A stretch of 64,000 nucleotides of DNA from Gemmatimonadales bacterium (lineage in GTDB: Bacteria > Gemmatimonadota > Gemmatimonadetes > Gemmatimonadales > GWC2-71-9), in contig DASYCE010000007.1 of NCBI GenBank assembly GCA_036500345.1, positions 186,001-250,000 on the forward strand, read 5' to 3'. Below the pieces are notes generated by a model. It was not told where the DNA came from. It did not search any database and saw only the letters and a program-made list of their open reading frames with translations. Positions 1 through 64,000 of this stretch are shown here, one piece after another. How positions within the stretch are numbered: position 1 is the stretch's first letter; every line of letters starts with the position of its first letter. The position numbers and the translations under genes are program-made.

Positions 1-463
1 CCCGCTGCACCGCGTAGCCGATGTCGCCGACGTGATTGCCGGCCACCGCCGCAGCAATTCCGGCTTGAAGCGAGCGTTGCGTCACGTCGAGGAGTCGCTG
101 GACTTCCGGCTCGATCGTGCCGACCGGAATCGTCGTCGCGGAATCGGCGTGCAATCCCCCCATCTGCACACCCACGTCGACTGACACGATCGATCCTTCG
201 TGAAGCACCCGCTTGGTCGACGGAATGCCGTGGACGATTTCCTGGTCGATCGACGTGCAGAGCGTCTTGGGGAAGTCGTACAGTCCCTTGAACGACGGCG
301 TTGCGCCGGCATGTGAGCGGATGAACGCTTCCGCCTCGCGATCGAGATCCTCGGTCGTGATCCCGGGCCGCACGATCCGGCGCATCAATTCAAGGGTCTC
401 GAAGACGATCCGCCCCGCGGCCGCCATGCTCTCGACTTCGCGCGGCGACTTGATCGTGATCAC
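1..463 (-). CDS. map: Methionine aminopeptidase type I (partial, C-terminus outside window)
   Basis: Removes the N-terminal Met from nascent cytosolic proteins using a two-metal centre. The visible 154 residues open MITIKSPREVESMAAAGRI, the usual start of bacterial MetAP-I. They include the substrate-binding His in the VHGIP motif (about residue 78) and the metal-binding Asp pair in VSVDVGV and HADSATT. I placed the start at a GTG whose bases overlap the adk stop (GTGA), which implies translational coupling to adk. The rest of the metal ligands (His, Glu, Glu) lie beyond base 1. The secY-adk-map order is the standard end of spc operons. Confidence 0.95.
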   Translation of the reverse strand, partial: MITIKSPREVESMAAAGRIVFETLELMRRIVRPGITTEDLDREAEAFIRSHAGATPSFKGLYDFPKTLCTSIDQEIVHGIPSTKRVLHEGSIVSVDVGVQMGGLHADSATTIPVGTIEPEVQRLLDVTQRSLQAGIAAAVAGNHVGDIGYAVQR

Positions 464-1026
464 GGGCGCGCCACGGCTTCCTGCACGCGCGCCGACACCT
501 CGTCCACCGTGCCGACCGCTTCGATCCGGGTGACGCCACCGTGCTTCTCGTACCATGAGATCACCGGCGCGGTCTGGGCACGATACGCGGCGAGCCTGGT
601 GGCCACCGCCGCGGGATCGTCGTCGGCACGGCCTTCGATGGCGCGCCGACCGGCGAGGCGACGGACCAGCTCGGCATCCGCGACGTCAAAGAAGAGAACG
701 TGGTCGATCTTCCGCCCCATGGACCGGAGCACCTCACCAACTCCTTCGGCCTGCGGGATGGTCCGCACCACTCCGTCGAAGATCACGCCGCCTGCGGCTG
801 CAGGCTTCGAGAGCTCTTCGCGGATCACGCCGAGGATGATTTCATCGCTGACGAGGTGGCCGGCGTCCATCACCGCCTGGGCCTGGCGACCGAGTGGTGT
901 TCCCTGCTTCACCGCGTCGCGGAGGAGGTCACCGGTGGCAAAGCGGGGGAGTGAGAGCGCCTTGGAGAGGAGTTCGCCCTGGGTGCCCTTGCCGGCACCC
1001 GGCGGTCCGAGGAGGAGGATGTCCAT
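460..1026 (-). CDS. adk: Adenylate kinase
   Basis: Catalyses AMP + ATP to 2 ADP in the cytosol. The 188 residues begin MDILLLGPPGAGKGTQ, with the P-loop at residues 7-15 and Lys13 as the phosphate-binding lysine. LARGRR-type LID arginines appear as RLAGRRAIEGR. The LID is short and lacks the four-Cys zinc cluster found in long Gram-positive forms, which fits the 188-residue length. The gene sits between secY and map, its usual position in spc operons. A TAAATT hexamer ends only 6 nt before the ATG, so a leaderless transcript from an internal promoter is possible in addition to read-through from secY. Confidence 0.97.
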   Translation of the reverse strand: MDILLLGPPGAGKGTQGELLSKALSLPRFATGDLLRDAVKQGTPLGRQAQAVMDAGHLVSDEIILGVIREELSKPAAAGGVIFDGVVRTIPQAEGVGEVLRSMGRKIDHVLFFDVADAELVRRLAGRRAIEGRADDDPAAVATRLAAYRAQTAPVISWYEKHGGVTRIEAVGTVDEVSARVQEAVARP

Positions 1027-1032
1027 ACGGGA

Positions 1033-1038
1033 AATTTA
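1033..1038 (-). promoter_or_regulatory. Candidate -10 box abutting adk start
   Basis: TAAATT on the minus strand lies 6 nt upstream of the adk ATG. A -10 this close would place the transcription start at or within a base or two of the start codon. No convincing -35 is seen 17 nt further up. This is inference from spacing only. Confidence 0.35.
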
Positions 1039-1048
1039 GTTGATTCGA

Positions 1049-1124
1049 GCAGATCCTTCGACTTCGCGGCCGCGAAGCCGCCGCTCCGCTCAGGATGATT
1101 CCGGCGCCTCAGGGCGCCGGAATC
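1049..1124 (-). repeat. REP-like intergenic element with hairpin between secY and adk
   Basis: The secY-adk gap holds two parts. One is a perfect 12-bp stem with a TCAG loop (1097-1124) that overlaps the secY stop codon. The other is a stretch on the plus strand running GATCCTTCGACTTCGCGG to CTCCGCTCAGGATGAT (about 1050-1100), whose ends are imperfect inverted repeats (ATCCTT / AGGAT). A degenerate second copy with the same order of parts lies at 34048-34096. No U-tract follows the stem, so it may be an mRNA-processing or attenuation hairpin rather than a full terminator. Confidence 0.55.
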
Positions 1125-2445
1125 ACATCCCGAACCGGCTCTGCCGTCCGCGGAACTTGATCCGTCCCGACTTCATGAAGCCATCGTACTTGCGCAGCTG
1201 GCGGTGCTGCTCGATCTGCGCGATGGTGTCGAGGAGTACGCCCACCACGATCAGGATCGACGTGCCGCCGAACTGGAACTGCTGGATTCCGACTCCCGCC
1301 GCGACCGCGATCGGCACGATCGCCACCACGGCAAGGAAGAGCGATCCCGGGAAGGTGATCCGGCCGAGGACGCCGTCGATGTAGTCGGCGGTCGCGGCAC
1401 CGGGCTTCACACCCGGAATGAACGCGCCCTGCTTCTTGAGATTCTCCGACAGGTCGACCGAGTTGAAGACGATCGACGTGTAGAAGTAGGAGAAGACGAC
1501 GATCAGGAAGGCGAAGAGAATGTCGTACGCCATGCCGCCCGGCGTGAGGAACTGGGCGATCCCCTGCAGCGCGTCGATCCGGGTGAACTGCGCCACCGTA
1601 GCGGGGACGATGATGACCGTCTGCGCGAAGATGATCGGCATCACGCCGGCAGTGATCAGCCGGATCGGAATGAACGTCTTCTGCCCTTCGCGAATCCGCC
1701 CTCGCCCCATCACCTTGCGCGGGATCTGGATCGGGATGCGGCGGGCGGCAAGGGTCATCGCGACCACTGCGGTGATCATCGCCAGGAGGACGATCAGCAG
1801 CACCACCACGCCGCCGAGGGTCACCACGCCATCGCGGACGTAGCCGATCGTCGTGATCGCCGACGGCCAGACCCGTTCGAGAATCGCGACGGTGATGAGC
1901 AACGACATGCCGTTGCCAATGCCGCGTTCGGTGATCTGTTCACCGAGCCACATCACGAAGATCGCGCCGACGGTCAGCGTGGTCACCATCACCAGTCGCG
2001 TGATGAATCCGGCGTTGGGAACGGCGCCGGGGATCCCTTCGACGAAGAGCGTGAAGGTGTACGCCTGCGAGAAGGATATCGCCACCGTGAGGTAGCGGGT
2101 CCACTGCGTGAGCGTCTTCTGCCCTTCTTCGTCCTTCTGCATCTTCCCGATGGTAGGGAGGACGCCGCCGCCGAGCTGGAAGACGATCGACGCCGAGATG
2201 TACGGCATGATCCCGAGGGCGAAGATCGTCGCCTTGGAGAGGCCGCCGCCGAGGGCGTCGTAGAGGGAGAAGAGCGTGCCGGTGCCGGTCCCCGCCGAGT
2301 TCTTGATGAAGTCGGAGAGTGCCTGCACGTCGACCGCCGGCGCCGTGATGTGGGCGCCGACGCGATAGATCAGCACGGCGAGCGCCGTGAAGAGGAGCTT
2401 GTCCCGGAGTTCGGGATCGATCTGCGGTACGCGTGGGCCGGTCAT
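1123..2445 (-). CDS. secY: Protein translocase subunit SecY
   Basis: Forms the central channel of the SecYEG translocon in the inner membrane. The protein is 440 residues, typical for bacterial SecY, with about ten hydrophobic segments. It carries conserved family stretches: LLFTALAVLIYRVGAHI near the N-terminus, the plug/TM2 region with GIMPYISASI, and the TM10-loop region ending in a basic C-terminus. The start codon overlaps the rplO stop by one base (TGATG), so translation is coupled. The secE partner is encoded at 32367-32615 in the second translation operon. Confidence 0.97.
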   Translation of the reverse strand: MTGPRVPQIDPELRDKLLFTALAVLIYRVGAHITAPAVDVQALSDFIKNSAGTGTGTLFSLYDALGGGLSKATIFALGIMPYISASIVFQLGGGVLPTIGKMQKDEEGQKTLTQWTRYLTVAISFSQAYTFTLFVEGIPGAVPNAGFITRLVMVTTLTVGAIFVMWLGEQITERGIGNGMSLLITVAILERVWPSAITTIGYVRDGVVTLGGVVVLLIVLLAMITAVVAMTLAARRIPIQIPRKVMGRGRIREGQKTFIPIRLITAGVMPIIFAQTVIIVPATVAQFTRIDALQGIAQFLTPGGMAYDILFAFLIVVFSYFYTSIVFNSVDLSENLKKQGAFIPGVKPGAATADYIDGVLGRITFPGSLFLAVVAIVPIAVAAGVGIQQFQFGGTSILIVVGVLLDTIAQIEQHRQLRKYDGFMKSGRIKFRGRQSRFGM

Positions 2446-2918
2446 CAGGCCTCGACCCGGCCGCCCGCCGCCTCGATCTTCGCCTTCGCCGACGCCGAGA
2501 TCTTGAGCCCCTTCACCACGATGGCGCGAGTGATCTCGCCATGGCCGAGGAGCTTGACCGGCTCGGTCGCCTTGCGCGTCACACCCGCCGCGACGAGCGA
2601 ATCGGCCGAGACTTCATCGCCGGTGACTCGTTCGAGGTCGCTGAGATTCACGGCGAGATAGGTCACCTTGAACGGGTTGGTGAAGCCGCGCTTCGGGAGA
2701 CGGCGGTACATCGGCATCTGGCCGCCTTCGAAGCCGGTGTTCGTGTTGCCACCCGACCGCGCCTTCTGGCCCTTGTTTCCCTTGCCTGACGTCTTGCCGA
2801 GCCCCGAGCCGGGACCGCGGCCGACGCGGCGCCGCGCACGGTGCGACCCCTCGGCGGGACGCAGCGTCGATAGCGTGACTCGCTCGACGGTGCCTTCTGC
2901 TGGCTTCTTCTGCGCCAT
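2445..2918 (-). CDS. rplO: 50S ribosomal protein L15
   Basis: Large-subunit assembly protein. The 157 residues include the hallmark Gly/Arg/Lys-rich N-terminal segment (RRVGRGPGSGLGKTSGKG, about residues 31-48) and the MPMYRRLPKRGF motif that inserts into 23S rRNA. Its stop overlaps the secY start. The gene follows rpmD by 2 nt in canonical spc order. Confidence 0.97.
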   Translation of the reverse strand: MAQKKPAEGTVERVTLSTLRPAEGSHRARRRVGRGPGSGLGKTSGKGNKGQKARSGGNTNTGFEGGQMPMYRRLPKRGFTNPFKVTYLAVNLSDLERVTGDEVSADSLVAAGVTRKATEPVKLLGHGEITRAIVVKGLKISASAKAKIEAAGGRVEA

Positions 2919-2920
2919 GA

Positions 2921-3187
2921 TCAGCGACCCTTCCCCTTCACCGGCGTCACCGTGACCATGTGGCGGACCTTGAAGAGCATCCCCCGCGCGCTCGCGGTGT
3001 TGTCGATTTCGATTTCAGCCTGATAGTGCCTCAGGCCGATGGCCTTGAGGGTGCGGTTCATCGTCTCCGCGTGGCCGATCCCGGAACGGATCTGCTTGAC
3101 GCGGAGGCGCTTCGCCTCGTCTTCGCCCGGGATGACGGCTGCGTGATACGCCGGCCCCTGACGTCCGACTACTGGATTGCGTCCCAT
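2921..3187 (-). CDS. rpmD: 50S ribosomal protein L30 with N-terminal extension
   Basis: The L30 core begins about residue 29 (LRVKQIRSGIGHAETMNRT) and runs to the C-terminus, giving about 60 residues as usual for the family. Ahead of it are about 28 extra residues (MGRNPVVGRQGPAYHAAV...). The upstream start is favoured because a perfect AGGAGG lies 8 nt before this ATG and there is no comparable site before the core. L30 binds 23S/5S rRNA in the large subunit. The role of the extension is unknown. Confidence 0.9.
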   Translation of the reverse strand: MGRNPVVGRQGPAYHAAVIPGEDEAKRLRVKQIRSGIGHAETMNRTLKAIGLRHYQAEIEIDNTASARGMLFKVRHMVTVTPVKGKGR

Positions 3188-3190
3188 CTG

Positions 3191-3937
3191 TTACACCTCC
3201 TGGCGGGCGCGATAACCGAGCTGATCGAGCTCGATGCCGCGCTCGCGGGCAACCTGCTTGGCGCTCACCAGGCCCTGCAACCCGGCCATCGTGGCGCGCA
3301 CCATGTTGTGCGGATTGTTCGATCCCAGACTCTTGGTCAGGATGTCGGTGATGCCGGCGCATTCGAGCACTGCGCGCACCGGGCCACCGGCGATGACACC
3401 GGTACCGCTGGCAGCGGGCTTGAGCAGCACGCGGCCGGCACCGTGTTCACCGATGATCTCGTGTGGAATCGTGGTGCCGCCGCGAGGGATTTCGACCATG
3501 GCGCGCTTCGCCGCTTCGACGGCCTTGCGGACCGCCTCGGCAACTTCGTTCGCCTTGCCGCTCGCCACGCCGACCTTCCCCTTCCCGTCGCCAACGGCGA
3601 CGAGGGCATTGAACGAGAAGCGCCGGCCGCCCTTGACGACCTTGGCGACGCGATTGATCGACACGACGTTCTCGACGAAGTCGCTCGCGCCGTCACCGCG
3701 ATCGTCGCGCCGGTTGCCGCCGCGACCACCGCCGCCGCCGCCGCCCTGGCCACCACGGCCACGGCCACCCTGGCCGCCGCGACCCTGACCGCCGCGTCCG
3801 CGACCGCCCGACCCACCGTGGGTCCCGACACCGCCGCCACCACCGCCGCCGCTGCTGCGCTCACGCGCGGGCGCTTCAGCAGGTGCTTCGGCCGCAGGGC
3901 GGGTTTCCGGTTCGGCTCCGCCAGTCTGATCGCTCAT
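3191..3937 (-). CDS. rpsE: 30S ribosomal protein S5 with long Gly/Arg-rich N-terminal tail
   Basis: S5 acts in decoding fidelity and mRNA unwinding at the small-subunit entry site. The S5 core starts about residue 87 ([19 protein letters not shown]) and contains the [16 protein letters not shown] double-stranded RNA-binding region and the S5 C-terminal domain. Total length is 248 residues against about 166 in E. coli. The surplus is an N-terminal tail: an acidic/Ala-Pro stretch (1-27), then poly-Gly and repeated RGRGGQG-type units (29-82). The start is an ATG overlapping the rplR stop by one base (TGATG). The next possible Met lies inside the core, so the tail belongs to the reading frame. 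Confidence 0.95.
3196..3201 (-). promoter_or_regulatory. Shine-Dalgarno that fixes the extended rpmD start
   Basis: AGGAGG on the minus strand, 8 nt before the ATG at 3187, lies inside the last codons of rpsE. It supports translation of L30 from the upstream start and so supports the N-terminal extension. Confidence 0.7.
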
Positions 3938-4308
3938 CAAAACTCCAATCCGCCCTCGCGGGCGCCCTCGGCCACGGCCTTCACGCGGCCATGGTACTGA
4001 TAGCCTGCGCGGTCGAATACCACCTTGGTGATCCCGGCCGCCTTGGCGCGTGCGGCGATCAGCTGGCCGACCGCCTTGGCGCGCGCGACCTTTCCCTTGC
4101 CGTCGATCGCAATGCCGTCGCTGGTGTCGGTGACACCGAGCAGCGCCGCCCCCGACTCGTCGTTGACGAGCTGGGCGTAGATGTGCTTGAGCGACCGGAA
4201 CACCACCAGCCGCGGGCGCTCGGCGTCGCCCGCGACGCGGAGCCGTACCCGCAGGTGCCGGCGATAGCGCCGCTCGTGGCGCAGCTTCGGTCCGTGAATC
4301 GGACGCAT
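3937..4308 (-). CDS. rplR: 50S ribosomal protein L18
   Basis: 5S rRNA-binding protein of the central protuberance, 123 residues. The basic N-terminus ([16 protein letters not shown]) and the [16 protein letters not shown] and [22 protein letters not shown] motifs are diagnostic. The start overlaps the rplF stop (TAATG) and the stop overlaps the rpsE start (TGATG), so it is fully coupled in the spc operon. Confidence 0.97.
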
Positions 4309-4847
4309 TACTTGGCTCCCGTCTTGCCGGCCTTGCGCCGGACGACTTCACCCTGGTAGCGAATGCCCTTCCCCTTGTATGGCTCGGGCGGACGGACATT
4401 GCGGATTTCGGCGGCCAGCTGGCCGACGAGTTCCTTGTTGATCCCTTCGATCCGTACCAGCGTCGGCGTCTCGACCACGAGCTTGATCCCTTCCGGGGCG
4501 CGAATCTCCACCGGATGCGAGAACCCGACCACGAGGTTGATGCCGTACGCCTTCGATTCCGCCTTGTAGCCGACGCCCTGGATCTCGAGGATTTTCTTGT
4601 AGCCGTTCGCCACACCCTCGACCATGTTGGCCACCAGCGTGCGCGAGAGACCATGCAGCGCCTTGTGCCGCGTCTCGTCACTTGGCCGCTCGACGGTCAC
4701 CGTGTTGCCGTCGAGCTTGGTCAGCATGTCGGGGTGCAGCTGTCGCGTCAGTGTCCCCTTGGGACCCTTGACGGTGACCTCGCGCCCGTTGATCGTCGCC
4801 GACACGCCGCTGGGCAGTGTGATCGGCTTCTTTCCGATGCGTGACAT
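4308..4847 (-). CDS. rplF: 50S ribosomal protein L6
   Basis: Binds 23S rRNA near the GTPase centre. The protein is 179 residues, normal for L6, and starts [15 protein letters not shown]. Two L6 repeats are present, with the C-terminal signature [21 protein letters not shown]. The start at 4847 is preceded by GGAGG. A longer open frame upstream overlaps rpsH and lacks support. Confidence 0.97.
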
Positions 4848-4855
4848 CGCCCCTC

Positions 4856-5251
4856 CTACCAGACGACGGCGAGCAATTCGCCGCCCAGGTTGGCAGTGCG
4901 CGCGTCCCGGTCGGTCATCAGCCCCTTCGGCGTCGACACGATCGCGATGCCGAGCCCGTTCTTCACGCGCGGGAGATCGCGACACTTGACGTACCGTCGC
5001 AACCCGGGTGAGGAGACGCGCTGCAGCTCGCGAATCACCGGCAGTTCGTTGTGATACTTGAGATACAGCCGCAGCGTTCCCGCCTGGCCGTCATCGAGCA
5101 TCTTGTAATCGGCGATGTAGTGATTGTCCCGCAGCAGCTTCGCCAGCTCGTGCTTGAGCTTCGACGCGGGAACATCCACGCGCCGGTGCCCCGCCGAGCA
5201 GGCGTTGCGAATGCGAGTCAGCATATCGGCGACCGGATCAGTCATGCTCAT
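4856..5251 (-). CDS. rpsH: 30S ribosomal protein S8
   Basis: Binds the central domain of 16S rRNA and in E. coli is the translational repressor of the spc operon. The 131 residues begin [17 protein letters not shown] and end with the S8 signature region [18 protein letters not shown]. The upstream neighbour is rplE with only 47 nt between them. rpsN, normally here, is absent. Confidence 0.97.
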
Positions 5252-5298
5252 GCGTTGCCGCCCCTCGTGTTACGCTCCATCATGGTATCCCGTCTCCC

Positions 5299-6000
5299 TC
5301 AGGCCGCACGCACAGCGTGTGGCGTCTCACCGCGGAAAGGCCAGCCGAACTCGCGCAGCAGCGCCATCGCGAGGTCATCGCGCTTGGCATTGGTCACGAG
5401 TGTGATGTCCATGCCATGGACGTTCTCGATCTTGTCGTAATCGATCTCGGGGAACATCGTCTGTTCCTTGATCCCGAAGGTGTAGTTCCCCCGGCCGTCG
5501 AAGCTCTTGTTCGGCAACCCGCGGAAGTCGCGGATGCGCGGCACCGTCAGGTTGATGAACCGGTCGAGGAACTCGTACATCCGGGCGCCGCGCAGCGTCA
5601 CCGACGCCCCGACCGGCAGGCCGGCGCGGAGGCCGAAGTTCGCGATCGCCTTCTTGGCGCGGGTGATCACTGCCTTCTGCCCGGTGATGATCGCCAGCTC
5701 TTCGGCGGCCGCGTCGATCAGGCGCGGATTCTTGGCGCCTTCGCCAAGTCCCACGTTGAGGACGATCTTGGTGATCCGCGGCACCTGGTGCGGGTTGGCG
5801 AAGCCGAACTGCTTCGCCAGCCGCGCCCGCGCGGTTTCCTCGTAGAAGCGCTGCATCCGCGGCTTGCCGATGCTCGCCTTCGGCTCGGCCTCGGTCGCCA
5901 TCGCAGCCGCGGCCGCGCTCCCCTTCCCCTTGGCGCGCGGCGCGCTCTCGCGCTTCGCGGCCGGCTTCTCGGCCTTTTCGCCTTCTGTCGATTTCGCCAT
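5299..6000 (-). CDS. rplE: 50S ribosomal protein L5 with Lys/Ala-rich N-terminal extension
   Basis: Contacts 5S rRNA and P-site tRNA. The L5 core begins about residue 49 (MQRFYEETARARLAKQFGF) and carries the PRITKIVLNVGLGEG motif and the conserved C-terminal FGW region. Total length is 233 residues against about 180 in typical L5. The first 48 residues are low-complexity (Lys, Ala, Glu, including an Ala run). An internal ATG sits exactly at the core start, so a shorter product is possible. The longer frame is open, has neighbour-like codon use and lies 2 nt from rplX. Confidence 0.93.
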   Translation of the reverse strand: MAKSTEGEKAEKPAAKRESAPRAKGKGSAAAAAMATEAEPKASIGKPRMQRFYEETARARLAKQFGFANPHQVPRITKIVLNVGLGEGAKNPRLIDAAAEELAIITGQKAVITRAKKAIANFGLRAGLPVGASVTLRGARMYEFLDRFINLTVPRIRDFRGLPNKSFDGRGNYTFGIKEQTMFPEIDYDKIENVHGMDITLVTNAKRDDLAMALLREFGWPFRGETPHAVRAA

Positions 6001-6002
6001 CG

Positions 6003-6386
6003 TTACCGGTTCCTCGGAATGGTCACGCCGGTCCTGGTCGCAACCCGTTCGAACGTGCCGTCGTCGTTCTTCTGCCGGCGAATGCGGGTCGGAAGATTCG
6101 ACTTCGGATCGATCAGCATCACCTTCGACGCCGGAATCGGCGCCGGGAACGTGATGACCCCCGACTCGGTGTTCTGCGTCGCGCGGCGGTGCCGCTTCGC
6201 CAGCGCGATGCCGTCGATCGACACGCGGCCGGTCTTGGGATAGACGCGCAACACCGTGCCGCGCTTCCCCTTGTCGTCGCCGGAGATCACCTGGACGGTG
6301 TCGCCCTTGGTGATGTGCAGTCTCTGCCGCTCGATCCGCCCACCCGGGCGCGGCCGCTTCGCCTTCTTGTGCACCAGTGGCTTCAT
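6003..6386 (-). CDS. rplX: 50S ribosomal protein L24
   Basis: Early assembly initiator of the 50S subunit. The KOW motif is visible at about residues 26-50 ([19 protein letters not shown]). At 127 residues it is slightly longer than E. coli L24 because of a basic N-terminus ([17 protein letters not shown]). One nucleotide separates it from rplN. Confidence 0.96.
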
Positions 6387-6387
6387 C

Positions 6388-6756
6388 TCACAGCACCTCG
6401 GGCGCGAGCGACACGATCTTCATGTATCGCTTCTCGCGCAGTTCACGGGCGACCGGGCCGAAGATGCGGGTGGCCCTCGGTTCGCCCTGATCGTTGATCA
6501 GCACCGCGGCGTTCTCGTCGAAGCGGATGTAGGAGCCGTCCTTGCGCCGGACCTCCTTTGCCGTCCGCACGATCACCGCCTTGGCGACTTCACCCTTCTT
6601 CACCTGGCCGGTCGGGATGGCGTCCTTGATGGCCACCACGACGCGATCGCCGAGCGACGCATAGCGCCGCCGCGACCCGCCCAGGACACGGATCACCAGC
6701 GCGCGACGCGCACCGGAATTGTCCGCGATCTTGAGGATGCTCTCTTGTTGCACCAT
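6388..6756 (-). CDS. rplN: 50S ribosomal protein L14
   Basis: Forms part of intersubunit bridges. The 122 residues match the family length. The start [17 protein letters not shown] and the [13 protein letters not shown] and [11 protein letters not shown] motifs are diagnostic. Confidence 0.98.
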
Positions 6757-6774
6757 CGTGTCGTCTCCCCGGTC

Positions 6775-7044
6775 TCAGCGTGCGCGTTCGACGACTTCGA
6801 CCGTGCGCCAGTGCACCGTCTTCGCCAATGGACGCGTTTCCATGATGCGCACCGTGTCGCCGGCCTTGGCGTCGTGGTCGTTGCGCGCCTTCACCTTCTT
6901 GGTACGGGTCACCTGCTTGCCGTACTTGGGATGCGCCAGCCGCCGCGACAACTGCACCGTCACGGTCTTCTGCATCTTGTCGCTCACGACCAGCCCGGTG
7001 CGCGTCTTGCGCGAGAGCCGCGTTGGCGTCGTCGTCTCAGCCAT
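6775..7044 (-). CDS. rpsQ: 30S ribosomal protein S17
   Basis: Primary 16S rRNA-binding protein with an OB fold, 89 residues. KTRTGLVVSDKMQKTVTVQ at the N-terminus and DTVRIMETRPLAKTVHWR near the C-terminus are the family motifs. The start lies 8 nt inside the end of rpmC. Confidence 0.97.
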   Translation of the reverse strand: MAETTTPTRLSRKTRTGLVVSDKMQKTVTVQLSRRLAHPKYGKQVTRTKKVKARNDHDAKAGDTVRIMETRPLAKTVHWRTVEVVERAR

Positions 7045-7270
7045 TCTGCTTCTCTCCGTTGCGGCGCTTCTCGTCCAGGATGGTGATCACCCGCGCCGCG
7101 TCGCGACGCAGGGCACGGAACTGCATCGGATTCTCGATCGACTCGGTCGCCGAACGGATCCGCAGCTTGAACCGCTCCTCGCGCAATTCGGCGAGCTTGG
7201 TCTCGAGCTGTTCCACGGTCAGCTCGCGCAGTTCGTCGCGATGCCGCCGCAGGTTCGTCTTGTCGTCCAT
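7037..7270 (-). CDS. rpmC: 50S ribosomal protein L29
   Basis: Two-helix protein at the exit tunnel that forms part of the signal-recognition-particle and trigger-factor docking site. It is 77 residues, with the family motif LRELTVEQLETKLAELREERFKLR split around residues 13-37. It lies one base after rplP, and its end overlaps the rpsQ start by 8 nt. Confidence 0.95.
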   Translation of the reverse strand: MDDKTNLRRHRDELRELTVEQLETKLAELREERFKLRIRSATESIENPMQFRALRRDAARVITILDEKRRNGEKQNG

Positions 7271-7271
7271 C

Positions 7272-7685
<414 letters not shown>

Positions 7686-7689
7686 GGCC

Positions 7690-8370
7690 TCAGGCTCCCG
7701 TGCTGTAAGTCTTGCCGCTCATATCTTCCACGACTTCACCCTTGAAGACCCAGACCTTGATCCCGATGGTGCCGTAGGTCGTCTTGGCGGTGCCGGTGGC
7801 GTAATCGATGTCGGCGCGAAGGGTGTGCAGCGGCACCCGTCCCTCGCGATACCCCTCGACCCGCGCGATCTCGGCGCCGCCAAGGCGTCCCGCCGCACGC
7901 ACGCGAATCCCCTGCGCTCCCATCCGCATCGAGCTCTGCACCGCGCGCTTCATCGCGCGGCGGAACGAGATGCGCTGCTCCAGCTGGGCCGCGATGTTGT
8001 CGGCGACCAGCTTGGCCGAGAGCTCGGGACGCTTGATCTCTTCGACATTCACCGCGACGTCGCGGGTCAGGTGCAACTGGCGCTCGAGCACGACGGCGAG
8101 CTCTTCACGGAGCTTGTCGACCTCGGCGCCGCGCTTGCCGATCACCACGCCGGGACGACCGGTGTGAATCGTGACGGTCACCTTGCCGGGCTTCCGCTCG
8201 ATGTGCACTTCGGCGATCGCCGCGTGGCCGAGGCGCTTCTGGATGTAGTCCCGGATCAGCCGGTCTTCGCTCAGCAGCATCGGCATCTCCTTCGCCGACG
8301 CATACCACCGCGACAGCGGCTGCTTGGTGACGCCGAGACGGAACCCGATCGGATGTGTCTTCTGACCCAT
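7690..8370 (-). CDS. rpsC: 30S ribosomal protein S3
   Basis: Head protein forming the mRNA entry tunnel. The 226 residues comprise an N-terminal KH type II domain ([20 protein letters not shown]) and a C-terminal S3 domain. The start [13 protein letters not shown] is canonical, and the ATG overlaps the rplV stop (TAATG). Confidence 0.98.
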
Positions 8371-8735
8371 TACTTCGCCCTCCCCTCAGCCCGCGAGGCC
8401 ACGGCGATATGCACGTGACTGGTCCGCTTCCGGATCGGCGTGGCGCGTCCCTGCGCCGCGGCACCGAACCGCTTGAGCGGCGACCCCATCTGGATCTGCG
8501 CGTCGATCACCACGAGCTCGTCGACATCGAACGACTCGTTGGCGTTCTGCGCATGCTGCTCGGCGTTGGCCACCGCCGACTTGAGCGTCTTCGCGATCTG
8601 CTTCGCCGCCAGCTTCTTGTTGAACTGGAGGATCGCGTACGCCTCATTGACGTCCTTGCCGCGGATCAGGTCCATCACCAGCCGCATCTTGCGGGGCGAC
8701 TGCCGGACCGACCGCTGAATCGCGCGTCCCGCCAT
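8370..8735 (-). CDS. rplV: 50S ribosomal protein L22
   Basis: Lines the nascent-peptide exit tunnel. I chose the ATG at 8735 ([19 protein letters not shown]), giving 121 residues. The longer upstream frame overlaps rpsS. The beta-hairpin stretch [21 protein letters not shown] that reaches into the tunnel is intact. One nucleotide separates it from rpsS. Confidence 0.97.
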
Positions 8736-8736
8736 A

Positions 8737-9027
8737 TCAGACCGCCTTCGCCTTCTTGTCGACCACGAGCTTGCCGCTGTGGCCGCGGAAGAGCCGTGTC
8801 GGCGCAAACTCGCCGAGCTTGTGGCCCACCATGTTTTCCGAGACGTACACCGGCACGAACTTGTTGCCGTTGTGCACCGCGAAGGTATGCCCCACGAACT
8901 CGGGGAGAATCGTGCTCGCCCGGCTCCAGGTCTTGACGACCTTCTTCTCGTTCTTCGAATTGAGGACCTCGACCTTGTCGAGCAGCGCCTGCTGCACGAA
9001 CGGGCCCTTGCGAATGCTTCGCGCCAT
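8737..9027 (-). CDS. rpsS: 30S ribosomal protein S19
   Basis: Head protein that contacts A-site tRNA and S13. The 96 residues start [47 protein letters not shown] is the signature region (about residues 48-75). The start overlaps the rplB stop (TAATG). Confidence 0.97.
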
Positions 9028-9866
9028 TATTGCGTCGCCTTCCCGCGCTTGCGGCCGCGCACGATGAGTCGGTTCGAGTTCTTCTTCCGCTTCCGCGTCT
9101 TCTTCCCTTCGGCCTTCCCCCACGGCGACACCGGCGGACGTCCGCCTGACGTCTTCCCTTCGCCGCCGCCGAGCGGGTGGTCGACCGGGTTCATCGCCAC
9201 GCCGCGAACGTGCGGCCTGCGACCGAGCCAGACATTCTTGCCGGCCTTGCCGAGCGACAGCAACTCGTGCTCGGCGTTGCCGACTTCGCCGACGGTGGCG
9301 AGACAACGACCGTGGATCATCCGCATTTCGGACGACTTCATCCGGAGCGTCACATAGTCGCCTTCACGCGCCATCACCTGGGCACCCTGACCCGCCGACC
9401 GGGCGACCGAACCGCCCTTGCCGATCTTGGTCTCGATGTTGTGCACCATGGTACCGAGCGGCATCTCCGAGAGCGGCAGCGTGTTGCCGGTCCGGACATC
9501 ACTCCCCGGCCCGCTCACCACCGTGTCGCCCTGCTTGAGGCCGGCGGGGTGGAGGATGTAGCGCTTCTCGCCGTCGGCGTACACCAGCAGCGCGATCCGC
9601 GCGGTACGGTTCGGATCGTACTCGATCTCGGCGACGCGCGCCGGGATTCCGAACTTGTTCCGCTTGAAGTCGATCTTCCGGTACATCCGCTTGTGGCCGC
9701 CGCCCATGTAGCGCGACGTGATGTGGCCCTGGTTGTTGCGGCCGCCGGTCGACTTGATCGGCTCCAGCAGCGACTTCTCCGGGGTGCTCCGGGTGATCTC
9801 ATCGAACCCGGAGACCGAGCGGAACCGCGTCCCGGCGGTGATCGGACGGAATTGACGAATGGCCAT
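9027..9866 (-). CDS. rplB: 50S ribosomal protein L2
   Basis: Supports the peptidyl-transferase centre and subunit joining. The 279 residues match the family. The C-terminal region with [21 protein letters not shown] carries the conserved His region (DHPLGGGEG) needed for activity. Confidence 0.98.
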
Positions 9867-9868
9867 GA

Positions 9869-10159
9869 TCAGCTCTCGAAGACGGCGAGCGAATCGCCGG
9901 GCCGGAGGGTGACAACTGCCTTCTTCCAGCGCGCCGACACGCCGCGGTCCTGCCCGCGAATCATCGCGTTCCGCCGCATCTGCATGGTGCGCACACTGGT
10001 CGCGGTGACGCCGAACAACTGCTTCAGCGCCTCACGGATCTGTCCCTTGGTGGCCGTCGGGTGCACCTCGAAGACGTACTCCTTGCGATCCTGCCATGCC
10101 GCGGAGCTCTTCTCGGTGATCAACGGACGAACCAGCACATGATGCAGGTCAGCCATCAC
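9869..10159 (-). CDS. rplW: 50S ribosomal protein L23
   Basis: Exit-tunnel rim protein and docking site for trigger factor and SRP, 96 residues. [23 protein letters not shown] is the family N-terminal motif. The start lies within the last bases of rplD (4-nt overlap). Confidence 0.96.
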
Positions 10160-11031
10160 TCACTCGCTTTCTTGTGCGCCGACTTCTTCGCACCCTTGGC
10201 TGCGGCGTGCTTCGGCGCGGCCTTCTTGCTCGCGGCGTGCTTGGCGCTCTTCCCTTCGCTCTTGCTCTGAGCGCGCTTCGCTGCCTTGGCCGACGAACGC
10301 GCGGCGCTCTTCGCCGCAGACTTCACGGCGCGCGGCGACGCCTTCTTGGCGACCTTGGCCGTGCGCTTCCGCGGTGCACCTGTCTCTGCCTCGCCCTCAT
10401 CACCGTCGGCATCCGAGCCGCCGGCGCCGAACGCCCCGCTCTCGATTACCAGCGCATCGGCGCGGAGAATGTCGTACGCCGTCGCGTCGCTGAACGGCAG
10501 CACCTCGAGGTGCGGCACGTTGCGGCAGCTGAGATAGACCGGCGGCTTCGAGCCGTCGGTAAGGATCAGCGTCTTGGTATCCGCGAGCGTCAGCTTGCCG
10601 AGGATGCCGAGGAGGGCGCTCGTCTTCGGGGCGTCCATCGTGATCGCGTCGATCACGTGAAGCATCCCCTCGCGCGCGCGGGCGTTGAGCGCCGACCGGC
10701 GAGCCAGCTGGCGCACCTTGCGGTTGGTGTCGGCGCGATAGTCGCGCGGGATCGGTCCGAAGACGGTGCCGCCGCCGCGCCAGTGCGGCGCACGCGTCGA
10801 CCCCTGACGAGCGCGGCCGGTTCCCTTCTGCTTCCACGGCTTCTGGTTGCCGCCCGAGACGAATGACCGCGTCTTGGTCTTCGCCGTTCCCTGGCGCTGG
10901 TTGGCGAGATGCGCCTTCACCACCTGGTGCAGCACCGCGTCGTTGACCACCCCGTCGAAGGTGTCGTCGGGAAGTGCGAACGCGTGACCGTGCTTCGCGC
11001 CAGTCGCGGAATAGTGCGGAGCATTAATCAT
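10156..11031 (-). CDS. rplD: 50S ribosomal protein L4 with histone H1-like C-terminal tail
   Basis: L4 shapes the exit tunnel; in E. coli it also represses the S10 operon. The core (residues 1-200) is normal and holds the internal loop KPWKQKGTGRARQGSTRAPHW. After residue 200 there is an acidic Gly/Asp/Glu linker (201-219), then about 70 residues of Lys/Ala/Ser repeats (AKKASPRAVKSAAKS type). Total is 291 residues against about 205 in E. coli. The start at 11031 overlaps the rplC stop by 8 nt. The tail is in frame, stays GC-rich and ends immediately before rplW, so it looks genuine. Confidence 0.94.
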   Translation of the reverse strand: MINAPHYSATGAKHGHAFALPDDTFDGVVNDAVLHQVVKAHLANQRQGTAKTKTRSFVSGGNQKPWKQKGTGRARQGSTRAPHWRGGGTVFGPIPRDYRADTNRKVRQLARRSALNARAREGMLHVIDAITMDAPKTSALLGILGKLTLADTKTLILTDGSKPPVYLSCRNVPHLEVLPFSDATAYDILRADALVIESGAFGAGGSDADGDEGEAETGAPRKRTAKVAKKASPRAVKSAAKSAARSSAKAAKRAQSKSEGKSAKHAASKKAAPKHAAAKGAKKSAHKKASE

Positions 11032-11647
11032 GGCGGCTCTTCCCTCCCTGCTTCGCCACCGTGACGATCCCGTTCTTCGATCCCGGGATGGCGCCACGCA
11101 CGAAGAGCAGATTCCGCTCGGCATCGATCTTCACGATCGTGAGTCCGAGCTCGGTGTGCCGCTCGGCACCCATATGGCCAGGCATCCGCTTTCCCTTGAT
11201 CACGCGTGACGGGTCGGTGCCCGGAGAAATCGATCCCGGCTTGCGGTGACGGGTGTTGCCGTGCGTCGCCGGACCGCCGTGGAAGCCGTACCGGTGCACC
11301 ACGCCCTGGAAGCCGCGACCCTTGGTCGTCCCGGTCACCTTGACCATGTCGCCGGCGGCAAAGATCTCGACCGTGACCGTCGCACCCGGCGCGAGCTCGG
11401 CGCCGTTGAGCGGGAACGAGCGCACCACCTGCGGCGCGAAGTCGAGCCCCGCCGCCTTGGCGTGGCCGAGTTCAGCGCGGGTGGTCCGCACCGGAGTCTT
11501 CTTTCCCCAGCCAAGCTGCGCCTGCGATTCACGCACCTGGAGCACGGCGCACGGGCCGGCCTCGATCACGGTCACGGGAACGGCAGTGCCGTCCTCCGCG
11601 AAGACACGTGTCATGCCGAGCTTGCGCCCGATGATTCCGGTCGTCAT
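11024..11647 (-). CDS. rplC: 50S ribosomal protein L3
   Basis: Reaches the peptidyl-transferase centre. The 207 residues begin MTTGIIGRKLGMTRVF. The loop GFQGVVHRYGFHGGPATHGNTRHR (about residues 114-138) carries the signature and the methylatable Gln region. The start at 11647 is preferred. The longer open frame upstream overlaps rpsJ. Confidence 0.97.
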   Translation of the reverse strand: MTTGIIGRKLGMTRVFAEDGTAVPVTVIEAGPCAVLQVRESQAQLGWGKKTPVRTTRAELGHAKAAGLDFAPQVVRSFPLNGAELAPGATVTVEIFAAGDMVKVTGTTKGRGFQGVVHRYGFHGGPATHGNTRHRKPGSISPGTDPSRVIKGKRMPGHMGAERHTELGLTIVKIDAERNLLFVRGAIPGSKNGIVTVAKQGGKSRHD

Positions 11648-11649
11648 GA

Positions 11650-11958
11650 CTATTCGACCTTGATCTCGACGTCCACGCCAGCCGGGAGGTCGAGCTTGGT
11701 CAGCGCGTCCATCGTCTGCGGGCGTGAGTCGTGAATGTCGAGCAGCCGCTTGTGCGTGCGCAGCTCGAACTGTTCGCGGCTCTTCTTGTCGACGTGCGGC
11801 GAGCGGAGGACCGTCCACCGCTCCATCTTCACCGGAAGCGGGATCGGACCCGACACCTGGGCGCCGGTCTTTTCCGCAGTGCGCACGATATCCGCCGCGG
11901 CCTGATCCAGGACCACGTGGTCGAACGCCTTGAGGCGGATGCGAATCTTTCCTGCCAT
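11650..11958 (-). CDS. rpsJ: 30S ribosomal protein S10 (NusE)
   Basis: 30S head protein, and as NusE the partner of NusB and NusG in antitermination. The 102 residues begin [18 protein letters not shown], with the [21 protein letters not shown] signature at about residues 44-64. The start at 11958 matches the family start. It is the first gene of the S10 segment, 57 nt after tuf, with a hairpin in that gap. Confidence 0.97.
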
Positions 11959-11984
11959 CGATCGATACCCTTTCTGCTCATCAT

Positions 11985-12005
11985 GGTGCGGCATCATGCC
12001 GCACC
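11985..12005 (-). terminator. Hairpin between tuf and rpsJ
   Basis: GGTGCGGCAT-C-ATGCCGCACC is a perfect inverted repeat that can form at least an 8-bp stem with a 5-nt loop, 11 nt after the tuf stop. No U-run follows on the minus strand, so a partial attenuator or processing site between the str and S10 segments is more likely than a strong terminator. Confidence 0.55.
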
Positions 12006-12015
12006 ACTGCCGCAA

Positions 12016-13218
<1,203 letters not shown>

Positions 13219-13254
13219 GTCCGGAATCCTCTGGTCGTGTGCGACATCGCTGAG

Positions 13255-15378
<2,124 letters not shown>

Positions 15379-15639
15379 GTAGCTATTCCGTTCGTTGCTC
15401 GGCGCCGACTGCACGCCCGTTCAATGTCCAGGCCCAACCAGCGAAAAAGCGGGGCGACCTTCGGACCGCTGGTCCGTGGTTTCGCTCCGCGCCATGTCCG
15501 GGATTGCTCCCGAGACAGAGATGCCACTGGCATCCCGGCGATGTCGAAGGATCAGAGGTGCGCGAACTCGCTCACATGACCCGGATGTGTCCTGCAGGTG
15601 ACCCTCGGTCGGCGACGCCGCCGCGGACCCCTCTCTTAC
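15379..15639. other. rpsG-fusA intergenic spacer
   Basis: 261 bp without a convincing gene. It contains a short perfect inverted repeat GGACCGCTGGTCC (about 15466-15478). Small open frames here have no Shine-Dalgarno and no recognisable product. It could hold an internal promoter for fusA-tuf, but no clear -35/-10 pair was found. Confidence 0.5.
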
Positions 15640-16110
15640 CTACCAGCGATAGTGTGCAAACGCGCGGTTGGCCTCGGCCATCCGGTGCGTGTCTTCCTTC
15701 TTCTTGATGGCGTTCCCTTCGCCCTTGCTCGCCAGAACCAGCTCGGCGGCGAGCCGCTCGGCCATCGTCTTCTCGCTGCGATCGCGCGAGTAGGAAATGA
15801 TCCAGCGCATCGCCAGCGCGGTCCGGCGCTCCGGACGAACCTCGACCGGGACCTGGAGCGAGGCACCACCGACGCGGCGGCTCTTCACCTCGACCGCCGG
15901 CTTGACGTTGTTGACCGCCTGCTTGAAGACGGCAACGCCCGGCTGACCAGTCCGCTCCTCGATCATGTCCATCGCCTTGTAGAAGATCCCCTCGGCGAGA
16001 GACTTCTTCCCTTCGAACATCAGGTTGCTCACGAACTTCGACACCGTCTGCGAATCGTAGCGCGGATCGGGCGGAACGGGCCGCTTGATGGCGTTCTTGC
16101 GGCGGCTCAT
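15640..16110 (-). CDS. rpsG: 30S ribosomal protein S7
   Basis: Initiates assembly of the 30S head and represses the str operon in E. coli. The 156 residues begin [20 protein letters not shown], with [21 protein letters not shown] and the [11 protein letters not shown] beta-ribbon typical of S7. The ATG overlaps the rpsL stop by 4 nt (ATGA). Confidence 0.97.
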
Positions 16111-16508
16111 TTCTTGGCGCCCTTGGCGGGAGCACCGGCCTTGGGACGCTTGGCGCCGTACTTGGAACGGCTGCGGCGGCGATCGTTGACGCCGGCGGCG
16201 TCGAGCGTGCCACGCAGGATGTGATAGCGCACGCCGGGGAGATCCTTCACACGCCCGCCGCGGATCATCACGATCGAGTGTTCCTGCAGGTTGTGTCCCT
16301 CGCCCGGGATGTAGGCGATCACTTCGATCCCGTTCGTCAACCGGACCTTGGCCACCTTGCGCAGCGCCGAGTTCGGCTTCTTGGGCGTGGTGGTGTAGAC
16401 GCGGGTGCAAACGCCACGCTTCTGCGGGTTCTGCTGCAGGTGCGGCGCCTTGCCCTTGTAGTTCGCATCACGGCGTCCGTGACGGAGGAGCTGGTTGATC
16501 GTCGGCAT
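16107..16508 (-). CDS. rpsL: 30S ribosomal protein S12
   Basis: Decoding-centre protein, 133 residues. [34 protein letters not shown] and [13 protein letters not shown] are intact, so the lysines at the two classical streptomycin-resistance positions are wild type. It is the first gene of the str-S10-spc supercluster, about 40 nt downstream of the predicted transcription start. Confidence 0.98.
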
Positions 16509-16553
16509 ACTTTCCGGTGTTTGATTCTGAGGCCCAAAACGGCACAGACACGC

Positions 16554-16582
16554 AAGATAGGCGACTTAAGAGCGGCGGTCAA
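16554..16582 (-). promoter_or_regulatory. Sigma-70-type promoter of the rpsL supercluster
   Basis: TTGACC (16577-16582), a 17-nt spacer and TATCTT (16554-16559) on the minus strand. Downstream is GCG followed by TGTCTGTGC. The same layout and the same nine bases occur at the tRNA-tuf promoter (34434-34462). The predicted start is near 16547, giving an rpsL leader of about 40 nt. Confidence 0.85.
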
Positions 16583-16598
16583 TCCTCGGTATCCGGGT

Positions 16599-16633
16599 AA
16601 AAGTGATGCCCGGTAGGGGGAGCCTAGCCGGGC
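16599..16633 (-). terminator. Terminator of PEP-CTERM gene 1
   Basis: On the minus strand the stem GCCCGG(C)TAGG / CCTACCGGGC (16608-16633) is followed by TCACTTTTACCC. It sits 28 nt past the stop at 16662 and just upstream of the rpsL promoter, insulating the two units. Confidence 0.75.
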
Positions 16634-16661
16634 ACCTGACAGCGCAAGTCCAACGATCAGA

Positions 16662-17339
16662 TCAGCGTTTGCGCTGCCGCCACTTACCGGCCCCCGCCAG
16701 ACCGACCAGGCCGGTGGCGAGGAGCGACATCGTCCCCGGTTCCGGGACCGTACCAGTAGGTGTCCCCGCCGCAAGGGTCAGTTCCTGGTTGATGGCGAAG
16801 GTGTTGCCGCCATGGGTGTTCCCGCTACTGGTGAGGAGGATTTGGTTGAAGCCGTCCGGATCGGAGATGCCGAGGAACGGAGCGTCGCCGTTGTTGGTGT
16901 CGTTTCCGCCCGAGGCCTCCGTCGTGTAGGTCGCGACCAGCGTCCCGTCGAGAAAGGCCTGGAGGGTGAACATCGGGCTACCCGGATCGAAGAACTTCTG
17001 CCAGAGCTGCGTCCCGAAGGCAGTCAGGTTCTGGTCGAACATCAGGTCGATATAGGTGGCGCCATCCTGAGCGAAGAGGAGGGTTTCGTTCGGAAGGAAG
17101 CCCCCCTGCCAGTCGACATTGTCGACCGCGAGGATGAAATCTCCGTCAGTCGAGACCTGGCTGGCAAAGGAGAGCGTGAACGGGTTCGTGGGTGTGAAGC
17201 CGTCCGCGCCGAGGGTCGACCAGTCGAGAATGGTCGCGGGATTGATCTGCGACTTGTCGGTCAGCTGCGTCTGCGCCGCCAGCGGTACCACGGCAACGGC
17301 GAGCAACGCAGTCGGGATGAGCAGGTTCTGAAGTCGCAT
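16662..17339 (-). CDS. PEP-CTERM sorting domain protein 1
   Basis: Secreted protein of 225 residues. The signal peptide covers about residues 1-22 (MRLQNLLIPTALLAVAVVPLAAQ). The middle is a beta-rich, Asp/Asn/Thr-rich extracellular domain of unknown function. The C-terminus has the full PEP-CTERM tripartite signal VPEPGTMSLLATGLVGLAGAG followed by KWRQRKR. In characterised systems this signal is processed by an exosortase at the inner membrane before export. No exosortase lies in the window. The start is supported by AGGGAG 6-7 nt upstream. Confidence 0.88.
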   Translation of the reverse strand: MRLQNLLIPTALLAVAVVPLAAQTQLTDKSQINPATILDWSTLGADGFTPTNPFTLSFASQVSTDGDFILAVDNVDWQGGFLPNETLLFAQDGATYIDLMFDQNLTAFGTQLWQKFFDPGSPMFTLQAFLDGTLVATYTTEASGGNDTNNGDAPFLGISDPDGFNQILLTSSGNTHGGNTFAINQELTLAAGTPTGTVPEPGTMSLLATGLVGLAGAGKWRQRKR

Positions 17340-17883
17340 CACGTCTCCCTCGAACTGAATGTGGTCCTGGCCCAGCCGGCAACGTCTCAAGCTTTCGGCC
17401 AGTCGCGGAATGGAAATGCAACCGGCGGGCCGGTCTGGCGGGCCAGCGTAAGGCGAGCCGAGACAACGGGATAGAAGTTGCTTCCGCCGGAAGAGGGAGT
17501 GCGGTTCGTCGATTCGCCGCCACACTTTCGCCGGTGAATATGTCGAGTCGCGGCTGCAGGTGAGGTGGTGGTCCAGCGGTCTGGAAGCAGCGGGCGGGAT
17601 CCGAAACTGTGCCCCCCGTGGTCGCAAGATTTTGCTTGGCAATCGGTGCAGTGGTCGAGTCAGTGGAAATACCCAGTGGCCCGGAACCTGCTAGACCTCT
17701 GGTCGAAGGCACCGATCGGCGTTGTAGATCAATGACTTAGCTCCTGTGTTGTGGCGTCGGATTGCTACAGTTTGTGGCACAGTTGCAACAGGCAGCGTCT
17801 GAGTCGGTGTGACAGGTGATGATCGGCGTAGTCTCCGGGACTCCCCGGCGCCGCAAAAACGACCCAATGACCGGGCCAGCAAC
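17340..17883. other. Divergent intergenic region between two PEP-CTERM genes
   Basis: About 544 bp between divergently transcribed PEP-CTERM genes 1 and 2. No gene is supported: open frames here lack ribosome-binding sites and any recognisable product. The region presumably carries both promoters. A TGGCAC-AG-TTGC string at 17775-17786 resembles a sigma-54 site, but its -24/-12 spacing is 3 nt too short. Confidence 0.5.
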
Positions 17884-18663
17884 ATGAAGAAATCGATCGC
17901 AGGACTCGCACTCGCAGCAGCAGTCGCACTTCCGGCGGCAGCCAGCGCCCAGGCCGAGCAAAAGTGCGCCCCGGCAGCGGCCCACGTCTGCGTGACGGTG
18001 CTGTTCACGCTGAGCGGCGGGAACACCATCAACGCCTTCATTTTCAACGGCTCCAATAGCGAGGGCGTCAACTGGCAGTCGTCATTGACGCAGTTCGCGA
18101 TCGGTGCGCTGCCGACCACGGGCACCTGGTCGTTGAACAGCGTGCACTACAACGACTGGAATCCCACCACGCTCACGCTGGACAGCAATGGGGCAACTGC
18201 CCTTGCCTCCGACGGCGGCTGGGCGTTCAGCAGCGGCTTCGCCGATCTGAGCATGACCACCCAGGCCGGCGCTGGCGGCCCGGGCGGCAATGGTGGCGTG
18301 ACCACCTGCGACGGCCCGACGGGCGGCAGTGGAACCAAGTTTGCCACCTGTGAAGGGAACGGCACGGCGTTCGGAAACCACGATGACTGGCTCGAGATTT
18401 CGTTCCTCTATTCGCTGGGCGGGCTGACCCAGACCACGCTCGACAACCTGACCTGGGCGTTCAAGGTACAGGCAGTCGAAGGGCTGAACGGCAATTCATT
18501 CGAGTGCAACGACGTCTCGACCAACGCCGACAAGTTCTGCCAGACCGATGACATCAGCATTCCCCTCGAGGACTCGGTTCCGGAACCCGGCACCATGTCG
18601 CTCCTCGCGGTCGGTCTGACCGGGATGGCCGCCGCGGGCCGCCGGCGCCGCAAGAAGAGCTGA
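17884..18663 (+). CDS. PEP-CTERM sorting domain protein 2
   Basis: 259-residue secreted protein. The signal peptide MKKSIAGLALAAAVALPAAASAQA is followed by a domain rich in Asn, Gly and Thr with several cysteines (CAPAAAHVC, CDGPTGG, CEGNG, CNDV, CQTDD) that could form disulfides. It ends VPEPGTMSLLAVGLTGMAAAG plus RRRRKKS, a textbook PEP-CTERM anchor. It probably functions at the envelope or matrix. No enzymatic motif was recognised. A strong terminator follows. Confidence 0.88.
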   Translation: MKKSIAGLALAAAVALPAAASAQAEQKCAPAAAHVCVTVLFTLSGGNTINAFIFNGSNSEGVNWQSSLTQFAIGALPTTGTWSLNSVHYNDWNPTTLTLDSNGATALASDGGWAFSSGFADLSMTTQAGAGGPGGNGGVTTCDGPTGGSGTKFATCEGNGTAFGNHDDWLEISFLYSLGGLTQTTLDNLTWAFKVQAVEGLNGNSFECNDVSTNADKFCQTDDISIPLEDSVPEPGTMSLLAVGLTGMAAAGRRRRKKS

Positions 18664-18690
18664 AGCCAGCCCCATAGTGCCGCAAGAGAT

Positions 18691-18726
18691 GAACGGCCGC
18701 CTCATTGAGGCGGCCGTTCGCTTTTC
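18691..18726 (+). terminator. Strong rho-independent terminator after PEP-CTERM gene 2
   Basis: GAACGGCCGCCT-CATTG-AGGCGGCCGTTC, a 12-bp perfect stem, then GCTTTTCTTCT. It also lies at the 3' end of the converging glycosylase gene and may serve both. Confidence 0.9.
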
Positions 18727-18746
18727 TTCTCTGGCCCCCACCCCGT

Positions 18747-19196
18747 TCAAGGCGGCGCGTTGTCTGGTCGCGCGCGCTCCCACGATTCCACGGGCCCCGA
18801 GCGAGACCGAAAGAGAGGATGCAATCGTGGCCTCCCCATCGGCTCCAGCTGCTCGAACAGTCTCGGCGAGCGTCGCCGCAACTTCGCGAGCAGGTGCTGC
18901 CATTCAGCTGCCACCTGCCCGGCTGTCACCGGGATCTTCGTCCGGGCACGCGGCCCCCGTATCCGGCTCGCGTCGAACCGATATCCGCGCCGCATCGCTT
19001 CCACGTAGATGGCGCGCAGATACGCGTTGATACTCGCGACCGGCCGCCCGCTATTCCGGAACCGCTGCAACTGCGGGTGGTGTCGATAGCCGATCGTGTT
19101 GCCGCGCAGGACCTTGCGGGCGAGGAGCGCCTCACGCCATAGCGCGACGAGGCCTGCAGCATCGAGATACCTGGGGTGCAGCGTCCAGAGTCGCAT
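18747..19196 (-). CDS. Pyrimidine dimer DNA glycosylase / endonuclease V family
   Basis: Predicted UV-damage base-excision enzyme of the T4 endonuclease V (Pyr_excise) family. It is 149 residues and begins MRLWTLHPRYLDAAGLVALWR. Glu22 lies where T4 EndoV has catalytic Glu23. The motifs GNTIGYRHHPQLQRF (about 33-47) and YLRAIYVEAMRRGYRFD match the family. A basic C-terminal region follows. The start at 19196 gives the family N-terminus; the frame extends 18 codons further up without support. TATCTT ends 8 nt before the ATG, so the mRNA may be leaderless. It stands alone between two PEP-CTERM genes. Confidence 0.8.
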   Translation of the reverse strand: MRLWTLHPRYLDAAGLVALWREALLARKVLRGNTIGYRHHPQLQRFRNSGRPVASINAYLRAIYVEAMRRGYRFDASRIRGPRARTKIPVTAGQVAAEWQHLLAKLRRRSPRLFEQLEPMGRPRLHPLFRSRSGPVESWERARPDNAPP

Positions 19197-19204
19197 CGAC
19201 GCAC

Positions 19205-19210
19205 AAGATA
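19205..19210 (-). promoter_or_regulatory. Candidate -10 box close to the glycosylase start
   Basis: TATCTT on the minus strand, 8 nt before the ATG at 19196. No good -35 is seen (TTTTCC at 17-nt spacing). The spacing predicts an almost leaderless transcript. Confidence 0.4.
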
Positions 19211-19227
19211 CGGCGGAGCTGCACCCG

Positions 19228-19265
19228 GAAAAGAGACGGCCCGACACCACATGTGGTGCCGGGCC
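19228..19265 (-). terminator. Terminator of PEP-CTERM gene 3
   Basis: On the minus strand GGCCCGGCACCAC-AT-GTGGTGTCGGGCC forms a 13-bp stem with one G-U pair, then GTCTCTTTTCC. It lies 33 nt past the stop at 19299. Confidence 0.88.
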
Positions 19266-19298
19266 GCTGCCCAGGTCCTCCAGGTATATCGCAGCTAG

Positions 19299-20069
19299 CT
19301 AGATCGAGCGCTTCTTCCGACGGCGCCCGACCCCGGCGAGGCCGACCAGCCCGAACGCGAGCATCGACATCGTCGCCGGCTCGGGCACTGCCGCCGATCC
19401 GACGTCGACATTGATCGACGACCGGGCGACTTCGTTCTCGTTGGCGTCGAACGCCAGCAGGGCGAAGGTGTATTCGCCGCTTGCCGTGGGATCGAACGGT
19501 GAGAATGTCGGCGGTGTGATGAAGATCGGCTCGGAAAGGAAGTCCATACCGAGGTTCCACGAGTCCTGGACCGGGAACGAGGGCGGGAATTGCTCCAGGC
19601 ATCCGATGATCTCATCAATGCAGACCGGATCGAGGGACCCCAGATCCGCCTGAGCCGTGCCAAACCCCGGATCGAAGTCGTACAGCAGCTCATAGGTGAA
19701 GTTGGCCGCGTTGTCTCCACCGACGAAGAAATCGAAGTTCCACAGCGCGTACGGATCAGTCGGGCCGCTCGGCGCGTTTGCGTCAATTCCCGGCTGGGCG
19801 AAGAACGTCCCGGCGCCGTCGTTGGTGAGCGCGGGGTTGTTGAAGCGCTGCGTGGCGGTGAGGCCGAGAATCACGCCCAGTGATCCTGCGTTGGAATTGG
19901 TCATCACCGCGTTATTGGGGATGTCGGTGCCGCCGAAGGTGAAGGTCGGCTGCGAGCCGAAGGTACCAGTGGGCGAAATCCCCTGGGCCGCGAGTGACCC
20001 GGCCGACGCGAATGACGCAAGGACAGCGGCGAGCGTCGCGAGACGAACACCGCCAGCGGAACGATTCAT
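19299..20069 (-). CDS. PEP-CTERM sorting domain protein 3
   Basis: 256 residues. The signal peptide covers about residues 1-28 (ATLAAVLASFASAGSLAAQ). The body is beta-rich with FTFGGTDIPNNAV and repeated aromatic/Asp residues. It has a lone Cys pair (CIDEIIGC). The C-terminus is VPEPATMSMLAFGLVGLAGVG followed by RRRKKRSI. AGGAGA lies about 7 nt before the ATG. A perfect 20-bp palindrome is found about 280 bp upstream. Function beyond export and anchoring is unknown. Confidence 0.87.
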   Translation of the reverse strand: MNRSAGGVRLATLAAVLASFASAGSLAAQGISPTGTFGSQPTFTFGGTDIPNNAVMTNSNAGSLGVILGLTATQRFNNPALTNDGAGTFFAQPGIDANAPSGPTDPYALWNFDFFVGGDNAANFTYELLYDFDPGFGTAQADLGSLDPVCIDEIIGCLEQFPPSFPVQDSWNLGMDFLSEPIFITPPTFSPFDPTASGEYTFALLAFDANENEVARSSINVDVGSAAVPEPATMSMLAFGLVGLAGVGRRRKKRSI

Positions 20070-20349
20070 CGACTTCTCCTGGATGGAGCTGGAAGGAATT
20101 GCAGTGCAGCGCGAACGTTGCGCAGCGCGGCAAGAAGCACGCCGGTTTGTCTTTCCACACGCCGAATGCACGCGTGCGTCTGTCGCCGAATTCTGAATCT
20201 GAATTCGCAGCAAGCCTGCTGTATTTTCTCGACAATGTTGAGGTCATGAAACACCGGGCGGATACGGATCGGCGTGTCGCGGCTGCGCTTCACGGCAACG
20301 CGCGGCGCGAGGAATTCCGCCATCGGCGCACGACCGAAATGAATGCGAT

Positions 20350-20369
20350 TGTATTGATCGATCAATACA
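20350..20369. promoter_or_regulatory. Perfect 20-bp palindrome, candidate operator
   Basis: TGTATTGATCGATCAATACA reads identically on both strands. It is AT-rich in an otherwise GC-rich genome. Length and symmetry suit a dimeric helix-turn-helix regulator (for example LuxR or TetR type). The position upstream of PEP-CTERM gene 3 suggests control of that gene, but the regulator is not identified. Confidence 0.6.
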
Positions 20370-20394
20370 TCGCCCCGCCCCAGGCCACCAATGC

Positions 20395-20430
20395 AGACGG
20401 GACCATCGACGCGAGTCGATGGTCCCGTCT
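20395..20430 (-). terminator. 16-bp perfect hairpin with GCGA loop after rpoC
   Basis: AGACGGGACCATCGAC-GCGA-GTCGATGGTCCCGTCT lies 25 nt past the rpoC stop. It marks the end of the tRNA-tuf-rpo transcription unit. The flank lacks a U-tract on the minus strand, so it may act as a 3'-end stabiliser or a factor-assisted terminator. Confidence 0.75.
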
Positions 20431-20455
20431 GTGTCTCCCGGCGGAGCCGGTCTGG

Positions 20456-25009
<4,554 letters not shown>

Positions 25010-25012
25010 GGC

Positions 25013-28000
25013 TTATTCCTCCCCTTCCGCCGTGGTGCCGAGATTGACCTTCAATCCCAGTGCCTGGAGTTCCTTGACGAGCACGTTGAACGACTCGGGA
25101 ATTCCGGGTTCCGGCAAGTTCTGCCCCTTCACAATCGCTTCGTACACACGGCTGCGTCCGTTGACGTCGTCGGACTTGACCGTGAGCATCTCCTGCAGGA
25201 CGTGTGCAGCGCCGTAGGCCTCGAGCGCCCACACTTCCATTTCGCCGAACCGCTGTCCGCCGAACTGCGCCTTGCCGGCGAGTGGCTGCTGCGTGACCAG
25301 CGAGTACGGCCCGATCGAACGGGCGTGGATCTTGTCGTCGACCAGGTGGCTCAGCTTGAGCATGTAGATCGTGCCGACGGTGACGTCGCCCTTGAACTCC
25401 TGGCCGGTGCGACCGTCGCGCAGCCGCGCCTTGCCAGCCGGCGTCAGCCCGGCGTGACGAATCAGCTGATCGGCGGCGCGGCCGAGTTCGGCAGGGTCGC
25501 TCTTGCCGGCGTTCACCTTGGCGAGGGCATCGAGCCCCACGTCGGCGAGCAGTTCGGCGTCGCTCCCCTTGGCACGCTCGGCGAGCGCCTTGCGCGCCGT
25601 CTGCAACTCGGTCTTCGCCTTGCCGGTCGCCTTCTCCAGCAAGGTGTCCTGCACCGACAGTTCGGTCTCACGCTGCGCCCGCTCGCGAGCGGCGAGCTCG
25701 GTGGCCGACGCCGCAAGAAACGCTTCGACGCCCTTGGCAAGAGCGACGGTCGTCTTCGACGCGCCCTTCACCCACAGCGCCTCGACGCCGGTACCGTCGA
25801 GGGTCGCCCCCTCGAACTTGGCGCCCTTGAGGTCCTGGACCAGCGCTTCGACGCCAGCGGCATCGGGCTCCGGCGCCTGGTGCGTCAGGCGCATCGACTG
25901 TGACGCCCAGCCGAGACCGGCGAGGCGGAGCAGCACGCCGATTTCACTCTCTTCCGCTCCACGGAAGACCGGCGTCTTCGCCTTGAAGCCGAGGATCCGG
26001 CCGCACCAGCCGAGGTGCGTCTCGAGAATCTGGCCGACGTTCATGCGGCTCGGCACGCCGAGCGGATTGAGGACGATGTCGACCGGGGACCCATCGGGAA
26101 GGAACGGCATATCCTCCTCGGGGACGATGCGTGCCACGATACCCTTGTTGCCGTGGCGGCCGGCCATCTTGTCGCCCACCGAGATCTTCCGCTTCTCGGC
26201 GATGTACACCTTGACCAGCTGAATCACTCCGGGCGGGAGTTCATCGGGCTGGAGAATCTTGTCGATCTGGTCTTCGGCCTTCTCCTCGACCTTGGCGCGC
26301 TCGCTGGCGGCCGAATCGAGGGTCGTCCGGATCCGCTCGTTGGCGCCCTTGTCGGCCACGCGCAGCGTCTTGAGGTCGACCTCACCGAGATCGATCTCCT
26401 TGAGCGTCGCCTTGGTGAGCTTGAATCCCTGCGGGCGCAGCTCCTCGACGGTGCCGGCCTGCAGCATCAGGCCGACGTCCTGTCCTTCGAGCAGTTCGCT
26501 CACTTCCTCGATCATCGCCTGGGTGATGCGCGCCTTCTCTTCGCTTTCGTGACGGCGCACTTCACCGATCCGCTCGCCGCGGTCCTTGTCGACCACCGGA
26601 CCTTCGACGCGCGAGAAGATCTTCACGTCGATCACGGTCCCCTTCATCCCCGGCGAGACCTTGAGCGACGAATCCTTCACGTCCTTCGCCTTCTCACCGA
26701 AGATCGCGGTGAGGAGCTTCTCTTCGGGCGAGAGTTCCGTTTCGCCCTTCGGCGTGATCTTGCCGACGAGGATGTCGCCCGGCTTGACGTGCGCGCCGAT
26801 GCGGATGATGCCGCGCTCGTCGAGATCGACGAGCGATTCATCGGAGACGTTCGGAATTTCCCGGGTGATCTCTTCCTGCCCGCGCTTGGTGTCGCGCACG
26901 TGCAGTTCGAGCTCCTGGATATGGATCGACGAGTAGACGTCGTCCTTGACCAGGCGCTCGGAGAGGACGATGGCGTCCTCGAAGTTGTGCCCGTACCACG
27001 GCATGAACGCCACGAGGACGTTGGAGCCGAGGGCGAGTTCGCCCGCTTCGGTGGCGGCACCGTCGGCGACGATCTGGCCAGCGGCGACCTTCTGCCCCTG
27101 CGCCACCAGCGGCCGCTGATTGATCGCGGTGTCCTGGTTCGTGCGCCAGAACTTCTTGACCCGATACCGGTCGATCCGCGCGAGGCGGCCGAGCGGCATC
27201 GACTTGTTGTGCCCGGCGGTGCCGGCGTCGATGATGATCTCATCGGCGGTCACGCGAGTGATCGTCCCGGCGCGCTTGGCGATGATCACCGCACCGGAGT
27301 CGACCGCCACCTTCGACTCGAGCCCGGTGCCGACGAGCGGCGCCTGCGGGAAGAGGAGCGGGACCGACTGACGCTGCATGTTCGAGCCCATCAACGCGCG
27401 GTTGGCGTCGTCGTGCTCGAGGAACGGAATCAACGCCGCGGCGATCGACACCAGCTGTTCCGGCGCCACGTCCATGTAGTCGATCCGGTTTGGCGCCAGC
27501 AACGGGTAATCGTCACCCCGGCGGCAGAGCACCAGTGTATCGACGAAGTGGCCGTCCTCCTTGAGAGGCGCGTTGGCCTGTGCCACCGAGAAGTCTTCTT
27601 CCTCGCTGGCCGAGAGCCAGTGCAGCTCACCGGTCACCTTGCCGTTCTTGACGACGCGGTACGGTGTCTCGATGAAGCCGAGTTCGTTGATGCGCGCGTA
27701 GGTCGAAAGCGACGTGATCAGGCCGATGTTCGGCCCTTCCGGCGTCTCGATCGGGCACATCCGACCGTACTGCGAGTAGTGCACGTCGCGGACTTCGAAG
27801 CCGGCGCGCTCACGGGTCAGGCCACCTGGACCGAGGGCCGACAGACGCCGCTTGTTGGTCAGCTCGGCAAGCGGGTTGGTCTGGTCCATGAACTGGGACA
27901 GCTGCGACGATCCGAAGAATGCCTGGATCACCGCCGACACGGTGCGCGCATTGACGAGGTCGTCGAGCGAGATCTTCTCCGGGTCGGAGTTGATGCTCAT

Positions 28001-29482
28001 CCGCTCCTTGACGAGGCGCGCCATCCGCGACAGGCCGACCGAGAACTGGTTGGCGATCAGCTCGCCGACCGACCGGATCCGGCGGTTGCCGAGATGGTCG
28101 ATGTCGTCGGTGTTGCCGCGGCCATCGTGCAGGTCGATCAGGTACTTCACGATCGCGATGAAATCCTCTTCGGTCAGGACCGTGTGATTCGGGTCGACCT
28201 TGAGGCGCAACCGCTGGTTGATCTTGTACCGCCCCACCCGCCCGAGATCGTAGCGCTTGGGGTTGAAGAAGAGCTTCTGGATCTGCTGGCGTGCGGTTTC
28301 GAGGTTCGGCGCATCGCCGGGACGCAGGAGCGCGTAGATCTGCTCCAGCGCTTCCTGTTCGGAATGCGTCGGATCCTTTGCCAGCGTGTTGCGAATCAGC
28401 GGAGACTCGCCACGTGCTGCCGGGATGAGGACCTCGACCTTGTGGACGCCGGCCTTCTCCAGCTTCTCTCGCAGCTTGTCGGTGAGTTCCTTCCCCGCCT
28501 CGGCGAGGACTTCGCCGGTCTCCGGCTCGGCCACCGAGAAGGCGAGGACGTGATTGGCCCGTTCGCGATTGGCGATCGGCGCCTCGTCCTCGCGCAGGTC
28601 GAGTACCGTGTATCCGGCAAAGACACGCACCTGCTTGACGCCCACGTGCCGCATCGCCTGGAGGCGTTCCGGCGTGAGTTCCTCGCCCAGGTGGCCGAGG
28701 GGCTCGCCCTTCGGATGCTCGGGATCGGGAACATCGGCGGCGAGCATCGCGCCGACGATCTCGCGGCGTTCCTGGCGCGAATCGGCGCGGCCGGTGATGT
28801 CGAGGTCCTTCTCGGCAAAGAAGAGCCGCAGGATCTCGGCATTATGGCCGTAGCCGAAGGCACGGAGCAGCGCCGTCGCCGGGAACTTCTTCTTCTTGTC
28901 GATGTGCACGTAGATCACATCGTGGATGTCGATGGTGAACTCCACCCACGATCCACGGAACGGGATGATCCGCGCGCTGAAGAGCCGCTGGCCGTTGGGG
29001 TGGGTGTCCTCTTCGAACACCACGCCCGGCGAGCGGTGCAGCTGCGACACCACGACGCGTTCGGCGCCGTTGATGACGAAGGTGCCGAGGGGCGTCATGA
29101 TCGGCAGTTCGCCGAGATAGACTTCCTTCTCGATCGCGTTGTTGAGGCGGCGCTGGCCGTCGACTTCCTCGAAGACGTCGAGCCGCAGCTTGGTGCGGAG
29201 CGGCGCGGCGTACGTCATGTCGCGCTCGATGCACTCCTCGACGGTGTACTTCGGTTCGCCGAGCGAGTAGCCGACGAACTCGAGGGAATACTTCCCGTTG
29301 ACGTCACCGATCGGGAAGAGGTCGCGGAAGACGCGCTCCAGCGAGACGTCCTGGCGGTCGCCACCGACGTCATCGGGGACGAGCAGCGACTCGAACGCCT
29401 TGGTCTGAATATCCAGCAGGTGGGGCATATCCATCCCCCCCTGCATCGACGAAAACGAGATTACTGGCAGTACTTCAGGCAT
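25013..29482 (-). CDS. rpoB: DNA-directed RNA polymerase subunit beta with a large C-proximal insertion
   Basis: 1489 residues. The rifampicin pocket [20 protein letters not shown] is conserved except for Asn543 at the position of E. coli His526. [16 protein letters not shown] and the C-terminal clamp region DGRTGQEF...[20 protein letters not shown] are standard. Between [20 protein letters not shown] and the DGRTG motif there is about 157 extra residues (about 1193-1349), Ala/Leu/Lys/Glu-rich and probably helical. E. coli beta has only a short connection there. The start at 29482 is followed 17 codons later by a second in-frame Met pair, so the exact N-terminus is uncertain. Confidence 0.98.
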
Positions 29483-29671
29483 GCGCCCATCCCTGGCAAA
29501 AGGGGACGGCAGTGCCGCGCCCCCCGCTCATGGCGGGGGACGGCACCGTCGTCATCCGGATTTCGAGGTCGCGTCGAGTCAATTGCCGTCTCGTTGTAAG
29601 TGACCGTGTAACGCCTGACGGGCCGGCCCCTCGCCGCCTGCGGCGGCTGGGGACGACCCGCGAAGCGCGGG
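29483..29671 (-). promoter_or_regulatory. rplL-rpoB intergenic attenuator region
   Basis: The 189-nt leader of rpoB can form several stems. ACCCGCG / CGCGGGT (29656-29672) overlaps the rplL stop. CCCC..GCCGC / GCGGC..GGGG lies around 29627-29652. A long stem GTGCCG..CCCCCGC / GCGGGGG.CGGCAC (29512-29546) is followed on the minus strand by CCCCTTTT at about 29497. E. coli uses a similar rplL-rpoB attenuator to set the L7/L12 to RNA polymerase ratio. The same role is inferred here. Confidence 0.7.
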
Positions 29672-30052
29672 TCACTTCAACTCGACGGTCGCTCCCTGGT
29701 CCTCGAGCTTCTTCTTCATTTCCGCGGCGTCTCCCTTGGACACGCCTTCCTTCACGGTGCTCGGGGCTCCGTCGACCAGGTCCTTGGCCTCCTTGAGTCC
29801 GAGCGAAGTGATCTCGCGGATCACCTTGATGACATTGATCTTCTTGTCACCGGCGGCCTTGAGGATCACGGTGAACTCCGATTGTTCCTCGACGGCGGCC
29901 GCACCACCAGCCGCGCCGCCACCGGCCGGTGCCGCGACGGCGGCCACGGTCACATTGAACTTCGTCTTGAACGAGTCGATGAGGTCGGCCAGTTCCAGCA
30001 CGGTCTTCTGTCCGATCGCGTCGAGGATCTCTTCGTTCGTCATCGTTGCCAT
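29672..30052 (-). CDS. rplL: 50S ribosomal protein L7/L12
   Basis: Stalk protein that recruits translational GTPases. The 126 residues contain an N-terminal dimerisation helix pair ([23 protein letters not shown]), an Ala/Gly hinge ([21 protein letters not shown]) and the C-terminal domain with [24 protein letters not shown]. The start at 30052 (MATMTNEE) or the Met three codons later are both plausible. One base separates it from rplJ. Confidence 0.97.
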
Positions 30053-30053
30053 G

Positions 30054-30563
30054 TTATGCCTGCCCTTCGGCCTGACCGGCCTGCTGACGCTGTTCGCGAA
30101 GTGCATCGAGCACCCCGACCAGCTGGTAGAGAACTCCGTTGAAGCTCCCGAGGAGCTGTGAGAGCAGCACATCGCGCGACGGGATCTCGCCCAGCCGCTT
30201 GACGTATGCCGGTGCGACGGCCTTGCCATCGACCCACCCCGCGCGCACGGTGGGGCGTTCGTGTTCCTTGGCGAATTCGCCGATCACCTTCGCCGCCGCC
30301 ATGGGATCGGCGCCCGCGAAGACGATGCCGGTGTTCCCGGCCAGGTGATCGTCGAGTGCGGCGATCTGGTTGGCCGCCAGCGCGCGCTGCGCCAGGGTGT
30401 TCTTGACGACGATGTACTGGGCCCCGGTCGCGCGGAGACGACGGCGGAACTCCGTCATCTTGAGCACGTTGAGGCCGCTGAAATCGGTCACGAAAAGTGT
30501 GGGCGACGCCTTGATCTGCGCCGTCAGCTCTTCCACTGTGTCCTGCCGCGCAGTCTTGCTCAT
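30054..30563 (-). CDS. rplJ: 50S ribosomal protein L10
   Basis: Anchors L7/L12 dimers to the ribosome, 169 residues. [21 protein letters not shown] and [10 protein letters not shown] are family motifs, and the C-terminal helix binds L12. In many bacteria L10 represses its own mRNA. No leader is present here because its start overlaps rplA by 4 nt. Confidence 0.96.
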
Positions 30564-31249
30564 CGGTACCCCGCCGTGTCGAGCTTGATCCCGGGTCCCA
30601 TCGTGCCGGACACGGTGGCCGAGCGGATATAGGTCCCCTTGGCCGCCGAAGGCTTGGCCTTGAGGATCGTGTCCATGAAGGCGTGAAGATTTCCCGCCAG
30701 CTGCGATTCGGAGAACGACACCTTTCCGATCGGTGCGTGGAGGTTTCCGGTCTTGTCGACGCGGAACTCGATCTTGCCCGCCTTGATCTCCTTGACAGCC
30801 TGCGTGACGTTCATCGTCACCGTACCCGCCTTCGGGTTCGGCATCAGGCCGCGCGGACCGAGGATGCGGCCGAGGGCGCCGAGTTGCCCCATCACATCGG
30901 GCGTCGCGACGATCACGTCACACTCGAGCCATCCATCCTTCAGCTTCTGCAGGTACTCGACACCGACAAAATCGGCGCCGGCTGCTTCCGCTTCCTTGGC
31001 GCGATCACCCTGCGCGATCACCAGCACCTTGACGCTCTTGCCGGTGCCGTGCGGCAGGACGACCGTCCCGCGGACAACCTGATCGGCGTGACGCGGGTCG
31101 ACGCCGAGACGAACGGCGACGTCCACCGTGGCGTCGAACTTGGTGTAGCTGGTCTGCTTGACCAGCGTGACCGCCTGCTCGATCGAATACAGCTGGCCGA
31201 CGGTGACCTTCTCCAGCGCGGCGCGGTACTTCTTGCCTGCGAGTGGCAT
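30560..31249 (-). CDS. rplA: 50S ribosomal protein L1
   Basis: Stalk protein for E-site tRNA release, 229 residues. The L1 signature lies around [18 protein letters not shown] and [15 protein letters not shown]. Its start overlaps the rplK stop by one base. Confidence 0.98.
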
Positions 31250-31674
31250 CAGTCAATGACCTCCAGCCCCATCGACCGTGCGGTACCGGCGATCATCTTC
31301 ATCGCCGATTCGAGGTCGGAGGCGTTGAGGTCGGCCATCTTGATTTCGGCAATCTTCTTCAACGACGCGCGCGAGACCTTGCCAACCTTGGTCCGGTTGG
31401 GGGACGCGCTCCCCTTTTCGATCCCTGCCTCCTTGAGGAGGAGGTTCGGCGCCGGCGGCGTCTTGGTGATGAAGGTGAACGTCCGATCGCTGAAGATCGT
31501 GACGACCACCGGAATCACCATCCCCGACTGGCTCTGGGTCCGTGCGTTGAACTGCTTGCAGAACTCCATGATGTTGACCCCGTGAGGGCCGAGGGCAGTA
31601 CCGACCGGCGGGGCGGGGTTGGCCGCTCCGGCGGGGCACTGCAGCTTCACCATGGCCGCGATCTTCTTCGCCAT
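31249..31674 (-). CDS. rplK: 50S ribosomal protein L11
   Basis: GTPase-centre protein needed for RelA activation, 141 residues. The N-terminal thiostrepton-binding region carries the conserved prolines in [33 protein letters not shown] and the C-terminal rRNA-binding domain are normal. AGGAG lies just before the start. Confidence 0.98.
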
Positions 31675-31812
31675 GTCGCTCCTTTCACGACGCCAGCTGG
31701 CAAGGCGGGGCGCCGGGGTAACGGAACCGCGTCACGCGCGGTGCCTGCCGCCGGTGAACCCGGGCGGTCGCGGGAACTGCACCCTCATATCGCACACCTT
31801 CAACGGCGCGGT
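31675..31812 (-). promoter_or_regulatory. nusG-rplK leader
   Basis: 138 nt ahead of rplK, GC-rich with possible stems such as the one around GCGCGGTTCCGTTACC. No clear -35/-10 pair was seen. In other bacteria this leader carries an L1 autoregulatory site; that role is possible here but not shown. Confidence 0.35.
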
Positions 31813-32370
31813 CTAGTGCCCGCGCAGCTGCAGGTAATCCAATTCAACAGTGGTCGGCCGGCCGAAGAGCGAGACCGAGACCTTGACCTTCCCCTTGTCG
31901 GCCAGCACTTCCTCGACGATCCCGTTGAAGTCCGAGAAGGGACCCTCGGTGATCTCGACGGCCTGCCCGGGAAGGAACGGAATCTCTTCCTTGGCGATGG
32001 CGGCTTCTTCCGGCTCAGCGATGCCGAGGAGGCGATTCACCTCATCGTCACGCAACGGCAGCGGCGCCTTGCCGGTTCCCACGAACTTGATGACGCCCTG
32101 GATGGAGTTGACCAGGTGCTGTGCTTCCTGGCTCATCCCCATCTGTACGATCACGTAGCCCGGATAGAGCTTCCGCTCGACCGTGACCTTCTTGCCGTTC
32201 TTGATCTCGACCACTTCCTGCGTCGGGACCAGCGCCTGGGCAACGAGCTTCTGCCCTTCGGGGCGCGGGTCGTCCTTGATCCGCTGGCCGAGGAGAGAAC
32301 GCACCTTGTTCTCATGCCCCGCCGTGGTCTGGATCGCGTACCATCGATACTCCACTGCGACTCCCGTCAC
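31813..32370 (-). CDS. nusG: Transcription termination/antitermination factor NusG
   Basis: 185 residues with an N-terminal NGN domain (YRWYAIQTTAGHENKVR, GYVIVQMGM) and a C-terminal KOW domain (GQAVEITEGPFSDFNGIVEEV). The start is taken as the GTG that overlaps the secE stop (GTGA). A second in-frame GTG five codons later, preceded by GGGAG, is an equally possible start. NusG couples RNA polymerase to the ribosome or to Rho. Confidence 0.96.
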   Translation of the reverse strand: MTGVAVEYRWYAIQTTAGHENKVRSLLGQRIKDDPRPEGQKLVAQALVPTQEVVEIKNGKKVTVERKLYPGYVIVQMGMSQEAQHLVNSIQGVIKFVGTGKAPLPLRDDEVNRLLGIAEPEEAAIAKEEIPFLPGQAVEITEGPFSDFNGIVEEVLADKGKVKVSVSLFGRPTTVELDYLQLRGH

Positions 32371-32615
32371 CGCGTCAACATGGCGACGCCGCCGATGAGG
32401 ACTTGCTGCAGGATCCAGTCGGCGACGCCGATCACGACCCCGAGGGCGAGTGACGCCAGGACGACCAACTTCGTGGCCTGCATCAGCTCGTCCTTCGGCG
32501 GCCAGCTCACCTTGTCCATCTCGGCGCGAGTGTCGACCAGGAAGTCACGTGCCATGACGAGCCTGTTCGGGCTCGCCGCGACTGGTTGCGGTTCCACTTC
32601 TGCCATGGTCTTCAC
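32367..32615 (-). CDS. secE: Preprotein translocase subunit SecE
   Basis: Single-pass clamp of the SecYEG channel, 82 residues. The conserved amphipathic helix ARDFLVDTRAEMDKVSWPP precedes one membrane segment (LVVLASLALGVVIGVADWIL). It starts at GTG 32615 or at ATG 32606 three codons later. It follows tuf by 17 nt, with no tRNA-Trp or rpmG between them. Confidence 0.95.
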   Translation of the reverse strand: MKTMAEVEPQPVAASPNRLVMARDFLVDTRAEMDKVSWPPKDELMQATKLVVLASLALGVVIGVADWILQQVLIGGVAMLTR

Positions 32616-32632
32616 CGTCTCTTGTCTCTCTC

Positions 32633-33835
<1,203 letters not shown>

Positions 33836-33956
33836 GTCCGATCCTCTTCAGTCACCGCGCCAGAGCGCGTGGTACATAGCTGCCCGATTCCTTCGACAAA
33901 CGCGCCGGGCTCGGAGCGGTTCCCCCGTAACCCGGCGAATGTTCCCGTCACTCCAG

Positions 33957-34029
<73 letters not shown>

Positions 34030-34047
34030 GAACCTCGTCCGGCAAGC

Positions 34048-34096
34048 GATCCCTTGGTCGCGTCGCTCCCTCGGGATGATCCCGCTTCGCGGGACC
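34048..34096. repeat. Degenerate REP-like element between tRNA-Thr and tRNA-Gly
   Basis: GATCCCTTGG..GCTCCCTCGGGATGAT then GATCCCGCTTCGCGGGACC (a 7-8 bp hairpin). The order of parts (GATCC-CTT, GCTCC-CTC-GGATGAT, hairpin) matches the secY-adk element at 1049-1124, although the hairpin arms differ. Confidence 0.45.
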
Positions 34097-34099
34097 ACA

Positions 34100-34172
34100 A
34101 GCGGGCGACGGGACTCGAACCCGCGACCCTCAGCTTGGAAGGCTGATGCTCTACCAACTGAGCTACACCCGC
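34100..34172 (-). tRNA. tRNA-Gly (TCC)
   Basis: 73 nt. The acceptor GCGGGTG pairs with CGCCCGC, with one G-C/T-C style mismatch tolerated. The anticodon stem TCAGC/GCTGA has loop CTTCCAA, anticodon TCC, reading GGA/GGG. The T-arm contains GGGTTCGAGTCCC. Confidence 0.95.
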
Positions 34173-34208
34173 GTTGTTCTTCGCCGCATCCAGCAGACCG
34201 CTGCTACA

Positions 34209-34292
34209 TGGTGGGGGTAGGATTCGAACCTACGTAGGGCAGAGCCCGGCAGATTTACAGTCTGCTGCCATTAGCCACTCGGCCACCCCACC
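34209..34292 (-). tRNA. tRNA-Tyr (GTA)
   Basis: 84 nt with the long variable arm of class II bacterial tRNA-Tyr. The acceptor GGTGGGG pairs with CCCCACC, with discriminator A. The anticodon stem GCAGA has loop CTGTAAA, anticodon GTA. The T-arm GTAGGTTCGAATCCTAC is perfect. The bases after the discriminator read CATGT on the minus strand, so CCA is not encoded. Confidence 0.96.
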
Positions 34293-34332
34293 GAACCGCT
34301 GCCCGAACCGAACCCCACTGCGCTTCCACTGG

Positions 34333-34405
34333 AGCTGACGGTGGGACTTGAACCCGCAACCGCCCGATTACAAATCGGGTGCTCTACCAATTGAGCTACG
34401 TCAGC
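34333..34405 (-). tRNA. tRNA-Thr (TGT)
   Basis: 73 nt. The acceptor GCTGACG pairs with CGTCAGC (reading through one wobble), with discriminator T. The anticodon stem CCCGA/TCGGG has loop TTTGTAA, anticodon TGT, decoding ACA. It is the first transcribed gene, about 22 nt from the predicted start. Confidence 0.95.
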
Positions 34406-34433
34406 AAAACGCCCGTTCCGCGCACAGACACCA

Positions 34434-34462
34434 AGGATAAGAGTGGCGCAAGCGTCGGTCAA
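34434..34462 (-). promoter_or_regulatory. Sigma-70-type promoter of the tRNA-tuf-secE-nusG-rpl-rpo unit
   Basis: TTGACC (34457-34462), a 17-nt spacer and TATCCT (34434-34439) on the minus strand, then TGG and TGTCTGTGC. The -35, spacer length and the nine-base initial region match the rpsL promoter at 16554-16582. Confidence 0.87.
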
Positions 34463-34625
34463 CCCGAGAGATACGGCCCTCAGTAGGTCTATCTGTTTCG
34501 TTTTGCAACCAGCCAGAAAATCCGTTCCTTCCGCCCTTTTCCTTGCCGGTCCCTGACCACTTTCCCCGCTCCGGGTACTGGCCCCGGCTGCCGACCGCCC
34601 CCGATCATTAGGGATCCTGGAGCAA

Positions 34626-35378
34626 ATGATGAAGAGCGCCTGTCCTGCCCTGATCCTGTTCGCCCTGGCCTCGCCGGCGTCGGCCCAGTTCCCGCCCGAA
34701 CGGCTGACCAACATCAAGGCGTTCCCGTCCACCATCGCGATCCCGGCGTTGATCGACTCCATGAAGGGGTTTACCCGCGCCCTCGGCGTTCGTTGCACCT
34801 ATTGCCATGTCGGCCGCGAAGATCAGTCGCTCGACCAATACGACTTTCCCTCCGACGAGAAGGTCTCGAAGGAAAAGGCGCGGACGATGATCCGGATGGT
34901 GGCCGCGATCAACGCGCAGTATCTGGCGGCGCTGCCGTCCCGGAGGGATCCGCCGATTACGGTGAGCTGCGCCACCTGCCATCACGGAGTGGCGCAGCCA
35001 AGGACGATCCAGCAGATCGTCCTCGACAGCTACCACCGCGGCGGCGCGGACAGTGCAGAGGCGGCCTATCGCACGTTGCGGGCAAGATACTACGGTAGCG
35101 CCGCGTACGATTTCGGGGAGGTCCCGCTGACCGATGTCGCTGCAGCGATGCAATCGGAGCGCAAGGGAGCCGATGCGATCCGGTTCTACAAACTGAACGT
35201 CGAGTTGCTGCCGACGTCGGGATTCGGCTATCGACAGCTTGGCCTGGCCTATCTCGCGGAGCATGACACGGCGTCGGCAGTCGCGGCGTTCCAGAAGCGG
35301 CTGCAGCTGCAGCCGACGAATCCGGAAGCGAGGCAGATGACGGAAATGTTGACGAAGCAGCCGCCGACGCGGAAGTGA
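34626..35378 (+). CDS. Dihaem c-type cytochrome, photosynthetic reaction-centre cytochrome-like, with C-terminal TPR
   Basis: Exported 250-residue protein. The signal peptide covers residues 1-20 (MMKSACPALILFALASPASA). Two haem sites are CTYCH (57-61) and CATCH (115-119). Each is preceded by a helix with candidate axial Met residues (Met46; Met88 or Met91), the pattern of the reaction-centre cytochrome c subunit family. The last third is TPR-like (GADAIRFYKLNVELLP, GFGYRQLGLAYLAEHDTASAV). No photosynthesis genes are nearby, so a periplasmic electron carrier of unknown partner is likelier. The start follows GGAG at 4-nt spacing and is divergent from the tRNA unit. Confidence 0.82.
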   Translation: MMKSACPALILFALASPASAQFPPERLTNIKAFPSTIAIPALIDSMKGFTRALGVRCTYCHVGREDQSLDQYDFPSDEKVSKEKARTMIRMVAAINAQYLAALPSRRDPPITVSCATCHHGVAQPRTIQQIVLDSYHRGGADSAEAAYRTLRARYYGSAAYDFGEVPLTDVAAAMQSERKGADAIRFYKLNVELLPTSGFGYRQLGLAYLAEHDTASAVAAFQKRLQLQPTNPEARQMTEMLTKQPPTRK

Positions 35379-35404
35379 TGCGCCAACGGCGTGACTGAAG
35401 CGCG

Positions 35405-36907
35405 CTAACTCCGGCGCCTGACGGTGGCGGTCCCGTCACGCGCGTCGCGCACTTCCCAGCCGTGCTCGGCGAGGAGCGCGCGGATCCGGTCGGCTTCGGG
35501 GTAGTCAGCCGCACCTTTCGCCTGAACCCTTTGCCCCGCCCAGTATTCCGCCCAGTCCTGCTGGCTCCGGGCGTCGTCGGGCGGAGTATCGCCTTGTGCG
35601 ACGGCACTGCCGGCGCCAGACCCGTCCTGCACCACACCCGAGAGCGCGGCTGGTGAAGATCCGACCACCTGCAACACCGCGGTCATCTTGCTCCACACAT
35701 CGATGAACGCGCGCGTGACGTCCTCGTCGCCGTCGAGCGCGCGGTTTCCGGCGCGCACCGCCTCGAACAGCGCCGCCAGCGCGCGTGGCGTATTGAGATC
35801 ATCGTCCATTGCCGCCGTGAACTCGTCGTCGAGCACCACGGCGATGCGATCGAAGCTGCCCAAGTCCGCGGCGGGTCGCTGGCGCAATCGCGAGTCGAAT
35901 TCACTCAACCGGCGAGATCCTTCGCGCGCGGCATCGAGCGCGTCGTCGGTGAAGTCGAGCTTCTGACGGTAGTGCGTCGTGGCAAAGAGGAGCCGCAACG
36001 CCCCGGCATCGACGCCGTCGATGCGGAGATCGCGCGCCGTCAGGATGTTGCCGAACCGCTTCGACATCTTGGTGCCGGCCATGGTGAGGAACTCACCGTG
36101 CATCCAGACCCGTGCGAAGTCGGCCTCGCCGGTATGCGCGCAGCTCTGGGCGATCTCGTCTTCGTGGTGCGGAAAGATCAGGTCGACGGCACCGGCATGA
36201 ATGTCGAGCACGTCGCGGCCGAACTTCTCCTTCACCAGCGACAGCGCCATCGCCGAGCACTCGAGGTGCCATCCGGGGCGGCCGCGGCCGAACGGCGCAT
36301 CCCACGCGGCACCGACCTTCTCATCGTCGTCGCGCACCGCCTTCCAGAGAACGAAATCGCGGGCATCCTCCTTGGCGTATTCGTCGCTCTGCACGCGGCC
36401 GCTGGCGCCTTCCCGCAGTTCACGCCGATCGAGCTGCGAGAGGCGGCCGTACGCGGGAAACCGATCGATCGAGAAGTAGGTCGAGCCATCGTCGCCGCGA
36501 TAGGCAACGCCGCGGTCGAGGAGATCGGACACGAGCGCGATCTGCTGCGGGATGAACTGCGTGGCACGCGGATAGACCGCCGCCGGAAGGATCCGGAGGT
36601 AGTCACGATCCTCGAAGAAGGCGCGAATGAATGGCTCGGCGAGGTCGTCGATCGACTCGTGCTTCGCCAGCGCGCCCTTGATCATCTTGTCGTCGACGTC
36701 GGTGAGGTTCATGACGTGGAAGACTTCGTAGCCGCTCGCCTCGAGCCAGCGGCGCAGGACATCCTCGAAGAGGAAGGTCCGGAAGTTTCCGATGTGGGCG
36801 TAGTTGTACACCGTGGGACCGCAGGTGTACAACGACACCCGTCCCGGATCGAGCGGGACGAATTCGGCGACAGTTCGCGTCAGCGTGTTGTAGAGGCGCA
36901 AGGTCAT
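35405..36907 (-). CDS. cysS: Cysteinyl-tRNA synthetase
   Basis: Class I synthetase charging tRNA-Cys, 500 residues. The zinc-binding/HIGH region is TCGPTVYNYAHIGNFRTFL (28-46) and the KMSKS loop is GTKMSKRFGNILT. Downstream zinc ligands lie in WHLECSAM and HHEDEIAQ. The C-terminus carries an anticodon-binding region ending in DGTATVRRRS. A segment rich in Ser/Gly/Ala (GSSPAALSGVVQDGSGAGS) sits between the DALR-type domain and the C-terminus. The start overlaps the upstream mechanosensitive-channel gene by 4 nt, so the two are co-transcribed. Confidence 0.96.
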   Translation of the reverse strand: MTLRLYNTLTRTVAEFVPLDPGRVSLYTCGPTVYNYAHIGNFRTFLFEDVLRRWLEASGYEVFHVMNLTDVDDKMIKGALAKHESIDDLAEPFIRAFFEDRDYLRILPAAVYPRATQFIPQQIALVSDLLDRGVAYRGDDGSTYFSIDRFPAYGRLSQLDRRELREGASGRVQSDEYAKEDARDFVLWKAVRDDDEKVGAAWDAPFGRGRPGWHLECSAMALSLVKEKFGRDVLDIHAGAVDLIFPHHEDEIAQSCAHTGEADFARVWMHGEFLTMAGTKMSKRFGNILTARDLRIDGVDAGALRLLFATTHYRQKLDFTDDALDAAREGSRRLSEFDSRLRQRPAADLGSFDRIAVVLDDEFTAAMDDDLNTPRALAALFEAVRAGNRALDGDEDVTRAFIDVWSKMTAVLQVVGSSPAALSGVVQDGSGAGSAVAQGDTPPDDARSQQDWAEYWAGQRVQAKGAADYPEADRIRALLAEHGWEVRDARDGTATVRRRS

Positions 36908-37908
36908 GACATTCCCGGAATCGGCGACGCGTTCGGATCAGGTGGCTTGGGTGCCGGATTGCTCGATGCCTTCTCGCCGGCAGGTTCACCGGACGGCGTT
37001 CCGGCGGACGAATTCGGCGCCTGCTGAATGTTGATCGTCTGCTGTGCTCGCGCGCCCTTGATCCCCGCGCGCTCGAGACGAATCATCACCCGCCGGCGGA
37101 ATTCGCGCGCGACCTCGGCCTGCACGCCGGGGAGGGTCTGCAACATGGTGCGAATGTTGACGCCGTTGTCTCCGAACGATTCGACACCGAGGACCTGGGG
37201 TGCCGCTTCGAATCGCGGCGACCAGTCCGGATCGGCGGCGAGCGACGCGGCCTCTTCCTTGAGCACCTTGATCACGGTGTCGATGTCGTTGTCGTACGAA
37301 ATGCCGACGTCGACGATCGCGCGCGACCAGCCGCGCGTCTTGTTGCTGAGCGTGGTGATCTGCCCGTTCGGGATGATGTGGATCGTTCCTTCGACGTCCC
37401 GCAGCGTCACGGTGCGCAGGGTCAACCGTTCGACCACCCCGGCCTTCCCCGCCGCTTCGATCGAATCACCGACACCGAACTGGTTTTCGAGCAGAATGAA
37501 GAATCCGGCGAAGTAGTCCTTGACCAGCGATTGTGCGCCGAACGAAACGGCCAGCGCACCGGCGGCTCCGAGGCCGAGGACCGGCGCGATGTTGATGAAC
37601 TGGGTGAGCGTCAGGACGACGGCGAGGATGCCGAGCAGGCCGCGTCCGGTGCTGCGAAGCAGCTGTGCCAGTGTCTTGGCGCGCTTCTCGTGCAGTGTCG
37701 GCGAATCGCCGGGGTGGAGGCTCGCGAGGGCGACGATCCGCTTGGCAAGGAGCTTGACGACTTGCCAGCCGATCCAGGTGAGCACCCAGATCGTCAGGAC
37801 GTTGACCAGCTTGATGCGCGCGATCGCCGGCGTGGTGTCGAACATGGCGAGCACGCGATCGAGCAGCGAGGTCTGCTGGAGGAGGATGGAATGCAGCAGC
37901 GCCGTCAT
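36904..37908 (-). CDS. MscS-family mechanosensitive ion channel
   Basis: 334 residues. Hydrophobic segments lie at about 33-55 and 85-108, and a pore-lining helix at about 112-145 (LGAAGALAVSFGAQSLVKDYFAGFF) is the MscS TM3 signature. The beta domain follows with GVVERLTLRTVTLRDVEGTIHIIPNG, then the alpha-beta domain. A Pro/Ser/Ala-rich tail (residues 300-334) is probably disordered. It likely gates on membrane tension and acts as an osmotic safety valve. Confidence 0.9.
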   Translation of the reverse strand: MTALLHSILLQQTSLLDRVLAMFDTTPAIARIKLVNVLTIWVLTWIGWQVVKLLAKRIVALASLHPGDSPTLHEKRAKTLAQLLRSTGRGLLGILAVVLTLTQFINIAPVLGLGAAGALAVSFGAQSLVKDYFAGFFILLENQFGVGDSIEAAGKAGVVERLTLRTVTLRDVEGTIHIIPNGQITTLSNKTRGWSRAIVDVGISYDNDIDTVIKVLKEEAASLAADPDWSPRFEAAPQVLGVESFGDNGVNIRTMLQTLPGVQAEVAREFRRRVMIRLERAGIKGARAQQTINIQQAPNSSAGTPSGEPAGEKASSNPAPKPPDPNASPIPGMS

Positions 37909-37968
37909 CCCGGGAACTTGCGGGGGGCGGGACAGGCGGTCAACGGAGGGGACGGTGCCAAGGCCGAA

Positions 37969-40167
37969 TCAGCGCAGCTGGAGGATGGCGCTCCGGCGTA
38001 CGAGGGTGTGTCCGTCGGCATCGCCGAGGAGGACTTCGATCCGATAATCGCCGCGGTCGAGTTGGGACAGATCGATCTGCGGCGCGATCTCGTCGATCCC
38101 GGCGCGGAGTTGCTGCGCGAACCCGACCTGCAGCGCCGGCAGCGTGTCCCGGCTGCTCCCACCGACCCGATAGAGCGCCACGGTGGCTCGAAGGTCGGGC
38201 CGCGGCGCATCGCTTCGGATCTGGAAGTAGAGCGACATCGGGACCTTGCGATCGACCGCACCATCCGGTGCAAGCGGGATCGGCTCGCCGCGCAGCTGCC
38301 AGGTCATCGTTTCGCCGCCGGTGCCAATCACCAGATCGGATATGGCGAGCGGCCCCGCCGCGAGGCCCGGCGTCATCACATCCCACGCACGTCCGCGCCG
38401 GCTGGTTCCCTGTGCCGCGACGAGGCTCCAGGAGGTGACTCCCGGGGTCGAGTGCACGACGAGAAAGCCGTCGAGTTCGGGATTGTGGATGTTGGAATCG
38501 GGGACGTTCCATCGACGGGTGAACGCCGTGTCGGTCCAGCTGTCGACAGTCGGATTCCAGGTTCGAAGCGCCATCTCGACCGACGCAGTCGGCGTCGGGG
38601 CGTTGGGCTGGATGGCGACATCCTTGGCGTCGAGGGCGTAGGTCACCAGTGCGATCGACGAGCCGTTGCCTGGATCCCAAAGGCGATGGAGCCGCGCTCG
38701 CATGTCGATCGTCTTGTCGGCGCGGACAGAGTTGTCGTCGAAGGTGGTGGCGGTTGCGATAGCCTGCCGGTCCTGAACACGGATGTGTTCCACGTCTTCG
38801 GGCTTGAGAAGTTTCATTCTAGCCAAGTCCGTCATGCCACACCGTTTCGGATCCACATCGCAGAAATAGTCGCCGACCACGCCCGTCACGAGGCGAGTGG
38901 CCTGAACGGACCCGTCGAACCCTTCCCCCTCGAAACTCAGGAGCATGGTTTCACCGTCGATCGTGTACTTCCAGACCTCGCGAACAACATGACTCGTACC
39001 GCAGCCGATTCCGCCTCCCTTCGCCGGGACCGTGTCATGTGGCAGTTTGGGCTTCGGCGGTGGAGTGATTGGGCAGGACCATGGTACGCGTTGATCCGGC
39101 CGCCCAAACCGCATCCAGATCACGCCACGATCATCGTAGTCCGTCTGCCACCGCATGTAGTCCCGCCAGAGCGCAGCAGGTTGGGCTCCAGGATCGGGCG
39201 CGCTGTTCAAGTCGTCGGCGGTACCTTCGCCGGGCGGTCCTCCGTCCTCCCGCACCGCCGGTGTTGTCCGGAGCGAATTCCGCATCACCTTCGCGACATG
39301 CAGCCGGAAGTTCACTTCCACGAACTCGAGCCTTGCGAAGTGTTCGGCGATCCGCGCCCCGAACGGCTGGCCGTCGCGCACATCGCGAGAGAGGAGGCGA
39401 TCGCGAACCCACGGCCCGTAAGAGCCTGAGGACACCGTATCCCATTCCTTCCGCTCGTCCGGCGTCAGAAACCATTGCAGATGCCAGTCAACTTCGCGGC
39501 GCGCGGCCGAGTCGTGCGCGGCATTCGCAGCGGCCTGAAACTCCTTCATTCCGTTGACCGTGTCGGCAGCACGAAACGAGACGCGTGCCAGCCGGAGCAG
39601 ATGCCAGGTGGAATCGCTTCCAGTGGCGATCCCACGCGTCGCGCAGCTCTTCGCCGCCATGGTGTTGTTGACGCGCAGCGCCAACTCGGCGCAGGCGCGA
39701 AGTGTCGGCGCCGTCGGCGTCCCGTGCTGCGTGACTGAGAGAATTGCCGCGAGGGCGTCGCGCATGTTGTCGGGCTCGTCGCCGTTCAGCGCTTCGATCG
39801 ACAGCACCTCGGCGGCCCGGGTGTCAGTGGGGCGCTCCTTCAGCGCTTCGATCATGGCGCGTTGGCTCCCCTGACTCCACGAGTTCCCCGCAACCATGAG
39901 CGGCCCGTCGTGCGCCAGCGCGCCATCGGCATCGAGCCGCGCGCGGGCGCAACCGAGCGCGACCCATTGATCTGCCGAGGGCTTGCCGGTGATTGCCGGC
40001 TGCGCCACACGTCGCTCGGCGTCGAGGAGTGCGTTGCGGTTCTGGGCGCCAGACCTGGGACAGGCGTGGTCGAGAAGGGCGCCGAGGTCGGCGATGATTC
40101 CCGGCTTCGGGATCGCCGGGAAATTCTGCGCCGGCAGTTGCTGCAGTGCGAGGAGGATGATCAACAT
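37969..40167 (-). CDS. GWxTD-domain protein 1
   Basis: 732-residue exported protein. A short hydrophobic start (MLIILLALQQLPAQ) is a likely signal peptide. A central region has repeat-like Ala-rich helices (TPR-like; LRACAELALRVNNTMAAKSCATRG). The GWxTD-type segment reads RWQTDYDDRGVIWMRFGRPD. The C-terminal beta-rich region ends GDYRIEVLLGDADGHTLVRR. It is about the same length as the paralogue at 41647-43845 and aligns with it throughout. The family is common in Acidobacteriota and Gemmatimonadota and has no known function. An envelope or surface role is inferred. Confidence 0.8.
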   Translation of the reverse strand: MLIILLALQQLPAQNFPAIPKPGIIADLGALLDHACPRSGAQNRNALLDAERRVAQPAITGKPSADQWVALGCARARLDADGALAHDGPLMVAGNSWSQGSQRAMIEALKERPTDTRAAEVLSIEALNGDEPDNMRDALAAILSVTQHGTPTAPTLRACAELALRVNNTMAAKSCATRGIATGSDSTWHLLRLARVSFRAADTVNGMKEFQAAANAAHDSAARREVDWHLQWFLTPDERKEWDTVSSGSYGPWVRDRLLSRDVRDGQPFGARIAEHFARLEFVEVNFRLHVAKVMRNSLRTTPAVREDGGPPGEGTADDLNSAPDPGAQPAALWRDYMRWQTDYDDRGVIWMRFGRPDQRVPWSCPITPPPKPKLPHDTVPAKGGGIGCGTSHVVREVWKYTIDGETMLLSFEGEGFDGSVQATRLVTGVVGDYFCDVDPKRCGMTDLARMKLLKPEDVEHIRVQDRQAIATATTFDDNSVRADKTIDMRARLHRLWDPGNGSSIALVTYALDAKDVAIQPNAPTPTASVEMALRTWNPTVDSWTDTAFTRRWNVPDSNIHNPELDGFLVVHSTPGVTSWSLVAAQGTSRRGRAWDVMTPGLAAGPLAISDLVIGTGGETMTWQLRGEPIPLAPDGAVDRKVPMSLYFQIRSDAPRPDLRATVALYRVGGSSRDTLPALQVGFAQQLRAGIDEIAPQIDLSQLDRGDYRIEVLLGDADGHTLVRRSAILQLR

Positions 40168-40180
40168 CGCTCTGCCGCCA

Positions 40181-40453
40181 TCAGTTTCCCTCGATCAATC
40201 GTGATGACCGAATCGGAATCCCTTCGAGGAGCAACGAGGCGAGGACCCCTTCGACCGGCTCGTCGCCGAGAGGAATGGCGACCCGGCTGTCGGGGAGGGG
40301 GAGGAGAAGCTGCGGCGTGATCCGCGGCGCGGGCGCCGGCGCGAATGGATCGAGATCGAGGAGGAGGAGTCGGCGAGGCATGCCGAAGAGTGGCAGTCGT
40401 CGAGCCCGGTGTCGCAACACCTGAACGCTGAACGGTACCGGAGCGCGCAGCAT
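40181..40453 (-). CDS. Small hypothetical protein between GWxTD 1 and the carboxypeptidase-regulatory-like gene
   Basis: 90 residues, not recognised. The first third has mixed codon use, while the rest is GC3-rich like a real gene (LPLPDSRVAIPLGDEPVEGVLASLLLEGIPIR). It ends 13 nt before GWxTD 1 and starts 46 nt after the preceding gene, filling an otherwise unexplained 331-nt gap. It could be a cotranslated small partner, or the gap may be non-coding. Confidence 0.4.
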   Translation of the reverse strand: MLRAPVPFSVQVLRHRARRLPLFGMPRRLLLLDLDPFAPAPAPRITPQLLLPLPDSRVAIPLGDEPVEGVLASLLLEGIPIRSSRLIEGN

Positions 40454-40498
40454 TGGTGGCCACGCGACCGACGAGGGATGCCGGCAGCAACTGCGGAC

Positions 40499-41650
40499 TC
40501 ACGATCCCGACACCGGCACGATCCGGATCAATCGCCCCTGGTTTTCTTCCCGCCCGACCACCTGTACCAGGGTACTCTGGTCGGGCGGAATCGACGACAC
40601 CATCGGCGGTCCAAAGCCGCTCCCGCGGCCGCCGGGGCGCGCAATGATGATCGGCCGCGCGATCATGCGGGAGGTCCTGGTGATCGGCGCCCAGATGGCC
40701 CATTCGACCGGGACCCAGAGTCCGGGCGACGGCTCGCCAAAATGCATGTCGCCGCCGGCCGATTTGTCGGGGATGCCATTCGGCAGGTTGCGGTGGACGT
40801 AGCTCAGCCGCCGGAGGGTCAATGTCGCGCGGTCGAGCACCATCGTGCCGTTCAGGTCGACGTGCTTCGGCTTGCCGGCGGGCTCGAACTGGATGAACAC
40901 GGAGTCGCCGCTCCCGTGGTCCTTCTCGAGGGTGAAGCAATGCGTTTCGAGAAACCAGTCGGAGAAGAGGACCTGAAGATCGGGACCGTAGTACAGTTCC
41001 CCGCCCCCCTGCTCTTCGGTGAGCGGTCGCTCGAATCCGATCTGCGCGAGGAGATCGGGGGCGATCGATCGCACCGGCCAGGTTCGCAGTGAGCCGGCAC
41101 TGGTATCGGAGGAGACCGTGCTGTCTCGATTCTTCTTCGTGACGATGGTGTGCACCAGCTGCACGTTGAAGGCGAGGTGACTCGAGCGCATCGTCGCGTC
41201 CATCACCTGCAACGCGCTGTGGGCTGCGTCGAAGAGTCCACCGAATGTCTCGGGCGTCAGTTCGGACTTGCCACACGATCGCTTGCCGCCGAGGGCGTGC
41301 AGTTCGGGGAGGGAGACCACCGTCGGCAACAGCACGACCGCCGGCACGGTGACGAGCGACGACGTGACGTCGATCGCGATCGGTGCGTGGCGTGAATAGC
41401 CGATCGCCGCAAAACGGATTTCGACGCGGCGGCCGCTATCGGCGGTGAATTCCCAACCGCCCGAGGCGCCGGTGAACGCCTGATGGATCAGCTTGCCATC
41501 GGGGTCGAACAGTTCGACCAGCGCTCCCGAGATCGGCGCGTGCGACATGCTGTCGACCAGGCGGCCGCGGATCGTCTGCGCAGCGACCGACCGAAGCGGT
41601 GTCGCGAAGAGGACGATCGCAGCGAACTGCACGCAACGAGAGATTCTCAT
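40499..41650 (-). CDS. Exported protein with carboxypeptidase-regulatory-like N-terminal domain
   Basis: 383 residues. The signal peptide covers about residues 1-24 (VQFAAIVLFATPLRSVAAQ). It is followed by a beta-sandwich of the CarboxypepD_reg-like type (TIRGRLVDSMSHAPISGALVELFD...GGWEFTADSGRRVEIRFAAIGY). The rest is a mixed domain with RLSYVHRNLPNG and a C-terminal beta strand set. The fold often occurs on outer-membrane or surface proteins. The start overlaps the stop of GWxTD 2 (ATGA), so the three large proteins form one operon. Confidence 0.75.
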   Translation of the reverse strand: MRISRCVQFAAIVLFATPLRSVAAQTIRGRLVDSMSHAPISGALVELFDPDGKLIHQAFTGASGGWEFTADSGRRVEIRFAAIGYSRHAPIAIDVTSSLVTVPAVVLLPTVVSLPELHALGGKRSCGKSELTPETFGGLFDAAHSALQVMDATMRSSHLAFNVQLVHTIVTKKNRDSTVSSDTSAGSLRTWPVRSIAPDLLAQIGFERPLTEEQGGGELYYGPDLQVLFSDWFLETHCFTLEKDHGSGDSVFIQFEPAGKPKHVDLNGTMVLDRATLTLRRLSYVHRNLPNGIPDKSAGGDMHFGEPSPGLWVPVEWAIWAPITRTSRMIARPIIIARPGGRGSGFGPPMVSSIPPDQSTLVQVVGREENQGRLIRIVPVSGS

Positions 41651-43845
41651 CGGAGATCGAGCCCCGCCCGGCGGCGGACGAGCGCGCGGCCCGCAGCATC
41701 GACCAACCGCACTTCGACGCGGTAGGAACCGCGGTCGAGATTGGAGAGATCGACGATCGGCGCCACTTCATTGATCCCGGAGTGCACCGCCTGGTCGAAC
41801 GTCACCTGCAGCGCCGCCGAATCGCTGACGACGCCATCCCGGATCGGATAGAGCGCTACCGTCGTGCGAAGGCCATCGCGTTGGGTCTCGCTGCGAATCT
41901 GGTAATACATCGAGACGGTGTCGCGGCGATCGACGGCGTTGGTCGGCGCAAGCGGAATCGGTTCTCCATGCAGTCGCCATGACAGACCCTGCGCGGACGA
42001 ACCGAACACCAGGTCCGAGATCGCAACCGGGCCGGGGTCGAGCCCCGCTGTCGTGACGTCCATTGCGCGACCTCGCCGCTGCTCAGGTTGCGTGGCGACG
42101 ACGCTCCAGGCCGAGACGCCGGACGACGAAGGGGTCACGACGTAACCCACGAGATTGGTCGCCTTGGAGCCAGTGTCGGCGATCTGGAAATGCCGCGAGA
42201 CGGAGGTGTCCTGCCAGCGATCGGCGTCGCGATCCCACTGCCGCACCGTGAGATCAACCGTGGTCGACACACCGGCCCCTCCCGATTGCACTGCAAGATC
42301 CTTGATGGGAAAGGCGTAGGTGATGAGTGCGATCGGTGCGGCGGAGATCGGATCCCAGAGACGGTGCAACCGGGAGACGATCGCGATGTTCCGCTCGCCG
42401 CGGACCGAGTTGTCGTCCGCGGTTGTAGCGGCAGAGATGTAGGCGCGGTCGTCCTGGCGGACGTGTTCGATATCCTCGACTTTCACCAGTGGCGACGACG
42501 GTGGCGTCCCGTGCTTGGCCGTGTGCGCCTTCCAGTCTGCGATCGAAAGCTGGGTGAGACCACACCGCAACGCATCGACATCGCAGAGGTACGATCCCAG
42601 CACCCCGGTCACGAGTCGCGTTGCTTCCTCCGAGCCGTCGAATTCTTCCCCCTCGAAATTGAGGAGGAGCGGCTTGCCGTCGATCTCGTAATACCAGACC
42701 TCACGAGGATTGATCGGGATGCCGCGGGTTTGGGGATCGGTGATCACCGTATCGGCGCAGCTCGGTGATGACCGGATTCGCTTCTCCGGCGCGCCGAATC
42801 GCAGCCAGACGACTCCGCGATCATCGATATCGCTCTGCCAGCGATGGTAATCGCGAACCGGATCGGCAGGAATCAGCCCCGGTTCGCAGAACATGTGGAG
42901 CGAATCGGGAGAGAAATGGCTCTCCGGCGTCGGGGCGAGCAACCCGCCCTTCCTCCTGATCGCGGCTGGAATCTCCAGCCGGAAGTTCGCCAGCGCGTAC
43001 TCGAGCCGGTTGAAATGCTCGGCAAGGCGCGCTCCGCGGGGCTGGCCGTCGCGCACGTCGCGCTCGACGAGACGGTCGCGGATCCAGTTGGCGCGGGCAC
43101 TGTCGGCGATCCGGCTCGCCGTCGCCTGTTCGTCGGGCGAGAGAAACCATTGCAGCTGCCAGTCAATCTCACTGCGCGCCGCGGTGTCGTGTGCGGCCCC
43201 CGCCGCGGCGAGAAAGTCGCGGGTCCCCGAGACGGTGTCGGCGGAACGGAAATCGAGGCGCGCGCGCCGGATCAGGTGCCAGGTCGAATCGCTGCCGCGC
43301 GCCAGGCCGGTGGCGACGCACCTCCGAGCCGACGCAATGTCGCCGGTCCGCAGCGCGAGCTCGTCGCAGGCGCGGAGTGCTGCTGGCGTCGAGACGCCGG
43401 CCGCCGTCGCCTTGACGATGGCGGATGCCGTCGCGGCGACGTCATCCGGTTCAAGATCATCCAGCGCGAGCGTCGCCAGCGCTTCGGCGGCGCGGCCGTT
43501 CCGCGGGTCGATCGCGAGCGCCTTGAGAAGCGCCCGTTCGCTGCCGGTCGCCCACGAATTCCCGACGACCATGAGCGGTCCGTCGTGGGACAGCGCGCCG
43601 TCGCCGTCGAGCGCGGCGCGGGCGCAGCCGAGCGCAAGCCACCCCGCCGCCTGTGATGAAGCACGCGCCGCGTCGATCGCGAGGCGGTTCTCTCGCGCGA
43701 GGAGTTGATTCCGATCGAGGCCGGCGGGATTGTCGCAGATGGCGTCCGCAGCCGATCGAAGCGCCGGCGCGGTGCCTGGATGTTCAAGGGTCGGAAAGTG
43801 CTGAACCGGAAGTGCCTGCATCAGCGCGACGACGAGTCGGATCAT
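41647..43845 (-). CDS. GWxTD-domain protein 2
   Basis: 732 residues, paralogous to the protein at 37969-40167 and identical in length. Matching landmarks are LALGCARAALDGDGALSHDG, the GSDSTWHLIRRARLDF repeat and the GWxTD-type segment RWQSDIDDRGVVWLRFGAPE. The C-terminus is LDRGSYRVEVRLVDAAGRALVRRR. It is the first gene of the operon. AGGTGG lies just before the ATG inside a small CACCTGAGGTG inverted repeat. Function is unknown; the pair probably arose by tandem duplication. Confidence 0.8.
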   Translation of the reverse strand: MIRLVVALMQALPVQHFPTLEHPGTAPALRSAADAICDNPAGLDRNQLLARENRLAIDAARASSQAAGWLALGCARAALDGDGALSHDGPLMVVGNSWATGSERALLKALAIDPRNGRAAEALATLALDDLEPDDVAATASAIVKATAAGVSTPAALRACDELALRTGDIASARRCVATGLARGSDSTWHLIRRARLDFRSADTVSGTRDFLAAAGAAHDTAARSEIDWQLQWFLSPDEQATASRIADSARANWIRDRLVERDVRDGQPRGARLAEHFNRLEYALANFRLEIPAAIRRKGGLLAPTPESHFSPDSLHMFCEPGLIPADPVRDYHRWQSDIDDRGVVWLRFGAPEKRIRSSPSCADTVITDPQTRGIPINPREVWYYEIDGKPLLLNFEGEEFDGSEEATRLVTGVLGSYLCDVDALRCGLTQLSIADWKAHTAKHGTPPSSPLVKVEDIEHVRQDDRAYISAATTADDNSVRGERNIAIVSRLHRLWDPISAAPIALITYAFPIKDLAVQSGGAGVSTTVDLTVRQWDRDADRWQDTSVSRHFQIADTGSKATNLVGYVVTPSSSGVSAWSVVATQPEQRRGRAMDVTTAGLDPGPVAISDLVFGSSAQGLSWRLHGEPIPLAPTNAVDRRDTVSMYYQIRSETQRDGLRTTVALYPIRDGVVSDSAALQVTFDQAVHSGINEVAPIVDLSNLDRGSYRVEVRLVDAAGRALVRRRAGLDLR

Positions 43846-43923
43846 CCGGCCACCTCAGGTGCCTGGGGGAGTGGCATTGCGACTGTCCGGAAGGATCTAT
43901 CATAACTCGAAAAAACCCGGCGG

Positions 43924-44415
43924 CTACGGCGGTGTGGTGGTCGGCGGCGGCGCTGTCGGCGGGGGCGTCAGTCCGAACTCGTCGTGCCGGATCTTCCCTC
44001 CCTGGTACCCCGCCCATCCCGCGAGCCCCGACGCCACGATCAGCACGATGAGCACCGCCGCCGATGCGCTGCGCCGAACGGGCTTGCCCCCTCGCGCCAG
44101 GATGAGCGCGCCGATCGCGAGCACTCCTGCGGCGATCCCGGCGATGTTGGCGTTGTCGCCGGCGTGCTCGTGGCGCTGGACCACCGCGCGATTGTACCAG
44201 GTGTTGTTGCGGATGTCGTGCTTGGCGTCGTCACCGGTGTAGTCAGTGTACCAGGTCCCGATCGCCACGAGGATGGTGAGCAGCAGCGCCGCGCGCACCA
44301 CCGCGTCTTCCCGGCGCGCCAGCCCCCAGGCCAGGAGGAGGGCGACAATCGGAAGGCCGATGATCGGAATGTGATTGACCAGAACGTGCAAATGCGCCGG
44401 CGTGATGTGCGGCAT
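43924..44415 (-). CDS. Small integral membrane protein
   Basis: 163 residues with about four hydrophobic segments (IIGLPIVALLLAWGLA, AALLLTILVAIGTWY, IAGIAAGVLAIGALILA, SAAVLIVLIVASGLAGWAGY). The N-terminus is His-rich (MPHITPAHLHVLVNHIP), recalling DUF2231-type proteins, and a charged H-E-H patch (RHEHAGDN) lies in a loop. The Pro/Thr tail is low complexity. GAGGAG precedes the start. It is the last gene of the pspA operon. I do not recognise a function; metal or haem binding by the histidines is speculative. Confidence 0.65.
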   Translation of the reverse strand: MPHITPAHLHVLVNHIPIIGLPIVALLLAWGLARREDAVVRAALLLTILVAIGTWYTDYTGDDAKHDIRNNTWYNRAVVQRHEHAGDNANIAGIAAGVLAIGALILARGGKPVRRSASAAVLIVLIVASGLAGWAGYQGGKIRHDEFGLTPPPTAPPPTTTPP

Positions 44416-44428
44416 GGTCGCTCCTCGG

Positions 44429-45505
44429 CTAGGCGACGTTCCTCTTGCTTCGCTTCGTCTCGCTCCGGCGCGCGATGGCATCGACCAGCACGCCGGGATC
44501 GAAGCGGACCGGGTCGGTCGCGGGGAGCCCGGTCTCCTTCGCTGCCGCATCGCACGCAGCCCGCGCGGCGACGTCGTCCAGATCGAAGGTGTTGAGTGCG
44601 ACGCCGATCACCCGGGACGGTCGCACAGCCCCCGCCAGGCTCTCGTACCATTCGATGTATCGCGACAGCGGCGGGATCTTCACCCACGAGGCAGCGCGGT
44701 AGTCGCCGAGCGACTCGCGCGACGGCTGATGGCAGAGGATCATGGCGTCCGGACACGAGCCGTGCAGCAGGCCCAGGGTGACGCCGCTGTAGCCGGGGTG
44801 GTTGATGCTTCCCTGCCCCTCCACGAGCACGACGTCCGCATCGGCGGCGCCTTGCAGGACGAGTTGCTCGGTCGCGCCGGCGATGAAGTCCGCAACCACG
44901 GCGTCAACGGCGATCCCCCATCCTTCGATCATGATGCCGGTCTGTCCGGTGGCAACGAAGCGGGTGCGAAGGCCGCGCGCATTCAGTTTTTCCACCAGTT
45001 GCAGTTGCGCGGTCATCTTGCCGACGTTGCAATCGGTCCCGACAGTGAGGACAACGAGCGGATCGACGTCGCGCGCGAGACCGGTGGCGACCTGGAGATC
45101 GGCAGGCGGGCGTCGGACATCGAGGATCTTCCGGCCGTGGCGGCGCGCCGCATCCGCGAGCTCGGGGTCGTCGGCAAGAAAGGTGTGCAATCCGCTGACG
45201 ACGTCGCAGCCGGCGGCGATGGCTTCCTTGATCCAGCCGCGCCATTCCTCGGGGAGCGCGCCGCCTTGCGGAGCGATGCCGATCAGGACGGCGTTGGCTC
45301 CGCGGGCGAGCCCGTCAGCGACCGATCCGACGACGGGAATCGCGCCGCCAAACCCGAGCACTTCTTCCGACGTCTTCCCGATCAACTGCCGATCAAGCAC
45401 CGCGACGACGCGCGACGGCTGATAGCGGATCACGGCGTTGGCGGTCTTCGACGTCATGATGCCGAAGTCGTGGTCCGCCAGGATGAGGTATTTCGGTTCG
45501 ATCAC
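44429..45505 (-). CDS. DUF1611 family P-loop protein
   Basis: 358 residues. The N-terminal Rossmann-like half starts YLILADHDFGIMTSKTANAVI. The C-terminal half has a P-loop-like GTDCNVGKMT at about residue 156-165 and a VEGQGSINHPGYSGV motif typical of the DUF1611 family. Some members (DgcN) act in D-glutamate metabolism, so a link to cell-wall D-amino acids is conceivable but unproven. It lies immediately after pspA with a 4-nt overlap, so the two are co-translated. Confidence 0.75.
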   Translation of the reverse strand: MIEPKYLILADHDFGIMTSKTANAVIRYQPSRVVAVLDRQLIGKTSEEVLGFGGAIPVVGSVADGLARGANAVLIGIAPQGGALPEEWRGWIKEAIAAGCDVVSGLHTFLADDPELADAARRHGRKILDVRRPPADLQVATGLARDVDPLVVLTVGTDCNVGKMTAQLQLVEKLNARGLRTRFVATGQTGIMIEGWGIAVDAVVADFIAGATEQLVLQGAADADVVLVEGQGSINHPGYSGVTLGLLHGSCPDAMILCHQPSRESLGDYRAASWVKIPPLSRYIEWYESLAGAVRPSRVIGVALNTFDLDDVAARAACDAAAKETGLPATDPVRFDPGVLVDAIARRSETKRSKRNVA

Positions 45506-46266
45506 GACGACTTGGACTCCTCCACCGGTGTCGCCGTCTTGGCCGGCACGCTGCCGCCGTCGCCGAGCTGCTTCGGCGCGTCCTTGCCTCCGGCAATCAT
45601 CGCCATCTTCGCCTTGAGTTCGATCAGTTGCTGATCGGACGAGCCGTGATATTCCAGCTGCTCGAATTGCTTGGCGAGCGAATCGCCGGTCATCTCCTCA
45701 TTGAGCTCGGCCGACGCGATCGCCTTCCGCTCGTTGGCCTCGATCTTCTCCTGCATCCGCTCGAACGACTCGAAGGCGCTCTTGTCACCCATGCCGGACA
45801 GTGTTTCCTGGATCCGCTGCTGCGCCTCGGCGCGGCGGGCGCGGGCGATGAGGATGTTCTTCTTCCGCTTTGCTTCCTCGATCTTGTCGTTGAGCTGGCG
45901 GAGCGAGCCCTTGAGGGACTCGGTTTCCTGCTTGCTCTTGACCCAGGTCTCGTGCAGCTGCTGCGCGCCCTGCAGCGCTTCGTTGTAGCGCATCAGCGCC
46001 TGCTTGGCGAGGTCGTCGCGTCCTTCCTGCACCGCGAGCATGGCGCGACGTTCCCAGTCCTCGGCCTGCTTCTGCTGCGCGATCGAATCGGCCTCGAGCT
46101 TCTTCTCGTCGGCGATCGCCTGCGCCACCTGCTGGCGCGCCTTGTCGAGCTGGCTGCGCATGTCGACGATCAGCTGGTTGAGCATCTTCTCGGGGTTTTC
46201 GGCCCGCGAGATCAGGTCGTTGAGATTCGACCGCACCATCGTCGCGAATCGATCAAAGATCCCCAT
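45502..46266 (-). CDS. pspA: PspA/IM30 family protein
   Basis: 254 residues, mostly alpha-helical coiled coil, typical of the ESCRT-III-related PspA/Vipp1 family. The N-terminus MGIFDRFATMVRSNLNDLI is the membrane-binding amphipathic helix. Family motifs SRAENPEKMLNQLIVDMRSQL and DWERRAMLAVQEGRDDLA follow. It ends with a Ser/Lys tail containing a Lys/Pro-rich patch. PspA oligomers maintain inner-membrane integrity and in enterobacteria also bind PspF. Here it lies in an operon with six PspB-like genes and no PspC or PspF was recognised. Confidence 0.93.
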   Translation of the reverse strand: MGIFDRFATMVRSNLNDLISRAENPEKMLNQLIVDMRSQLDKARQQVAQAIADEKKLEADSIAQQKQAEDWERRAMLAVQEGRDDLAKQALMRYNEALQGAQQLHETWVKSKQETESLKGSLRQLNDKIEEAKRKKNILIARARRAEAQQRIQETLSGMGDKSAFESFERMQEKIEANERKAIASAELNEEMTGDSLAKQFEQLEYHGSSDQQLIELKAKMAMIAGGKDAPKQLGDGGSVPAKTATPVEESKSS

Positions 46267-46268
46267 GA

Positions 46269-46655
46269 TTATTTCTCCCCGTACGGCGCCAGGGCCGTCA
46301 GATGCGACGCCAGCGCGAGGGCCAGCGAATCGACGCTCGACTGGAACTCGCTGAAGTCGAGATCGGTGAGCTCGAGCGCGTCGGTCAGCACGATGTGATC
46401 ACCCTCGATTCCGTACGACCCGTGCACCAGGTCCCTCGCGTTGAATTCGAGGAGGAGCCGGCTCAGCTCGCTGGCGCGGGTGACGTTGCTTGGCAGCGGC
46501 ATGACGCGCACGCGAAGCACCAGCACCGGCGGCGCGTAGTGCACCACCAGTTCCGCGCCTTCGGCGGTGCGCACCAGCCACATGTCTTCGGTCAGCAGTT
46601 CGACCGGCAGGTTGAGCCGATCGAGAAACGATCGGACGTCTTCACGCGTGGTCAT
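46269..46655 (-). CDS. YbjN/secretion-chaperone-like small protein
   Basis: 128 residues with alternating alpha and beta segments like YbjN or type III chaperone folds: VRSFLDRLNLPVELLTEDMW, ELVVHYAPPVLVLRVRVMP and ELTDLDFSEFQSSVDSLALAL. No membrane segment is seen. It lies 2 nt upstream of pspA and 55 nt downstream of the six-gene array. Chaperone or adaptor for the neighbouring coiled-coil proteins is inferred from the fold and position only. Confidence 0.65.
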   Translation of the reverse strand: MTTREDVRSFLDRLNLPVELLTEDMWLVRTAEGAELVVHYAPPVLVLRVRVMPLPSNVTRASELSRLLLEFNARDLVHGSYGIEGDHIVLTDALELTDLDFSEFQSSVDSLALALASHLTALAPYGEK

Positions 46656-46710
46656 CGAGAGGATTCCTCCGGGTGGCCGGAATGTTGGTCATCGTTGCGT
46701 GCGATCCTGA

Positions 46711-47058
46711 TCACGACTGCTGCTCGCTGCTCTGCTTGGTGAGGATCCGCTCCGAAAAATCGACGCGCTCCTCAAGTTCGGACACCCGGGCCCGCAGGTC
46801 GTCGAGCTCGCCATAGACTTCCTGGGGAAGTTCGGGCGAGTCGGCCGGCGAATGGCCGCTGATCCGCGTCGCCAGCGCTTGTCCGAGCGGCCCGCGAAAG
46901 ATCATCATACCGGCCCAGCCGGCGATCGCCCAGATCGGAATCGACGCCGGCCCGATCCTCGACGTGACCCACGCGAGCGCGCCCGCGACACCGGCGGCGC
47001 CGAAGCCCAATCCGACGAAGGCCGAACCGATCCACTCGTTGCTGCGATCACGTGCCAT
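46711..47058 (-). CDS. Psp-like small membrane protein, array member 1
   Basis: 115 residues. Two hydrophobic stretches (WIGSAFVGLGFGAAGVAGALAWVT; IPIWAIAGWAGMMIF) are followed by a juxtamembrane FRGPLGQALATRI and a coiled coil with VYGELDDLRARVSELEERVDFSERIL. The closing motif EERVDFSERIL is shared with the five other array members. It directly abuts member 2 and is the last of the six in transcription order. See the array finding. Confidence 0.8.
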   Translation of the reverse strand: MARDRSNEWIGSAFVGLGFGAAGVAGALAWVTSRIGPASIPIWAIAGWAGMMIFRGPLGQALATRISGHSPADSPELPQEVYGELDDLRARVSELEERVDFSERILTKQSSEQQS

Positions 47059-47439
47059 CTATCGCTCCGGCTTCTGCAGGGCGCCGAGCGAATCGCGCTG
47101 CGCGAGCAGTCGCTCGGCAAAATCGAGCCGCTCCTCGAGTTCGGCGATGCGGTGCTGATCGAGCGAGAGATCGGCGACGCGGTCCTCGACGTGATCGAAT
47201 CGCGAGACCAGCTGCGAATCGTCGGCGGTGCCGCCGTCAAGCATCTTCGCGATCGCGCGCCCGACCGGCCCTCGAAAAAGGACACCGAAGATGACAGCAC
47301 CGGCTACCATGCCGAAGGCCGGGGTCGGATCACGAATGGTGTGAGCTTCCTCGACCATGGCAATCAGGAAGCCGATCGCCATGCCGGTGAGGCCAAGAGT
47401 CAGCACCCCGCCGACGACTTTGGACCAGGTGCTGTTCAT
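47059..47439 (-). CDS. Psp-like small membrane protein, array member 2
   Basis: 126 residues. Two hydrophobic stretches (VVGGVLTLGLTGMAIGFLIAM; AFGMVAGAVIFGVLF) precede FRGPVGRAIAKMLDGG. The coiled coil VSRFDHVEDRVADLSLDQHR leads to ELEERLDFAERLL. It most closely resembles member 1 in topology and in the FRGPxG juxtamembrane motif. Its start overlaps the stop of member 3 by 4 nt. Confidence 0.8.
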   Translation of the reverse strand: MNSTWSKVVGGVLTLGLTGMAIGFLIAMVEEAHTIRDPTPAFGMVAGAVIFGVLFRGPVGRAIAKMLDGGTADDSQLVSRFDHVEDRVADLSLDQHRIAELEERLDFAERLLAQRDSLGALQKPER

Positions 47440-47714
47440 ACGGGTGTCCTGTGCAGTGAGGGAGGAGCGTCTTCGGTTCGACCGACGAGCATCCGCTCGG
47501 CGAAATCGACCCGCTCCTCGAGTTCGAGGATCCGATCGTTCGACGCCTCGAGATCGGCGACACGCTGCCGGAGGTCATCGAGTGCTCGGGTGGCGCCGCC
47601 GTCGCCAGCCTGTGCGTCGATCCGCCGAGCCCACGCGCGAAACACCGGCAGCAAGAGAATAGCGGCGACGACGAGCGTCGCGATCGCAAGCATCGTGACA
47701 TCATCGGATTTCAT
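47436..47714 (-). CDS. Psp-like small membrane protein, array member 3
   Basis: 92 residues, with one N-terminal membrane helix (MLAIATLVVAAILLLPVF), a basic juxtamembrane region (RAWARRID) and a coiled coil LDDLRQRVADLEASNDR, then ELEERVDFAERML. The C-terminus LHRTPV is repeated in member 4 (AHRTPV), pointing to a recent duplication. 4-nt overlaps on both sides. Confidence 0.8.
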   Translation of the reverse strand: MKSDDVTMLAIATLVVAAILLLPVFRAWARRIDAQAGDGGATRALDDLRQRVADLEASNDRILELEERVDFAERMLVGRTEDAPPSLHRTPV

Positions 47715-47995
47715 ACTGGCGTCCGGTGCGCGGCGGGAAGTTCCGGAGCCTGGGTTCGCTGAGCGAGCAACCGCTCGGCGAAGTCAACTCGTTCCTCGAG
47801 CTCCTGCACCCGCAGACTGACAGCGTCGAGTTCGGCGACCCGGTCGCGGAGCTGCGCCACGTCTTCGGTCAATTCGTCGTGCGGCGCGGCACGACGTTGC
47901 GCGTGCTGCACCACGCCTCGAACGATCGGGAATATGAGTCCGGTTACACAGCCGATCGTGACGATGATGATCGCCGTCTGTTGTCCGTCGGTCAT
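47711..47995 (-). CDS. Psp-like small membrane protein, array member 4
   Basis: 94 residues. One N-terminal membrane helix (AIIIVTIGCVTGLIFPIV) is followed by RRAAPHDELTEDVAQLRDRVAELD and ELEERVDFAERLL. The C-terminal HRTPV is shared with member 3. The nearest architecture is PspB: single helix plus a coiled coil. 4-nt overlaps on both sides. Confidence 0.8.
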   Translation of the reverse strand: MTDGQQTAIIIVTIGCVTGLIFPIVRGVVQHAQRRAAPHDELTEDVAQLRDRVAELDAVSLRVQELEERVDFAERLLAQRTQAPELPAAHRTPV

Positions 47996-48279
47996 ACGCG
48001 ATTCCCATTGGGCACCGAGTCACCAGGCTTGAGGAGGATCCGCTCGGCGAAATCGAGGCGCTCGTGCGATTCGGCGAGCTGGGCGTGGACATCATCAAGC
48101 TCGGCCCGCAGCTGATCGAGATCGGTGCGCATCTGCTCCAGGTCACGACGCACGGCAGCGCCCTCGTTGGCGCCACTGTTGTGGCGGATCGCATCGGCGA
48201 TCGAGCGGCCGATCTCGCTCCGGGTCACGATCCCCAGGATCGGGATCGACAGGATCATGATGATGACGACGAACCACAT
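47992..48279 (-). CDS. Psp-like small membrane protein, array member 5
   Basis: 95 residues. The N-terminal membrane helix MWFVVIIMILSIPILGIV is followed by TRSEIGRSIADAIRHN, the juxtamembrane motif shared in part with members 1, 2 and 6. A long coiled coil (DLEQMRTDLDQLRAELDDVH) ends ESHERLDFAERIL. 3 nt after member 6. Confidence 0.8.
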   Translation of the reverse strand: MWFVVIIMILSIPILGIVTRSEIGRSIADAIRHNSGANEGAAVRRDLEQMRTDLDQLRAELDDVHAQLAESHERLDFAERILLKPGDSVPNGNRV

Positions 48280-48282
48280 GGT

Positions 48283-48540
48283 CTACTCCGTTGCCGCAGG
48301 TTGCTCAGGCGGCTTCATGAGCATCCGTTCGGCGAAGTCGAGACGTTCCTGCAATTCGCTCACGTCGGCACGGAGGCGATCGAGTTCGTCATAGATGGCG
48401 GGGTCGGTGTCCGGACCGGCGGGCGGAATTGCCTTGCCATGCCGCAGCCGGTCGGCGATCGCGCGTCCAATCGGGGAGAACGCCAGCGCCACGATGCCGG
48501 ATCCACCGAAGATCAGAATGATCGCCAGAATGTCTTCCAT
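48283..48540 (-). CDS. Psp-like small membrane protein, array member 6 (first transcribed)
   Basis: 85 residues, first gene of the operon. The N-terminal helix ILAIILIFGGSGIVALAF precedes SPIGRAIADRLRHG. The coiled coil YDELDRLRADVSELQERLDF ends AERMLMKP. GAGGGAG sits about 4-8 nt before the ATG. The 98-nt gap to the end of sdaAA is the likely promoter region, although no clear promoter was recognised. Confidence 0.8.
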   Translation of the reverse strand: MEDILAIILIFGGSGIVALAFSPIGRAIADRLRHGKAIPPAGPDTDPAIYDELDRLRADVSELQERLDFAERMLMKPPEQPAATE

Positions 48541-48638
48541 TGCTCCCTCGCCAGAGGCCCACCGTCATGGCCCTTCGCAAACTTGTTCATCGTCTACGAA
48601 GCGGCGCCGCCAAATGTTTCATGAGGAAACGGGATCGA

Positions 48639-49523
48639 CTATCGGCTCTTCCGCGGCTTGAGCTGGACGAGGCGCTCCCGGGCGAGCTTTCGCCCGGTCG
48701 GCGTCGCCGCCAACCCGCCGCCGGCGGTCTCCCGGTATCGCACGTCCATTTCCCGGCCGATCTGGCCCATGGTATCGACGACTTCGTCGACGGGGATCGG
48801 GAATTCGATCCCGGCGAGCGCCATTTCGATGCCGGCCAGCGCCATGGCGGCGCCGGTCGCGTTCCGATAGACGCACGGCACTTCCACCAGGCCGCCGAGC
48901 GGATCGCAGACCAGGCCGAGTGTGCCCTGCATCGTGACAGCCACGGCATGCATCGCCTGGCGAGGGGAGCCGCCGAGCAGCTCGACCCCGGCGCCAGCCG
49001 CCATCCCCGCCGCGGCACCGGTTTCGGCCTGACAGCCGCCCTCTGCGCCGGAGAGTGACGCGCGCACCGCGACGACGGCGCCGATCACCCCGGCGGTTGC
49101 GAGCGCGCGGATCATGTCGGCGTCGCTGCGCTGATGGTGCTGGGCGAGTCCGAGGAGAACGCCCGGCAGGACGCCTGCGCCGCCGGCCGTGGGCGCGGCG
49201 ACGATCACACCCATCGCGGCATTCACTTCCTGCACGGCGAGCGCCGACGCGAGCGCCGACGTAAAGACGGTACCGGCGAGCGGTCCATGCGACGCGGCGA
49301 GCTTTGCTGCATCGCCGCCGACGAGTCCCGACACGCTGTGCAGGTCGCCGACCAGGCCCCGGTCGACCGCGCCGCGCATCACGTCGAGGGCCCGCTGCAA
49401 GCCGCCCTCGATCTCCTCGCGCGTGCGCATCCCTTCGGCTGCTTCGGTGAGGATGGCCAGTTCGCCGAGCGACAGCTGCTGCTCTTCGGCCGCGCGCACC
49501 GCTTCGATCAGTGATTCGAACAT
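48639..49523 (-). CDS. sdaAA: L-serine dehydratase, iron-sulfur-dependent, alpha subunit
   Basis: Deaminates L-serine to pyruvate and ammonia using a [4Fe-4S] cluster. The 294 residues have the family stretches GPLAGTVFTSALASALAV and APTAGGAGVLPGVL, and three conserved cysteines (Cys164 in EGGCQAETGAA, Cys206 and Cys217 in VCDPLGGLVEVPC) as cluster ligands. The start overlaps the beta-subunit stop by one base. Confidence 0.95.
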   Translation of the reverse strand: MFESLIEAVRAAEEQQLSLGELAILTEAAEGMRTREEIEGGLQRALDVMRGAVDRGLVGDLHSVSGLVGGDAAKLAASHGPLAGTVFTSALASALAVQEVNAAMGVIVAAPTAGGAGVLPGVLLGLAQHHQRSDADMIRALATAGVIGAVVAVRASLSGAEGGCQAETGAAAGMAAGAGVELLGGSPRQAMHAVAVTMQGTLGLVCDPLGGLVEVPCVYRNATGAAMALAGIEMALAGIEFPIPVDEVVDTMGQIGREMDVRYRETAGGGLAATPTGRKLARERLVQLKPRKSR

Positions 49524-50188
49524 CAGGCGACCCGGTCGACGACGCGGAGGGTCTTCACGGCGCGGAGTGCACGGATCCGCTCGAGGGCGGCGGGACCCGG
49601 CGGCGAATCGAGTTCGTAGATGTGAATGGCGTCGCCGCCCTTCTGGCGGCGTGACACCCGCATCGTGGCCACGTTGACGCTTTCCTCGGCGAGTGCGGTG
49701 GCGAGTTTCGCCACGATCCCCGGCTCATCGTGCGCCACCACCACGAGGGTGGTGTAGGCGCCGGTGATGTCGACCGGGAAGCCGTCGATCGCGGTCACCA
49801 CGATCCGGCCGGCCCCGATCGACGAACCGATCATGACCACGCTCCGCCCCTCACGGGCGGCGGTAATGCGCGTGGTGTTGGGATGATGATTGCCGCGCAG
49901 CGTGGTGTTCTCGAAGGTGATCGTCAGACCCGCTCGCGTCGCTTCATCCAGCGACTCGCGGAGCCGCACGTCATCGGGTTGAAAGCCGAGGAGACCACCG
50001 GCGATGGCGCGATCGGTGCCGTGCCCGATCCCGGTCCGAGCAAATGATCCGTGCAGTTCGACGCGCGCGGTCTCCGGCGTCCCGCCGATCAGGGCACGGG
50101 CGATCAGCCCGAGCCGTGAGGCTCCAGCCGTGTGCGATGATGACGGGCCGACCATCACCGGGCCGATGATATCGAGAAGGGAAACCAT
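49523..50188 (-). CDS. sdaAB: L-serine dehydratase, iron-sulfur-dependent, beta subunit
   Basis: 221 residues. The N-terminal domain carries DIIGPVMVGPSSSHTAGASRLGL, the serine-dehydratase beta signature. The C-terminal ACT domain (TTLVVVAHDEPGIVAKLATALAEESVNVATMRVSR) probably senses serine. Two nucleotides separate it from the upstream 71-residue gene. Confidence 0.95.
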   Translation of the reverse strand: MVSLLDIIGPVMVGPSSSHTAGASRLGLIARALIGGTPETARVELHGSFARTGIGHGTDRAIAGGLLGFQPDDVRLRESLDEATRAGLTITFENTTLRGNHHPNTTRITAAREGRSVVMIGSSIGAGRIVVTAIDGFPVDITGAYTTLVVVAHDEPGIVAKLATALAEESVNVATMRVSRRQKGGDAIHIYELDSPPGPAALERIRALRAVKTLRVVDRVA

Positions 50189-50190
50189 GG

Positions 50191-50406
50191 TCAGATCATT
50201 TCCGCCGACACGACGGCGCTCAGCGACACGCCGATTTCGATTTCATCGTCGCCGGCCGGATGGAGGAACGCTTCATAGGCCGTCGGATGCGTGTCGACGC
50301 TCGACGGTGTGCCGACGACTTCGGTCCCGTCGCGAAGCAGCAGGCGGACGGGCCGCAGTTCGTTCTGCGCGACGGTGAGCAGCGACACGAGGGCCGCGGA
50401 ATCCAT
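50191..50406 (-). CDS. Small hypothetical protein upstream of sdaAB
   Basis: 71 residues, not recognised. The composition is acidic, with LRPVRLLLRDGTEVVGTPSS and a beta-rich character (EIEIGVSLSAVVSAEMI) that could be a small barrel such as an Sm-like fold. It is tightly placed between uvrA (9 nt) and sdaAB (2 nt), so it is probably a translated member of that operon. Confidence 0.6.
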   Translation of the reverse strand: MDSAALVSLLTVAQNELRPVRLLLRDGTEVVGTPSSVDTHPTAYEAFLHPAGDDEIEIGVSLSAVVSAEMI

Positions 50407-50415
50407 ATCGGTAAT

Positions 50416-53310
<2,895 letters not shown>

Positions 53311-53390
53311 AGCCGTGAAGAGTACAGCGGACCGGCGTCGGGTGCTGCGGTCTCCCTTCGTCAGGCCCGACCCTTGCTGCAAGGACCCCA

Positions 53391-54938
53391 ATGCTTGAGC
53401 TCTACCGCCCGTCCGCCAGAGCCAGTGTTGCCGTGGCGATCCTGATCGCCTGGACGGCGTCGTTGGGGTGGCTTGGCAAGCGCCAGCTGGGCAAGTCCGA
53501 GGAATCAACGCTGTCGGCCGAGGCGACGCTCCGGCTCGCGCCGGCGACAACCTGGTACGCGATCACCGCCGGTCCGGTCCAGATCGGTTACGCCGGAATC
53601 ACGTTCGACACGTTGTCGCCCGGCTACCGGGTCACCGAGGCAACGGCGATCGAGATGCCATCGGCGTCGGCGACCGAGCGGGTGACCCGGCGGACGGTGG
53701 CGTGGCTCGCGGCGACGCTGGAACTGCAGCGGATGGAATCGGGACTTGGCGTGGGCGGGCACCACAGCGACTGGAAGGTCGAGGTGAGCGGCGACACCGT
53801 CACCACCCGATTCCTTTCGGCGACTTCGCGCGCCCAGGGTAGTGCGCGATTCAGCGAGGCTCCCACCGCTGCCGTCGCGATCCCCTATCGGCTGGCGCTG
53901 ACCGACGGGCTGGCTCCGGGACGGACTCGCACCATTGCACCGATCGACGGCTGGCCGCCGTCAGTCCGGGTCATTGCGGTCAAGGCCGAAGGTGATTCGG
54001 AAATCCGATTCGCCGACAGCACTGTCGCAACACCGGGTGGAACCGGACGGGTGGCGGTGCATTTCGATTCGGTCCGCGCAGTGTCAGTGGCGGTCGATGC
54101 CGCGACCGGACCGGTCAGGATCTGGATCGATCGACGCGGAGTCGTCGCCGGCCTCGCTCGTCCTCTCGGCGTGCGATGGGTGCGCACCGACTTCGACCTC
54201 AGCACCACCAACTTTCGCGACGCGCTTCCCTCACACGTCGACACCATTCGCACGGCACTCCCCGAGCTGGGCCGGTACGCCGCCCTTCCGGTCGCAGACA
54301 CCGGCATGATGACGCGACGGTTCGTGGTCTCCCATCGCGATGGATCAGCGGTCGACGATCGACTCCTTGCGATGCTCACGGGCGGTCGACAGCAAGTGCG
54401 CGGTGACACCATCATCGTCCAGCGGATCGGGACGGGACACGATCAGCGCACATCCGACACGGTTCCCGATCCGATGATCCAGGAACACGCCGGCTTGATC
54501 GTGAGCTGGGAACACCGCCTGGTGGGCGGACCATTCACGGCGCAGCGTCTTCCGGCGCTGCTCGCGGCGGTCCGTGCGGCGATCTCCATAGACACGTCGA
54601 TTGACGCCGCCCAGGATGCGCTCGGCACGCTCGCAGTGCGGGCTGGTTCACCCGACGGGATCGCCAGATTGATGGTCGCGGTGCTTCGGCGCGCCGGGAT
54701 GCCGGCGCGCTACGTGGTGGGCGTCTATCCGCGCGGGACGGCGTTGTTGACCCATGCATGGGTCGAGGTGTGGGCGCCGCAGAACGGCGGGTGGATCGGG
54801 ATCGATCCCGCATCCGGAAATTTCGCCAGCACCGGATTGATCCGCCTGGCGTTCGCCGGCTCAAGCCGCCCGGAGGAGATGATGATGCAGCTGGCCAACG
54901 CCCGCGTCGATACCGCGAGCGCCGGAGGTTTGCCATGA
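53391..54938 (+). CDS. Membrane-anchored protein with degenerate transglutaminase-like domain
   Basis: 515 residues. One N-terminal hydrophobic segment ([18 protein letters not shown]) suggests an anchored periplasmic protein. A beta-rich body is followed by a transglutaminase-like domain at about residues 415-475: [25 protein letters not shown], then His455 in THAWVEVW and Asp472 in IGIDPAS. The catalytic Cys expected near residue 421 (family GxC) is replaced by Ser-Pro-Asp (SPDG), so peptidase/transglutaminase activity is doubtful. The stop overlaps the start of the ABC ATPase, implying coupling. Confidence 0.72.
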
Positions 54939-55690
54939 TCAAATTGCAGAAGGTGGTCAAGCGCTACGGGCGGTTCGAAGCGGTTCGCGGCATCGATCTC
55001 GAGATCCGCAGCGGCGAACTGTTCGGGTTGCTCGGTCCCAACGGCGCCGGGAAGACGACGACGCTCCGGATGATCGCCGGGATCCTCGCCCCGACGTCCG
55101 GCCGCATCGAGATCGCCGGCATCAATGTGATGCGCAAGCCGATCGAGGCGAAGGCGAATCTCGGATTCATACCCGACCGTCCCTTTGTCTACGACAAGCT
55201 CACCGGCGCGGAGTTCCTCCGGTTCACGGCGGCGCTGTACGGACAGGACGGCGATGAAGTCGAGCGGCGGCTCGACGGGCTGCTCGATCTCTTCGAGCTG
55301 ACGCGGTGGAAGAATGAATTGACCGAGTCGTACAGTCACGGCATGCGGCAGAAGCTCATCATCGCCAGTGCGCTGGTGCACAAGCCGAAGGTGATCGTGG
55401 TCGATGAGCCGATGATCGGGCTCGATCCGAAGAGCGCGCGACTCCTCAAGCTGATCTTCCGCCGGTTCGTCGATCGCGGCGGGACGGTGCTGATGAGCAC
55501 GCACACGCTGGAGATCGTCGAGGATCTCTGCGACCGGATCGGCATCATCCGCCAGGGAGAGCTCGCGGCGTGCGGGACGCTCGACGAGTTGCGCCACGGC
55601 GCCGCATCCCAGGATGCCGACCTCGAAGAATTGTTCCTGCGCCTGACCGGCGGCCATGTCGACCACGATCTGGACCAGGTCCTTGGCTGA
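54935..55690 (+). CDS. ABC transporter ATP-binding protein
   Basis: 251 residues, single cassette. Walker A is GPNGAGKTTTL (about 35-45), the signature SYSHGMRQKL is a variant of LSGGxxQ, and Walker B is VIVVDEPMIGLDP. The ABC-2 exporter type is suggested by the GLxxK-like start and the neighbour. The start at 54935 follows GGAGG and overlaps the upstream stop (ATGA). Confidence 0.92.
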   Translation: MIKLQKVVKRYGRFEAVRGIDLEIRSGELFGLLGPNGAGKTTTLRMIAGILAPTSGRIEIAGINVMRKPIEAKANLGFIPDRPFVYDKLTGAEFLRFTAALYGQDGDEVERRLDGLLDLFELTRWKNELTESYSHGMRQKLIIASALVHKPKVIVVDEPMIGLDPKSARLLKLIFRRFVDRGGTVLMSTHTLEIVEDLCDRIGIIRQGELAACGTLDELRHGAASQDADLEELFLRLTGGHVDHDLDQVLG

Positions 55691-57398
55691 TTCGACCGGA
55701 CCAGCGCGACAAGCGTCCTTCCTCGAGGTGACGTCGCCGAAGTGGCGGAGCGCCTGGGCGCGCTTCCGCGCGCATCGCGGGCAGACGGTGACGTGGCGCA
55801 ACGTGCTCCTCGGCTCGGCCGGGGTGATGTTCTTCACGGCGACGTTCTGGATCGCGTGGCGGCTGGTGTCCTATTTCAAGGGGGTTCCGGAAATCGGCCC
55901 GCTCCTCGCGAGCAAGATGCTCTCGCTGGCGCTCCTCGCCTTCACCGCGATCCTCCTCCTCTCCAACCTGATCGGCGCGCTCTCCACCTTCTTTCTCGCG
56001 CGCGATCTCGACATGCTGGTCGCGGCACCGCTCGAGTGGGGGCGGTTCTATCTCGCCCGGCTGGTCGAGACGGTGGTGCATTCCTCGTGGATGGTGGCGC
56101 TGCTCTCCGTGCCGCTGCTCACCGCGTACGGGATCGCATGGCACGGCGGACCGCTCTTCCCGCTGGTGGTGATCGGCGCGCTGGTGCCGCTCCTGATCAT
56201 TCCCGGCGTGATCGGATCGGCGATCACGCTGCTCCTCGTCAACGTCTTCCCCGCGCGGCGGACCCGCGACATTCTCGGCCTGGTCACCGTCCTCGCCGCC
56301 GGCGGACTGGTCATCTTCATTCGTCTCGCCGCTCCGGAGCAGCTGGCGCGCCCGGAAGGGTTCCGATCGCTGGTTGATTTCATCGCGGTCCTGCGGACAC
56401 CGTCGCACCCGCTGTTTCCCAGCGAGTGGGCATCGGCGATGATCATGAACTGGCTCAGCCGAGTGGGTGATCCACTCCCGATCGCGCTGCTCTGGACAAC
56501 CGCCGGTGCACTGGTCGTGATCGGTGCCTCATTGCATCGGCGGTGGTACGTCCAGGGGTTCGCGAAAGCGCAGCAAGGCGCGGATCATTTCGTCTGGGGC
56601 GCGCGCTGGAACGCGGTGGCGCGCCGCCTGCTGGTCGGCATGCCGGCGATGCGGCGCGAATTCGTCCTCAAGGACTTGCGCATCTTCTTCCGCGACAGCA
56701 CCCAATGGAGCCAGCTGATTCTGCTGGCGGTGCTGGTGCCGGTGATGCTGCTCAACGTACAGATGCTGCCGCTGTTCAGCGGCGAAAAGGTGCCACCGCT
56801 GCTGGTGATCGCGATCATCTTCGTGACCCAGGGGCTGGCGGGGTTCGTCATCGCGGGGACCGCAGAGCGCCTGGTCTTTCCGTCGGTGTCGCTGGAAGGG
56901 CGCCAGCTGTGGCTGCTGCGGTCGTCGCCGCTTGATTCCCTGGCGATGCTGCGCAGCAAGTACCTCGTCGGCGTGATGCCGCTGCTCATCCTCGCGTTCA
57001 CGCTGACGATCACGACGAACCATCTGCTGCACGCGTCGGACTTCATGATGATCGTGAGCGTCTGCACCGTCGTCGCCTACACCCTCGCCGTCGGCGGCCT
57101 CGCCCTCGGCATGGGCACCTTGTTCCCGCAGTTCGAAACCGAAAATGCCGCACAGATTGCGACGTCGCTCGGCGGACTCGTCTTCATGCTCGTCGCGGTG
57201 ACACTGCTCGTGGCCGTGGTGATGCTCGAGGCCCTTCCGGTGACCGAGGAATTGCGCGCCCGGCAGGCTGGTGCGGCCGGGATGTCGGTGTCGCCCGAGG
57301 GATGGTGCGCGTTCGCCGCCGTCGCTGCACTCTGTCTCATCGCCGGGATCGTCCCGTTCAAGCTCGCGCGCTCGCGCCTGGAATCATTGGAGATCTGA
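55656..57398 (+). CDS. ABC transporter permease (putative)
   Basis: 580 residues with about 12 hydrophobic segments, in two groups separated by a cytoplasmic region (RWYVQGFAKAQQGADHF...). The N-terminus is cytoplasmic and basic (RSAWARFRAHRGQTVTWRN). It overlaps the ATPase gene by 35 nt and shares its orientation, so the pair forms an export or envelope-remodelling unit. The substrate is unknown. Confidence 0.8.
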   Translation: MSTTIWTRSLADSTGPARQASFLEVTSPKWRSAWARFRAHRGQTVTWRNVLLGSAGVMFFTATFWIAWRLVSYFKGVPEIGPLLASKMLSLALLAFTAILLLSNLIGALSTFFLARDLDMLVAAPLEWGRFYLARLVETVVHSSWMVALLSVPLLTAYGIAWHGGPLFPLVVIGALVPLLIIPGVIGSAITLLLVNVFPARRTRDILGLVTVLAAGGLVIFIRLAAPEQLARPEGFRSLVDFIAVLRTPSHPLFPSEWASAMIMNWLSRVGDPLPIALLWTTAGALVVIGASLHRRWYVQGFAKAQQGADHFVWGARWNAVARRLLVGMPAMRREFVLKDLRIFFRDSTQWSQLILLAVLVPVMLLNVQMLPLFSGEKVPPLLVIAIIFVTQGLAGFVIAGTAERLVFPSVSLEGRQLWLLRSSPLDSLAMLRSKYLVGVMPLLILAFTLTITTNHLLHASDFMMIVSVCTVVAYTLAVGGLALGMGTLFPQFETENAAQIATSLGGLVFMLVAVTLLVAVVMLEALPVTEELRARQAGAAGMSVSPEGWCAFAAVAALCLIAGIVPFKLARSRLESLEI

Positions 57399-57515
57399 CG
57401 CGCGAAAAGGCGTACCGCAGCGCATCACAACGCGCCCAGTTGACACCGCTCACCTCGACATCCTCCTGCGTGCCCCGGCAAATCCGCCGGTCGCCGCCCT
57501 TTCCAGGAGGACCCC
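57399..57515 (+). promoter_or_regulatory. Intergenic leader of the lipoprotein gene
   Basis: The 117 nt contain a perfect TTGACA at about 57439-57444, but the -10 region 17-18 nt later (TCCTGC) is poor. AGGAGG sits just before the lipoprotein start. Confidence 0.35.
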
Positions 57516-58757
57516 ATGTCGCGCCGTGTTGCGTTGCTCCTTGCCCTGACCCTGAGCGGAACCGCCTGTTCCGATCCCAGCCTTCCCACCGGATCGGCAC
57601 CACCCCTCGCCGCCTCCGTGACCGTCGCTTCGACGGCGCGAGCCGCTCGCGAAGCGCTGGCGCGGACCGTCGCTGTCGCACTGGCCGACCCGGCGACGCG
57701 CGGGGCCGTCAAGCGATTGCTCGACGCGTCAACCGCACCCGAAGGGAAGCTGCAGTTCCAGGCGCTGGTGCAACAGCAGTCCAGCTGGTTCGTCGGCGCA
57801 CTGACCCGCGCCGGCGCCACCACGCCGCAGCAGTTGCTGAGCGAACTCGATGCGGCGCGAGGATTGGAACTCTATCTGCCGGTTGCCGCCCAGCGCCGCG
57901 CGTGGACCGGCGACGCGCGGTATCTCGTCGGGACGATCGGCAACGACGGAGAGATTCCCGTCGGCTTCGGACCGGACGGAAATCCGGTTGCACTCGACCC
58001 GCGAACGCCCCCCGATATTCCGGTGATCGCGCTGGTCCCGCAGGAGACGGATTTCACGCAGGGCCGTCCCGCCAACATGACGGCGTGCACTGAGAGCTGC
58101 CCCGACAACCCGGGTGTCGGGTCCGGCGGCGGCTGGACACCGGGAAGCTCCGATCCGCCGAAGGCCCCGACGGTTCCGGGGGTTTACCTGGTAGAGAGCC
58201 ATTTCACCGACTCGCACGAGGGGTGGCTCAAGGGAACGCCCGAATACGAGTACCACGTCTACGGCATCGACGACAACGGCGCGTCGGTCCTGCTGTCGTG
58301 TACCGGCGAACATGCCGGTGGACCGTATACCTGGGATCAGAACAGCGCGGAGTGGACCGGGACGGCGTTGCTGCTGGCAGACTCGGTATACAACCAGTAT
58401 CAGGTGAAGCACCCCGGAGCACCGGTGCGCATCGTGGCCTGGGAAGATGACGATGAAGCGTGCGTCGACCACGCCGACGCGACGGGCGTTTCCGCCCTGA
58501 TCACCGCGGTCGACAATGCGTACAACGCGCTCACCAGCGGCAAGAGCGATCCCTGGTACCAGCGCGGCCTGCGGGGCGCGCCGTCGATCTTCTCGCTCTA
58601 CAAGGCGGTGCGGAACGTGATCCTGACCAATGACGACTTCATCGGGAACGCCGTCGACGCGTCGATCACCGGCGATGCACCGAACGGCGCCAACTGGGTG
58701 CTGAAGACCGGCGGCACGTTGACGTCGGGATGGTTCACGACGGTGCGGATGCCCTAA
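57516..58757 (+). CDS. Predicted lipoprotein of unknown function
   Basis: 413 residues. A lipobox L-S-G-T-A-C (Cys18) ends a short signal peptide (MSRRVALLLALTLSGTAC). The N-terminal third is Ala-rich helix (AAREALARTVAVALADPATRGAVKR). The C-terminal part is mixed beta with KGTPEYEYHVYGIDDNG and a conserved-looking EDDDEACVDHAD metal-like acidic patch. There is no recognised enzyme signature. It is downstream of the ABC permease by 117 nt. Confidence 0.72.
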   Translation: MSRRVALLLALTLSGTACSDPSLPTGSAPPLAASVTVASTARAAREALARTVAVALADPATRGAVKRLLDASTAPEGKLQFQALVQQQSSWFVGALTRAGATTPQQLLSELDAARGLELYLPVAAQRRAWTGDARYLVGTIGNDGEIPVGFGPDGNPVALDPRTPPDIPVIALVPQETDFTQGRPANMTACTESCPDNPGVGSGGGWTPGSSDPPKAPTVPGVYLVESHFTDSHEGWLKGTPEYEYHVYGIDDNGASVLLSCTGEHAGGPYTWDQNSAEWTGTALLLADSVYNQYQVKHPGAPVRIVAWEDDDEACVDHADATGVSALITAVDNAYNALTSGKSDPWYQRGLRGAPSIFSLYKAVRNVILTNDDFIGNAVDASITGDAPNGANWVLKTGGTLTSGWFTTVRMP

Positions 58758-58781
58758 CGGCGCCGCACAACGCGGCCGGCG

Positions 58782-59222
58782 CTACGGCGCGGGCCGAACC
58801 GCCACACCGCATCCCGGGCAGAATGCAGCGTCGGATGGGAGCGACCGGCCGCATCCGACGCAGGCGCCCTCGCTGGTGACGAGGCCGGAGCCGCAGATCG
58901 GGCAGAACGCCGCTTCGGGGAGATCACAGTGTCCGTGCACGAGGCAATGGACCGCGGCGTCGCGTGGCTCGAGCGTCGCGACCGCGATCAAGGCGTACTT
59001 GGCATGCAGCGCCGCGTAATCGGATTCCGAGAGCTTTCCGGTGGCGCGGTCGAACTCGATTTCCTTGAGCGCGAGAAGCGCCTGGCCCCGGGGCGTCTCT
59101 TCGGGGTCGGGAATGTCGAGATCGACCGGCCGCATCGTGGTGGGCGCAAGGATCGGCTGGAGCACCAGCCAGAGCAGCGCGATCCCGATGACCGCCGCTG
59201 CGATCGGTTCGAGATAGGTCAC
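58782..59222 (-). CDS. Cytochrome c maturation-associated membrane protein with double zinc ribbon
   Basis: 146 residues. A single N-terminal membrane segment (PIAAAVIGIALLWLVLQPIL) is followed by the CcmI-like helix stretch ALLALKEIEFDRATGKLSESDY. Two zinc-ribbon CxxC pairs end the protein (CPICGSGLVTSEGACVGCG and FCPGCG). It lies directly downstream of ccmH with a 4-nt overlap. The combination suggests a haem-lyase accessory factor of the CcmI kind with an added zinc module. Exact role uncertain. Confidence 0.7.
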   Translation of the reverse strand: MTYLEPIAAAVIGIALLWLVLQPILAPTTMRPVDLDIPDPEETPRGQALLALKEIEFDRATGKLSESDYAALHAKYALIAVATLEPRDAAVHCLVHGHCDLPEAAFCPICGSGLVTSEGACVGCGRSLPSDAAFCPGCGVAVRPAP

Positions 59223-59824
59223 GACTCCACGTCGTCGAGCGCACGCCGCAGCCGCTCGAGTTGCTCCGCGTCGGGCGATCCCGGCGGTGCCGCGGTGCCG
59301 TCACCGCCGGCCGCCGCCAGTGCAGGACGCTGTCGGGCAGCGAGCCACGCTGCGAGCGCCAGCGCAACAGCAGCGACGAGCAGCCCGGGAATGAGATAGC
59401 CGGCGAGGTTGAAGCCTCGTGCCGGCGGCGACATCAACACTTTCTCGCCGTACTCCGGCTGCGCCACGAACCACGCGAGGATCTGATCCGCGTTGGCGCC
59501 CTGCTGCACCTGCTGCACGACCAGTCGATGCATCTCCGGGGAGAAGGTGCAGGAGAAATCGGTGGTGCGGCAGGTGTAGACATCAAGCGTGCACCCGCAG
59601 GAGCAACGCAGGCGCCGCTCGATCGCGACCACGCCGGGATCATTGTCGAGCGGGCCCAGCGGGCGGCTCATCCCGCCGATCGGCGCGACCAGCGTGTCGG
59701 CGGCGACTCGGCCAGTATCAGGGCGCTGGGCGAGCTTCGGCGATTGGGACCGCGGCCCGCGCACCGCCGCCGGAACGAGGCCGGCCGCGGTGAATCGCAG
59801 GAAACTCCGCCGGCTGACGATCAT
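59219..59824 (-). CDS. ccmH: Cytochrome c biogenesis protein CcmH/CycL family
   Basis: 201 residues. A twin-arginine-like start (SRRSFLRFTAAG) leads a periplasmic domain with the Cys cluster LRCSCGC...CRTTDFSC (Cys74, 76, 78, 85, 92). A C-terminal hydrophobic segment (LIPGLLVAAVALALAAWLAA) precedes an acidic tail. CcmH reduces apocytochrome or CcmE-haem thiols. The usual spacing CxxC is replaced by CxCxC, as in some non-proteobacterial homologues. The start overlaps the ccmF stop (ATGA). Confidence 0.85.
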   Translation of the reverse strand: MIVSRRSFLRFTAAGLVPAAVRGPRSQSPKLAQRPDTGRVAADTLVAPIGGMSRPLGPLDNDPGVVAIERRLRCSCGCTLDVYTCRTTDFSCTFSPEMHRLVVQQVQQGANADQILAWFVAQPEYGEKVLMSPPARGFNLAGYLIPGLLVAAVALALAAWLAARQRPALAAAGGDGTAAPPGSPDAEQLERLRRALDDVES

Positions 59825-61860
59825 TCGGAAACTCCCGCAAGCGGCACCGCGTACCCGGCCTGCGGCGCGAGACGCCGGCGTGGCGTCTTGAGCTGCGGAC
59901 CACCGGGCCACATCGTGATGAGGCCGCCCAGGACGAGTACCGCGCCCCCGATCCAGAACCAGCTCACCAGCGGATTGATGATCAGCGTGAACCGCGCGCG
60001 CTCGGTGCCGTCCGGCGAACCGGCATACACCACGTAGAGATCCTCGCGAAGATCGCTGCGGATCCCGACCACGGTGGACGGCTCGAACGTGGGATTGTCG
60101 AATGAGTCGACGTACTGGCGCCGCTCGGATTCGATGGTGCCGATCAGCTTGCCGTTGCGTCGCACCTGCAACGTTGCCGCGGAGACCTGGCGATTCTGGC
60201 GCTCATACTGCGAGACGCCGAGGTGCGTCAACTGGTAGGTATGACCGAACGGCGAACGCAGTTCTACCGTCTCACCCGGCGAGAGCACTGCCTCCCGCTT
60301 CACCTGGAAGGCGAGACCGGTGAACGCGACGAAGTAGATCACCACGCCCACATGGACGATGTAACCACCGTACCGTCGCCGGTTTCTGGCGATCAGATGG
60401 ACCAGCGCCGCCGGCACGCCCTCACCGTGCAGCGCGATCCGGGCGCGAATGCCACGGTAGAATTCCTGCCCGATCGTCCCCACGACAAAGCCGCCGAGCG
60501 CCAGCGCCATGATGGCGTAGACGTCGCGCATCCCAGCACCGAGCAGCGCCGCGGCGGTTACTCCCCCTGTCGCGAGCGGGACGATGAATTGCCGGCGGAG
60601 GTTCGCGGTCGACGCCTTGCGCCACGCGATCAGCGGCCCGATGCCGGTCAGCGCGAGGAGAAAGAGACCGAGCGGAACATTGACGCGATTGAAGAACGCC
60701 GGGCCGACCGTGATCTTGGTGCCGCGCACCCATTCCGAGAGAATTGGAAAGAGCGTACCCCACAGCACCGAGAAGGCGATGCCGACCAGCGCGAGATTGT
60801 TGAAGAGAAACGCCGATTCGCGGCTCACCAGCGACTCGAGCTGGACCTCGGCCTCGAGCATCGGCCAGCGGGTATAGAGCAGCGTGAACGACACGACCGC
60901 CGCCACCAGGAGGAGCGCCAGGAAGAAGTAGCCGATGTCGGACTGGGTAAACGAGTGGATCGAGGAAATCGCCCCCGACCGCGTGATGAAGGTTCCGAAG
61001 ATCGACAGCAGGAAGGTGCCAATGATCAGCGACACGTTCCATCGCTTGAGCATCCCGCGCTTTTCCTGGATCATCACCGAGTGAAGGAACGCGGTCAGCG
61101 TGAGCCACGACAGGAGCGGTGCGTTCTCGACCGGGTCCCACATCCAGACGCCGCCCCAGCCGAGTTCGACGTACGCCCACCACATGCCGAGCGTGATGCC
61201 GATCGAGAGGAAGAGCCACGACGCCAGCGCCCACTTCCGCATCGCGATGATCCAGCCGGTGTCGAGCTTGCGGGCCAGCAGCGCGGCGATCGCGAAGGCG
61301 AACGGAATCGTGATGCTGATGTAGCCGAGATAGAGCATCGGGGGATGCATCACCATCCCGGGGTTCTGCAGTTGCGGATTCAGGCCGCGGCCATCGGCCG
61401 GCGTAAATGGCAGCCGCTCGAACGGTGACGCATGTCCGAAGAGCATCACCGCAAGGAAGAACGCGATCACCAGATTGACGACCGCCGCGACGTACGGCAG
61501 CAACGCCCGGTGCCGCGACGATGTCAGCGCCTGGGCGAGCGCGCCGAAAATCGAAAGGATCACCGCCCAGAAGAGGAGCGAGCCCTTCTGTCCTGCCCAG
61601 AACGCCGACACGAGATAGTAGGTCGGGAGATTGCGCGACGTATACGAAGCCACGTACTCGATGTTGAAGTCGTGGCCGAGAATTCCCTTCCAGAGCGCCG
61701 CCGACGCCACCAGCAGCGCCGCACAGATGGCATACGATCCGCGGGTCACCGCGGTGGCCAGGACCGGTCGCGCTCTCCAGTTCCCGAACAGGCCGATCGC
61801 GGCACTCCAGCATCCGAGCAGCAACGCCGCCCAGAGTGCAAAGGTCCCGAGAAATGTCAT
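59821..61860 (-). CDS. ccmF: Cytochrome c haem lyase CcmF
   Basis: Transfers haem from CcmE to apocytochrome c in the inner membrane. The 679 residues have about 13 hydrophobic segments. The tryptophan-rich WWD-type motif is WAYVELGWGGVWMWDPVEN. FxRSGxxxSIHxF-like ITRSGAISSIHSFTQS follows. The gene lies between ccmE and ccmH. The Cu- and haem-handling partners CcmA, B and C are not in the window. Confidence 0.93.
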   Translation of the reverse strand: MTFLGTFALWAALLLGCWSAAIGLFGNWRARPVLATAVTRGSYAICAALLVASAALWKGILGHDFNIEYVASYTSRNLPTYYLVSAFWAGQKGSLLFWAVILSIFGALAQALTSSRHRALLPYVAAVVNLVIAFFLAVMLFGHASPFERLPFTPADGRGLNPQLQNPGMVMHPPMLYLGYISITIPFAFAIAALLARKLDTGWIIAMRKWALASWLFLSIGITLGMWWAYVELGWGGVWMWDPVENAPLLSWLTLTAFLHSVMIQEKRGMLKRWNVSLIIGTFLLSIFGTFITRSGAISSIHSFTQSDIGYFFLALLLVAAVVSFTLLYTRWPMLEAEVQLESLVSRESAFLFNNLALVGIAFSVLWGTLFPILSEWVRGTKITVGPAFFNRVNVPLGLFLLALTGIGPLIAWRKASTANLRRQFIVPLATGGVTAAALLGAGMRDVYAIMALALGGFVVGTIGQEFYRGIRARIALHGEGVPAALVHLIARNRRRYGGYIVHVGVVIYFVAFTGLAFQVKREAVLSPGETVELRSPFGHTYQLTHLGVSQYERQNRQVSAATLQVRRNGKLIGTIESERRQYVDSFDNPTFEPSTVVGIRSDLREDLYVVYAGSPDGTERARFTLIINPLVSWFWIGGAVLVLGGLITMWPGGPQLKTPRRRLAPQAGYAVPLAGVSE

Positions 61861-61867
61861 CGGTGCA

Positions 61868-62293
61868 TCAAGTGGACTTGGGCTGGTCCTTCCATGCCGC
61901 TTCGTACCGTGAGCCGCACTTGGCGATCACGTCAGTGGCGTGGAAGACTCCGTCGCGTCCGAGCTTTCCCGGTACGACGACGTCGATATCGTTCGCGTCG
62001 GTGAAGGTGTCGGGAACGAGACCGACATAGGTGACCGGAAAGGTGCGGATGCCATCGCTGATGGAGAAATCAACCCGCTCGTGCGCCGGATCACGATGGA
62101 TCGATCCCGGCACGACCTTCGCGCTCACCTTGACGCCGACATCGTAGAAATGCGGATCCGAGGCGCTGCGCGCAGCGAGTTGCGTGGGGGTGAGAAAGTA
62201 GGTGCCGGTCTGCTTGATACCTTCGGTGATCATCAGCACTACGCAGGCCACAATCACGGTTGCACCGACTGCGAACTTCGTCCCTGGCTTCAT
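61868..62293 (-). CDS. ccmE: Haem chaperone CcmE, CxxxY type
   Basis: 141 residues. An N-terminal membrane anchor (FAVGATVIVACVVLMITEG) precedes the OB-fold domain. In most proteobacteria haem is covalently bound by His in HxxxY. Here the corresponding site is Cys126-Gly-Ser-Arg-Tyr130 (AKCGSRY), placing the protein in the CxxxY class known from some anaerobes and archaea. The start at 62293 lies 28 nt after glpK ends. It precedes ccmF by 7 nt. Confidence 0.88.
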   Translation of the reverse strand: MKPGTKFAVGATVIVACVVLMITEGIKQTGTYFLTPTQLAARSASDPHFYDVGVKVSAKVVPGSIHRDPAHERVDFSISDGIRTFPVTYVGLVPDTFTDANDIDVVVPGKLGRDGVFHATDVIAKCGSRYEAAWKDQPKST

Positions 62294-62321
62294 GGCCCGG
62301 AATATAGTGCCGTGGTGCGCG

Positions 62322-63815
62322 CTAGCGTGTCCGCGCCCGACCGTCCGCAACGCCGCCCGGCCAGCTCGCCCAGGCGAGTGCGGTGTCGACTGCGCGGCGC
62401 CATTCACGGCGTGCCTGCTCCCGCCACGACGCGTCCCGCCGTGGCTCGAACACCGTTGTTTCCCCGCTCTCGGCTGCCGATGGGAGCGACGCGCCGATGC
62501 CGATGGCGGCGAGGCGGGCAGCACCCAGCGCGGTGAGTTCGATCGCGGCGGGGCGCTCGACGGGAATACCCAGCAGGTCGGCCTGGTACTGCATCAGCCA
62601 GTCATTCTGCGCCGCGCCGCCATCGACGCGCAGCACCGTGACGCCCCCCATGACCTCGACGAGATCCGCGGCGCTGTGCGCAATCGCTTCGAGCGTCGCC
62701 CGGACCAGATGTGCCCGGCCGACGCCTCGCGTCACACCGGTGATCACGCCGCGCGCCTCGGCGTTCCAGTGCGGCGCCCCGAGGCCGGCGAGCGCGGGGA
62801 CGAAGGTCACGCCACCTGCGTCGACGACGCTCGCCGCGAGTGCCGCAGTTTCGGCGGCGCTCTCGATGAGACCAAGACCATCGCGCAGCCACTGCACCGC
62901 CGCGCCGGCAATGAAGACACTCCCCTCGAGTGCCCATGCGCGCGCGCCAGAGCGGTTCGCCGCGATGGTCGCAAGGATCCCGGGCGCGGGTGCGGGAGGG
63001 TTCGCGTCGCCGCTGTGGCGGAGAAGAAAGGCCCCGGTCCCGTAGGTGATCTTGCTCGATCCCGGCTCGGTGCATCCGTGGCCGAAGAGCGCCGCCTGCT
63101 GATCGCCGGCGAGCCCGGTGATCGGGATCGGCGTGCCGAACCACGTCGCCTCTGCCAGACCGACGTGTCCGGCGCTCGGCACCACCGCCGGAAGGATCGC
63201 GCGGGGAATACCAAAGAGCTCGAGCATCTCGTTGTCCCAGTCGCCGGTCGCGAGGTCGGCGAGCAAGGTTCGCGACGAATTGGTCGGATCGGTCACATGC
63301 ACCGCGCCACCGGTGAGTCGCGCTATCAGCCACGTCTCCACCGTCCCGGCGCAGAGCTCGCCGCGAACCGCCCGGCGCGCAACATCGGGATCGCGCAGGA
63401 GCCATTCGAGCTTGGTGGCTGAGAAATAGGGATCGAGCAGCAGGCCGGTTCGAGCGCGCACCCGCGGTTCGACCCCGGCGGCACGCAGCCCGGCGCAGCG
63501 CGTGGTGGTGCGCCGGTCCTGCCACACGATCGCCGGGGCGATCGGAGCCAGCGTCTGCCGGTCCCAGAGCACCACGGTCTCGCGCTGGTTGGTGATCCCG
63601 ATCGCCGCGATCGCGACACCCGCCGCAGCCAGCGCGTCCCGTCCCGCCGCCACGGTGGCCGTCACGAGGATCTCCGGATCATGCTCCACCCAACCCGGCG
63701 ACGGATACGACTGCGGAATCTCGCGATAGCCGCGGCCGAGGACCGTCCCGTCGGCGCCGAAGACGAGCGCCGTCGAGCCGGTGGTTCCCTGATCGAGCGC
63801 GACGATATTGGGCAT
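62322..63815 (-). CDS. glpK: Glycerol kinase
   Basis: Phosphorylates glycerol with ATP, 497 residues. FGGY-family motifs are VALDQGTTGSTALVF at the N-terminus, GYREIPQSYPSPGWVEHDP, ITNQRETVVLWD, LTGLAGDQQAALFGHGC and VLRVDGGAAQNDWLMQYQ. The start MPNIVALDQGTTGS at 63815 is chosen; a longer reading would begin at a TTG inside a -10-like TATCTT. Divergent from the hydratase gene. Confidence 0.95.
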   Translation of the reverse strand: MPNIVALDQGTTGSTALVFGADGTVLGRGYREIPQSYPSPGWVEHDPEILVTATVAAGRDALAAAGVAIAAIGITNQRETVVLWDRQTLAPIAPAIVWQDRRTTTRCAGLRAAGVEPRVRARTGLLLDPYFSATKLEWLLRDPDVARRAVRGELCAGTVETWLIARLTGGAVHVTDPTNSSRTLLADLATGDWDNEMLELFGIPRAILPAVVPSAGHVGLAEATWFGTPIPITGLAGDQQAALFGHGCTEPGSSKITYGTGAFLLRHSGDANPPAPAPGILATIAANRSGARAWALEGSVFIAGAAVQWLRDGLGLIESAAETAALAASVVDAGGVTFVPALAGLGAPHWNAEARGVITGVTRGVGRAHLVRATLEAIAHSAADLVEVMGGVTVLRVDGGAAQNDWLMQYQADLLGIPVERPAAIELTALGAARLAAIGIGASLPSAAESGETTVFEPRRDASWREQARREWRRAVDTALAWASWPGGVADGRARTR

Positions 63816-63829
63816 TGGAGTCCATCGCG

Positions 63830-63850
63830 AAGATAGCAATCCGCTATCTT
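63830..63850. promoter_or_regulatory. Inverted repeat between glpK and the enoyl-CoA hydratase gene
   Basis: AAGATAGC-AATCC-GCTATCTT. Each arm supplies a TATCTT -10-like hexamer on one strand, 14 nt before glpK ATG and 5 nt before the hydratase GTG. It may be a shared operator, a pair of divergent -10 elements, or both. No clear -35 elements. Confidence 0.5.
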
Positions 63851-63855
63851 TGTGG

Positions 63856-64000
63856 GTGCCTTATTCAACCTTGCTCTTTGACCTCACCGACGACGGGATC
63901 GGGCTCGTCACCTTCAACCGTCCCGACAAACTCAACGCCCTCAACGCGACGGTCATCGCCGAACTTGGCGCCCTGATCCAGGACGCCTCCCGCGACGATG
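63856..64000 (+). CDS. Enoyl-CoA hydratase/isomerase family (partial, C-terminus outside window)
   Basis: The visible 48 residues from a GTG start read MPYSTLLFDLTDDGIGLVTFNRPDKLNAL, then NATVIAELGALIQDASRDD. This is the crotonase-fold N-terminal motif with the conserved FNRPDKLNAL. The GTG at 63856 is 5 nt after TATCTT, suggesting a leaderless mRNA. The active-site glutamates and oxyanion hole are beyond the window. Confidence 0.85.
   Translation, partial: MPYSTLLFDLTDDGIGLVTFNRPDKLNALNATVIAELGALIQDASRDD

Follow-up and report, generated by a model that had tools for sequence, protein, structure and literature searches.

An exactly repeated 18-bp site, perfectly palindromic upstream of a PEP-CTERM gene, as the probable landing site of a putative lineage-specific DNA-binding protein

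The perfect 20-bp palindrome at 20350-20369 of the window, i.e. of the whole stretch of 64,000 nucleotides analysed in this study, belongs to a site that is present at four places in the genome, with unrelated flanks and with a dyad of varying quality in all four, and it is probably the landing site of a putative lineage-specific DNA-binding protein. We put at about one in two the probability that the four-copy site is the operator of such a protein, which would be dimeric, most likely a regulator of transcription, and in charge of a very small regulon. The window palindrome would then be the most symmetric of four copies of one recognition site, in which the invariant GATCAATACAATCG-side half may be bound tightly and the mirror half, perfect in the window, is degenerate elsewhere. 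Binding by a protein, its role as a regulator, and the effect on expression together with its sign are what we infer from these copies. The features of the window locus are as follows.

20350..20369, no strand: perfect 20-bp palindrome TGTATTGATCGATCAATACA, read from the sequence
20346..20363, minus strand: 18-mer GATCGATCAATACAATCG, the unit common to all four copies, including the strong half-site, from the genome search
20345..20366, minus strand: 22 bp that recur unchanged at the contig C9 copy (BLAST 100%, query 276-297)
20070..20455, no strand: gap without an accepted gene, 386 bp, containing the hairpin and the palindrome
20394..20431, no strand: hairpin after rpoC, 17-bp stem and 4-nt loop
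20456..25009, minus strand: rpoC (RNA polymerase beta'), with Rpb1 domains, neighbour on the upstream side of the site, also compared in relatives
19299..20069, minus strand: PEP-CTERM protein gene, here called pepC, the likely target (PF07589, E=8e-07)

The palindrome and its copies in the genome

The original prediction described a perfect, locally AT-rich 20-bp palindrome with a PEP-CTERM gene downstream, and the sequence agrees with it throughout: the 10+10 complementarity has 0 mismatches, G and C make up 6 of its 20 bases, compared with 65.6% of the window, and the palindrome lies 280 bp upstream of the ATG at 20069, chosen by us as the likely start of pepC. No other palindrome of at least 20 bp occurs in the window. 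In a simulation of 300 order-1 sequences of window composition, 0.25 perfect palindromes of at least 20 bp were expected per 64 kb, thus the symmetry by itself is weak evidence for function; function is not proved by symmetry alone, and it is the copy number that is strong evidence. Two perfect 18-bp palindromes were also seen in the window, at 51379-51396 (AATCTCGACGTCGAGATT) and 35298-35315 (CGGCTGCAGCTGCAGCCG).

The copies were sought in a draft genome of 3.32 Mb, which comprises 32 contigs and is 96.45% complete. At up to 3 mismatches the 20-mer was found at four places, namely the window and three others with 2 mismatches each, and the asymmetric 18-mer GATCGATCAATACAATCG has exactly 4 occurrences:

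C7:4781-4798, minus strand: exact match
C7:206346-206363, minus strand: exact match, the window copy
C9:16884-16901, plus strand: exact match
C26:207474-207491, plus strand: exact match

The further copies that the original prediction had suggested looking for thus exist, three besides the window and all exact for GATCGATCAATACAATCG, while by arithmetic from base composition (G+C of the window) the expected number of occurrences is about 1e-5. At 1-2 mismatches GATCGATCAATACAATCG was not found in the genome, at 3 mismatches two chance-like places appeared, and the reversed control gave 0. BLAST of the whole gap against the genome returned the same copies and, beyond short matches, no longer repeat. 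A survey of shared 17-mers over 162,437 bases of the genome (the window and six further stretches, three of them fetched for containing the motif) gave 43 distant shared 17-mers with the tuf pair left out; all 5 that occur at three or more distant places belong to the motif, and the 39 from outside the motif have two places each. The tuf pair itself consists of two genes about 20 kb apart in the window (12016-13218 and 32633-33835) with long identical stretches.

Only the window copy is a perfect palindrome, and the others combine an identical strong half with a degenerate mirror half; the core GATCGATC is present in all four, and when the copies are aligned on the 18-mer the bases to its left differ among them. 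The mirror half matches the strong half at 6, 4, 4 and 4 of the 6 outer positions (for a random hexamer of this composition, a match of at least 4 of 6 has p=0.015), which indicates that some dyad is retained at each copy, one half being invariant and the other degenerate. Comparison of the 120-bp flanks on either side revealed no similarity in 12 of 12 pairwise comparisons, the lowest p being 0.2. In a BLAST alignment the similarity of the window copy to the C9 copy runs on to 91 bp with 68% identity (E=8e-4); the motif contributes to that score. The site is discrete, and a longer repeat around it is not shown.

Genes beside the copies and in relatives

In the window the order is rpoC, hairpin, site, 280 bp and pepC. 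The minus-strand rpoC, identified by its Rpb1 domains in Pfam, stops at 20456, and short overlapping ORFs are present inside the gap that follows. The hairpin is terminator-like by position only; it is devoid of a T run, and a terminator scan made no call. A scan of 19200-20700 gave no sigma-70-like promoter. TACAAT in the strong half was considered by eye as a -10 box, and this reading was dropped: some 17 nt upstream, none of the four copies showed a -35-like hexamer, and the rpsA-side copy is directed away from its PEP-CTERM gene. An Rfam family for the site was likewise dropped, the three matches in 19000-21000 all lying far below gathering scores. The window site would act on the promoter of pepC.

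A layout of rpoC or rpsA, hairpin, site and then a PEP-CTERM gene at 280 or 232 bp is common to 2 of the 4 copies. On contig C26, an rpsA gene with six S1 domains is followed by a hairpin, the site, 232 bp and the PEP-CTERM gene pepD (L024:7499-8236).

L024:8528-8556: rpsA-side hairpin on contig C26, 12-bp stem

The strong half is directed towards the PEP-CTERM gene in the window and away from it at the rpsA copy. On contig C9, 8 bp separate the end of the 20-mer from a possible ATG of a hydrolase/VWA gene that looks secreted; this gene has alpha/beta-hydrolase matches and an integrin-type VWA match, all over the Pfam cut-off, and, by eye, a signal-peptide-like start; on the other side lies a divergent TerC-family gene. 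These two copies might act on the second PEP-CTERM gene and on the hydrolase/VWA gene, respectively. Further perfect 18-bp palindromes were seen at L023:16865-16882 (ATCGATTCCGGAATCGAT), overlapping the C9 copy, and at L023:19357-19374 (GTCAAACGATCGTTTGAC), immediately beyond where the same gene ends.

Three of the four copies lie outside accepted genes, and the fourth, at C7:4781, lies inside a hemG-like amine-oxidoreductase gene. Compared with its two nearest homologues (57% G001, 55% G009), the gene has equal length and different residues at the site, where the codons are rare by reference to 21 other genes of the same genome (ACA for 35 of 696 Thr, CGA for 58 of 939 Arg, AAT for 67 of 291 Asn). 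Equal length, changed residues and rare codons together argue for a substitution under putative selection on DNA, not for an insertion. With ATG 4170 taken as its start, the next gene, which is S51-peptidase/beta-lactamase-like and opens in the manner of a signal peptide, lies 614 bp beyond this copy, and it is on hemG or on this next gene that the copy may, less clearly, act. By a crude heuristic for secretion, 42 of 121 ORFs counted as secreted, so a secreted-looking gene near all four copies is weak evidence. No regulator gene was recognised directly beside any of the four copies; the nearest one recognised among the neighbours, an OmpR-type response regulator gene (L022:8057-8902), is about 3.3 kb from the hemG copy and showed no tie to the site.

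The genome has 11 PEP-CTERM matches over the Pfam cut-off; upstream sequences were read for 10 genes, and the eleventh match is in a short open frame. Two of the four sites are within 300 bp upstream of a PEP-CTERM gene, and the probability for a random position to lie so is about 0.1% (arithmetic, 11 x 300 bp of 3.32 Mb). With the window copy left out, as it was chosen for its gene, one in three copies would be at a PEP-CTERM gene by chance in about 0.3% of cases. Matching the further copies to PEP-CTERM promoters, as the original prediction proposed, thus succeeds in part: one of the three others is 232 bp upstream of such a gene, but the other two are elsewhere, 9 of the 11 PEP-CTERM matches have no site, and the site is absent upstream of the homologues read in relatives. 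A degenerate array of GTCTCTTCCGCAAGCC-like and GGGTAACCCGACA-like units was observed on contig C11 (L036:6710-7025), just beyond a cluster of four PEP-CTERM matches.

Among 61 genomes, the 16-mer TTGATCGATCAATACA at up to 1 mismatch was found in 2, this genome and G011, where the match lies in a long open frame, and nine other genus members had none. In 102 genomes, pepC homologues were identified in G001, G003, G004 (two) and G007, and weakly in G088, and a pepD homologue (41% identical) in G007 only. The site was absent upstream of the pepC homologues of G001, G003, G004 (one of two) and G007 and of the pepD homologue of G007, and these four genomes have no TTGATCGATCAATACA match at up to 1 mismatch. 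The 8-mer TTGTATTG upstream of the G007 pepD homologue is a weak lead near background level, since it was seen 2 times across 128 kb of loci from relatives.

The genes downstream of rpoC and rpsA vary among relatives; rpsL and the carboxyltransferase were named by Pfam in this genome and by eye in the relatives. Within 540 bp after rpoC, rpsL is present in 4 of 8 relatives (G001, G004, G005, G007) and absent in G002, G006, G008 and G009. Directly after rpsA, 5 of 7 relatives (G001, G005, G006, G008, G009) have a carboxyltransferase gene, G007 has the pepD homologue and G004 something else. Both PEP-CTERM genes therefore sit at junctions that are variable within the genus. At the rpoC-rpsL junction (window 16509-20455) this genome carries three PEP-CTERM genes together with a pyrimidine-dimer-glycosylase-like gene, where 4 relatives have other DNA; the junction is a variable slot within an otherwise conserved transcription/translation cluster. 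At the rpsA-carboxyltransferase junction (L024:7380-8576) a PEP-CTERM gene was seen here and its homologue in G007, and none in five other relatives.

In wider collections, the sole match of the 20-mer TTGATCGATCAATACAATCG in genome_contigs, described as covering 84,980 species, falls within a long open frame from a Cytophagaceae MAG. The 18-mer matched viral contigs five times, and four of these matches share a recurring protein-coding context; both scans are of collections that may omit this genome's own records. By their settings these matches look like coding coincidences. A literature search with sub-strings of the site returned as its sole match the text of a chloroplast paper.

Operator or other kinds of site

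For an operator speak the four exact 18-mers, their unrelated flanks, the kept dyads, the rare codons in hemG and the layout common to 2 of 4 copies. On the other hand, no regulator that could be tied to the site emerged among the neighbours, one copy is coding, the direction of the strong half is mixed, conservation in relatives is absent, 9 of 11 PEP-CTERM matches lack the site, and 19200-20700 contains no sigma-70-like promoter. Regulators normally leave a spectrum of degenerate sites, and none was seen in the genome, either for the 20-mer at up to 3 mismatches or for the 18-mer at 1-2. The main rivals, a chromosome-organising site and the trace of something mobile or recombining, explain the whole pattern no better. 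The former, a partition-type site (parS-like, Noc-like or similar), would have few exact copies, tolerance of coding sequence and no relation to gene starts; it accounts for the exactness, the low copy number, the copy within hemG and the inconsistent orientation to genes, but not for 2 of 4 copies upstream of PEP-CTERM genes. Canonical parS is TGTTTCACGTGAAACA, and the core GATCGATC of all four copies is unlike it; nor was canonical parS found at up to 3 mismatches in 162 kb of the genome. Partition sites are usually conserved, yet TTGATCGATCAATACA at up to 1 mismatch is absent in nine other genus members, and we consider this explanation improbable. Equally improbable to us is a site, recently spread in the genome, that a small mobile element, a recombinase or a guided insertion has left behind or uses as its target. 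The near-identity of the copies, their confinement to this species in the collections searched and the position of two of them at junctions of varying gene content would suit it, as would the 91-bp match between window and C9, but that match includes the motif and the flanks alone are no more alike than shuffles. Moreover, no second copy at up to 3 mismatches lies at the other end of either PEP-CTERM segment, and G007 has a pepD homologue at the same rpsA-side place with no match to the site. Insertion of a mobile element was rejected on the unchanged length of hemG, where the copy is a substitution, and on flanks dissimilar beyond the motif, though the BLAST match extends at 68%.

An element acting at RNA level, a hairpin with a UCGA loop serving termination, processing or stability of the transcript, would be in keeping with the neighbouring rpoC hairpin and with the folding of the window copy (for 32-nt RNA, -8.0 kcal/mol when read from the 18-mer strand and -6.9 when read from the opposite one). 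However, folding energies at the other three copies range from -1.7 to -6.3 kcal/mol and the structures differ, so the hairpin is not what is conserved, and a T run is absent; we dropped this reading, the fold not being kept, and regard it as very improbable. A chance palindrome together with unrelated repeats is hardly credible. Although 0.25 perfect palindromes of at least 20 bp are expected per 64 kb, and a long open frame on contig C31 contains one further occurrence of the 12-bp core, the 3.3 Mb contain four exact 18-mers where about 1e-5 would be expected, and the reversed control gave 0, which nearly refutes this reading.

Returning to the operator, we speculate, and would not bet on it, that a species-private exact site with one invariant strong half, written even into coding sequence, may mark an envelope regulon or a chromosome site read by a putative novel-family protein. 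In that event it would be a PEP-CTERM regulatory site apart from PrsR/sigma-54, of a sort that our literature search did not turn up for this little-studied phylum, which by gene content is probably Gemmatimonadota. A protein found with the site would make it clear if regulation is common to two unlinked PEP-CTERM genes; should the site not be a regulator's, an exact site tolerated inside hemG would lead to chromosome biology.

Comparison with known systems

The original prediction of a LuxR-type operator finds no support in comparison with the lux box, which has CT at positions 3-4 and AG at 17-18, whereas the window palindrome has TA at both. What the palindrome shares with the lux box, a 20-bp inverted repeat bound by AHL-activated LuxR (PMC6691176), is length and symmetry. 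No AHL-binding domain in the draft genome exceeds the Pfam cut-off; of two matches, the best reaches 19.9 bits against a cut-off of 23 (E=8.8e-4), with two stops inside. An operator of LuxR or quorum-sensing type is thus not supported. The alternative in the same prediction, a TetR-type operator, is possible, since its length fits, with nothing specific to the family. Operators of local regulators (TetR, MarR, GntR type) are AT-rich dyads of 15-20 bp in few copies, and the site resembles them in these respects and in having 3 of 4 copies outside accepted genes; it differs in its asymmetric invariant part, its one coding copy and the lack of a recognised regulator gene beside a copy. No TetR-type gene was noticed by eye among the ORFs beside the four copies, or found in 15 Pfam-scanned proteins. 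REP elements are likewise short palindromic repeats and extragenic, as the site mostly is, but usually number more than 100 copies (PMC2817692), against 4 here with one inside hemG.

A parallel in gene context is the PEP-CTERM box of the PrsK-PrsR system (Haft 2006, PMC1569441), described there for Proteobacteria only as a 17-nt motif ending TTTACA, on average 63 nt before a sigma-54 site, of which a case with sigma-54 was tested in PMC9850573. A sigma-54/PrsR box was rejected here: the best -24/-12 site upstream of pepC scores 8 of 11 (shuffles mean 7.7, p 0.54), and upstream of 10 PEP-CTERM genes none was clearly above shuffles (lowest p 0.09). The main text of PMC11406998, which joins PEP-CTERM and Gemmatimonad- terms, contains no motif, promoter or palindrom, and PEP-CTERM, palindrom- and promoter co-occur in text of PMC3333781 and PMC10957091. 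PEP-CTERM gene regulation outside Proteobacteria is an open question, and in the account of Haft 2006 (PMC1569441) further PEP-CTERM motifs and regulators remain to be found. Like the PEP-CTERM box, the site described here is a DNA motif that precedes single PEP-CTERM genes within a long gap, and as an exact 18-22-bp site with four copies it offers good bait for its putative reader protein.

Follow-up and report, generated by a model that had tools for sequence, protein, structure and literature searches.

In the proteobacterial pspFABCD system, PspA is accompanied by PspB (PF06667/TIGR02976), a small protein with an N-terminal transmembrane (TM) segment and a cytosolic coil ending in E-R-[IV]-x3-E-x-[IL]-L, which is encoded in one copy downstream of pspA, together with pspC and under sigma-54/PspF control. 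Duplicates of pspB are occasionally reported (PMC11237479). It has been found that E. coli PspB self-associates and touches PspC, not PspA (PMC3068692). In Bacillus subtilis, the pspA-ydjGHI operon belongs to the SigW regulon (PMC3498285), and YdjG and YdjH are required for the membrane recruitment of PspA (PMC8581546). A further arrangement is the CesT/Tir-PspA dyad, in which a CesT_Tir_1 gene directly precedes pspA (Ravi et al., 2024; PMC11237479).

Here we describe a pspA locus of a Gemmatimonadales bacterium, contained in a window of 64,000 nucleotides, in which CesT_Tir_1 directly precedes pspA as in the dyad and an array of six small membrane-protein genes lies further upstream. Like PspB, the array proteins are small, with an N-terminal TM segment and a cytosolic coil of similar ending, and their genes adjoin pspA, although the array is multi-copy and lies upstream. 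The locus shares with pspA-ydjGHI a SigW-type promoter pattern and membrane proteins whose genes are co-transcribed with pspA (PMC3498285, PMC8581546), a co-transcription that is predicted for the array, but in Bacillus pspA comes first, a paralogue array is absent, and published descriptions set YdjG/H/I apart as a different kind of protein. Compared with the CesT/Tir-PspA dyad, these loci have the array in addition and frequently lack CesT; the text of the dyad paper (PMC11237479) leaves Gemmatimonadota unmentioned, and the sections consulted describe no small-membrane-protein array. A search of the literature library returned no paper in which Gemmatimonadota are named alongside PspA and phage shock. 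The locus is a real, conserved PspA stress operon whose small-membrane-protein array is apparently undescribed.

Gene organisation of the array

The features of the locus are collected in Table 1. All six minus-strand open reading frames of 85-126 residues reported between 48540 and 46711 by the initial annotation exist with the lengths given there, and the juxtamembrane G-R/Q-A/S-I/L-A motif that it assigned to four of them is indeed carried by genes 1, 2, 5 and 6, having diverged in genes 3 and 4 (IVRGVV, VFRAWA). Other details needed amendment. The signature is shared by all six proteins, but it lies near the C-terminus and does not close the protein, because a variable tail of 9-17 residues follows. 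The 4-nt overlaps hold for junctions 2/3, 3/4 and 4/5, whereas the remaining two of the five are gaps of 3 and 0 bases. The range of one or two membrane segments stands, with one helix in genes 1-4 and two scored in gene 5; gene 6 has one in a hydropathy scan and a second, weaker hydrophobic stretch before RGPLGQALA.

Table 1. Features of the pspA locus, in window coordinates.
Feature	Position	Strand	Remarks
dyad GTTTC-N5-GAAAC	48616..48630	-	overlaps -35 box; read in sequence
ECF (SigW-type) promoter-like site TGAAAC-N17-CGTA	48595..48621	-	81 nt before gene 1
array gene 1	48283..48540	-	85 aa; subtype B, MEDI type; TM, IGRAIA, QERLDFAERML
array gene 2	47992..48279	-	95 aa; TM, IGRSIA, HERLDFAERIL
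array gene 3	47711..47995	-	94 aa; TM, EERVDFAERLL; 4-nt overlap with gene 2
array gene 4	47436..47714	-	92 aa; TM, EERVDFAERML; 4-nt overlap with gene 3
array gene 5	47059..47439	-	126 aa; two TM, VGRAIA, EERLDFAERLL; 4-nt overlap with gene 4
array gene 6	46711..47058	-	115 aa; subtype D, last before CesT; LGQALA, EERVDFSERIL
CesT_Tir_1-family (YbjN-like) protein	46269..46655	-	128 aa; PF22550 E 8.8e-22
pspA	45502..46266	-	254 aa; PF04012 E 7e-50
uvrA, upstream landmark	50416..53550	-	read from translation; true start inside ORF

CesT-pspA starts 55 bases after gene 6. The CesT_Tir_1 protein scores 77.9 bits with PF22550, above the curated cut-off of 27, and PspA scores 170 bits with PF04012, also above its curated cut-off, and is full-length (profile positions 1-218 of 220). 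A genome search found this pspA as the sole PspA/IM30 gene. Serine dehydratase genes separate uvrA from the array in the window; in many relatives uvrA adjoins the array directly, and across array loci it is the most usual gene upstream.

The six window genes are true paralogues of one family. A profile built from any five of them scores the held-out sixth at 47-61 bits, against no more than 22 bits for local shuffles (500 per gene) with the same profiles. Genes 2-6 are 28-35% identical to gene 1 and are therefore old paralogues, not repeated DNA. The six proteins have no Pfam or NCBIfam assignment; coiled-coil matches to WD40_alt and DUF5798 were judged generic, and a PDB sequence search returned coils and channels only.

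Conservation in the Gemmatimonadota

When 150 Gemmatimonadota genomes were searched with a profile, each of the 35 that belong to the window's family (GTDB GWC2-71-9) had matches, mostly 4-17 per genome, whereas genomes of other families usually had 1-3 weak ones. Fetched neighbourhoods and a scan of named genomes yielded 67 distinct loci in which pspA could also be seen; the best 80 matches of the named-genome scan all carried the titles Gemmatimonadetes/Gemmatimonadota or Gemmatimonadales, except 'Bacterium HR33'. The array is always upstream of (CesT)-pspA and on the same strand (67/67), with 1-11 copies and a median of 4 (copies:loci 1:1, 2:6, 3:14, 4:16, 5:11, 6:9, 7:6, 8:2, 9:1 and 11:1). 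Adjacent members overlap at 123 of the 239 internal junctions, the overlap being exactly 4 nt in 87 cases, and are spaced by 0-50 nt at another 103. At least one member lies directly upstream of pspA in 31 of the 32 pspA-bearing genomes of the window's family, a count that takes in one array interrupted by the end of a contig. In the one exceptional genome (G103), CesT-pspA stands by itself, the array is absent and 13 members are dispersed. Neither pspA nor the array was detected in a genome of the window's own genus (G141, 99% complete), and when the serine dehydratase next to the array was used there as a landmark for the vacant site, it gave no match. In a distant family, a single member precedes CesT-pspA (L120). 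On the three points that the initial annotation had itself put at risk, the proteins form one family, the motif is conserved in orthologues and the array is conserved with pspA; judged by sequence comparison, the layout is conserved across one family of Gemmatimonadota, whose members are soil and water bacteria.

For the DIFFERENTIATED paralogues, the best match of 294/305 array proteins lies in another locus, not in a neighbouring gene, and this still holds for 254/305 when only loci with PspA less than 70% identical are allowed. A recent amplification of the array was rejected, as most paralogues match other genomes best. Louvain clustering gave subtypes that are rough, subtype A above all, and do not represent a tree; among them, the MEDI type of window gene 1 occurs in 57/67 loci, mostly near the 5' end, the subtype of gene 6 is usually the last before CesT, and certain orders recur (for example BFGEC or BAAD). 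The array genes are thus one old, differentiated family.

The array is also INDEPENDENCE from CesT: CesT lies between the array and pspA in 30/67 loci and is missing in 37/67. A CesT-family search found none anywhere in several genomes with CesT-less loci that are 98-99% complete (G013, G014, G002, G015), and the array stays beside pspA where CesT has been lost from the genome. Conversely, the sister families examined have CesT-pspA but no array before it, and CesT_Tir_1 directly precedes pspA in most other Gemmatimonadota loci examined.

Promoter patterns

The published SigW consensus is TGAAACN16,17CGTA (PMC2375139), and TGAAAC-N16/17-CGTA has a single match in the window (expected 0.03). 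The pattern TGA[A/C]AC-N15..17-CGTA was found upstream of 38/67 arrays, with none on the opposite strand and 0.06 in shuffles. Outside these upstream stretches, 1.73 Mb of DNA contained 15 sites, compared with 38 site-bearing loci within 30 kb, a roughly 150-fold enrichment of sites before arrays over flanking DNA. Of 22 CesT-pspA loci that have no array next to them, 6 carry the pattern as well, and the array therefore appears to sit between the stress promoter of pspA and pspA itself. Sigma-54, SigE-like and sigma-70 patterns upstream of arrays stayed at chance level, with sigma-54/PspF-type sites in 1/63 upstream regions against 0.5 in shuffles.

The promoter pattern is missing from the remaining 29/67 loci, many of which have the array immediately behind uvrA. 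These uvrA-adjoining loci are nearly all CesT-less, with a uvrA-array gap of 9-50 nt, and a uvrA-like C-terminus (EHNLDV) was read upstream of arrays; perhaps uvrA and the array form one transcript in CesT-less genomes. The dyad of Table 1, of which the -35 box is one half, is followed by CGTA at N16-17 in 11/67 loci and in 0 shuffles; it is perhaps an operator. A second promoter class was also noted: TGACACTTTTTGAAAC.

Predicted protein architecture

One TM-like segment was scored in 270 of 306 members and two or more in 22. In single-TM members, the 15 residues after the TM segment hold a mean of 3.1 K+R compared to 0.4 before it, which by the positive-inside rule places the coil in the cytosol (C-in). 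For gene 1, AlphaFold (mean pLDDT 82) predicts helices 2-21, 23-35 and 47-75, the last with a pLDDT of 97-98 in its core. In each window protein, the predicted one or two membrane helices are accompanied by a juxtamembrane helix with positive charge and by a helix in the cytosol that ends in ER-x-DF-x-ER-x-L. Relative to the signature, hydrophobic residues at -16, -12, -9, -5, -2, +2, +5 and +9 make a regular heptad. D+3, F+4, E+6 and R+7 are nearly invariant and lie off the heptad core; anchor positions are conserved by construction, from which E+6 (99%) and L+9 (94%) are exempt. An outward patch so conserved (D, F, E, R) suggests a shared partner. A 56-residue array member consisting of the tail only, without a membrane segment, was seen at L040:7918-8088.

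Relationship to PspB and relatives outside the array

The link to PspB drawn by the initial annotation is suggestive only. The window genes reach at best 12.9 bits with PF06667, below its curated cut-off of 25.6, and no array member passes the PspB cut-offs of Pfam or NCBIfam, 5/70 being weakly similar (best E 8.4e-4). The window genome gave no PspB match and no match to PF04024 (PspC) in a search that finds PspC in E. coli. On the other side, in blind searches with the array profile, pspB was the top match in a psp-carrying E. coli plasmid of 252 kb (E 0.005); in an Aeromonas record of 4.9 Mb it came second (E 0.07), after a TM-coil protein that is unrelated. Alignment of the array with PspB by hhalign gave 54% over 53 columns in the right register, using two PspB sequences only, against 1.4% for the Aeromonas TM-coil protein as decoy. 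A bridging protein encoded after a Ser/Thr kinase (L146:2364-2657) exceeds the Pfam PspB cut-off of 25.6 with 27.3 bits, matches the array profile at E 8.8e-10, and combines a PspB-like W-x-L-H-Y (WLHLHY in the TM segment) with an array-like HERIDFTERLL. The PspB sequences of E. coli and Aeromonas lack the D, F and R of ERxDFxER that are invariant in the array. A distant common origin of the array and PspB is plausible on these comparisons.

The array tail also occurs elsewhere. A TM2-domain protein with the C-terminal coil and motif is encoded away from pspA (G000:C15:188495-188656, corresponding to L071:8253-8663; L277:1495-1881); this carrier is found in the window's genome, with an orthologue in the same-genus genome that has no detectable pspA. 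Another protein (L273:1357-1737), with a hydrophobic N-terminal half and an ERLDFAERLL tail, is encoded immediately ahead of the gene for a PadR-like regulator; pspA was undetected in that genome. In the sister family, 7/10 loci examined show an operon of a histidine kinase, 1-3 tandem relatives, an NtrC-type sigma-54 response regulator, an Omp85-like protein and DUF4390 (L128:5932-12487, L130, L131, L132, L133, L143, L144), which resembles NtrYX operons. These distant relatives are also tandem and belong to an envelope-linked signalling operon, but pspA is not nearby, the motif has diverged to ERISEGQRFTTKLL and several N-termini are longer. The tails and relatives outside the array thus point to a module used more widely in envelope signalling, and PspA need not be its sole partner.

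Proposed function and alternatives

The PspB-type sensor first proposed for the array finds no support in a locus with no detectable PspC and a SigW-like ECF promoter pattern instead of a sigma-54/PspF promoter, and with moderate confidence we replace it with a co-induced anchoring platform. At a probability of roughly 0.5, the array would be a stress-induced membrane platform that organises PspA, its proteins recruiting or nucleating PspA at the inner membrane. The model builds on the family, its predicted topology, the promoter pattern and the linkage to pspA; induction, mixed oligomers and PspA docking are what it would add. Upon envelope stress, an ECF sigma factor would drive joint transcription of the array, CesT and pspA. 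The small array proteins would insert with differing membrane anchors and juxtamembrane helices, their C-terminal heptad helices would join them into mixed oligomers, and the outward patch (D, F, E, R) would recruit or nucleate ESCRT-III-like PspA at the inner membrane. By analogy with YdjG/YdjH, on which this anchor is modelled, the array could take over their anchoring job, or part of that of PspB/PspC; no SPFH partner (YdjI) was found among the window neighbours scanned with Pfam. The same-genus genome without either pspA or array speaks for such a platform. Against it stand the tails on TM2-domain and dispersed proteins, the genome with CesT-pspA and no array (G103), the other families that keep CesT-pspA without it and the 29/67 loci without the promoter pattern. 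E. coli PspB, which touches PspC but not PspA (PMC3068692), also cautions against carrying the Bacillus analogy over directly. More tentatively, the locus may be a phage-shock system built in a new way, the array being an ECF-induced heteromeric scaffold of up to eleven differentiated paralogues whose shared helix assembles PspA/ESCRT-III-like polymers and replaces PspB/PspC, with CesT dispensable.

The array proteins might instead be general stress-induced envelope proteins that form their own assemblies, leave PspA untouched and use the pspA operon for co-expression only. The portable tail would be expected of such proteins, being found on TM2-domain and dispersed proteins, including some from a genome in which pspA was undetected, as would the sister-family relatives between a histidine kinase and a sigma-54 regulator, away from pspA. 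As pspA nevertheless directly adjoins the array in 67 loci, even after CesT loss, and the outward-facing invariant residues suggest a common partner, we regard this explanation as unlikely, albeit one with a real chance of being correct. It is improbable that the array is an expanded set of true PspB orthologues which sense stress and free PspA from a regulator: the same size, TM and coil topology, pspA linkage, hhalign result, pspB ranks in the E. coli plasmid and Aeromonas searches and bridging protein (L146:2364-2657) are offset by the PspB cut-off that no array member passes, the absence of PspC, sigma-54-like sites at chance level, invariant D/F/R not found in PspB and the unrelated TM-coil protein that outranked pspB in Aeromonas.

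The position of CesT between array and pspA in 30/67 loci, along with the known CesT/Tir-PspA dyads (PMC11237479), could also mean that the array proteins are clients of a CesT-like chaperone which delivers them to PspA. The array persists in the 37/67 loci without CesT, whose genomes also lack it where tested, and CesT-pspA occurs without the array in other families, which makes such a role very improbable. A merely accidental likeness among short coiled-coil ORFs of GC-rich DNA, to which short, GC-rich, overlapping frames and generic coiled-coil Pfam matches might be put down, is already refuted by the held-out profile scores and by orthologues in conserved order in dozens of genomes.

Perspectives

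A membrane platform organising PspA would be of interest as the placement of PspA polymers and their nucleation on membranes are open questions outside a few models. Here, one cytosolic helix has been kept by selection on many membrane anchors beside pspA. This singles out the residues that probably make contact (D, F, E, R), and the array family supplies dozens of natural variants for testing. Together, the losses of CesT and the ECF promoter pattern point to a stress operon that has been rewired in a little-studied phylum.
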